Assembly: GCA_903906695.1 (NCBI GenBank)
Contig: CAIVLG010000115.1
Coordinates: 1-34,700 of the forward strand
Reading direction: 5' to 3'
DNA from: an uncultured beta proteobacterium
Lineage (GTDB): Bacteria; Pseudomonadota; Gammaproteobacteria; Burkholderiales; Burkholderiaceae_C
DNA length: 34,700 nt
Under the pieces are notes generated by a model. That model was not told the origin of the DNA, did no database searches, and saw nothing but the letters and a program-made list of their open reading frames with translations. Made by a program: the position numbers and the translations under genes. This document shows positions 1-34,700 of the stretch, in pieces. How positions within the stretch are numbered: the first letter of the stretch is position 1; every line of letters begins with the position of its first letter.

Positions 1-162
1 CGTCAGCGTGATGTTGAGCAGACGCGCCGCTTTCTCGGCATCGGCATAGAACAGCTCGTAGAAATCCCCCATGCGGTAAAGCAACAGCGTGTCGGGGTGA
101 TCGGCCTTGATGGTCAGATACTGGCTGATACCCGGGGAGTGTTGCTTGGCACTATCGGTCAT
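1..162 (-). CDS. mutS: DNA mismatch repair protein MutS, N-terminal 54 codons (gene runs off the left edge)
   Basis: Reading the reverse strand from the ATG at 160-162 gives 54 residues that match the start of MutS closely: a short polar leader, then the mismatch-recognition domain I start with [25 protein letters not shown], broken here as [12 protein letters not shown] and [16 protein letters not shown]. The Phe-x-Glu mismatch-binding motif that intercalates at mispaired bases lies beyond this fragment's known conserved start only in part; the GDFYE stretch is the hallmark seen. MutS is a cytosolic ATPase that recognises mismatches and recruits MutL. The start codon overlaps the stop of the upstream tyrosine phosphatase gene as ATGA, so translation is probably coupled. 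The remainder of the gene is outside the window. Family assignment is very secure. Confidence 0.95.
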
Positions 163-902
163 TGTTCGAGCAAGGTGTGGCGCAGTTGTTCGCGCGAATC
201 GGTCGCAAATCCCACCGGACCCGCCAGGTAGCTTGAGAGCCCACCGTAATCGCGCTCGATCACGTCAAACGCTGCCTGCAAGAAGGCTGGCTGCACCTGC
301 CACAACACCTCCATCACGTGTGCCGGGCCGGACCCCTCCAAGAGCGGGTTGCGGCGGTAGAGTTGGTTGGTCAGCAGGTAGTCCTGCATGATGGTGTCGC
401 GGTCCACGCCCAGCACCGCCAGCAGCAGCGCGCTAGCCAGCCCGGTGCGGTCCTTGCCCGCTGTACAGTGGAACACGACTGGCGTGGAATGTGCCAGCAG
501 ATGCTGGAGAAAGCGGCCGAAGGTCGGCCCGTGCCGATGCACGAAGTCGCGGTAGGTGTCGCACATCAGCGAGACCGTCTCGGCCGTGCTCGGCACCTGT
601 CCCGACGCTGCCAAGGCGCGCAGGCGCTGCACCACGGTCGGCTCGATTGCCATGGCAAGCTGGGTCACGCCCGGGATCGCATAGGGCAAGGCGGCCGCTT
701 CGGCCACTCCCCTGAAGTCGATGCTGTGGCTCAGCGGCAGCGACTGCAGCAGTGCCACGTCGGCCGCTGTCAGTTGCGCCAGATGGTCGGAGCGGAAGAC
801 GCGGCCGTAGCGCACACGCCGCCCATCGGCGCCAGCGTAGCCGCCAAGATCGCGGAAATTGGAGGCGCCTTGCAGGCTGCGCTGGCGGATAGGGTCGTAC
901 AT
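159..902 (-). CDS. Tyrosine-protein phosphatase (Y_phosphatase3 family)
   Basis: A 247-residue cytosolic protein with no signal peptide. It carries the N-terminal NFRDLGGY motif (residues 15-22) typical of the Y_phosphatase3 (PF13350) family and the P-loop [10 protein letters not shown] around residues 145-154, where Cys146 is the expected nucleophile and Arg152 binds phosphate. An IDFRG segment near residue 61 is also typical. Members dephosphorylate phosphotyrosine proteins and sometimes phosphoinositides; the natural substrate here is unknown. The gene is full length for the family. It lies immediately upstream of mutS with a 4-bp overlap, so it is probably the first gene of the mutS transcript; its promoter would then fall inside the decayed transporter on the other side. 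Confidence 0.9.
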
Positions 903-937
903 GCCTTGAAGTCTAGCAACATCCGCTCAGGCGCCTA

Positions 938-1750
938 TTCGGCTGGTTGTGCGCGCAATGGGGCCGCAAGAAGGTGTTCATGATCACGGTGATCGGCTTC
1001 ACGCTGGCCTCGGCGCTGTGCGGTCTGGCCGGAGCGCTCTGGCAGATCGTGGCGGCGCGACTTTTGCAAGGTGTATTCGGAGCTGCCCTGGTGCCTTTGT
1101 CGCAGGCGGTGCTGCTCGACATCAACCCGCGCGAACGAGTCGGTCAGGCGATGGCGATCTACGGTATCGCCCGGTATCTGCCCGAAACCCGGCCGGCGGC
1201 GGTCCGGCTCGACCCGTTTGGCTTCGCCACGCTGAGTCTGGGTGTAGGCGCGCTTCAGTTGTTTCTGGACCGGGGCGAGCAGCTCGACTGGTTCAATTCG
1301 ATCGAGATCCGTGCCGAGGCGATCACATCCCTGCTGGCGTTTCTATTTTTCTCGGTTCACACCTGGACTTCGTTGGGCAACTCGTTTCTCAACAAGGCAC
1401 TGCTACGTGACCGCAATTTCGTGGTCGGCGTCATGCTGGCCTTCATCGTCGGCGTGATTTTGTATGCCACCATGGCCTTGCAACCGTCCTTGCTGCAGGG
1501 TCTGATGAATTATCCGATTGTGTTCACCGGTTTGGTGATGGCGCCGCGCGGCATCGGCACCATGCTGGCCATGATGGCAGTGGGGCGTCTGCTGTACTAC
1601 ATCGATGTGCGCGTCATCATGGCTTTCGGATTTGCGCTGACCGCCTTTTCGCTCTACCTGAGTGACTTTCACATCATGATGTGGCTTACCCTGCTGGCGA
1701 CGCCGATGTTGCTGCTGTTGCGCAAGTCCAAGGCCCCGGCGCCAGGCTGA
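938..1750 (+). pseudogene. Decayed DHA2-type (EmrB/QacA) multidrug transporter
   Basis: The reading frame is open but encodes only pieces of a 14-helix DHA2 major-facilitator transporter (normally about 500 residues). Homology begins abruptly at GWLCAQWGRKK, the motif A loop between helices 2 and 3, so helices 1-2 and the true start are missing. After the segment ending GQAMAIYGI near position 1168 the frame jumps straight to RYLPETRP, the loop after helix 6, so helices 5-6 and motif C (the antiporter signature) are deleted in frame. The segment LQLFLDRGEQLDWF is typical EmrB. The C-terminal part is also shortened. The first in-frame start candidate, TTG at 947, lacks a ribosome site. It begins 36 bp from the divergent phosphatase gene, suggesting a deletion junction there. 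A functional transporter is very unlikely. Confidence 0.8.
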
Positions 1751-1820
1751 ATCCGTCACGGCGGCGAAGCGCGTCTGTGGCTACACTGCGTCATCACCAC
1801 CGTGCAAGGACGCCCAAGAC

Positions 1821-2696
1821 ATGACACACGCTGCCAATCGTGACCAATCCAAAAGCTATCTGCGCTGGGCGCTGCTGGCCGGCAGCCTGGTGGCGCTGGC
1901 TGCTTGTGCAAACCTGGCCGCGACCTTGAGCCGGGACCGGATCGCAGAAATCGTCGGCAGTCCGGACCGCAGCGCAGCCGACCGAAACAACGACCTGCGG
2001 CGCAAGCCCGAACAGATGCTGGCTTTCGTCGGCCTGCGGTCCGGCATGACGGCTCTGGATCTGAGCACCGGCGGCGGCTACACGGCCGAGTTGCTGGCCC
2101 GGGCTGTGGGTCCTGGCGGCGCGGTTTACGGCCAGAGCCAGCCATCACGGGCTGCGGAGGCAGCGCCACGGCCAGTCGTGACGCCAGAGGGCAATTCATC
2201 GCCGCAGCTGAAGACAGTACAACCGGCACCGAGTGCGACACCGGCTGTTCGTCGCACGTCGGCTCAGGCCCTCGCGGAACGGGCGGCGAACCCATTGCTC
2301 TCCAACCTGCACTCCACGGTGCGGGTTTTCGAAGACCCGGTGCCGCCCGAACTTGCAGGCAGGCTTGACCTGGTCACGCTGATGTTCAATTACCACGACC
2401 TCGGCCACATGGGGGTTGACCGTCAACGAATGAACGCAGCCGTGTTTGCGGGATTGAAGCCTGGTGGCCTCTACGTGATTGCCGACCATGCGGGTCGTGC
2501 CGGGACCGGCATCAGCGAGTCCGGAACTTTGCATCGAATCGAAGAAGCCTTTCTGCGCCAGGAGGTCGAGGCGGCCGGGTTCAAGCTCGCAGGCAGTGCC
2601 GATTTTCTGCGCAACCCTGCCGACCCGCGTGACAAGAATACGCCAGAGCCGGCGCAGCCCAAGGACGAGTTCGTTCTGAAGTTTCTGAAGCCTTGA
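1821..2696 (+). CDS. Lipoprotein class I SAM-dependent methyltransferase (COG4798-like)
   Basis: A 291-residue protein with a lipoprotein signal (LVALAAC, Cys29) followed by a Rossmann methyltransferase fold. SAM motif I is visible as ALDLSTGGGYTAELLA (about residues 76-91), and a later LVTLMFNYHDL plus LKPGGLYVIADHAG correspond to motifs IV-VI of the predicted methyltransferase family COG4798. Such proteins are often exported, and their substrate is unknown. Between motif I and the next core strand lies a stretch rich in Pro, Ala, Ser and Thr (about residues 104-150) that looks inserted compared with relatives as I remember them. An AAGGA ribosome site lies 10 bases before the ATG. The gene is followed after 4 bp by the MdtD-like transporter, so the two form an operon. 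Confidence 0.75.
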   Translation: MTHAANRDQSKSYLRWALLAGSLVALAACANLAATLSRDRIAEIVGSPDRSAADRNNDLRRKPEQMLAFVGLRSGMTALDLSTGGGYTAELLARAVGPGGAVYGQSQPSRAAEAAPRPVVTPEGNSSPQLKTVQPAPSATPAVRRTSAQALAERAANPLLSNLHSTVRVFEDPVPPELAGRLDLVTLMFNYHDLGHMGVDRQRMNAAVFAGLKPGGLYVIADHAGRAGTGISESGTLHRIEEAFLRQEVEAAGFKLAGSADFLRNPADPRDKNTPEPAQPKDEFVLKFLKP

Positions 2697-2700
2697 GGCC

Positions 2701-4140
2701 GTGAAGATTCCATCGGTCAGCGCCAAGGAGCAAAAAGAGCTCAATGCCTTGCTCTGGCTGGTGGCCTGCGGTTTTTTCATGCAGACGCTGGACGCCACCA
2801 TCGTCAATACTGCCCTGCCGTCGATGGCACGCAGCATGGGCGAGAGCCCGCTTCGCATGCAGTCCGTGGTGGTCTCGTATTCGCTGACGATGGCGATGCT
2901 GATTCCGGCATCGGGCTGGATTGCCGACCGCTTCGGCACACGCCGTGTCTATGTCGGCGCGATTGCGATGTTTGTCGCGGGCTCGCTGCTGTGCGCTGCG
3001 TCAGCCAGTTTGACCCAGTTGGTTGCGGCTCGGGTAGTGCAGGGAATGGGTGGCGCACTGTTGCTGCCAGTGGGGCGTCTGTCGGTGCTCAGATCGTTTC
3101 CGCGCAGTCACTTCCTGCCGGCCATGAGCTTTATGGCGATCCCGGGGCTGCTCGGCCCGCTGATGGGGCCGACCCTGGGAGGCTGGCTGGTCGAGGTCGC
3201 GTCCTGGCACTGGATATTTTTGATCAATCTGCCAGTCGGCCTGCTGGGCGGCGTCGCCACACTGATTTACATGCGCGGCGCACCGCTGAAGCTCGCGGCA
3301 CGCTTCGACCTGGTCGGCTATCTGTTGCTCGCGTTCGGCATGGTCTGTATTTCGCTGGCGCTCGATGGTATGTCGAGCCTGGGTCTGAGTCAGGCCGGTG
3401 TCCTGCTGCTGATCATCTTCGGCCTGGCGAGTCTTAGCTCATACTGGTTGCACGCGGCGCGCCATGACGATCCGCTTTTTCCTCCCGATCTGTTTTCCAA
3501 TCCAACCTTGAGCGTTGGCTTGCTGGGCAACCTGTTTTCGCGTCTGGGTAGTTCTGGCATGCCCTTGATGGTGCCGCTGCTGCTGCAAATCAGCATGGGC
3601 TATTCGCCGCTGCACGCCGGCATGATGATGTTGCCCGTGGCTCTGGCCGCCATGACGGTAAAACGACTGGTCACCACCCTGATCACGCGCGCCGGTTACC
3701 GGCGTGTGCTGGTGGTCAACACCATGCTGCTCGGTGTGATCATGGCGAGCTTTGCATTGACTTCACCGGACCGGCCATGGTGGGCGCTTTCCTTGCAACT
3801 GACCTGTTTCGGCGCCCTCAACTCGCTTCAGTTCACGGCCATGAATACGCTCACGCTGAAGGATCTGGACCCGGTCCATGCCAGCAGCGGCAATGCCCTC
3901 TTGTCGATGGTGCAGATGCTGGCCATCGGCATGGGTGTAGCCAGTGCCGGCGGCGTGCTGGCGGCTTTCACCGGTTTGTTTGGCAGTGCAACGCCAGCCC
4001 AGACACTCAATGCCTTTCATGCCACTTTTGTCTGCATGGGGCTGATGACACTGGCCTCGGCCAGCATCTTCTGGCAACTGACACCCAGTGAGAGCAGGGT
4101 GCCGCAATCTGCTTCGTCCGAGCTCTCGGACGCAGGCTGA
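2701..4140 (+). CDS. MFS multidrug transporter, DHA2 family, MdtD-like
   Basis: A 479-residue inner-membrane protein starting with GTG 4 bp after the methyltransferase stop. It has the length and pattern of a 14-helix DHA2 proton antiporter. Motif D1 (QTLDATIVNTALPSMA) sits in helix 1, motif A as GWIADRFGTRRV near residue 73, and motif C as GPTLGGWLVE with the following WIFLINLPVG typical of EmrB/MdtD proteins. These export drugs or metabolites in exchange for protons. E. coli MdtD (471 residues) is the closest named relative I recognise by pattern, but substrate specificity cannot be read from sequence. Unlike the decayed transporter upstream, all the expected segments are present. It is convergent with the next gene, with an 11-bp gap. 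Confidence 0.85.
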   Translation: MKIPSVSAKEQKELNALLWLVACGFFMQTLDATIVNTALPSMARSMGESPLRMQSVVVSYSLTMAMLIPASGWIADRFGTRRVYVGAIAMFVAGSLLCAASASLTQLVAARVVQGMGGALLLPVGRLSVLRSFPRSHFLPAMSFMAIPGLLGPLMGPTLGGWLVEVASWHWIFLINLPVGLLGGVATLIYMRGAPLKLAARFDLVGYLLLAFGMVCISLALDGMSSLGLSQAGVLLLIIFGLASLSSYWLHAARHDDPLFPPDLFSNPTLSVGLLGNLFSRLGSSGMPLMVPLLLQISMGYSPLHAGMMMLPVALAAMTVKRLVTTLITRAGYRRVLVVNTMLLGVIMASFALTSPDRPWWALSLQLTCFGALNSLQFTAMNTLTLKDLDPVHASSGNALLSMVQMLAIGMGVASAGGVLAAFTGLFGSATPAQTLNAFHATFVCMGLMTLASASIFWQLTPSESRVPQSASSELSDAG

Positions 4141-4151
4141 CGGCGCAATCT

Positions 4152-4967
4152 TCAGGGCGGCACCGGGGCTGGCAAGCGATGCTTGAATGCGTCCAGCAAT
4201 TCCTGAAATGCCACCGGGTGGATGCTGACGTCGCCAGTGAACGGGTATTGCAGCGACAGTGTGACAAGCAGACCCAGCAGCACGATCATCATGATGAAGC
4301 CGGTATTCAGGACCTGCACCCAGCTATGCTTGGCGGACAGCAATAGCGTGTAACCCACGGCTGGTATTGCGCCCAACAGCAGCACCAGCCACAGAACGCC
4401 ATGGACCTCCATCCGGCTGTCCAAGATCCGCAGGCGACGGGTAGCGCTGAGTTCATTCATGCGCGTCAAGAACTGGGTGAGATAGATCTCCTGGGTTGAT
4501 GTTTCGGGTCGAACCCGGCGCGTGTTGGTCCACAAGCGCTCATAAATCTGTTGCGTTTGGGGATGTGCTCGGCCCGCTGCCGCCATCGCCGGCCATTCCT
4601 GTTGGAGCACGGAATCGGTATAGGCGATCAAGTCCTTGCGAATGGGGTCACCCTCGCCGGGAGCAAAGGTCTCGCAATCGCGCCAGAGTTGGCTCAAAAG
4701 GGTCGTCTCATGCAGCACGTTACGTTCAGCCCCTGCGAACTGTTCCCACGCGACGATGATCGTGAAAGCCAGCAACACGCCATAAATCAGTCCGTAGACG
4801 GCGTAGGTGAAGCCGAGCAGTTCATTGTTTTCTTTGAAGGTAGGTGGCGGCCAGCGGCGCCGTATCAGGTGGTTCGCCAGCCACGACATGACGAGGCTGA
4901 ACGCGATGACCATCCATACACTGACGCTCAATGGCAATTGAACTACTGCATACATCCAGCTGCTCAT
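4152..4967 (-). CDS. DUF4239 (bestrophin-like) membrane protein
   Basis: Predicted inner-membrane protein of 271 residues from the chosen ATG at 4965-4967, which has GAGGGG about 8 bases upstream; a longer frame to 5027 adds a cysteine-rich leader without a ribosome site. There are two N-terminal helices (SVSVWMVIAFSLVMSW and YGLIYGVLLAFTIIVAWEQF), a soluble helical middle, then two C-terminal helices (VLWLVLLLGAIPAVGYTLLL and GFIMMIVLLGLLVTL). The VYGLIYGVLLAF..VAWEQF and ERNVLHETTLLSQL pattern and the closing PFTGDVSIHPVAFQELL are characteristic of DUF4239 proteins, sometimes called bestrophin-like. The function is unknown; an ion channel role is only suggested by the domain name. It appears to be monocistronic. 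Confidence 0.75.
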   Translation of the reverse strand: MSSWMYAVVQLPLSVSVWMVIAFSLVMSWLANHLIRRRWPPPTFKENNELLGFTYAVYGLIYGVLLAFTIIVAWEQFAGAERNVLHETTLLSQLWRDCETFAPGEGDPIRKDLIAYTDSVLQQEWPAMAAAGRAHPQTQQIYERLWTNTRRVRPETSTQEIYLTQFLTRMNELSATRRLRILDSRMEVHGVLWLVLLLGAIPAVGYTLLLSAKHSWVQVLNTGFIMMIVLLGLLVTLSLQYPFTGDVSIHPVAFQELLDAFKHRLPAPVPP

Positions 4968-5118
4968 GGCTTCACCCCTCAATCGGGAGCACCGATGACA
5001 TCGGTAAATAGACCCAAACGGTGCCAAGGCAGGCCGGGCGCGAACTGTTTGTCATGGAATTCTCCTTCGGCTGAGGGTTGCATGGTTGATTATTGGCGAT
5101 GGGTTACGGTGCCTGTCA

Positions 5119-5985
5119 TCACTGTTTTTGAAAATACTCGGCCGTCGTCTTGACAGACTTGATGCCGACCGAAATCGTTGAACCATCCACTTTTCTGCCG
5201 TGCACAACGAACTCGCTCAGACCGACATGGTTGCTGCCGCCCCAGTCGTAGGTATAGCCCAGGCGGGTCCAGGGATAGGGGTTTGAGCCGATGGTGTAGG
5301 AATAGCGGCGCTGATTGTCAAACCAGTCTGGATAACTCATGAACACGCCGTAGTTTGGTCCTGCCGTGACTCTTACCATATTGCTCAGGTCAAGACTTCG
5401 AAACGCATCAAGCGGGAAGTCGATTTCACAGGCCGAGTCCGAAATCTCGGTATCCGGGCAGGGTCGAAAGAGATCCTTCGGGGCGACCCACAGCTCCATC
5501 ATGTACTTGTACTCCTTGGGATCCCCCGCGCTGGCGGCTTGTGGTGGCAGTCCCAGCAGCTGCGCAATACGCAGCGGTTCAGGCGCAGTGACGGTGAAAA
5601 AATTCCTGATTTCCGGAACCAGCGTCACCCATGAATCGTACTTGTAGGTCGGACATTCTCCGCCTTCCAGGCAACTGGTATTGCCACTGCAGCCGCCTGA
5701 CACGGTGCATTTGTAGTACTTGCCCGCATCGTCCATCCATGTCACCACCAGCAAGCGCGAGCCGGCAACGCCGTTTTCCCACACCAGATTCGGATTCTGG
5801 GTCGTGATTGGCGTCAGGTTGTGCGATATTTTGGATGGCAAGGCGACGCTTGCATCAGTCACTGCGGCGTCATATTGCGCTTGCAGATCCACCGGGGCAG
5901 GAACACCTGACCCGCCGCCGCAGGCAACCAGCAGCAGCGCGCCGATCCAGGTCAACCGCAAGAAAACTCTTGAGGACTTCTCCAT
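5119..5985 (-). CDS. Hypothetical lipoprotein
   Basis: A 288-residue exported lipoprotein of unknown function. I chose the ATG at 5983-5985 because AAAGGAG lies about 9 bases upstream; the longer frame adds 11 residues without one. The signal peptide ends in LLLVAC followed by GGGSG, a flexible tether. The mature part contains six or more cysteines, including GGCSGNTSCLEGGECP, and a segment CPDTEISDSACEIDFP, so disulfides are likely in the periplasm or on the surface. It is rich in Tyr, Trp and Pro and looks like a compact beta-rich domain. I do not recognise a family. It is divergent from the DUF2189 gene. Confidence 0.7.
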   Translation of the reverse strand: MEKSSRVFLRLTWIGALLLVACGGGSGVPAPVDLQAQYDAAVTDASVALPSKISHNLTPITTQNPNLVWENGVAGSRLLVVTWMDDAGKYYKCTVSGGCSGNTSCLEGGECPTYKYDSWVTLVPEIRNFFTVTAPEPLRIAQLLGLPPQAASAGDPKEYKYMMELWVAPKDLFRPCPDTEISDSACEIDFPLDAFRSLDLSNMVRVTAGPNYGVFMSYPDWFDNQRRYSYTIGSNPYPWTRLGYTYDWGGSNHVGLSEFVVHGRKVDGSTISVGIKSVKTTAEYFQKQ

Positions 5986-6096
5986 GATGAAACTCCTTTC
6001 ATCGATCAACCAAACCATTCAGGGTTAGAGCATACCAATGAAAGGTATTGAAAAAGTCAGCGTTGCCGAAAGATGACGTTCATTAGCGCTCGACTA

Positions 6097-6124
6097 TTGG
6101 CACACGGCGCGGGTAGGCGATAAT
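6097..6124 (+). promoter_or_regulatory. Putative sigma70-type promoter for the DUF2189 gene
   Basis: TTGGCA at 6097-6102 and GATAAT at 6119-6124 are separated by 16 bases, close to sigma70 consensus. It would place transcription start near 6131, about 75 bases before the ATG at 6206. It lies in the 220-bp divergent region between the lipoprotein and the DUF2189 gene. Identified by eye only. Confidence 0.4.
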
Positions 6125-6205
6125 GGCGGCAGCTGAATTGGCTTAAGACTGACAAAGGTATTTAGTTTGAATCCGGCTCGCCCGGCTTAGACATATCAGA
6201 TTTTC

Positions 6206-7021
6206 ATGATGACCAATGCCCCAATTGAAAAGTCTTCGCGGCCTGATGTGGCGCTGGTCTCGGAGGCGGCATCCAAAGAAATTGTCCCGCTGTCCTGGGC
6301 TGCGCCTTTACGCTGGCTGAGCCTGGGCTGGCGTGACATGGCTGAACACCCGGTTACCAGTCTGTTTTTCGGCTTGCCCTTTTGGTGGATGGCGCTGATA
6401 TTGCACGGCGTGTTACATGTCGGACCCGAATACGCCATGACGATGATCTCGGGGTGCCTGCTGGTCGGCCCCTTCGTGGCGATGGGGCTCAACGACTTGA
6501 GCCGTCGCCGTGAACAGGGACTTGCATCGGACTTTATGGGGTCTCTGACCTGCTGGAAACTCCATCTGAGCAGCATGGGCATGCTGGTCGGCGTCATGCT
6601 CGTACTGGCATTGCTGTGGGGCCGGGTATCGCTGGTGGTGATTGCCTTGTTCTTCAACACCAACATGCCGTCCGACTTCGATGTTATGGAGGCCGCACTC
6701 AACACGGACAATTGGGTGTTTGTGATCGCATACACCGTCATCGGGAGTGCTTTTGCTGCGCTGGTATTCAGCCTCTCGGTGGTGTCGGTTCCGATGATTC
6801 TGGACCGCGATACCGACGCCATCACAGCCGCCATCACCAGTTTTGGGGTGGTCGGCAAGAACACCGCGGCGATGTTGCTGTGGGCTGTATCAATTGCTTT
6901 GTTGATACTGGTTTCCTTGGTGCTCCCCTATTTCGCGGGTCTGGCCGTGGTCGGACCACTGCTGGGGCACGCCAGCTGGCATGCCTACCGGGAATCGAGG
7001 CGCCTGCCTCCACCAAATTAG
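6206..7021 (+). CDS. DUF2189 integral membrane protein
   Basis: A 271-residue inner-membrane protein with about six hydrophobic segments. The opening PLSWAAPLRWLSLGWRDM followed by HPVTSLFFGLPF, then ISGCLLVGPFVAMGLNDLSRRREQG, is the DUF2189 signature. A later VPMILDRDTDAITAAITSF repeat-like segment is also typical. The family is widespread in alpha- and betaproteobacteria and has no established biochemical role. Two adjacent ATG codons (6206, 6209) are possible; neither has a strong ribosome site. A lipoprotein peptidase gene follows after 15 bp, so co-transcription is likely. Confidence 0.8.
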   Translation: MMTNAPIEKSSRPDVALVSEAASKEIVPLSWAAPLRWLSLGWRDMAEHPVTSLFFGLPFWWMALILHGVLHVGPEYAMTMISGCLLVGPFVAMGLNDLSRRREQGLASDFMGSLTCWKLHLSSMGMLVGVMLVLALLWGRVSLVVIALFFNTNMPSDFDVMEAALNTDNWVFVIAYTVIGSAFAALVFSLSVVSVPMILDRDTDAITAAITSFGVVGKNTAAMLLWAVSIALLILVSLVLPYFAGLAVVGPLLGHASWHAYRESRRLPPPN

Positions 7022-7036
7022 AAGGTAGGCGACCCT

Positions 7037-8368
7037 GTGCGGACTGAGTCAATCGTGAGAACGCTTGCTCTGCTTTTCGTTGTCTGCGTGACGCTGCTGG
7101 GCGCCTGCTCTGGTGGCTCTTCAAGTGGCAGCGCGGAAGCTGACGGTCCGAGAAAAGCGGCACTTGAGGGCTTGGTCTCGGTGCGAGAAATGGCTGCCGA
7201 TTCCGACTTTGAGTTTTTCGGCTACAAATCCCAAAGTGATGTTGGAACAGAGCAGTTGGGTGCCCCGCTGTCGATCAGGGATCTTGATATGGATACGCTG
7301 CTATCGAGCTCAATCCTCACAGAATCTCTCATCATCGACAACCAGGAATATCTCTTTCCGGTTTTCGTAAGAGAAGCGTCGGTCAGCAGCCTTCGAGTCG
7401 GAAGAAAGGATGACGGAAACTGGACGCTGCTGGCGACCGAGGCTGATACGGATGACATCGACCTGGCGACAGAGGCGATCAAATCCCATTCTTTTGACAG
7501 AACATCCTGTTATCTGCTCGATCTGCAAGAAGTTGAGCTGCTGATGCTGGGGTGTAAGCGCGGCGCCGAACTGCGACTGGTGCCGCTCTATGCACCTTCT
7601 GCGGCGTTTGTGATTGGCACGGAGTACCGTTTTGCCGACATCATCGGCGCCATCAAGGCAGAGGTGCTGGCTGCCAGGGATAGTCAGGTCGAGCCCGACT
7701 CTGATGTGGCCATCACGTCCCCGTTGTTATCTGCTGCGCGGACCTCAGCCAATGGGCAGCCGTCGCAGGCTGTGGTCACTGCGGCTCAAACCAATGCACC
7801 CAACAAAATCTTGCCAATTGCGCTTGTTGCTCAGGAGCAGAGCCAGTGGTGCTGGGCCGCGACCGCTGAGATGACGATGCGCTTCGCCGCAAGAAAGACC
7901 GGCACCCAAATTCCCCCCCAATGCGCCCAGGCAACAAAAGCCCAGGACCAGGCGAAGTTCCTCAAACAATTTGACCGAGAAGATTGCTGCGCGAGCGACC
8001 ATGCGAATGCGGGTTCAAAACCTTGCAACACGCCATGGTTTCCTGAATATGCCAATTGGGGGTTCACCAGGACTCGAACCGAAGGAGCACCGTCCTGGGA
8101 ACAGCTGAAGTTGCTGATTGACAATGATCAACCGCTGGCTTTTCTGTGGAGATGGAAGCCCGTCAGCAAGGGCTATGCGCATTACATGGTGGCGATCGGC
8201 TACAAGGAAACCTCGAACAATAGATTTGTCGAGTACCTTGACCCTGGGCCGGTTGGCAAAGGGTCAAAGACGACTGTTCCCTACGACGCGTGGGTTGGCG
8301 GCGACAGCGGGATGTACAGACACGTCTTTGGAATTTATTTCACTGACATCGCCATAGCCAAGAACTGA
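7037..8368 (+). CDS. Lipoprotein papain-like cysteine peptidase (AvrRpt2/C70-like)
   Basis: A 443-residue exported lipoprotein starting with GTG; AGAAGG is about 10 bases upstream. The signal ends in TLLGAC (Cys24) followed by a Gly/Ser tether. Residues 40-250 form an N-terminal domain I do not recognise. The C-terminal domain has the papain-like motif QEQSQWCWAATAEM with nucleophile Cys272, then the expected general base in YAHYMVAIGY (His382) and a third residue in VEYLDPGP (Asp402). This matches the papain-like family PF12385, which includes the AvrRpt2 type III effector but also many secreted non-effector peptidases. A CC pair (EDCCAS) and CNTPW suggest disulfides. The target is unknown. 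It is probably anchored to the outer membrane. Confidence 0.8.
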   Translation: MRTESIVRTLALLFVVCVTLLGACSGGSSSGSAEADGPRKAALEGLVSVREMAADSDFEFFGYKSQSDVGTEQLGAPLSIRDLDMDTLLSSSILTESLIIDNQEYLFPVFVREASVSSLRVGRKDDGNWTLLATEADTDDIDLATEAIKSHSFDRTSCYLLDLQEVELLMLGCKRGAELRLVPLYAPSAAFVIGTEYRFADIIGAIKAEVLAARDSQVEPDSDVAITSPLLSAARTSANGQPSQAVVTAAQTNAPNKILPIALVAQEQSQWCWAATAEMTMRFAARKTGTQIPPQCAQATKAQDQAKFLKQFDREDCCASDHANAGSKPCNTPWFPEYANWGFTRTRTEGAPSWEQLKLLIDNDQPLAFLWRWKPVSKGYAHYMVAIGYKETSNNRFVEYLDPGPVGKGSKTTVPYDAWVGGDSGMYRHVFGIYFTDIAIAKN

Positions 8369-8479
8369 TCTGCTGTTGGCAGAGACGTTCGGGCGAGTAC
8401 CAGCTGGACGCCAGCACCCTGACAGGAAGGCAACGAGCCCTGAGAGTCATCGCTGAGTCGATATGTTTTTGCGGTTCTG

Positions 8480-8493
8480 TTGACAATTGTCAA
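8480..8493. promoter_or_regulatory. 14-bp perfect palindrome, candidate operator
   Basis: TTGACAATTGTCAA is a perfect inverted repeat in the 200-bp gap before the lipoprotein at 8569. It contains TTGACA, so it could overlap a -35 element, but I see no well-spaced -10 box downstream. The rest of this gap shows nothing else clear. Confidence 0.35.
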
Positions 8494-8568
8494 TTGGCTC
8501 ACGGGTTTGTGAATTTTCTGAGACTTTTCCTTGCTAGGCTTGAAACATCTTGATCGAAGGGGTGATTC

Positions 8569-9099
8569 ATGACAACTCTTGGTAAAGCGCTCGTCTGCGC
8601 GAGCATCGGACTGTGCATGACCGCCTGCGTAACGACCGAAAAGGCCCAAAACACGATGCAGTCCCAATTCATCGGGCAGCCGGTCGAGGCCTTCTTTTCC
8701 AAGTATGGCACGCCGCAGTCGTCGTTTCCGATGAGCAACAGCACGATCTATCGCTGGCGCGGCGGCGAGACATCGATCTACATCCCTGCGGAATACAAGA
8801 AGCCCGATCCAAGCGCACCCACCACCGGTGTGAGCAGGACCAGTAGCACAACGAACGTGTCCAACCCGAGTCCGAATACGACCGTTACCGAGACCACGAC
8901 GACAAAGTTCAGCGTTGACGTCGGCGGCCTGCTCAATCCGCAGGGGCAGGTCACGCCAGCGCGGACCGTGCCGATATTCTGCGAGGCGCAACTCACTGTT
9001 GACGGCAAGGGCGTGATCGCGGCCATTCAGATCATGCAGGACACGCGCGGATTCGGCATGAGCGTATCGCGCTGTGCCGAGGTGTTCGACGTGAAATAG
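8569..9099 (+). CDS. Hypothetical small lipoprotein with C-terminal conserved-type domain
   Basis: A 176-residue lipoprotein: the signal peptide ends in GLCMTAC (Cys20). After the acyl site comes a short folded segment (FIGQPVEAFFSKYGTPQSSF, then IYRWRGGETSIYIP) that resembles small outer-membrane lipoproteins of the BamE/SmpA-like or 'lipoprotein with GxP-YxW' type, then a long Ser/Thr/Asn-rich low-complexity linker (about residues 85-120), then a domain with two cysteines (FCEAQL and SRCAEVF) that may form a disulfide. AAGGGGTG sits before the ATG. The resemblance to BamE is only a pattern impression. The next gene, a subtilisin-like lipoprotein, follows after 61 bp in the same direction. 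Confidence 0.7.
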   Translation: MTTLGKALVCASIGLCMTACVTTEKAQNTMQSQFIGQPVEAFFSKYGTPQSSFPMSNSTIYRWRGGETSIYIPAEYKKPDPSAPTTGVSRTSSTTNVSNPSPNTTVTETTTTKFSVDVGGLLNPQGQVTPARTVPIFCEAQLTVDGKGVIAAIQIMQDTRGFGMSVSRCAEVFDVK

Positions 9100-9160
9100 G
9101 CATCGCCTTAGTACCGATGGCTCAACGGTTGGAGTCATTTTCTTTCCTGGAGAGATCATC

Positions 9161-11230
9161 ATGAAACAGTTGTTGTTTGGATCAACCAGACAGGCGTACC
9201 TGTATCTTTCCGGCATCGCGCTGGCCGTGCTGAGCGCCTGCGGCGGCGGTTCTGGTGGCAGCGTGGCGACCGATCTTGGCGGGTCCATCATGGACACGGT
9301 GCCGCCAACCACAGTAGCCCCGCCGACCCGAACCTGCCTGAACGGCAATGTCACCAACACGGTTGGCGTTGAAGATCCGTTCTACGTCAATTCATGGCAC
9401 CTCAAGAACACCGGCGCGACGCAGGTGGTCTCTGCGTTCGACAATTTCGGCGTGGCTGGCATCGATGCCAATGTCGAAAACGTGCACCTGGCGGGCAAGG
9501 GCTGCACCGGCAAAGGCGTGATCATCGCCATCATTGACTCCGGCATGGAAATTGGTCACGAGGACCTCAAAGACAACGTGGTCGCTGGCAAGTCCTTCAA
9601 CTTTGCCAACAACAGCAGCGACCCGAGCCCGGCTTTGAACCAGATTAAAGTGGACCATGGCACGGCGGTGGCCGGCATTGCGGCCGCGCGTGGCTGGAAC
9701 GGCATGGGCTCCCGAGGGATAGCACCTTTTGCCTCGCTGGTGGCCTATCCGGTCATCGAACAAACGGTGCCGCCTGCTGACGCCTCGACCACCGCAGCGG
9801 ATGTGGCTTACCTGGCTTTTGGTGCCAGGGTGCTGGCTGATGCCAAACACAGCGTGACAACTGCCTTTGGCACACGGGCCGATGACACCGGTGTTTTCAA
9901 TTTCAGCGCCGGTACTGATTACGCGGCGCCTCGTGTAGTGATCAACGATGAAGATGCCGCCGGCGAACTGGCAGCCCAGTACGGCACCAGGAATCTTCGC
10001 GCTGGTCTGGGAGCGATCTATTTTCAGTCGGCTGGCAATGGATACGAGGAGATGAAGGGTACTCTGCCCGACGGCAAAGAAATCGCTTTGAAATGCGCAG
10101 ACACGCTGAAACTGGACGTCAAAAGCCTGGGCGGTGAGCTGTCGAATCTGGCGGGCATGTCGTGCGGCAATTCCAATCAGGAGCCGGCCGGAAAACCCTA
10201 CTTCTACCAGGTCGCGGCGATCCACAACAGCGGCAAGGCCTCGTCCTATTCAGATGCCGGTGCCGCCAACTGGATCACCGGCTTTGGGGGTGAATATGGA
10301 ACTGACGAGGCGGCCATCATAACCACCGACAACAGTGGCTGCAACAGCGGTCAAAACAACACCGCCAACCAGCAACGCTGGTACAACGACTATGGCAACA
10401 AGATCAGCAAGCTGATCGCCGACCTGTTTGGTGCAGCAGATTCCAAAGATCCTTCATGCAACTACACCGGCACCATGAACGGCACGTCAAGCTCGGCACC
10501 CAGTGTCTCGGGCGTGGCCGCGCTGATGCTGGAAGCCAATCCCAAGCTCACTTGGCAGGACGTGGGCTACATCCTTGCCAAGACTGCGCGCAAGGTGGAT
10601 GAGGGCATCGCCTCGGGTGCCGGTGCGGTCATCTTCAAGCCCACTGGCGCGACTGCCAACTGGAATATTGAAGAGTCGTGGACCAAGAATGCGGCAGGAT
10701 TCAACTTCCAGAATCGCTACGGTTTCGGTCTGGTGGATGCCTACGCCGCTGTCAAACTGGGGGCAAGCAACTACAAGGCGCCGGCGGGCAGGCGCGCTGC
10801 AACCTTGACAGCATCAGGAACCAAGTCCACCTCCTCGTTGGCACCGTCGTCAACGAGAGTTGGCGTCAATTCTTCGACTGTCCAGTTCGCCGATCCAAGC
10901 GCCATCACCGGAGCCCTACGCCTGGATTTGAAGGTCACCAACAACACCGGCGTTGACATCAATCCGGGCTATCTGCAGTTCGAGATCGTCAACACCGAGA
11001 CCAACACCAAGTCGATCGTGATGCCAGCCTTCAGCTCTTGGTACGTGGGTGGCAAGCAGTTCCCGATCAAGTCGCTTGGCCAGCTCTCGCTGCGGTTCCA
11101 GACCAATGCCTTCTATGGTGAAGCGGTCAAGGGAACTTACAAGGTCAGCGTCATTGACTTTTCTGGCTCTTCTGGTGCTGCTGGCAAGTCGCTGGACTTC
11201 GATTCGACCCTGACCTCCTACAGCATGTGA
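9161..11230 (+). CDS. Lipoprotein subtilisin-family (S8) serine peptidase with P-domain-like C terminus
   Basis: A 689-residue exported peptidase. The signal ends in AVLSAC (Cys27) followed by GGGSGGS. The catalytic triad is complete: Asp126 in IIAIIDSGMEIGHEDL, His166 in VDHGTAVAGIAA, and Ser443 in GTSSSAPSVSGVAALM; the oxyanion Asn is in QSAGNG (about 293). A region after the core (residues about 585-689: ALRLDLKVTNNTG..., then SLRFQTNAFYGEAVKGTYKVSVIDFSG) has the look of the P domain found in proprotein convertases. I see no I9-type prodomain between the lipobox and the catalytic core; residues 28-115 are too short and different. A GGAGAG ribosome site precedes the ATG. The next gene starts 10 bp downstream and may supply the missing prodomain. 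Confidence 0.9.
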   Translation: MKQLLFGSTRQAYLYLSGIALAVLSACGGGSGGSVATDLGGSIMDTVPPTTVAPPTRTCLNGNVTNTVGVEDPFYVNSWHLKNTGATQVVSAFDNFGVAGIDANVENVHLAGKGCTGKGVIIAIIDSGMEIGHEDLKDNVVAGKSFNFANNSSDPSPALNQIKVDHGTAVAGIAAARGWNGMGSRGIAPFASLVAYPVIEQTVPPADASTTAADVAYLAFGARVLADAKHSVTTAFGTRADDTGVFNFSAGTDYAAPRVVINDEDAAGELAAQYGTRNLRAGLGAIYFQSAGNGYEEMKGTLPDGKEIALKCADTLKLDVKSLGGELSNLAGMSCGNSNQEPAGKPYFYQVAAIHNSGKASSYSDAGAANWITGFGGEYGTDEAAIITTDNSGCNSGQNNTANQQRWYNDYGNKISKLIADLFGAADSKDPSCNYTGTMNGTSSSAPSVSGVAALMLEANPKLTWQDVGYILAKTARKVDEGIASGAGAVIFKPTGATANWNIEESWTKNAAGFNFQNRYGFGLVDAYAAVKLGASNYKAPAGRRAATLTASGTKSTSSLAPSSTRVGVNSSTVQFADPSAITGALRLDLKVTNNTGVDINPGYLQFEIVNTETNTKSIVMPAFSSWYVGGKQFPIKSLGQLSLRFQTNAFYGEAVKGTYKVSVIDFSGSSGAAGKSLDFDSTLTSYSM

Positions 11231-11240
11231 ATAGCGGGCA

Positions 11241-11879
11241 GTGCGTAAGTTGACTTTGCTGGCGGGTGCCGTATTGGGGGCGGCCCTGATCTGGTACCTA
11301 CTGCCGGTTTCAACACCAGCTACCGCGACCCAAGCCGATGCTCAGAGCGTGGCGCCGGTTGCCACAGTGGCAATGCCGGCAACCCGACTGGGGCCAGCAA
11401 ATTCGTCAGCCGATGCGGTCACGTCGCCGCCGGTACCGGTAAAGGCACAGGCTCACGCGACAAGCAGCATCAGCACAGCTTCAGCCAGCAAGCCCCACCC
11501 GACCACCATGCCCGAGCTCACCCGTCCGCTGGAGCAGGTGCAGAGCGTCCAGATGGCGGGTCGTGAATGGTCGGTGCTGGGCACCAAAGATGTCGTCAAC
11601 GAGCTGGGCAAGCAGTCCGTATTGGTGTTGCGTGATGAGATTAGCGGTCAGCTGGAATACCGGCAGTCTGCCTTGCGAGTGGTGCTCAGGGAAGGCGTGG
11701 ACTATGAAGCCTTCATCAGCGCTCTGCCCAACGCAAAGCGCCTGTTTGTCAATCCGCTGTACGGCGAAATTGGTGTTGATGCGGCGTACATCGGCGCTCA
11801 ATATGCTTCGCTCGCCAGCGACCCCCGGGTGCTGAGGGTCAACTTCATTGCGCTGGCAGTGCCGGTCCGGCCCAGGTAG
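11241..11879 (+). CDS. Exported protein, possible stand-alone prodomain/inhibitor of the S8 peptidase
   Basis: A 212-residue protein starting with GTG, 10 bp after the peptidase stop, so clearly in its operon. An N-terminal hydrophobic segment (LTLLAGAVLGAALIWYLLPV) acts as signal or anchor, followed by about 65 residues of Ala/Pro/Thr/Val-rich linker. The C-terminal 75 residues read RVVLREGVDYEAFISALP..., ending LASDPRVLRVNFIAL. This pattern (a strand with 'G-V-D', a helix, then 'LA-DPRV--V') resembles the I9/subtilisin-propeptide fold that acts as intramolecular chaperone and inhibitor. The family call is inference from pattern and neighbourhood; it could also be an unrelated periplasmic protein. 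Confidence 0.6.
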   Translation: MRKLTLLAGAVLGAALIWYLLPVSTPATATQADAQSVAPVATVAMPATRLGPANSSADAVTSPPVPVKAQAHATSSISTASASKPHPTTMPELTRPLEQVQSVQMAGREWSVLGTKDVVNELGKQSVLVLRDEISGQLEYRQSALRVVLREGVDYEAFISALPNAKRLFVNPLYGEIGVDAAYIGAQYASLASDPRVLRVNFIALAVPVRPR

Positions 11880-11898
11880 GACCGCTCGCGGCAGGGGA

Positions 11899-12213
11899 TC
11901 AGTAATGGATCGCGAGCCAGACCGTATCCTGGTCTGGCGTTGTCCAGGCAACGCGGTGCTTCTTGTGCGCCGCGATGTTGGCGTAGTCACCGGTTTTAAG
12001 GGCTACGATTTGGTCCTCAAACTGCAGTCTTGCTTCGCCTTGAACCAGCAAGAGCCATTCACTCTGATCCTGGTCGTACCAGAAGTCCGGCGCCGATTGG
12101 TGCCCTCTGGACACGATGCGTTCGATCCTTATTTTGGGTGACGAGAGCAATGTTTGAAACAGTTCCTCGGGCAAATCCGGTGGAATGTTGCAAAGTAGAT
12201 TGGCCAGCTTCAC
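11899..12213 (-). CDS. Small cupin-domain protein
   Basis: A 104-residue cytosolic single-domain cupin. The segment RGHQSAPDFWYDQDQSEWLLLVQGEARLQF is the first cupin motif in the variant found in a common small bacterial family, here split as RGHQSAPDFWYDQ and SEWLLLVQGEARL; the second motif is LKTGDYANIAAHKKHRVAW. Candidate metal ligands are His in RGHQ, Glu in SEW and His in KKHRV. The reaction is unknown. The GTG start overlaps the stop of the GH3 gene by 4 bp (GTGA), which indicates translational coupling and makes this the last gene of the phospholipase-GH3-cupin operon. Confidence 0.8.
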   Translation of the reverse strand: MKLANLLCNIPPDLPEELFQTLLSSPKIRIERIVSRGHQSAPDFWYDQDQSEWLLLVQGEARLQFEDQIVALKTGDYANIAAHKKHRVAWTTPDQDTVWLAIHY

Positions 12214-14333
12214 GGTAGCTGGATCAGTTCGCTGGCCAGGACGTTCATCGTTAAACCGTGTCCGCGCGCAAAGAGCACGGTCTTGCCATCGACGTCGGGG
12301 ATGTTGATCGGCAAGCGACCGGTGGGGCTGAACACGCCAAAGATCAGCCGCGACATAGCTTGACAGGAAACTCCCACCTCCAGAGCCTGTGCGTTGGTGT
12401 AGGTATTGCCGTTGTAGCCGGCGATGACAGAATCACTGTACGGCACAAAAACAGCCGTTTCATAGGGTGCTGCCAGACTGATGAAGACCGAGGGCACATT
12501 CAGAGCCTTGGCGGCCTGCAGGCTGCCTATCATGAGCTTCACCTTTTCCTGATCGGTGCGGGTCGGCGCTGCGTCCTTCATTTGCGCCGCGGACTGAGAA
12601 CTGTCTTCGCCAAATACCAGAGTGCCGGAGTCATGCAATACCGCCATCGCCCTTTCATACATCGACAGCTCAGCGATTGGCGTCAGATTTCTGGCTGCCA
12701 CAGCGCCGGTTTCGACCGGCGTGACCTTGTTGGCATCATTGGCAATGATCAGCAACTGACTTCGGGCAATCTCGTTGTTGACGGCGGCCGGGTCCATTGT
12801 GTTGGTGATGAAGACACTCACTTGCAGGCCAGTGTTGCCTTGCTCGGCAGCAGCCAGTTGCAGGCTGTTCTTCAGCGCATTGCCCTGGTTGGTCTTTGAC
12901 GCCAGCACCGTGACGCGCTGCAAGACTTTGGTGTTCAGCGGCAGTGTCTGACTGACGCCGTTGCCATTCTTGATCAGGGTGAGGGCGCTCTCGGCCAGAT
13001 CACGTTCAAGCCTGAGATGTGCACTGTTGCCAACGGTTTGAAGCGCTGTCTCGATGCGGGACTGGACTGGCAGCGCAGAGGCTTTGAACAGCCCCAGTTT
13101 CCTCTTCAGTTTCAGAATCCGCAGCACCGAGGCATCAATCTCGGATTCACTCAGGGCACCGCTGCGAACCGCCTGAGCGACCAGCGCGAGCAGTCTGTCA
13201 AAAGCCTGCAAGCCGGCGCTGGTGCTCAAGCCAATCGGCATCAGCGCAATATCTGCACCCGCGGCAAAGGTCTTCAGCACTGCATCTTCCGCCAAAAAAA
13301 ATGCTGCAATACCCGCCATGTTCATGGCATCGGTAATGACCACACCCTGGTAGTGCATGTCGTTGCGCAGCAAATCGCTCAGGATCGCGCGCGACAAGGT
13401 TGCCGGACGCATCATGCTTTGACCGATGTAAGCGGGCGTGCTCGCCGCCACCATCGAGCTGTCGAGCGCCGGATACTGAATATGCGCAGTCATCACCATG
13501 TCGGGCGGACTTCGGTCAAAGGCATACTGGAACGGGTACAGATCGACGCTGCGGATGGTGGCAAGATCGTGATTGACCAGTGGCAGACCGTAGTGCGAAT
13601 CCACCTGTGTGTCGCCATGCCCGGGGAAGTGCTTGACGGTGGACCCAATCCCCTGCGACTGGATGGCAAGCTGCAAAGCCAGACCGAGCCTGCCAACCAT
13701 CTCCGGTGAATCGGAAAAACTGCGCACATTGATCACCGGATTGTTGGGGTTGATATTGACGTCCAGCACCGGGGCATGGTTGACGTTGATGCCCAGCACA
13801 GCAAGCTCATTGGCCAGAACCGCTCCAACCTGACCGGCGTATTGCGTTGCGTACTGCGTATAAGTTGCGCCAATCGACATGTTGCCGGTAAAGCGGGTGC
13901 TCGAATCGCGCGGGGTGCGCAAGACCGTACCGCCTTCCTGGTCGGTCGTGATCAGATAGCCGATGCCGAGCCGGCCCGCGAACGCTGCCTTCTGGATGTC
14001 ATCGGTGAGTTGCACGGTTTGCGCAACGCTCTGGATGTTGTTGGAAAAAAGAATCACGCCACCCAACTGCTGGCGCTTGATGAAGGCGCTGACTTCGGGC
14101 TGCATCTGCGTGAATGCGGTGTTGCAGGTATCAGGGGTCTGAGGGCAGAAATAGCGGAAATCGACGACAAATTTTTGCGCTATCTTTTCTTCCAGCGTCA
14201 TGCCGGCCACGAGCCCTTGCAGTTCCTGATCGGGCGTCGGACTGGCGTAACCGCCACAGCCGGCCATCGCAGACAAAAGGGCAGCACTCGCAGCCAAGGC
14301 CCTGATGCCGTTCGTTGTCGAGATGTTGTTCAT
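12210..14333 (-). CDS. Lipoprotein glycoside hydrolase family 3 (NagZ-like beta-N-acetylhexosaminidase)
   Basis: A 707-residue lipoprotein from the ATG at 14331-14333; a TTG at 14357 would add eight residues. The signal ends in LSAMAGC (Cys26). The N-terminal TIM barrel carries the NagZ signature KHFPGHGDT (residues 234-242), whose His and Asp form the catalytic acid/base dyad of N-acetylglucosaminidases, and the nucleophile Asp335 in VVITDAMNMAG. Unlike short cytosolic NagZ (about 340 residues) it keeps a large GH3 C-terminal domain (residues about 400-707). Likely substrates are GlcNAc-containing glycans such as peptidoglycan fragments or chitooligosaccharides outside the cytoplasm. It begins just after the phospholipase-like gene stop and ends overlapping the cupin. 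Confidence 0.85.
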   Translation of the reverse strand: MNNISTTNGIRALAASAALLSAMAGCGGYASPTPDQELQGLVAGMTLEEKIAQKFVVDFRYFCPQTPDTCNTAFTQMQPEVSAFIKRQQLGGVILFSNNIQSVAQTVQLTDDIQKAAFAGRLGIGYLITTDQEGGTVLRTPRDSSTRFTGNMSIGATYTQYATQYAGQVGAVLANELAVLGINVNHAPVLDVNINPNNPVINVRSFSDSPEMVGRLGLALQLAIQSQGIGSTVKHFPGHGDTQVDSHYGLPLVNHDLATIRSVDLYPFQYAFDRSPPDMVMTAHIQYPALDSSMVAASTPAYIGQSMMRPATLSRAILSDLLRNDMHYQGVVITDAMNMAGIAAFFLAEDAVLKTFAAGADIALMPIGLSTSAGLQAFDRLLALVAQAVRSGALSESEIDASVLRILKLKRKLGLFKASALPVQSRIETALQTVGNSAHLRLERDLAESALTLIKNGNGVSQTLPLNTKVLQRVTVLASKTNQGNALKNSLQLAAAEQGNTGLQVSVFITNTMDPAAVNNEIARSQLLIIANDANKVTPVETGAVAARNLTPIAELSMYERAMAVLHDSGTLVFGEDSSQSAAQMKDAAPTRTDQEKVKLMIGSLQAAKALNVPSVFISLAAPYETAVFVPYSDSVIAGYNGNTYTNAQALEVGVSCQAMSRLIFGVFSPTGRLPINIPDVDGKTVLFARGHGLTMNVLASELIQLP

Positions 14334-14357
14334 GAGCCAAATGCCACAGCGGACCAA

Positions 14358-16016
14358 CTACCTCAGATACAGCGGCATCAAGGTGAAGCTGCCATCCACG
14401 CGGTCAGGGACATCGCGTAAGGTTTGAGTTTTCCACGCGGACTCGCTCCAGATGAAGGGCTTGCCGCCTACCTTGGGCGTGCCGTAGAGCATCCAAAAGC
14501 CGGTGCTGGCGGCCGTGGTGTCCAGAACGCCAGACAGCCCCATGAACGAGCGAACCATGCTGCTGGATGCGACCTTGGAGTCGATGGAACCGTCCGGGAT
14601 GGTCTTGGGATACGATGTCTCGCCATAACCCAGGTCCCAGCGCCCGAAGATGGAGAGCGGATTGACCGGATCGGTATAGGTAATGACGGTCTTGGCGCCA
14701 TCGACATTGGTCACGCCGGGCAGCAGTTGCTTGAACTGGCGCCGCCTAGCCGGGCGGTTGTCGGTTGATTTCAGGTCGCTGGCCACCTGTAGTGAGGCCG
14801 GATAGTTGATCCCCATCAGGTAGTCGGTCGTTACCATTTCGGTGTCGTAATCGGTTGAGCAGACACCACCGTCCATGGATTTGCTGCTGACCGTATACGG
14901 ACCGCCGTTTGAGCGGTAGTAGATAAAGCAGCGGTAGGACATCTCCACCAGGCCGGTTTCATTGTTCTTGGCATCCACCAACATGTAGCCGTTCAGGTAG
15001 GTGCCGGAATTGTCAAGGGAGATGGCATTGAAGAAGTCGGTGATGGATGCTGAGAACTGTTCCGCCAGGCTCGCCCGCCAGAAGATCCACAGCCCGCCGG
15101 CCTTGGCCTTGATGAGGGACGCCCGATGTGTGGTCTCATTGAACATGAGGCCTTTGTTGTTGTAGCCGAAATCGGTGGCGGAGCCGATCAGACCCGGAAT
15201 CGAGGCATTCACGGTCAACAGGTCGCCATTCACGGCGATGGTCTGGGTCATGGTTTGCGAAAGAAATCCCTGCCAGGTATTGTGAGTGAGGACGACCTCG
15301 CTGCCGCTGCGTTTCAGAAAAGCTGAACATTTGTCCGGGCGATCAAAGCCTCCGAGCGGAGTCAGTTCCATGGATGAGGAGATGACATCCATCATGTCGT
15401 TGTACCCATTCAGGAAATAGATGTCCATGAACGTGAGGCTGCTGGTCTGATAACCCAGAGCAAGCTCAGCGGCATTGAAATAGCCGCCATCGGGCAACCA
15501 GTTGCCGGAAAAATCCAAGCTGGCTGGTTGCTTGAGTGCGGTGCCGTGGTAGATGCCCAGCATTCGGAACAACAGACGCTTCAGGCGTTGCGCCGTTATC
15601 GTGTCAGTGGCCGGATTCTTGAGGTAGAGCAGAAAGGCGGTGTAGTTGGAATTCAATAGCGCCGCGGCCGTTTGTAACTCTGTTTGCGTGGGGCCAAGCT
15701 GCTTGGGAAAAGAGTGGCTTGGATCAAGCAGGTAGGCGTGGTCCCAGGAGTTGTCCCGGGCTGAATAGATGGTCTTGCCCTGTAGCTTGCCCTGAATGAA
15801 TCCGGCCCGGTACTCGGCTGTCAAATCGTTGGCATCCTTGGACATCACGGTCAGATTGGCGATGTTGTTGAGCGTCTCAATCACGCCGGAGGCGTTGGCG
15901 TCCAGGGTGTAGGTCGTGCGGTTTGACGGATCGCCAGATCCGGAACTGCAACCGAAACAAGCTGACAACAGAAGGATCGATATCAGGTATGTCAGGTGCT
16001 TGAAAAATTGTTTCAC
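14358..16016 (-). CDS. Phospholipase B-like (PLBD/laminin-A family) lipoprotein Ntn hydrolase
   Basis: A 552-residue lipoprotein. I chose the GTG at 16014-16016 because GGGGAAG lies 5 bases upstream and a lipoprotein signal (ISILLLSAC, Cys20) follows at once; the longer frame to 16085 has no such features. The core matches the phospholipase B-like family PF04916: PDKCSAFLK with Cys230 as candidate N-terminal nucleophile after self-cleavage, then VVLTHNTWQGF, then TDFGYNNKGLMFNETTH, and NSGTYLNGYMLVDAKNNETG, as in animal and amoebal PLBD proteins. Those are lysosomal amidases or phospholipases; the substrate here is unknown. Bacterial members are uncommon. It is first of a three-gene operon with GH3 and the cupin. 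Confidence 0.75.
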   Translation of the reverse strand: MKQFFKHLTYLISILLLSACFGCSSGSGDPSNRTTYTLDANASGVIETLNNIANLTVMSKDANDLTAEYRAGFIQGKLQGKTIYSARDNSWDHAYLLDPSHSFPKQLGPTQTELQTAAALLNSNYTAFLLYLKNPATDTITAQRLKRLLFRMLGIYHGTALKQPASLDFSGNWLPDGGYFNAAELALGYQTSSLTFMDIYFLNGYNDMMDVISSSMELTPLGGFDRPDKCSAFLKRSGSEVVLTHNTWQGFLSQTMTQTIAVNGDLLTVNASIPGLIGSATDFGYNNKGLMFNETTHRASLIKAKAGGLWIFWRASLAEQFSASITDFFNAISLDNSGTYLNGYMLVDAKNNETGLVEMSYRCFIYYRSNGGPYTVSSKSMDGGVCSTDYDTEMVTTDYLMGINYPASLQVASDLKSTDNRPARRRQFKQLLPGVTNVDGAKTVITYTDPVNPLSIFGRWDLGYGETSYPKTIPDGSIDSKVASSSMVRSFMGLSGVLDTTAASTGFWMLYGTPKVGGKPFIWSESAWKTQTLRDVPDRVDGSFTLMPLYLR

Positions 16017-16135
16017 TGAGACTTCCCCTTGTAGGTGAGTTTCATCATAGGGTGTCCGTGCCGATTGACTATTGACTTTGCGCAACCCTTGCGCAATCGT
16101 TTTCTCATGGAAGAAGTCTCATCAAGGACAGTCGA

Positions 16136-16160
16136 GCAACCCCCTGCAACAGGGTGTTGC
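16136..16160. other. Intergenic hairpin in the divergent region 16017-16331
   Basis: GCAAC-C-CCCTG-CAA-CAGGG-T-GTTGC folds as an 11-step stem with one internal mismatch and a 3-base loop. No T-run follows on either side, so it is not a standard terminator. It sits in a 315-bp stretch without a gene, between the divergent phospholipase-like gene and a lipoprotein fragment; apart from this and the stems at 16289-16317 I see nothing else in that stretch. Confidence 0.4.
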
Positions 16161-16288
16161 CGGTGACGATGATCCTCACGTCTTTCTGCGGCGTCATGCC
16201 ATCAGCGGTGGTGTCCGCGTCGGGGCTCAGTCTGCAGCGCGCTATGCCCCCTCCAGGCCGAAGTCGCTGTCAATCAAAACAAGGGGAT

Positions 16289-16317
16289 CGCCCCAAGGGG
16301 CGGGGAACTTACCCGCC
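16289..16317 (+). promoter_or_regulatory. Two mutually exclusive stem-loops before a lipoprotein fragment
   Basis: CGCCCC-AA-GGGGCG (16289-16302) and GGCGGG-N7-CCCGCC (16299-16317) share bases, so only one can form at a time. They end 20 bases before the ATG at 16338. The layout recalls an attenuator, but the 2-base loop of the first stem is tight and no ligand-binding core is evident. Confidence 0.3.
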
Positions 16318-16337
16318 GTGATTAAAATGACATGATC

Positions 16338-16562
16338 ATGTCCGCCCAGATGCTCAAGGGTCTTGCCAGCTTCCTTTTGCTCGTTTTGATTGCCGCCTGC
16401 GGCGGCGATTCCGATTCGAACCCGCAATCAACGGTCAAGGTTATGCATCTTCAACTTGATGCGGCGACGCGGATCAAGGGGCGCCGGATGGGGCTGGTCC
16501 CGGTCGCGGCCAATGCGAACGTCACGCTGACGACGCAGCAGGAAGGGCCGCAGCGCGTTCCC
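16338..16562 (+). pseudogene. Truncated lipoprotein gene fragment
   Basis: The ATG at 16338 starts a convincing lipoprotein signal (LASFLLLVLIAAC then GGDSDSNPQ). About 75 codons in, the frame runs into sequence that is antisense to the 3' end of the PLP enzyme gene and stays open to 16991 only as a shadow of it. No stop codon marks a natural end before that. The visible part (STVKVMHLQLDAATRIKGRRMG and onward) has no family I recognise. I read this as the 5' remnant of a lipoprotein gene cut off by a rearrangement that brought in the oppositely oriented PLP gene. A genuine overlapping gene of 218 residues is possible but less likely. Confidence 0.5.
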
Positions 16563-17825
16563 TCAAATCCAGCGTCCAGTGGTCCAGAAATTCTCAAGCC
16601 TACGCAGCCGGTCATCGTAGTCGAGCTTCGACGCCTTGATCCACTGCGGGTCGTAGTAGTTGCTCCGGTAACGCGACCCGTCATCGCAGATGATCGAAAC
16701 CACGCTGCCCGTGTGTCCCTGGCGGTTCATCTCGTCGACCAGTTGGAGTGCACCAAACAAATTGGTGCCGGTCGAGGGGCCGGCTTCCTGTCCGGTGAGC
16801 TTGGCCGTAAGGTGCATCGCTGCTACAGAATCAGCATCCGGCACCCGCATCATGCGAGAAATACCTTCGCGCAGCAGGCTGAAAGTCGAGCCGAACAGCA
16901 CGGGACCACGGGTACCGATGCCTTCAATACGCGACCCGTTTGGCACGGTCAACTTGAGATCTCCGGTCTTGAACCAGTCGAACAAGGCTGAATCTTCCGG
17001 ATCGACCACCGCCAACTGGGCCGGGCAATTGCGCCGGTTGTAATCGGCCCATTTGCGCAGGTAGCGACCGATGCTGGTCGCAGTGCCACCAGAGCCGGCG
17101 CCGGCTACAAACCACGTCGGGCAGGGCTGATCGACGGCTTCGAGCTGGCGAAAAATCTCGTTGGCCATATTCATGCTGGCAGAGGGGGCTGCGTCGAAAT
17201 GATCGAGGGCCTTCTGGGTGTTGGCGAACTGGTCCAGGTTGTAGACCAGCGGATCCCGTGCCACCGCGTTTGCGATGAAGTCCGACGGCGCTACGCCATT
17301 TGCAACCGTCTCGGCGTGCCCGCCGTAGCTGCGAATCGCCAGAATCTTGCCCTCGCTGATACCCGGCCGCATCACGGCAGTAAAGGGCAGTCCGAGCAGC
17401 CGCGCGAAATACGCCTCGCCGATCGCCGTGTTGCCGCTCGAAGCCTCGTAGAGCCGCGTCTGCGGGCCGATCTTGCCGTCAACCAGGGCACTCATGATCA
17501 GCGCCCATGCCACCCGGTGCTTGAGGCTGCCGGAGGGCGACTTGGCCTCGTTCTTCAGGTAGATCGAAATTCCTGGATTGAAGGGTACCTGCAGCCGCAC
17601 CAACGGGGTGATGCCGGCCATGCTGCGGTCCTGCCACATCAGTTTGATGGCGGCGCGTACCCAGTCGGCGTTCTTGCCGGACACCAGGTGTGTGGCTTCG
17701 GCCATCTGGAATTCGGCCGCAGCTCGTGCGCTGCTCACGTTGAATCCAGCCATGCCCAGCAAACCGGCTTGCAGGATCGCACGGCGGGAGCAGCTTGTTG
17801 TGAAGGGTTGCAGGGCTATGTTCAT
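16563..17825 (-). CDS. Tat-exported PLP-dependent cysteine synthase-family enzyme (Cds1-like, probable cysteine desulfhydrase)
   Basis: A 420-residue enzyme with a twin-arginine signal (SCSRRAILQAGLLGMAGF, cleavage likely after SARA near residue 35). The mature part is a fold-type II PLP enzyme: RLQVPFNPGISIYLKNE, then PSGSLKHR with Lys102 as Schiff-base lysine, EASSGNTAIGEAYFARLLG, a phosphate loop GAGSGGTATSIGRY, VVDPEDSALFDW, and GPSTGTNLFGALQL. This series closely follows mycobacterial Cds1 (Rv3684), which degrades L-cysteine to sulfide, pyruvate and ammonia, more than CysK. Tat export suits a protein that must bind PLP in the cytoplasm. The periplasmic role is inferred. The start lacks a clear ribosome site. 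An alpha/beta hydrolase gene lies 35 bp upstream in the same direction. Confidence 0.8.
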   Translation of the reverse strand: MNIALQPFTTSCSRRAILQAGLLGMAGFNVSSARAAAEFQMAEATHLVSGKNADWVRAAIKLMWQDRSMAGITPLVRLQVPFNPGISIYLKNEAKSPSGSLKHRVAWALIMSALVDGKIGPQTRLYEASSGNTAIGEAYFARLLGLPFTAVMRPGISEGKILAIRSYGGHAETVANGVAPSDFIANAVARDPLVYNLDQFANTQKALDHFDAAPSASMNMANEIFRQLEAVDQPCPTWFVAGAGSGGTATSIGRYLRKWADYNRRNCPAQLAVVDPEDSALFDWFKTGDLKLTVPNGSRIEGIGTRGPVLFGSTFSLLREGISRMMRVPDADSVAAMHLTAKLTGQEAGPSTGTNLFGALQLVDEMNRQGHTGSVVSIICDDGSRYRSNYYDPQWIKASKLDYDDRLRRLENFWTTGRWI

Positions 17826-17860
17826 TCTTGTTTGGAGGCGTGAGCCTGTATGCTGTGATG

Positions 17861-18826
17861 TTATTGAATTTTCCCACTCTTAGAAATTCGCCCGCTATGC
17901 TGTTCCGCTTGGATTAAGAATGCGATGTAATGCGCTGCTACCGTGGTTGGCGCATCCAGCATGGGCAAGTGTCCCACTCCCGGCATCAGAAACCGGCGGC
18001 TATGCGGATATTTTTGCGCCAGTGCACGAGCACCAGCCACATCAAATACCTGATCTCTTTCGCCCCAAAGGATCAGCGTGCGCACATGGCTGGGTTTCAT
18101 GGTCTTCATGACGCCGCCGTAGAGGCTCACGATATTCCACACTTGTTGATAGTGTTCGTGCTTGTCAAGGTACGGACGAACCATTGCGTTCTTGGTTGAT
18201 TCCGGTATTGCCGGCACCTTGTTCAGCAACAGCGATAACTCCAGGTCCAACTCCGCTTCATTCACCGGAATGAAGGGGTTGATGCCATTGAAGATCGCCT
18301 GCTTTACTGGTGCACTCCAGTCACCGATACCCAATGCCCCACCGACGAAGGCCAGGGACATGACATTCTTGGGGTGCCGATTGGCATACATTGCTGCGAT
18401 CGTTCCGCCCATCGAGTTGCCCGCAAGATGAAAACGCGCTACGCCACGCGCCTTCATGAACTTTTCGAGCAGTGCTACTTGTTCTTCCAGAGCGTACGCG
18501 GCCATTGCGTAGCCCGTGCTCTGGCCATATCCTGGCAAATCCGGGGCACTGGCATGGAATCCCGCTTGTGCCAAGGCGCATAGCACCTCATCCCATTGTT
18601 CCTTCTGGGCAAACAAACCGTGCAGCAACAGCACCTCAGAACCCGATCCGGCGGAACGATAGGGGATAGTGCCTTGCTCCACCTCTTGCGTGGACGACTC
18701 GATATTGCAGAGCGCTCCGTGCGCCGCATAAGAAGAAAAAAACAGCGTCAGCAATAAAGTGAAAACGTGTCTGGCAGAAAAACAGTACATGTTGTTACCC
18801 AGACGGTATGTGATTTTGATCAACAT
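17861..18826 (-). CDS. Exported alpha/beta hydrolase
   Basis: About 321 residues. An alpha/beta hydrolase fold with the oxyanion HG motif in LLLHGLFAQKEQWDEV, the nucleophile elbow GNSMGG (Ser), the acid in LILWGERDQVFD (Asp) and the base in PGVGHLPMLDAP (His). A hydrophobic signal (HVFTLLLTLFFSSYAAHGA) sends it to the periplasm. The start is uncertain: ATG at 18824-18826 has AGGAG only 2 bases away, TTG at 18821-18823 has better spacing, and ATG at 18788-18790 gives a more usual short signal peptide. The substrate is unknown; small ester or C-C hydrolase relatives are equally possible. It follows the FAD oxidoreductase gene closely and may be the tail of that operon. Confidence 0.75.
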   Translation of the reverse strand: MLIKITYRLGNNMYCFSARHVFTLLLTLFFSSYAAHGALCNIESSTQEVEQGTIPYRSAGSGSEVLLLHGLFAQKEQWDEVLCALAQAGFHASAPDLPGYGQSTGYAMAAYALEEQVALLEKFMKARGVARFHLAGNSMGGTIAAMYANRHPKNVMSLAFVGGALGIGDWSAPVKQAIFNGINPFIPVNEAELDLELSLLLNKVPAIPESTKNAMVRPYLDKHEHYQQVWNIVSLYGGVMKTMKPSHVRTLILWGERDQVFDVAGARALAQKYPHSRRFLMPGVGHLPMLDAPTTVAAHYIAFLIQAEQHSGRISKSGKIQ

Positions 18827-18867
18827 GTCTCCTGATACCGGTGATGAATGCTGCATCGTCAGCATCG

Positions 18868-20166
18868 TCAAGCGGTGCCATACTTGGTTTCAACGCCGAT
18901 GCCAAGCTCCTTGAGCATCGCGGTTGGCAGCACGCCACCGACGCAGACGATGACGCTGTCGTTGTCGAGCGAAGCCGACCCGCCGTCGCCGTCAAGGACC
19001 ACCTGACGCTCGGTGATCTGCCTGACCTGTGTGCGCAGCGCCATCGTCAGTTGACCCCCGTTTTCAGCTTCCTTCAGAAGTTCGCGGTTTCTTTCGGTAA
19101 CGCGGCTGAAAGCGTCATTGCGATACGACAGGGTGACGTGAGCGCCAGGTTCGGCAGCGATTGCGACGGCGGCTTCAATGGCCGCGTTGCCACCGCCGAC
19201 CACCAGAACGCGCTTGCCCTGATATTGCTCCGGATCGATCAGGCGGTAGACCACCTTTGGCAGTTCTTCGCCCGGCACGCCGAGTTTGGTCGGGGAACCG
19301 CGCCGACCAATGGCGAGCAGAATCGAACGACAGTGATGCTCGGCCTTGGTGGTCTTGACCACAAAGCCGCGATCAACCGGCGTAATTTTTTCCAGACGTT
19401 CTCCAAATTCAATCGGAACTTTGGTCTTCTTGATGATGTCCTGCCAAAAGGCAAGCAAGGATTCCTTCGAGACCTCGCCCAACTTGACCTTGCCGACGAG
19501 GGCGAGCGTGACCGGATGGGTGGCAACAATCTTGTTGCGCGGATAGTGATAGACACAACCACCCAGCGAGTCCTCCTGCTCGATCGTGACAAAGCGCAAC
19601 TTGTGCGCCATCGCGGCAAGCGTGGCCGAGATTCCGGCCGGTCCGGCACCGACGATGAGCACGTCAAGTTGTTCCGGCTGGGCGCGGTTGCGACCGACCG
19701 ACTCGATCGCCTGACGCCCCTGTTCGGCGGCGTTGCGTATCAAGCCCATGCCACCCAGTTCGCCGGCGATGTAGATGCCGGCAACGTTGGTCTCAAAACT
19801 TGGCTTGACATAGGGAATGTCGATGCCCCGGCGCGCAGTACCGAAGACGAGTTTGATCGCCTCCACCGGACAGGCTGAGGCGCACGCGCCATGTCCTATG
19901 CACACCGTCGGGTTGATCAGATACGCTTTGCCCTTGACAATGCCGAGGGTGCCTTCGGGGCACGCCCTGGTACAGCCCCCTGCGCCGACACAGAGGTTCG
20001 GGTCGATCACCGGGTGCAGACTCGGCGGGTCCATCAGTCCCGATTTGACGGAACGTTGCAAAGCCGCAGCGGCCAACGTTTCCCGCGCGTGCCGGCGATA
20101 AAGGTACAGCACCAGAACCAACGCAAGCGGGGCCAGATAGACCAGCGGCAGCAGCAGTTCGGTCAT
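18868..20166 (-). CDS. Membrane-anchored FAD/NAD(P) oxidoreductase with N-terminal ferredoxin-like domain
   Basis: A 432-residue protein in three parts. Residues 1-23 are a transmembrane anchor (LLLPLVYLAPLALVLVLYLYRRH). Residues about 55-110 form a ferredoxin-like domain with two cluster motifs, CVGAGGCTRACP and CIGHGACASACP; each has three of the usual four cysteines, the second Cys of CxxCxxCxxxCP being replaced by Ala or His. Residues about 165-432 are a thioredoxin-reductase-like flavoprotein with FAD motif VLIVGAGPAGISA, NAD(P) motif VLVVGGGNAAIEAAVA and the closing VIVCVGGVLPTAMLKELG. No CxxC redox pair typical of thioredoxin reductase is seen. It lies 53 bp after the 24-haem cytochrome and probably passes electrons between NAD(P)H and the b/c cytochromes. 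Confidence 0.8.
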   Translation of the reverse strand: MTELLLPLVYLAPLALVLVLYLYRRHARETLAAAALQRSVKSGLMDPPSLHPVIDPNLCVGAGGCTRACPEGTLGIVKGKAYLINPTVCIGHGACASACPVEAIKLVFGTARRGIDIPYVKPSFETNVAGIYIAGELGGMGLIRNAAEQGRQAIESVGRNRAQPEQLDVLIVGAGPAGISATLAAMAHKLRFVTIEQEDSLGGCVYHYPRNKIVATHPVTLALVGKVKLGEVSKESLLAFWQDIIKKTKVPIEFGERLEKITPVDRGFVVKTTKAEHHCRSILLAIGRRGSPTKLGVPGEELPKVVYRLIDPEQYQGKRVLVVGGGNAAIEAAVAIAAEPGAHVTLSYRNDAFSRVTERNRELLKEAENGGQLTMALRTQVRQITERQVVLDGDGGSASLDNDSVIVCVGGVLPTAMLKELGIGVETKYGTA

Positions 20167-20219
20167 GGTAGGGGACCGACGGATGACCGGTCAGAAGTGG
20201 CCTGAGCCTGCATAGGTTT

Positions 20220-22061
20220 TTACTTGGATTGCTTGTTGGCTTCCTGATTGATCACATGACGCCAGCTGTCGGGCCGGTGGCAGCGCTCGCACAGCGGGCC
20301 CTTGGTGTCGAAGTGGATATCGTCCTGACGATGGCAACTCTTGCACTCGACTTCAAGTGTAACTTTGTCCGTGACCGGCTTGATGTGACAGGCAAGGCAC
20401 TTGACCTTGAGGTGTTTTTCAAGAAGTTTGAAGCGTGAGCTCAAATTGTGGTCAAACGCCCCCTCTTTCCAGCTGCGAGCGCTGTGGCATTGTTCGCAAC
20501 GTTGACCCAGGCGCTGTTTGTGAGCATCGTCCTTGGCATGGCAGGATGCGCAGTCGGCCTTTGCATCCTTGAACAAGGGGTTGCTGTGGCATTTCTTGCA
20601 TTCGAGTCCGCCATGCTTGTCACGCAACGGAAACGCCGACTTACTGTGGTCAAAGGAACTTTCATTCCACTTTGTTTCGCCATGGCAGCGCGCGCAATCA
20701 TTCCCAAGCTGCCCCTTGTGCTTGTCGTCGCGCTCATGACAGGTCGAACACCGCGTCTCCAGCTTGTCACGATAAAGATTGCCCTTGTGACAGGCGTCGC
20801 ACTTCGCTTGACTGTGCTTGGCGCGCAGCGGATAGCGCGCATCCCGCGCATGATCGAAAGTCACGCCTTTGAATGTTTTCTCCACGTGGCAGGTCTGGCA
20901 TTTCTCGCCGTAGCGCCCTTTGTGGCCTTTCTCCCGGTCATCGCGTTCGTGGCAGCCATAGCAGCTTGACGGTGGCTTGTCACTGAAAGGGCGGGTGTTC
21001 GTCTTGTCGCGCAAAGTGCCGGCGTCTTTGTGGCAGGCGTCGCATTTCGCCTTGCGGTGTGCATCAAGCAAGGGGAAGTGTGAATCGCGATCGTGATCAA
21101 AGCGCACCGCCTCCTTCCATGTCCGCTCGCTGTGACAGGTCTCGCATTTGTCGCCCAGAGCGGTCTTGTGCACGTCGTCCTTGCGATGGCAGGAAGAGCA
21201 CTTGAGCGGGGTATTGCCAAAATGCTGTACGTCCGCGTGGCATTCGGCGCACTTGGTTTTGGCGTGACTAAGGAGCAGCGGAAAACGGGTCTTCGCATGA
21301 TCAAAGCGCGCCTCCTTCCAACTGCCCTCGTTATGGCATTGCTCACACTTGGCGCTCAGTGTTGCCTTGTGCTTGTCGTCCTTGCGATGGCACGAGACGC
21401 ACTCGCGCGAAGTGTTGGCGAGGTGCTCTGAGTCGGTGTGACACGACACACACTTGACCTTTTCATGGCGCAGCAGCAGCGGAAATTTGGTCTTCGCATG
21501 GTCGAAGCTGGTCTGTTTCCAGCTGCTTTCGCTGTGGCAACTTGCGCACTTCGAGCCCAGCGTATCTTTGTGCTTGTCGTCTTTGTGGTGACAGTCAGCG
21601 CAGTTTGTGGGAGCGTCGCGGTGCTTGACATTAGGCTTGTGGCAGCTTGCGCATTTGGCGTCCTTATGCTTGCCGCGCAGCGAAAAATCGGTTTTCGCAT
21701 GGTCGAAGTTCTTTTCGTCCAGTCGAATGATATGGGCATCGCGCCCCTTGTGTTCGGTATGGCAGGTTCTGCATTCGCGCTCTTCCAGTCGGCCGTGGTA
21801 GCCGCTCTTGGCGCGTACATCCGCCGCGACTTTCTTATGGCAATCCAGGCACAGACGCGGTTGCGCCGAACGTTCCATGCGCACATGGCAGTTCTTGCAG
21901 TCGGCCTCTTCCTTGATGTGGGCGCGGGTGACATCGCCTGGCATGATGGCCGACTCCAGGCTTTGCGCATGCGTCGCTTGTGGGCAAATCCCAAGCACGA
22001 CGATAGTGACGGCCGCTGCGAGAGAGGCAAGACGCTTAATAAACGTGGACGGCCACGACAT
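20220..22061 (-). CDS. 24-haem periplasmic c-type cytochrome built of tri-haem repeats
   Basis: A 613-residue protein with a Sec signal (cleavage near ATHA-Q, residue 32 from the chosen ATG at 22059-22061; TTG at 22065 is an alternative). I count 24 CXXCH haem sites. After the first three sites come seven tandem units of about 60-70 residues, each with three haems and the frame FDHAKTxFPLxxxHxKxKCxxCH, then CxxCHxKDDxHK, then CxxCHxxxxWK. The extra histidines in FDH, the H before KxKC and DDxHK are natural distal ligands for bis-His haems. Such proteins act as periplasmic electron wires. No membrane anchor or lipobox is present. The gene overlaps the upstream b-type cytochrome gene by 26 bp, and the flavoprotein gene follows. 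Confidence 0.9.
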   Translation of the reverse strand: MSWPSTFIKRLASLAAAVTIVVLGICPQATHAQSLESAIMPGDVTRAHIKEEADCKNCHVRMERSAQPRLCLDCHKKVAADVRAKSGYHGRLEERECRTCHTEHKGRDAHIIRLDEKNFDHAKTDFSLRGKHKDAKCASCHKPNVKHRDAPTNCADCHHKDDKHKDTLGSKCASCHSESSWKQTSFDHAKTKFPLLLRHEKVKCVSCHTDSEHLANTSRECVSCHRKDDKHKATLSAKCEQCHNEGSWKEARFDHAKTRFPLLLSHAKTKCAECHADVQHFGNTPLKCSSCHRKDDVHKTALGDKCETCHSERTWKEAVRFDHDRDSHFPLLDAHRKAKCDACHKDAGTLRDKTNTRPFSDKPPSSCYGCHERDDREKGHKGRYGEKCQTCHVEKTFKGVTFDHARDARYPLRAKHSQAKCDACHKGNLYRDKLETRCSTCHERDDKHKGQLGNDCARCHGETKWNESSFDHSKSAFPLRDKHGGLECKKCHSNPLFKDAKADCASCHAKDDAHKQRLGQRCEQCHSARSWKEGAFDHNLSSRFKLLEKHLKVKCLACHIKPVTDKVTLEVECKSCHRQDDIHFDTKGPLCERCHRPDSWRHVINQEANKQSK

Positions 22062-22926
22062 GGACAAGCGCTGTGATCACGAGCATAAACAGAAACGGGA
22101 CGTGCACGACATGCCAAAGCGAAAACAGCCGCTCGTAGGTTGTGAACTGGGCGCGGCGCTGCACCGCTTGCAGAGCACGGTCGATGGTCTGCAGCAAATT
22201 GCTCAGACTTGCATGCGCCGCCGGGCGATTCTCTTCGGTCACCGCGTACTGAGCGAGGGTTTTTCGCAGCCGCCGCGCAGCCAGCATGCGCTTGGCACCG
22301 AGCGAAAAAAAGTGCAGGGCGCGCGCCGACCAGCCTGTCGGCGGATGTGAACCCAGGGCGGCGAAGCGTTCGACCTCCTGCTTCACAAGCGGCATCCGGC
22401 GCAGCACCGGTTCCAGCGCTTCAAACTCTTGTGCCAGCGTCTGTTCGAGTTCCTTCAGTGAAGCGTGAGTTCCGTAGAGCCCATGGTGGATCTTGCGATA
22501 AACAAATCGTCCGACCACACCGCTGGCAACGACCAGCAACATGCATCCCAGCGCCACGGCGGCATTGAACGAACCGACGTGAAAGGTCGAATGAAACAGG
22601 ATCAACAGCGGACCGAAGATTCCACCGGCCATGTGAAACTGGAACCAGTACTTGAGAGGGCCCCATCCATGCATGAAACGCAGGCGCTTGCGCACTGGGT
22701 AGAGCAAGAGGCCGAGCATCAGCATGCCGCCTGCCAGTCCGAGCGCGTAGCCGAGCCCCTTGCCCGATGCATAGGGTGCATTGCTGTGCACCACCCAGGC
22801 CACCAGCAGGAGGAAAAGTAGAGTCAGTGTCAGTGCGGTGCGCAGCACAAAGATGCGCAATCGCTCGATTTGCATCGGGCTGGCGGATGCCAGCATGGGT
22901 GAGTTGAGGATGGCCTCTCTATTCAT
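22036..22926 (-). CDS. Di-haem b-type membrane cytochrome, first gene of the leftward electron-transfer operon
   Basis: A 296-residue inner-membrane protein. It has a four-to-five-helix layout: two N-terminal helices (TLTLLFLLLVAWVVHS; LAGGMLMLGLLLYPV), then FQFHMAGGIFGPLLILFHSTFH, VALGCMLLVVASGVVGRFVY, a soluble helical loop of about 100 residues, and a last helix LWHVVHVPFLFMLVITALVH. Two helices carry His pairs 13 residues apart (H-x13-H), with a further H-x3-H, which suits two b haems stacked across the membrane. The same spacing occurs in the protein at 33807. The AAAGG ribosome site is 7 bases from the ATG. It probably links quinol or the flavoprotein to the 24-haem periplasmic cytochrome. 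Haem binding is inferred. Confidence 0.75.
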   Translation of the reverse strand: MNREAILNSPMLASASPMQIERLRIFVLRTALTLTLLFLLLVAWVVHSNAPYASGKGLGYALGLAGGMLMLGLLLYPVRKRLRFMHGWGPLKYWFQFHMAGGIFGPLLILFHSTFHVGSFNAAVALGCMLLVVASGVVGRFVYRKIHHGLYGTHASLKELEQTLAQEFEALEPVLRRMPLVKQEVERFAALGSHPPTGWSARALHFFSLGAKRMLAARRLRKTLAQYAVTEENRPAAHASLSNLLQTIDRALQAVQRRAQFTTYERLFSLWHVVHVPFLFMLVITALVHVVAVHVY

Positions 22927-22992
22927 GGTGTGCCTTTGCTAGAGCTTTGGTTCGCTGCCAGTCTAAGTGAATAGCGCCGCGTTTTCGCAGCA

Positions 22993-23016
22993 CTTTGTAA
23001 CGGTCTTTGTAACGGT
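22993..23016. repeat. Perfect 12-bp tandem repeat in the divergent control region
   Basis: CTTTGTAACGGT occurs twice head to tail (22993-23004 and 23005-23016). A third TTGTAA core lies at 23037-23042. The repeat sits between the divergent cytochrome operons (start codons at 22926 and 23168), about one helical turn apart, as expected for a regulator binding two direct half-sites. No regulator gene is in the window. Confidence 0.55.
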
Positions 23017-23049
23017 GCCGAAACAAACAAATCAGCTTGTAAATGTGCT

Positions 23050-23077
23050 TTGAGCGGCGCGCGGTTCCGATTACATT
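23050..23077 (+). promoter_or_regulatory. Putative promoter for the tetrahaem cytochrome operon
   Basis: TTGAGC (23050-23055) and TACATT (23072-23077) are 16 bases apart, each matching sigma70 consensus at 4 of 6 positions. The predicted leader is about 85 bases. The weak match would fit an activated promoter, with the tandem repeat lying 35-57 bases upstream. Identified by eye. Confidence 0.35.
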
Positions 23078-23167
23078 GCCATCGTCTTCCCTAACCCGCG
23101 TGTTGTGGAAGGGGGACGATTTAGGCCTTAAACACAACGTTTTCAGAGCAACCAATGGATCGACAAC

Positions 23168-23824
23168 ATGAACACTAATATCTCAATCAAATGGGTTTTG
23201 ACGGCGCTACTTTTTATCTTAGCGCGGGCTGGCATGGCCAACACCTTGGCGGGGTCAGCGCATGACTTCACCACGGCGGCCTGGAGCGGCGGAAAAGTAT
23301 GCATAGCCTGCCACGTACCGCACAAGAGCGACACCACAGTGCTGGATGCGCCGCTATGGAATCACACGCTCACGACCCAGACCTACACCTTGTATACCAG
23401 TCCGACCATCAAGGCCAGTATGGGACAACCCGGGGGTAATTCCAAGTTGTGCCTGTCCTGCCACGACGGCACCATCGCCGTCAACAGCTTCGGTGGCGTC
23501 ACCGGAACGACAATGATCAGCGCTGCAAACAATCTGGGTACCACTTTGAAGGACGATCATCCGATCGGTTTCACCTACGACACGGCGCTGTCTGCCGTCA
23601 AAGGCGATGTCTATGATCCCGGCGCGAAGACGGTGACCATCGGTTCGGGCACGACGACCAAGACCGGGACTGTCAACGCGCTGATGCTCTTCAGTGGAAA
23701 AATGGAATGTTCGTCTTGCCACGATGTGCACAACACATTTACCGTTGGAGCCAGTACCGGTGCGGGCATGGTGAAGATGGCTTCCGCCGGCAGTGCGCTC
23801 TGCCTGGCTTGCCACAACAAGTAG
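23168..23824 (+). CDS. Exported tetrahaem c-type cytochrome, OmcE-like (candidate nanowire subunit)
   Basis: A 218-residue protein with a Sec signal (WVLTALLFILARAGMA, cleavage near residue 24) and no lipobox. There are four CXXCH sites: CIACH, CLSCH, CSSCH and CLACH. Exactly five other histidines exist in the mature chain: SAHDF, CHVPH, LWNH, DDHPIGF and CHDVH, enough for distal ligands. The order CxxCHxPH, LWNH, LCLSCHDGTIA, DHPIxFxY, CSSCHDxHN, SALCLxCHN is the pattern I associate with Geobacter OmcE, whose subunits stack into extracellular filaments. Between haems it is Gly/Thr/Ser rich with few charges, as expected for a polymerising subunit. The same module forms the N-terminal third of the protein at 28169. 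Filament formation is inference. Confidence 0.85.
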   Translation: MNTNISIKWVLTALLFILARAGMANTLAGSAHDFTTAAWSGGKVCIACHVPHKSDTTVLDAPLWNHTLTTQTYTLYTSPTIKASMGQPGGNSKLCLSCHDGTIAVNSFGGVTGTTMISAANNLGTTLKDDHPIGFTYDTALSAVKGDVYDPGAKTVTIGSGTTTKTGTVNALMLFSGKMECSSCHDVHNTFTVGASTGAGMVKMASAGSALCLACHNK

Positions 23825-23828
23825 CGAG

Positions 23829-23841
23829 CTCGGCGCCCGAG
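23829..23841 (+). other. Small stem-loop after the tetrahaem cytochrome stop
   Basis: CTCGG-CGC-CCGAG forms a 5-bp stem with 3-base loop, beginning 4 bases after the stop codon. No T-run follows, so full termination is unlikely. It is the first of three inverted-repeat elements in the 129-bp gap before the first NHL gene. Confidence 0.35.
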
Positions 23842-23902
23842 ACGATTGACTTTGCGGCTTGGCATGGCCGTAGAATCCGCGACTCGGCGCGCGACTCTCA
23901 AT

Positions 23903-23914
23903 CACTCTAGAGTG
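23903..23914. promoter_or_regulatory. 12-bp perfect palindrome between tetrahaem and NHL genes
   Basis: CACTCTAGAGTG is a perfect inverted repeat placed just ahead of the hairpin at 23916. It could be an operator for a secondary promoter or part of an RNA structure. No promoter boxes with good spacing are obvious around it. Confidence 0.35.
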
Positions 23915-23915
23915 T

Positions 23916-23939
23916 CGTGGAGCGTCCGGGCGCTTCACG
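23916..23939 (+). other. Strong intercistronic hairpin before the first NHL gene
   Basis: CGTGGAGCG-TCCGGG-CGCTTCACG folds into a 9-bp stem (one G-T wobble) with a 6-base loop. It ends 14 bases before the ATG at 23954 and has no T-run. It may stabilise the upstream tetrahaem message or mark a processing site, allowing more of the small cytochrome than of the downstream proteins. Confidence 0.5.
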
Positions 23940-23953
23940 TCGATAAGGTCGGA

Positions 23954-25120
23954 ATGAAAACAAAGCTAAAGAAAGAACTTGGTTGCTGGCTGCAATTTGG
24001 CATCGTGTCGGTAATGGCCGTGGCGTTGCTTGCAGGTTGTGCTACCGCGCCTAACCCGGAACCACAGGCGCAGGGAACGTCGTTCTATCCGCCTCTGCCC
24101 AACCCGCCGCGCATCCAATATTTAAAGACACTAACGGGCGAGCGTGACATGGGAGCCCCTGCGTCTGACTTTAGCAAGTTTGTTCTGGGTGACGAAACCA
24201 GGACGTTACAGCTCAAGCAGCCTTATGGGGTCGGCCTCTACGGGGGCAAGCTTTACGTTGTCGACACCAGCGCGCCAGGTCTGGCCGTATTCGACCTTGT
24301 GCAGCAGCGCTTCGAGGTGATGACTGGAGCACCCAGCGGGCGCATGAAGCGTCCGATCAATATCACGATCGACAGCGACGGAACCAAATACGTCACCGAT
24401 ACCGGGCGCGATCAGATCCTGGTATTCGATCGAAGCGACCGATTCGTTCAGGCTTATGGTAGTCCCGGTCAATTCAAGCCAGTCGACGTTGCAATAGCCG
24501 GCGATCGACTTTATGTCACCGATATCCAGCACCACGAAGTCCAGGTGTTGGACAAGCACACAGGCAAGTTCCTGTTCAAATTTGGCAGCGCCGGATCAAA
24601 ACAGGGCGAATTGTTCCACCCCACCAATATTGCGATCGACACAGACGGGGATGTGTACGTGGTCGAAACCAGTAATTTTCGCGTGCAGCGGTTTACCGCG
24701 GAAGGAAGGTCGGTCCGGATTTACGGGGACATCGGCAGCGAGAGCGGTACGTTTTCTCGGCCCAAAGGGATTGCGCTCGATCGCAACAATCGGATTTACG
24801 TTGGGGACGCGGCATTTCAGAATGTACAGATATTTGACAGGGAGGGCCGACTACTGCTGTTCTTCGGACAACCGGGCGGTGATGTCGAAGGACTCAATCT
24901 GCCCACGGGCATCAAGGTCGATTACGACAACGTGAAGTATTTCCAAGCCTATGCCGATCCGAAGTTCCATGTCGAGTATCTGGTTTTTGTGGTGAGCCAG
25001 TTTGGCCCGAACAAGGTTGACGTGTTCGGCTATGGAAGAATGAACGGAATGGACTATGCGGCAGATGAAGCTGCGGCCGCCAAGTCGGTGACAAAGCCGG
25101 TACCCAAGGGTGAGAATTGA
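23954..25120 (+). CDS. NHL-repeat beta-propeller lipoprotein 1
   Basis: A 388-residue lipoprotein; ATG at 23954 is chosen because the signal (SVMAVALLAGC, Cys at about 29) follows it directly and AAGG precedes it; a longer frame from 23846 is unsupported. The mature part holds six NHL blades, each with the form 'P-x-G/N-I-A-I-D ... Y-V-x-D ... V-Q-x-F', for example LKQPYGVGLYGGKLYVVD, MKRPINITIDSDGTKYVTD and FSRPKGIALDRNNRIYVGD. This gives a six-bladed propeller, a binding platform in the periplasm or on the outer membrane. NHL proteins accompany cytochrome-filament genes in Geobacter by general knowledge. The stop overlaps the barrel gene start by 4 bp (TTGA). Confidence 0.85.
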   Translation: MKTKLKKELGCWLQFGIVSVMAVALLAGCATAPNPEPQAQGTSFYPPLPNPPRIQYLKTLTGERDMGAPASDFSKFVLGDETRTLQLKQPYGVGLYGGKLYVVDTSAPGLAVFDLVQQRFEVMTGAPSGRMKRPINITIDSDGTKYVTDTGRDQILVFDRSDRFVQAYGSPGQFKPVDVAIAGDRLYVTDIQHHEVQVLDKHTGKFLFKFGSAGSKQGELFHPTNIAIDTDGDVYVVETSNFRVQRFTAEGRSVRIYGDIGSESGTFSRPKGIALDRNNRIYVGDAAFQNVQIFDREGRLLLFFGQPGGDVEGLNLPTGIKVDYDNVKYFQAYADPKFHVEYLVFVVSQFGPNKVDVFGYGRMNGMDYAADEAAAAKSVTKPVPKGEN

Positions 25121-27144
25121 GGGTAAGCCGCGAGTGTGTTCTGCTGGTGCGCTGGTTTGCGGTGTTTTGGGGTTGCGAGTGGAGTGCTGCGCAGGAGATT
25201 GCGCCATTTCGTCTGACCGGCGTGGAGGGCTATAACAACCTGCGCTTTGTGCGTGACCAGTTTGAGACGACGCAATCAGGTGCAGGTACGGCGGCAAGTA
25301 CGACTTCAAGACAGGTGCAGTCAGATTTTCGCGAAGAACTCTTCGTCATGACCCACAGCTACATCTATCACCCGAATCTGTTGTCGCTTGACGTCGGACT
25401 GGGTCCGATATTGCAGCAAAGCAGTTTTCAGGACGACGGCGCAGAAACCAAGTCCCGCGACGCGCTTTACAACTTCTCTGGTCTGGCGAAATTTCTGCGA
25501 GACAAACCCTATCAAGGCTCTGTCTCTTACGAACATTTGAATCCAACCGTGAGCGTTGCGCCGGGCCAGGTGATCACTCAGCAAAACACGCGTTTCGGCG
25601 CCGATCTCGCGCTGATGGGGCCGTTTGTATCGGTGCCGACCTTTATCGACTTTTCACGCTCGCACATGTTGGGGCGCAGTGTGGATCGCATCATCGACGA
25701 TCAGATCGATCAGTTCAATCTGCGGGCCAGCCGCAACTTCGCCGGGCTGGGGTCAACCCAGGTGCAGTACCAGGCATCGAGGCAGGTGTCTCAAAGTGGA
25801 AGTCCGAATTTGCCGATACAGGGCACGAATACGATCAACCAGGGCTTGAGCGTAGACTCGCGCTTTCAATTTGGGGTGGCGCGGCAATACGACCTCACCA
25901 ACCTGATCACTTTCAATACGCAGATTTACACGCTGGAAGGACAGAACCCAATCCCGGATCGCAAGGACGCCAGGCTCTTGCTCGATCTGCGCGGCAGGCA
26001 CGCCGATGACTTGCAGAGCTTCGGTGTCTTCAACCACAGCTCAAGTGATCAGGGCGACCTGAGTTCGAATGCGAACTCTTTAGCCGCTGGTGTGAACTAC
26101 AACCCGCGGCCTGAGTTCTCCGCCAGCGCCGGGATGCATGCCGATCAGAATCAGACCAGGCAACTGAGCTCCAGCACGCGTGGCGTCGATGGAAGCGTGC
26201 GTTTTCAGCAGACGCTGCCTTTGGGCGTGGCGCAGGCGAGCTACACCTTGCGCTACGACCAGCGCGATCAGGTCGCGACGGCGGCGCAAACGGACGTCAT
26301 CGGTGAGCGCGTCACACTGGTTGGTACCACCTACATCGTGCTGGCGCAGCAACATGTCACTGCCGGCAGTGTTGTGGTCGCCAACGTCGCTCGGACACAG
26401 ACTTTTGTCGAAGGCAGCGACTACGTGCTGACACTTGTCGGCACCGAGACCAGATTGCAGCGAATGATTGGCGGCGCCATTCTGGATAGTCAGGACCTGC
26501 TGGTAGATTATTCGTACGACTTGGGCGGGACCTTTGGTTATCGTCAGATCGATCAAACACTCAATCTCAACTGGGCGCTGGGCAGCTATTTCAATGCCTA
26601 CTTTCGCTATCTGGACTCGGCACCGAGCCTGAGCTCGGGTGTTCCGACTTTCCCTCTGAACACGGTGCGCAGCAGCCTGTACGGTATCCGCGCCGACGTG
26701 CCGATCAAGGGAAGCTTGCCGATGATCCTGGGCGCAAGCTTTGAAAGGGAGGACCGACGCGAGACCATTTCGCCTTACCGGCGCGACGCCGAGGAACTGT
26801 ATGCCCAGGTGGAGGACCCCTTCTTCGGTGCCGGCAACTATCGCGTCTCAGCGCGGCGTAGCCGGGTGGTGTATGACAATTCGCTGCAGAACGTTGACCT
26901 CCACGGCTATGATCTTCGGTATTGGGTGCGCTTTATGTCGGGTGTGGAGTTGTCCATGAACGTGAACGCTGAGACCGATACCGGTGGCCCGGTCGAGCGG
27001 CGGCACCTGGTCTCGACCGTAAAAGCCGAGTGGAATTATCGCAAGCTGAAGATGACTCTTGATATGGGACGCACCTTGGAGACGCAGGGTGATTTCAGAC
27101 GCGCACCGGCTCTGCTGCAAATACAGGTTCGGAGGGAATTTTGA
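25117..27144 (+). CDS. Outer-membrane beta-barrel protein, candidate porin of a porin-cytochrome conduit
   Basis: A 675-residue protein with a TTG start overlapping the previous stop by 4 bp and GGTGAG just before it. A poor but plausible signal ends near WSAAQ (residue 25). The rest is made of alternating short amphipathic strands (for example YQGSVSYEHLNPTVSVA, FGVARQYDLTNLITFNTQIYTL, SVRFQQTLPLGVAQASYTLRYD, YFNAYFRYLDSAPSL) and ends in QIQVRREF, the terminal Phe expected for BAM-inserted barrels. There are few cysteines and no haem motif. No named family is recognised; size and context match MtrB/OmbB-like barrels that sheath a cytochrome, or a secretion pore for the filament. Position between two NHL genes is conspicuous. 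Confidence 0.75.
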   Translation: MRVSRECVLLVRWFAVFWGCEWSAAQEIAPFRLTGVEGYNNLRFVRDQFETTQSGAGTAASTTSRQVQSDFREELFVMTHSYIYHPNLLSLDVGLGPILQQSSFQDDGAETKSRDALYNFSGLAKFLRDKPYQGSVSYEHLNPTVSVAPGQVITQQNTRFGADLALMGPFVSVPTFIDFSRSHMLGRSVDRIIDDQIDQFNLRASRNFAGLGSTQVQYQASRQVSQSGSPNLPIQGTNTINQGLSVDSRFQFGVARQYDLTNLITFNTQIYTLEGQNPIPDRKDARLLLDLRGRHADDLQSFGVFNHSSSDQGDLSSNANSLAAGVNYNPRPEFSASAGMHADQNQTRQLSSSTRGVDGSVRFQQTLPLGVAQASYTLRYDQRDQVATAAQTDVIGERVTLVGTTYIVLAQQHVTAGSVVVANVARTQTFVEGSDYVLTLVGTETRLQRMIGGAILDSQDLLVDYSYDLGGTFGYRQIDQTLNLNWALGSYFNAYFRYLDSAPSLSSGVPTFPLNTVRSSLYGIRADVPIKGSLPMILGASFEREDRRETISPYRRDAEELYAQVEDPFFGAGNYRVSARRSRVVYDNSLQNVDLHGYDLRYWVRFMSGVELSMNVNAETDTGGPVERRHLVSTVKAEWNYRKLKMTLDMGRTLETQGDFRRAPALLQIQVRREF

Positions 27145-28172
27145 TTACAGCAACCGGTGCCCGAACGTTGGCCATCCTCACGCTGGGTTTGACCCTGTGG
27201 GGCTGCACCGCGCCGGCGCAGAACGTGGAGAAGATTGCGCCTCTGGTGTGGCCGGCTGCGCCCGACGCGCCGCGTATCGTTTTTGTCCAGGCTTTCTCCC
27301 GGCCCGAGGACCTGGGCATCAGTCGTGGATTCTTGCAGCGCGCGGCCGACCTGCTGTTTGGGCGCGACGAATTGGGTCTGGTCCGTCCGATGGCGGTGGT
27401 CGCCCTGGGGGACATCTTGTACGTCGCGGATCCGGGTGCAAAAGGAGTGCACCGTTTCGACCAGAAAGAGGGAAGGCATGAACTGATCTATGCCGCAGGC
27501 GGCGCACCCTTGCCGTCCCCGGTCGGGCTTGCACTGGGGGCAGCGGGCGAAGTCTATGTCAGCGATTCGGCGCTTGCGACGGTATTCATTATCCGACCCG
27601 GTGCGAAGGAGGCGGTGCCGCTGGCTCTGGGTGCGAAGCTGGGACAGCCCACCGGGATCGCATTCGACCCGATCGGCGCGCGCCTGTTTGTGGTGGACAC
27701 CAGCGCGCACTGCGTCAACGTGTTCAGCCGCGACGGCTCACTGGAGTCGAGTTTCGGTCAGCGTGGTACGGCCGACGGTGAATTCAACTATCCGACTCTG
27801 GTCTGGCGCACACCCGAGGGCCGCTTGTACGTGACAGACTCCCTGAATTTCCGGGTCCAGAGTTTCGATGAGCAGGGGCGTTTCCTGACCAAATTCGGCG
27901 GCTTGGGCGATGGCGCCGGTGATTTGCCAAGGCAAAAAGGTGTTGCGACCGATCACTATGGGCACGTCTACATCGTCGATTCGCTGTTTCATGCGTTGCA
28001 GGTTTTCGACGAGCACGGCACATTCCTGTTGTCACTCGGCGGTATCGGGCACGAGCGTGGTGAATTCTGGTTGCCGACTGGCTTGTTCATTGGCGCAGAC
28101 GACAGGATTTATATCGCCGATTCCTATAACCAGCGGGTGCAAGTGCTGCGCTATATCGGAGGTCCGACATGA
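27141..28172 (+). CDS. NHL-repeat beta-propeller lipoprotein 2
   Basis: A 343-residue lipoprotein with a TTG start, GGAGG 5 bases upstream, and a 4-bp overlap with the barrel gene. The signal ends in LTLWGC (Cys22). Six NHL blades follow, such as LVRPMAVVALGDILYVAD, LGQPTGIAFDPIGARLFVVD, FNYPTLVWRTPEGRLYVTD and FWLPTGLFIGADDRIYIAD. It is a paralogue of the propeller at 23954: both carry 'APRI-F/Y' shortly after the lipobox (PDAPRIVFVQAFSRPEDLG against PNPPRIQYLKTLTGERDMG), so the pair came from a duplication. A role as periplasmic scaffold or assembly factor for the cytochromes is inferred. The stop overlaps the next ATG as ATGA. Confidence 0.85.
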   Translation: MITATGARTLAILTLGLTLWGCTAPAQNVEKIAPLVWPAAPDAPRIVFVQAFSRPEDLGISRGFLQRAADLLFGRDELGLVRPMAVVALGDILYVADPGAKGVHRFDQKEGRHELIYAAGGAPLPSPVGLALGAAGEVYVSDSALATVFIIRPGAKEAVPLALGAKLGQPTGIAFDPIGARLFVVDTSAHCVNVFSRDGSLESSFGQRGTADGEFNYPTLVWRTPEGRLYVTDSLNFRVQSFDEQGRFLTKFGGLGDGAGDLPRQKGVATDHYGHVYIVDSLFHALQVFDEHGTFLLSLGGIGHERGEFWLPTGLFIGADDRIYIADSYNQRVQVLRYIGGPT

Positions 28173-29848
28173 GCGGACGGCGCGCTGCCTGGACCGCCGT
28201 CGCCGCCATCGGCTGGGCGCTGCTGCTCGCCGGCTCGGCCTGGGCCGGCGTCGCCACCACCAAACACAATCTGTCGGCCAGTGGGCCAGGCACGGTAAAA
28301 GCGACTACCGAGACCCAGCTCTGCGTCTTCTGCCATGCACCACACAACAGCTCACCCAGCGCCGCCCTGTGGAATCGTCAAACGCCGGGAGCCACCTATC
28401 TGCCCTATACAAGTTCGACCACGAAGGCTGCTACCGGTCAGCCGACACGCGGTTCGCTTCTGTGTCTGAGTTGTCATGATGGCACGATCGCACTGGGCCA
28501 GGTGCTCAACCGCGCCACCCCGATTGCGATGACGGGAGGGGTCACCACCATGCCCGCCGGTTCGGTCAGCCGCCTGGGAACCGATCTGTCGGGTGACCAC
28601 CCCATTTCTTTCGCCTACACCTCGGCGCTTGCGGCAACCCGCGGCGAGTTGGTGGACCCTGGCATGCTGACCGGTGCAGTGCGCCTGGACAGCAGTGGAC
28701 AAATGCAGTGCAGTGCCTGCCACGATGCGCACAACAACGCCAACGGCAAATTCCTGGTGATGTCCAATACCGCCTCGGCGCTGTGCCAGGTCTGTCACAT
28801 CAAGAACTACTGGAATGCGAGCGACCACAAGCTGTCGACCAAAACCTGGACCGGCGCTGGCCCCAACCCCTGGCCGCATAGCAGTGGCACCACGGTTTCC
28901 GCCAATGCCTGTGAGGGCTGCCACCGGCCGCATACGGCCCCGGGCAAGAAGTGGCTGCAGAATGCGGCGACTGAAGAAGACAATTGCTATCCCTGTCACA
29001 ACGGCAACGTGGCAGCGAAGAACATTCAGACCGAATTCACCAAAGCCTCGATTCACCCGGTTGCCAGCACGACCGGCGTGCATGACCCCTCAGAAACCGC
29101 AGTGGTCAACTCGCGTCACGTCGAATGCGTCGATTGCCACAACCCGCACGCCAGCAATGGCACCTCTGGCACGCTGGCAGGCTCGCTCATCGGCGTGCGC
29201 GGAATCAACATCAGCGGTGCCGAGGTAAAACCCGCCAGCGCCGAATACCAGATCTGTTTTCGCTGCCATGCTGATAGCAGCAACCTCCCGGCACCGCACA
29301 CCGCACGCCAATTCGTGCAGAGCAACACGCGTCTGGAGTTCAGCACCGGCAACCCGTCCTTTCATCCGGTCGCGGGTCCAGGCAAGAGCAGCAAGGTGCC
29401 CAGTCTGATTGCGCCGTGGACGACCGCCAGCGTGATTGCGTGCAGCGATTGCCACAACAACAATGCCGGGCCGCTTGCCGGTGGAACGGGTCCTAACGGG
29501 CCACACGGATCGACCAACCCGATACTGTTGGAACGTCCGTATGCGACCACCGCGGCGCCGACGGCAGGTGACATCTGCTACAAGTGCCACAGCCAATCGG
29601 TGGTCACAAAGGAGTCACCGCACAACCGTTCGGAGCATTTGCGCTACGGCTGCAAAGCCTGCCATGACGCGCACGGCATCAGCTCCACGCAGGGCACGAC
29701 CACCTACAACAGCCGTCTGATCAATCTCTCGACCACCGACAACAAACCGGTGACCTCTGGCGCCACGTCCGTGATGTATGTTGACACCGTCGCTCGCAAG
29801 TGCTACTTGAGCTGCCACGGCGAAAGTCACAATGGAAGGACCTATTGA
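28169..29848 (+). CDS. Exported 12-site multihaem c-type cytochrome with N-terminal tetrahaem (OmcE-like) module
   Basis: A 559-residue protein with a Sec signal (cleavage near AWA-G, residue 26) and GGAGG before its ATG. I count 11 CXXCH sites plus one CX3CH (CYLSCH) near the C terminus. The first four (CVFCH, CLSCH, CSACH, CQVCH) lie in a module that follows the 218-residue cytochrome almost blade for blade: CxxCHAPH, LWN, YTSSTTKAATGQP, LCLSCHDGTIA, DHPISFAY, CSACHDAHN, SALC. The rest is of the doubled-CXXCH type (CEGCHRPH, CVDCHNPH, CKACHDAH). Likely the terminal or anchoring cytochrome of the conduit. It ends the four-gene set of 4-bp overlaps; a hairpin follows. Confidence 0.85.
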   Translation: MSGRRAAWTAVAAIGWALLLAGSAWAGVATTKHNLSASGPGTVKATTETQLCVFCHAPHNSSPSAALWNRQTPGATYLPYTSSTTKAATGQPTRGSLLCLSCHDGTIALGQVLNRATPIAMTGGVTTMPAGSVSRLGTDLSGDHPISFAYTSALAATRGELVDPGMLTGAVRLDSSGQMQCSACHDAHNNANGKFLVMSNTASALCQVCHIKNYWNASDHKLSTKTWTGAGPNPWPHSSGTTVSANACEGCHRPHTAPGKKWLQNAATEEDNCYPCHNGNVAAKNIQTEFTKASIHPVASTTGVHDPSETAVVNSRHVECVDCHNPHASNGTSGTLAGSLIGVRGINISGAEVKPASAEYQICFRCHADSSNLPAPHTARQFVQSNTRLEFSTGNPSFHPVAGPGKSSKVPSLIAPWTTASVIACSDCHNNNAGPLAGGTGPNGPHGSTNPILLERPYATTAAPTAGDICYKCHSQSVVTKESPHNRSEHLRYGCKACHDAHGISSTQGTTTYNSRLINLSTTDNKPVTSGATSVMYVDTVARKCYLSCHGESHNGRTY

Positions 29849-29856
29849 ACAGTTGG

Positions 29857-29876
29857 CCCGGGAGGCAGATCCCGGG
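29857..29876 (+). terminator. Putative hairpin terminator of the cytochrome operon
   Basis: CCCGGGA-GGCAGA-TCCCGGG is a perfect 7-bp GC-rich stem 9 bases after the stop of the 12-site cytochrome. There is no T-run, so it may act with Rho or as a 3' stabiliser rather than as an intrinsic terminator. Confidence 0.45.
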
Positions 29877-29978
29877 AGTGGTGCAATACGTGTCGTTCAT
29901 CGAGGCTGATCCCTGATACAGTGATCGGGGCAGGGTGATTGTCAAACTCTGCAGTCATTGACCCGGAGATTCGCCACC

Positions 29979-31703
29979 ATGCAAACCCTGCGCGTTCGTC
30001 GGGCGCTGATCGCCAGCGCCTTCTTTCTTTGTTCTTTCACGACTCTGGCGGCCTCGGTGGCGCCAGTTGCGGCCGAGCACGGCATGGTGGTGACGGCGCA
30101 GCACCTGGCAACACGGGTCGGTGTCGATGTGCTGAAGAACGGTGGCAACGCGATTGATGCAGCTGTCGCTGTCGGTTACGCCCTGGCGGTGGTTTATCCG
30201 GCTGCGGGCAACCTCGGCGGAGGCGGTTTCATGACCTTGCAGCTGGCCGACGGTCGCAAGACCTTTCTCGACTTTCGCGAGAAGGCGCCACTGGCCGCGA
30301 GCGCGAACATGTACCTCGATGCCAATGGTGATGTGATCAAAGGGCTGAGTACCCATGGCTATCTGGCCGTGGCTGTGCCGGGCTCAGTGGCCGGACTGGA
30401 GGCAGCGCGTGCGACCTATGGAACTCTGACACGCGCTGCATTGATGGCACCTGCAATCAAACTGGCCGAACGCGGCTTTGAGCTCAGGCAGGGTGATGTG
30501 GATTTGCTGCAGTCGGCGACGGCTGACTTTCGCCAGGACGCTCCATCGGCCGCCATTTTTCTTAACAAAGGTGAGCCCTTTCAGAGCGGCCAGAAGCTGG
30601 TGCAGAAGGACCTCGCCAGGACGCTGCGATTGATCAGCCAGCGCGGTGCTGACGGCTTCTACAAAGGACCGGTGGCCAAGGCACTTCTTGCCGCCAGCAG
30701 GGACGGCAAGGGCATCCTCAGCCAGGTCGACCTGGACCGGTACACCGTGCGTGAGCTCTCGCCAGTGGAGTGCGATTACCGCGCTTACCACATTGTGTCG
30801 GCACCACCGCCGAGTTCGGGTGGCGTCGTGATCTGCGAGATTTTGAATATTCTGGAGGCTTACCCACTGAGGGAGTTGGGCTTTCGGTCGGCACAGGCCG
30901 TGCACTATCAGATCGAAGCCATGCGCCACGCTTATATGGATCGCAACAGCTACCTGGGCGACCCCGATTTCGTGAAGAACCCAATTGATCGCTTGCTGGA
31001 CAAAGCTTACGCTGCGAAGATTCGGGAGACCATTGACTCGAAGCGGGCAGGCATCTCCAAAGACCTCAAGCCCGGTGTGGCACCGCACGAAGGCAGCAAC
31101 ACGACGCACTATTCCATTGTCGACAAGGACGGAAACGCGGTGGCCGTCACCTACACCTTGAACGACTGGTTTGGCGCCAAGGTCACGGCCGCTGGAACCG
31201 GCGTGCTGCTGAACAACGAAATGGATGACTTCACGGTCAAGGTCGGTGTGCCCAATATGTACGATTTGGTGCAGGGCCAAGCCAACGCCATTGCGCCGGG
31301 CAAGCGACCATTGAGTTCAATGAGCCCGACCATCGTCACGCAAAACGGCAAGCCGGTCATGGTGGCGGGAACGCCCGGAGGCAGTCTGATCATTACGGCC
31401 GTGACGCACACCATCCTGAACGTGATCGATTACGGCATGAACGTGCAGGAGGCGGTCGACGCGCCGCGTTTTCACCAGCAGTGGCTGCCGGATCTGACCA
31501 ATGTGGACACCTTTGGACTTAGCCCCGATACGCGCAAGATTCTGCTCGACATGGGCCACAAGCTGGGCTCACCACAGCCGCCCAACCATCTGGCCGTGAT
31601 ATTGGTCGGTGCGCCGGCGCTCGGCGGCAAGCCGGTTGGCAACAACCGTTTCTATGGCGCCTACGATTCGCGCCGCAATACCGGGTCGGCCCTGGGCTAT
31701 TGA
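29979..31703 (+). CDS. ggt: Gamma-glutamyltransferase
   Basis: A 574-residue periplasmic enzyme from the ATG at 29979 (GGAG 11 bases upstream; an upstream TTG at 29958 is weaker). A signal peptide (LIASAFFLCSFTTLAAS) is followed by the GGT large subunit (ATRVGVDVLKNGGNAIDAAVA; NLGGGGFM). The self-cleavage site is SNTTHYSIVDKDGNAV, making Thr375 the new N-terminal nucleophile of the small subunit. PLSSMSPTIV and GTPGGSLIITAV match the substrate-binding loops. The enzyme hydrolyses or transpeptidates glutathione and other gamma-glutamyl compounds in the periplasm. It lies between two cytochrome operons but shows no functional link to them in sequence. Confidence 0.95.
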   Translation: MQTLRVRRALIASAFFLCSFTTLAASVAPVAAEHGMVVTAQHLATRVGVDVLKNGGNAIDAAVAVGYALAVVYPAAGNLGGGGFMTLQLADGRKTFLDFREKAPLAASANMYLDANGDVIKGLSTHGYLAVAVPGSVAGLEAARATYGTLTRAALMAPAIKLAERGFELRQGDVDLLQSATADFRQDAPSAAIFLNKGEPFQSGQKLVQKDLARTLRLISQRGADGFYKGPVAKALLAASRDGKGILSQVDLDRYTVRELSPVECDYRAYHIVSAPPPSSGGVVICEILNILEAYPLRELGFRSAQAVHYQIEAMRHAYMDRNSYLGDPDFVKNPIDRLLDKAYAAKIRETIDSKRAGISKDLKPGVAPHEGSNTTHYSIVDKDGNAVAVTYTLNDWFGAKVTAAGTGVLLNNEMDDFTVKVGVPNMYDLVQGQANAIAPGKRPLSSMSPTIVTQNGKPVMVAGTPGGSLIITAVTHTILNVIDYGMNVQEAVDAPRFHQQWLPDLTNVDTFGLSPDTRKILLDMGHKLGSPQPPNHLAVILVGAPALGGKPVGNNRFYGAYDSRRNTGSALGY

Positions 31704-31732
31704 TCCGAAGTGCCGGGCGGTTTGTCCGACGG

Positions 31733-32254
31733 TCAATCAGCGTTCGTTTCCATCAGGCGATTCGTAAAAGCCATGGCCATTGCCGAGAGGACGAAGGTCA
31801 GATGAATGATGACCTGCCACATCATGGTCTGCTGGCTCAGGGTTGGCGCTTCGATGAAGGTCTTGAGCAAATGGATTGAAGAGATGCCAATCAAGGACAT
31901 GGACAACTTGACTTTCATGGTGCCAGCGTTGACGTGCTCCAGCCACTCCGGCTGATCGGGATTGCCCTCGAGGTACAAGCGCGAGACGAGAGTTTCGTAG
32001 CCGCCGACGATCACCATCAACAGGAGATTTGCGATCATCACCACATCGATCAACCCCAACACGATGAGCATGATCTCCGTTTCCGATATGGTTTGTGTTC
32101 TTTGGACCAGGTGCATCAATTCCATTGCGAAGTGGTAAACGTAAACTGTCTGCGCAATGATTAGCCCGAAGTACAGTGGCGCCTGCAGCCAGCGGCTGGC
32201 GAAGACTATTCTTGCCATCCATCGGAGAATGCTGCTTTGATGTCTGGTTTCCAT
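31733..32254 (-). CDS. TIGR00645/UPF0114 (YqhA-like) inner-membrane protein
   Basis: A 173-residue membrane protein from the ATG at 32252-32254; an ATG at 32270-32272 would add six residues. It has four helices (ASRWLQAPLYFGLIIAQTVYVY, IMLIVLGLIDVVMIANLLLMVIVGGYE, MSLIGISSIHLLKTFIEA, WQVIIHLTFVLSAMAMAFT). The sequence RWLQAPLYFGL and DVVMIANLLLMVIVGGYETLVSRL is the YqhA/UPF0114 signature. The family has no settled function. It is convergent with ggt, with a 29-bp gap. Confidence 0.85.
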   Translation of the reverse strand: METRHQSSILRWMARIVFASRWLQAPLYFGLIIAQTVYVYHFAMELMHLVQRTQTISETEIMLIVLGLIDVVMIANLLLMVIVGGYETLVSRLYLEGNPDQPEWLEHVNAGTMKVKLSMSLIGISSIHLLKTFIEAPTLSQQTMMWQVIIHLTFVLSAMAMAFTNRLMETNAD

Positions 32255-32284
32255 AAAGGTCTCTTTTTTCATCGCTGGGTGCAC

Positions 32285-32537
32285 TGTAGGGCCGCGATAT
32301 TACATGCACCGCATGAACACCGGATGTCAGCGCCGACCTTGCGTGAATTAAATCATTGCACAAATCGACGATGACTGACATGGATCAGAATTTCCTTGAT
32401 TTGGCAGCAATAGTCGGTTCGGAAACGCACAGACCATCAAGCGCCGCGTGATTCAATATCGGACAACGAAACGGAGCACATTTGTGTAATCAAAATCTGC
32501 TGGATGGTGTCCGACTGATTGGCGGAAGCGCGGCGCA
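32285..32537. other. Divergent intergenic region before the FNR-type oxidoreductase operon
   Basis: This 250-bp gap must hold the promoters of the YqhA-like gene and the rightward oxidoreductase operon. TCGGACA at 32459-32465 and TGTCCGA at 32508-32514 form a widely spaced 7-bp inverted repeat. I could not pick out a convincing -35/-10 pair, and no repeat like that at 22993 is present. Confidence 0.3.
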
Positions 32538-33806
32538 ATGACTTCTCTCACTCTGCTGCTCTGGATTGTTGGTGGCATCTTCCTGCAACTGGGGGTTTAT
32601 CTCAGCTATGGTTTCTGGCGCCATTGGCTGGACTACCTGGCGCTGCGCCGTCGTGCCACCGATCTGAGTATTCCCGTCAATGCGCTGAGATCCAGCGAAG
32701 AGCAGGAAGCGACATCGCCCGCGTGGCAAGGACTGCGCAGTTTCCGGGTCGTGCGAAAGCAGGTGGAAGACGCTGCGCAGTCGATCTGCTCCTTTTATCT
32801 GGTCCCGCAAGATGGCTTGCCACTGCCGCCCTTTCAGCCCGGGCAGTTTTTGACCTTTCAGCTCGACTTGTCCACGGCAGGTGGCAGCACGACGCCTGTT
32901 ATCCGCTGTTATTCGCTTTCTGACGCGCCTGACCCGAACAGCTATCGGGTATCGATCAAGCGCGCCCTAGTGCCCGCGGGGAGTTCCGTGCCACCCGGTC
33001 GTTCCTCCAACTTCTTCCATGACCACATCGATGTCGGAAGTGTTTTACAAATACGCGCGCCATCGGGTCATTTCTACCTTGATCGCAGCGACGCACCGGT
33101 GGTGCTGATTGGCGGTGGCATTGGTATCACGCCCATGCTCAGCATGCTCAATGGGTGCCTGAGTGAACATCCGGGCCGCGAAGTCTGGTTGTTCTATGGT
33201 GTGCGCAAAGGTCATGACGTGGTGATGAAATCTCACCTCGAAGCTATGGCGCAAGCGCATTCGAATTTTCATTTGCGCCTTTGCTTCAGTAACCCGCTGC
33301 CTGCCGATGTTGCAGGCAGCGACTACCAGCATCACGGGCGCATTGATGTTGAACTGCTACGTCGCGAATTGCCGCTCAAACCCTACCACTTCTACATCTG
33401 CGGTCCTACGACCATGCTGCAAAGCTTGGTGCCCGCCCTGGAAGACTGGGGCGTACCCGATGCGCGAATTCACTATGAGGCCTTCGGTCCGGCATCGATC
33501 CAGCGCAAATCGGCAGCGCCGGCGCTCGCCACAGCGCCAGACGAGGCGGCCGGCCTGGTGGTCACCTTTTCCCGATCCGGCCAGCAGTTGCCCTGGCAGA
33601 GCGGTGCCGGCACGCTGCTGGAGTTTGCCGAGGCGCAGGGCATCAGAGTCGATTCCGGCTGCCGCGCCGGGGGATGCGGTACTTGCCAGACGACGATCCT
33701 GGCCGGCGAGGTGGCGTATTGCCAGACGCCCGATTTTGACCCTGAGCCAGGCACTTGCCTGCTGTGTGTTTGCACGCCAAAGACCAGCGTGAGTCTGGAG
33801 CTGTAA
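32538..33806 (+). CDS. Membrane-anchored FNR-type oxidoreductase with C-terminal [2Fe-2S] ferredoxin domain
   Basis: A 422-residue protein. Residues 4-27 are a transmembrane anchor (LTLLLWIVGGIFLQLGVYLSYG). Next is an FAD domain with RCYSLSDAP (the RxYS flavin motif) and an NAD(P) domain with VLIGGGIGITPMLSML and YHFYICGPTTML. The C-terminal plant-type ferredoxin binds a [2Fe-2S] cluster through CRAGGCGTCQ plus the later CLLC. The layout is that of NADH oxidoreductases of the Hcr/vanillate demethylase reductase class but tethered to the membrane. GGAAG lies 9 bases before the ATG. The b-type cytochrome gene follows directly (TAA then ATG), so it likely exchanges electrons between NAD(P)H and that cytochrome. 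Confidence 0.85.
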   Translation: MTSLTLLLWIVGGIFLQLGVYLSYGFWRHWLDYLALRRRATDLSIPVNALRSSEEQEATSPAWQGLRSFRVVRKQVEDAAQSICSFYLVPQDGLPLPPFQPGQFLTFQLDLSTAGGSTTPVIRCYSLSDAPDPNSYRVSIKRALVPAGSSVPPGRSSNFFHDHIDVGSVLQIRAPSGHFYLDRSDAPVVLIGGGIGITPMLSMLNGCLSEHPGREVWLFYGVRKGHDVVMKSHLEAMAQAHSNFHLRLCFSNPLPADVAGSDYQHHGRIDVELLRRELPLKPYHFYICGPTTMLQSLVPALEDWGVPDARIHYEAFGPASIQRKSAAPALATAPDEAAGLVVTFSRSGQQLPWQSGAGTLLEFAEAQGIRVDSGCRAGGCGTCQTTILAGEVAYCQTPDFDPEPGTCLLCVCTPKTSVSLEL

Positions 33807-34385
33807 ATGAAGAAGTCCCTCTGGGGCGGACATGTGCTGCCTTTCATCCTGCTGCTGGGACTGCTCGCAGCAGCCACTCTGGCTGGTGACTATGCACTGC
33901 ATCGGCTCAACCTGGTCTGGGTGGGGCGCTACCTGGGCATTCCGGGAACATTGCTGATCATTGGTTCGCTGGTCTATTCGATGCGCAAACGCAAATACAT
34001 CACGAGCGGGGATCCGAAGACTCTGCTCAAGCTGCACGAGTTCTGCGCCTGGCTAGGTTCCTTGATGATTCTGATTCATGCTGGCATTCATTTCAACGCC
34101 CTGTTGCCCTGGCTCGCCACCGTCGCCATGGCGGTCAACGTGGTCAGTGGCATGGTCGGCAAGTTGCTGCTGGAGCGCTCGCGCCGCCATGTGCAGGGCC
34201 AGCGCGATCACTTCCAGTTGCGTGGCCTGTCCAAACCCGAAGTGGAGCAAGCGGTATTCTGGGACGCTGTGACGGTGGATGCGATGAAGCAGTGGCGCAA
34301 GGTGCATATCCCGATCTTCATTGTCTTTGTGGTGCTGGCGCTGGGCCACATCTTCAGTATCTTCCTGTTCTGGGGCTGGGTATGA
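33807..34385 (+). CDS. Di-haem b-type membrane cytochrome, paralogue of the protein at 22036
   Basis: A 192-residue inner-membrane protein with about five helices. LHEFCAWLGSLMILIHAGIH has the His spacing H-x13-H-x3-H, identical to that in the 296-residue protein at 22036, followed in both by an SGMVGK or SGVVGR turn; the last helix repeats H-x13-H (VHIPIFIVFVVLALGH). It is shorter because the soluble loop is reduced. Two b haems across the membrane are inferred. The ATG directly follows the oxidoreductase stop with GGAG 8 bases upstream, and the stop overlaps the next gene as ATGA. It probably hands electrons to the membrane-anchored multihaem c protein encoded next. Confidence 0.75.
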   Translation: MKKSLWGGHVLPFILLLGLLAAATLAGDYALHRLNLVWVGRYLGIPGTLLIIGSLVYSMRKRKYITSGDPKTLLKLHEFCAWLGSLMILIHAGIHFNALLPWLATVAMAVNVVSGMVGKLLLERSRRHVQGQRDHFQLRGLSKPEVEQAVFWDAVTVDAMKQWRKVHIPIFIVFVVLALGHIFSIFLFWGWV

Positions 34386-34700
34386 GCCGCATTCTCAAAC
34401 TCATCCTCGCACTCAATCTGATCGTCCTGGCGCTCCTGACTTTTGTTTACCCGCACCTGATGGTCAGCCCAGGCAAGCTGATTGCCGGACACAAGCTGCT
34501 GGAGACGGATTGCTTTGCCTGTCATGCGCCCTTGACCGGTGCCAGCGCGACCCGGTGCGTGGCTTGTCACAAGACGGCTGACATTGGACGCCTGACGACG
34601 GCTGGTGTGGCCATTGCCAAACCCCGGACTGCAACACCGTTTCACCAGCAGTTGATCAGTCAGGACTGCATGGCCTGCCACAGCGATCACGCCGGTGTCA
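34382..34700 (+). CDS. Membrane-anchored multihaem c-type cytochrome, N-terminal part (runs off the right edge)
   Basis: The first 106 codons are present. Residues 4-22 are a hydrophobic anchor (ILKLILALNLIVLALLTFV), followed by SPGKLIAGH and three CXXCH sites so far: CFACH, CVACH and CMACH, the last in CMACHSDHAG. Between them is ATPFHQQLISQ with a histidine suited as distal ligand. The anchor and spacing recall inner-membrane multihaem cytochromes facing the periplasm. The start overlaps the b-type cytochrome stop by 4 bp, completing an FNR-b-c operon. How many haems follow beyond the window is unknown. Confidence 0.85.
   Translation, partial: MSRILKLILALNLIVLALLTFVYPHLMVSPGKLIAGHKLLETDCFACHAPLTGASATRCVACHKTADIGRLTTAGVAIAKPRTATPFHQQLISQDCMACHSDHAGV

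Follow-up and report, generated by a model that had tools for sequence, protein, structure and literature searches.

To our knowledge, it is an open question how a cytochrome nanowire begins, ends and is joined to the electron supply of the cell. Five consecutive genes in the window (the whole stretch of DNA analysed, 34,700 nucleotides from an uncultured beta proteobacterium) bear on it. All five ORFs lie on the forward strand where a first-pass annotation had placed them, and the 4-bp overlaps that it described as joining the last four genes are present in the window; such overlaps differ among relatives and depend on the start codons chosen. The features are as follows.

23168..23824, + strand: UetA, an OmcE-like tetrahaem cytochrome of 218 aa and candidate filament subunit (OmcE homology).
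23954..25120, + strand (listed ORF from 23846): NHL beta-propeller lipoprotein 1 (Pfam NHL, 9.8e-19; lipobox LAGC).
25117..27144, + strand: outer-membrane-type beta-barrel of 675 aa, a distant UetC relative (profile match).
27141..28172, + strand: NHL beta-propeller lipoprotein 2, in the UetI position directly 5' of UetJ (Pfam NHL, 1.3e-19).
28169..29848, + strand: UetJ-like cytochrome of 559 aa with 11 CxxCH and one CxxxCH.
28244..28804, + strand: OmcE-type domain of UetJ, residues 26-212 (match to OmcE, 7TFS).
28805..29845, + strand: 8-haem extension at the C-terminus of UetJ, residues 213-559 (weak multihaem matches by profile only).
28826..28828, + strand: codon for His220 of UetJ, proposed from its conservation as a covalent substitute for an inter-subunit haem ligand.

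By gene content, the cluster belongs with Uet (undecahaem electron transfer), as a compact relative. The first-pass annotation had known of no characterised system with exactly this gene order in a betaproteobacterium; a set made up of parts of the same kinds is not without precedent, since the portions of the literature available to us report Uet from Gallionella and from Sphaerotilus-Leptothrix genomes (Group 2), and give published UetJ proteins 11 and 12 CxxCH. The likeness lies in the tetrahaem cytochrome, the barrel, the two NHL propellers and the cytochrome with 11 or 12 sites (the Uet of Ca. Tenderia electrophaga was compared by description only). UetA, C, H, I and J are present, the barrel as a distant match, whereas the isomerase UetB, the trihaem UetD/E/G and the TPR protein UetF are absent among the five genes, and we therefore file the cluster as a compact variant and not as a full Uet member. 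Unlike Uet, its order is A-NHL-C-NHL-J, and its UetJ has 559 aa against about 770-980 in loci with trihaem genes. The Gallionella locus that we examined (L062) carries a tetrahaem cytochrome, a PPIC isomerase, a barrel, trihaem cytochromes, two propellers and UetJ.

A search across genomes found the five-gene order of the window in five other distinct loci (L009, L010, L011, L012 and L013; L006 and L007 duplicate the DNA of L011 and L012 and were not counted separately), and this recurrence excludes chance as the source of the order. Across these loci the barrel falls to about 42% identity while the order is kept, and L014 has the same order with a barrel only 22% identical. We also considered a hairpin or terminator 3' of uetA that would boost the dose of the subunit, and rejected it (RNA fold z -1.64; 6 terminator-like sites against a shuffle mean of 6.6).

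The 218-residue protein is, by homology, a true OmcE relative, as the first-pass annotation had proposed. A single-sequence search of solved structures returns OmcE of Geobacter sulfurreducens (7TFS, E 1e-20), and the family profile returns 7TFS at 3.1e-55 and 9YUQ at 2.5e-48, with the next solved protein at 4e-5; both searches place it beside OmcE, which forms filaments, and the scores of soluble monomeric cytochromes come nowhere near. The homology to the solved subunit runs end to end, with 35% identity over aligned columns (41% for the corresponding domain of UetJ), and the same eight His are found in the alignment. UetA has four CxxCH sites and four conserved His outside them (32, 52, 131 and 188), which are common to UetA, the N-terminal part of UetJ, OmcE and 9YUQ; two UetA-like proteins, in L010 and L062, are without the second distal His. 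All 43 single-domain OmcE-like ORFs examined (41 with four CxxCH and two with five) end 1-4 residues past the last CxxCH, and none has a His in the tail.

In OmcE and OmcS filaments, haem is ligated by a His from the adjacent subunit and only the end haems are exposed (PMC9473688, in the part available to us). We infer that the N-terminal His is this inter-subunit ligand in OmcE. UetA would then be exported and polymerise outside the cell, with the N-terminal His of each subunit (H32) ligating a haem in the next, as happens between OmcE subunits. Our preferred reading, to which we give slightly better than an even chance, is that the compact Uet-type cluster builds and anchors an OmcE-type cytochrome filament.

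The main competing reading is a classical porin-cytochrome conduit, in which the barrel would house UetJ as MtrB houses MtrA, and UetA would be a small, non-polymerising extracellular tetrahaem carrier or adaptor. The cluster does resemble MtrCAB in combining a barrel with multihaem cytochromes. However, the haems and His of UetA are laid out as in a filament family, with no spare C-terminal ligand, the window barrel gives no match to Pfam MtrB_PioB up to E 0.1, and of the barrels compared with it MtrB comes no higher than 20th. An MtrCAB-type set is found elsewhere in the same genome (C142), and its barrel matches MtrB_PioB at 1.1e-138. The MtrA matches of UetJ, moreover, fall in several registers, as repeats give. 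We consider the conduit unlikely, albeit worth keeping in mind.

The first-pass description of the 675-residue protein as an outer-membrane barrel agrees with its predicted structure, a large outer-membrane-type barrel with 27-28 longer strands by our own count, in a model of low confidence (pLDDT 62.6). Comparison with a profile of six UetC-position barrels (hhalign prob 95.9, E 6.3e-9) identifies it as their distant relative; the barrels of L060, L021, L039 and L045 match it with a prob of 3.9 and were not counted as relatives. Residues 385-468 have a below-cut-off match to a phage tail-tube model. Only 2 of 399 genomes of the order, its own included, have the compact barrel, which makes it rare.

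Both propellers may help to export or hold the complex. The identity of the first as an NHL lipoprotein stands, with a corrected start: ATG 23954, giving 388 aa and preceded by an AAGG that could act as a ribosome site, is the most likely start, not the TTG at 23846. The second has a lipobox-like LWGC, and its homologue lies directly 5' of UetJ in most loci; no lipobox was found in the two propellers of L009. Accessory proteins also accompany a nanowire cytochrome in the Osc (omcS companion) system of Geobacter, where OscD is propeller-like and OscH is an isomerase. For this nanowire cytochrome operon, roles in folding (OscH), secretion (OscEFG) and morphology (OscD) have been proposed (PMC13194489, as far as its accessible part goes). 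Compared by description, both loci have a nanowire cytochrome gene (a candidate one in the window) with accessory genes, but the Osc subunit is the hexahaem OmcS, whereas the candidate subunit of the window is of the tetrahaem OmcE type.

A second OmcE-type domain is located in the last gene of the cluster. Residues 14-212 of UetJ align to positions 14-232 of the OmcE chain in 7TFS, nearly its full length (E 1.6e-29), and by this match UetJ is an OmcE domain (its first 212 residues) fused to an 8-haem extension. The first-pass annotation, right about the 218-residue protein, had overlooked the same domain here; its count of 12 sites holds as 11 CxxCH plus one CxxxCH, the latter seen in all 7 compact homologues, that of the window among them, against 5 of 48 others. 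The N-terminal domains of UetJ and the UetA proteins occupy mostly separate parts of the tree, and both are therefore kept as distinct proteins.

Ten residues past the last haem site of the OmcE domain lies His220, which is conserved in 55 of 55 UetJ proteins (that of the window and 54 aligned homologous ORFs). A later search gave ten UetJ proteins, all with this His; four are identical to rows among the 55, and the six that count as new all have it. In all four loci with a split UetJ (L028, L039, L045 and L064), the separate 7-haem protein has a His near its start, 10 residues ahead of its first haem site. Profile comparison aligns His220 with the N-terminal His33 (E 1.1e-12), itself invariant in UetJ (55/55 in the uncut alignment; the 46/55 of the trimmed alignment is an artefact, its rows having been cut 30 residues ahead of the first haem site). 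The predicted monomer structure of UetJ is unusable (pLDDT 49.7).

We suggest from this conservation that His220 stands in for the ligand which, in OmcE filaments, comes from the neighbouring subunit, so that UetJ would be a covalent filament end. Since its OmcE domain has the same N-terminal His, UetJ should be able to donate a ligand to a UetA subunit, and the haem of that domain which would need a neighbour's His may be completed by His220 of the fused extension. A protein that gives a ligand but needs none would end or nucleate the filament on one side. The 8-haem extension may continue the haem chain, probably into or under the UetC barrel. UetJ would on this proposal be a missing end piece of OmcE-type nanowires, with an OmcE subunit and its own 'next neighbour' joined covalently in one chain; it would nucleate one-way growth and wire the filament into an outer-membrane barrel, in lineages with UetJ from betaproteobacteria to Magnetococcales, with a split two-protein form in Nitrospirota. 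We put it forward tentatively, somewhat short of an even chance. The fused OmcE domain lends support to the first-pass idea that the 12-site protein links the filament to the cell, the linkage itself being a proposal.

All that follows from the ligand count is that one side of the filament can end in UetJ, which would also suit a UetJ at the outer tip of the same filament, touching mineral, electrode or partner cell; a figure legend of PMC9473688 leaves possible tip proteins out of consideration. However, UetJ is closely linked to the propeller genes in most loci and to the barrel in the compact ones, which fits the base better, and we regard a tip location as improbable.

UetJ could also be an independent multihaem protein that reuses the OmcE fold through domain shuffling and makes no contact with UetA, as the old, separate lines of UetA and UetJ-N might suggest. 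UetJ-type loci are found in betaproteobacteria, gammaproteobacteria, Magnetococcales and further groups, with carriers that include Dechloromonas hankyongensis (L042) and Ferrimonas sediminicola (L032). In the phylum sample of 398 genomes, 24 gave a UetJ-type match, the window's own included. By our own count, an OmcE-like single-domain match accompanies it in 20 of the 24, in one case as a partial match; some genomes have UetJ and no second match (e.g. G299 and G816). In the phylum sample such absences weigh little because two candidates were scored per genome and many genomes are drafts. Against independence, many loci have UetA and UetJ together within one fetched stretch, and UetJ keeps its N-terminal His without exception; we hold this reading to be very improbable.

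As a covalent filament end, UetJ would offer a concrete candidate for the junction (a filament-subunit fold, a haem-rich extension and one invariant extra His), and the reading yields a prediction testable at a single residue. If true, Uet would be an anchored nanowire system, beyond a porin-cytochrome conduit, and the Uet clusters of iron-oxidising and of cathode-growing bacteria would be tied to OmcE nanowires. We found no Uet-OmcE link in the literature accessible to us, a scope that leaves out the first descriptions of Uet, OmcE and Osc and the wider nanowire papers. The new point is the OmcE-domain fusion of UetJ with His220; the Uet-type set itself is already known.

Searching solved structures with the C-terminal extension as a single sequence gave no relative, and the profile gave weak, mixed multihaem matches (best OmcS, 1.4e-5; MtrA, 1.9e-4). 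Read as an MtrA, the C-terminal half fits in four alternative registers, and such an identity is no more than a possibility. We also considered three tandem OmcE-like units (12 haems as 3 x 4). The first half of the extension (unit 2) matches the OmcE domain of UetJ at 1.1e-12 and UetA at 1.3e-12, but a control, the genome's own MtrA-like decahaem protein, matches it at least as well (2.6e-14; the other 11 control cytochromes, 8.8e-9 or weaker), and unit 3 matches the OmcE domain weakly (2.2e-4). As the likeness to the OmcE domain is no better than that to the control, we make no claim of a repeated OmcE unit.

Adjoining the cluster is a divergent module that the first-pass annotation missed:

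22036..22926, - strand: membrane protein of 296 aa, b-type-cytochrome-like by our own reading (homologous neighbour in L009, L010 and L011).
20220..22067, - strand: 24-haem periplasmic-type cytochrome with eight c7 stretches (24 CxxCH; Cytochrome_C7, 8.9e-32).
18868..20166, - strand: flavoprotein with two 4Fe-4S motifs (Pyr_redox_3, 1e-39; Fer4_10, 4.1e-11; homologues in L008 and L009).

No Pfam family was found for the 296-aa membrane protein. Homologues of the 24-haem cytochrome occur in L009 (21 CxxCH) and in L010 and L011, both cut by contig ends. This protein may ferry electrons across the periplasm instead of the separate trihaem cytochromes of Uet, and the flavoprotein is possibly the cytoplasmic end of the module.

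The most interesting feature of the cluster, absent from the first-pass annotation, is the OmcE domain of UetJ, the 559-aa 12-site cytochrome, together with His220, which lies just past that domain. Residues 14-212 of UetJ align to positions 14-232 of OmcE, the Geobacter filament cytochrome (E 1.6e-29). In an alignment of 55 UetJ sequences, near-copies among them, the first eight CxxCH are invariant, as are nine histidines outside the haem motifs, including His220, and the first histidine past the last CxxCH of the OmcE domain is found 10-16 residues on in every sequence. All ten UetJ proteins from a later search (four identical to rows of the 55, six new) have a histidine in a W..S.H motif at that position. 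Of the single-domain ORFs examined, 41 have four CxxCH and two have five; all 43 end 1-4 residues past the last CxxCH, with no histidine there. Where UetJ is split into two genes (loci L028, L039, L045 and L064), a tail-less four-haem protein accompanies a seven-haem protein whose histidine stands exactly 10 residues ahead of its first haem site. In OmcE and OmcS filaments, a histidine of the adjacent subunit is reported to ligate a haem (PMC9473688), and profile alignment places His220 on the N-terminal His33. The simplest reading is that the UetJ extension would supply internally what a neighbouring subunit supplies in the filament. The window UetJ combines 12 haem sites with 13 conserved histidines outside them, and so do the six compact relatives; by this bookkeeping, which is not structure, UetJ would have one ligand to give away and need none. 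The extension is also similar, in several alignment registers, to an MtrA-type protein and so might be placed inside the barrel; its likeness to OmcE is no greater.

The earlier assignment of the 218-aa tetrahaem protein, UetA, to the OmcE-type family is borne out by solved chains 7TFS (OmcE) and 9YUQ, the latter from an entry with 16 chains. These were the only matches among all solved structures at E up to 10 when UetA was searched singly, both nearly end to end (1e-20 and 4.1e-18, respectively); a 16-member family profile gave 3.1e-55 and 2.5e-48, the next protein being OmcS (4e-5). UetA is 35% identical to OmcE over 178 aligned columns and 35% to 9YUQ over 172; OmcE and 9YUQ share 44%. When 101 domains were aligned (39 from single-domain proteins, one of them the window's; 55 from UetJ; five from split or cut-off UetJ; and two from the solved chains), four CxxCH and four well-conserved other histidines emerged, the latter at UetA positions 32, 52, 131 and 188, all common to OmcE and 9YUQ. 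Among the 39, two (in L010 and L062) have lost the histidine at 52 and one (in L059) has a gap at position 32; 15 carry a fifth histidine, H66, which the solved chains lack. In a quick tree (35 of 98 inner branches weak), UetA and UetJ domains separate: the J label changes only 2 times, against a shuffled mean of 33.7, and the A label 3 times; L021 is loose. L010 has two additional UetA-like genes directly 3' of UetJ (8696-10207), the second without the second distal histidine.

The five ORFs stand as first described, in a window that is an entire contig (34,700 bases) of a 4.42 Mb draft genome in 289 contigs. The novelty first claimed for the gene set was overstated. Judged by gene content, the cluster is a compact relative of Uet (undecahaem electron transfer). 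UetJ and its porin are described in Group 2 of Sphaerotilus-Leptothrix (PMC13386937), and the Gallionella locus L062 has gene content of the published kind. The profile of its barrel matched the UetC-position barrels of L062, L032, L050, L030, L046 and L042 (probability 95.9, E 6.3e-9) and gave no match to a second set of four barrels. The barrel model has 27-28 longer strands (hand count), general matches to barrels and pLDDT below 50 at 245 of 675 residues; residues 385-468, within its least confident part, match a phage tail-tube model below the cut-off (28.4 of 60 bits).

A three-member UetJ alignment, run once against the species genome collection, yielded 58 loci, 50 of which hold 54 fused UetJ ORFs (at least eight CxxCH, >450 aa, E <1e-20); the remaining eight have split, cut-off or single-domain forms. 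The window's order, UetA-NHL-barrel-NHL-UetJ, occurs also in L009, L010, L011, L012 and L013, and in L014, but with a remote barrel. The nearest loci come from draft genomes labelled beta proteobacterium, Betaproteobacteria, Proteobacteria or Sterolibacterium sp., and the labels LacPavin and AlinenLipids suggest a lake origin for some. The trait is patchy within the window's genus: counted from the listing, 11 of 60 genomes (window included) have a match to the UetJ profile at 1e-20, which in nine extends beyond a single tetrahaem domain. The compact barrel was found in 3 of 60 genomes of a relatives sample and, across the order, in 2 of 399; both counts include the window's own genome. L031, L034, L036 and L055 each have two UetJ genes within one fetched stretch. 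Giant ORFs with 35 and 43 CxxCH lie near OmcE-like genes (L028:15447-21728 and L065:10852-17805). On L057, a contig labelled Desulfurococcales archaeon, a UetJ-like gene start (47% identity, residues 4-188) follows an NHL ORF; binning error and transfer are candidate readings.

Further redox gene sets of the same genome include:

window 18868-22926, divergent from the cluster: 4Fe-4S flavoprotein, 24-haem c7-type cytochrome and membrane protein
contig C142:57573-63269 (L093:7574-13270): MtrCAB-type set

Homologues of the 24-haem cytochrome and membrane protein adjoin L009, L010 and L011; L012 and L013 have instead a 9-haem gene directly 3' of UetJ. The c7 polymer could take the place of Uet's separate trihaem proteins. 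The C142 set comprises an MtrB_PioB barrel (1.1e-138), a 10-haem MtrA-like protein and an MtrC/OmcA-like 10-haem protein, and the organism therefore probably has a second outer-membrane route. Beside it are two more large 10-haem ORFs (L093:1276-7429) and another that the L092/L093 border truncates. Another contig, C209:1-3918 (L095), also encodes a 24-haem cytochrome, which shares 43% identity with that of the window; alongside are a truncated 10-haem ORF and a 323-aa ORF that has no haem sites. No OmcE-like match was found on this contig. At 32538-34385 (+) of the window, an NAD/2Fe-2S reductase adjoins a small membrane-type protein with 29% identity to a relative, from genome G011, of the window 22036-22926 protein.
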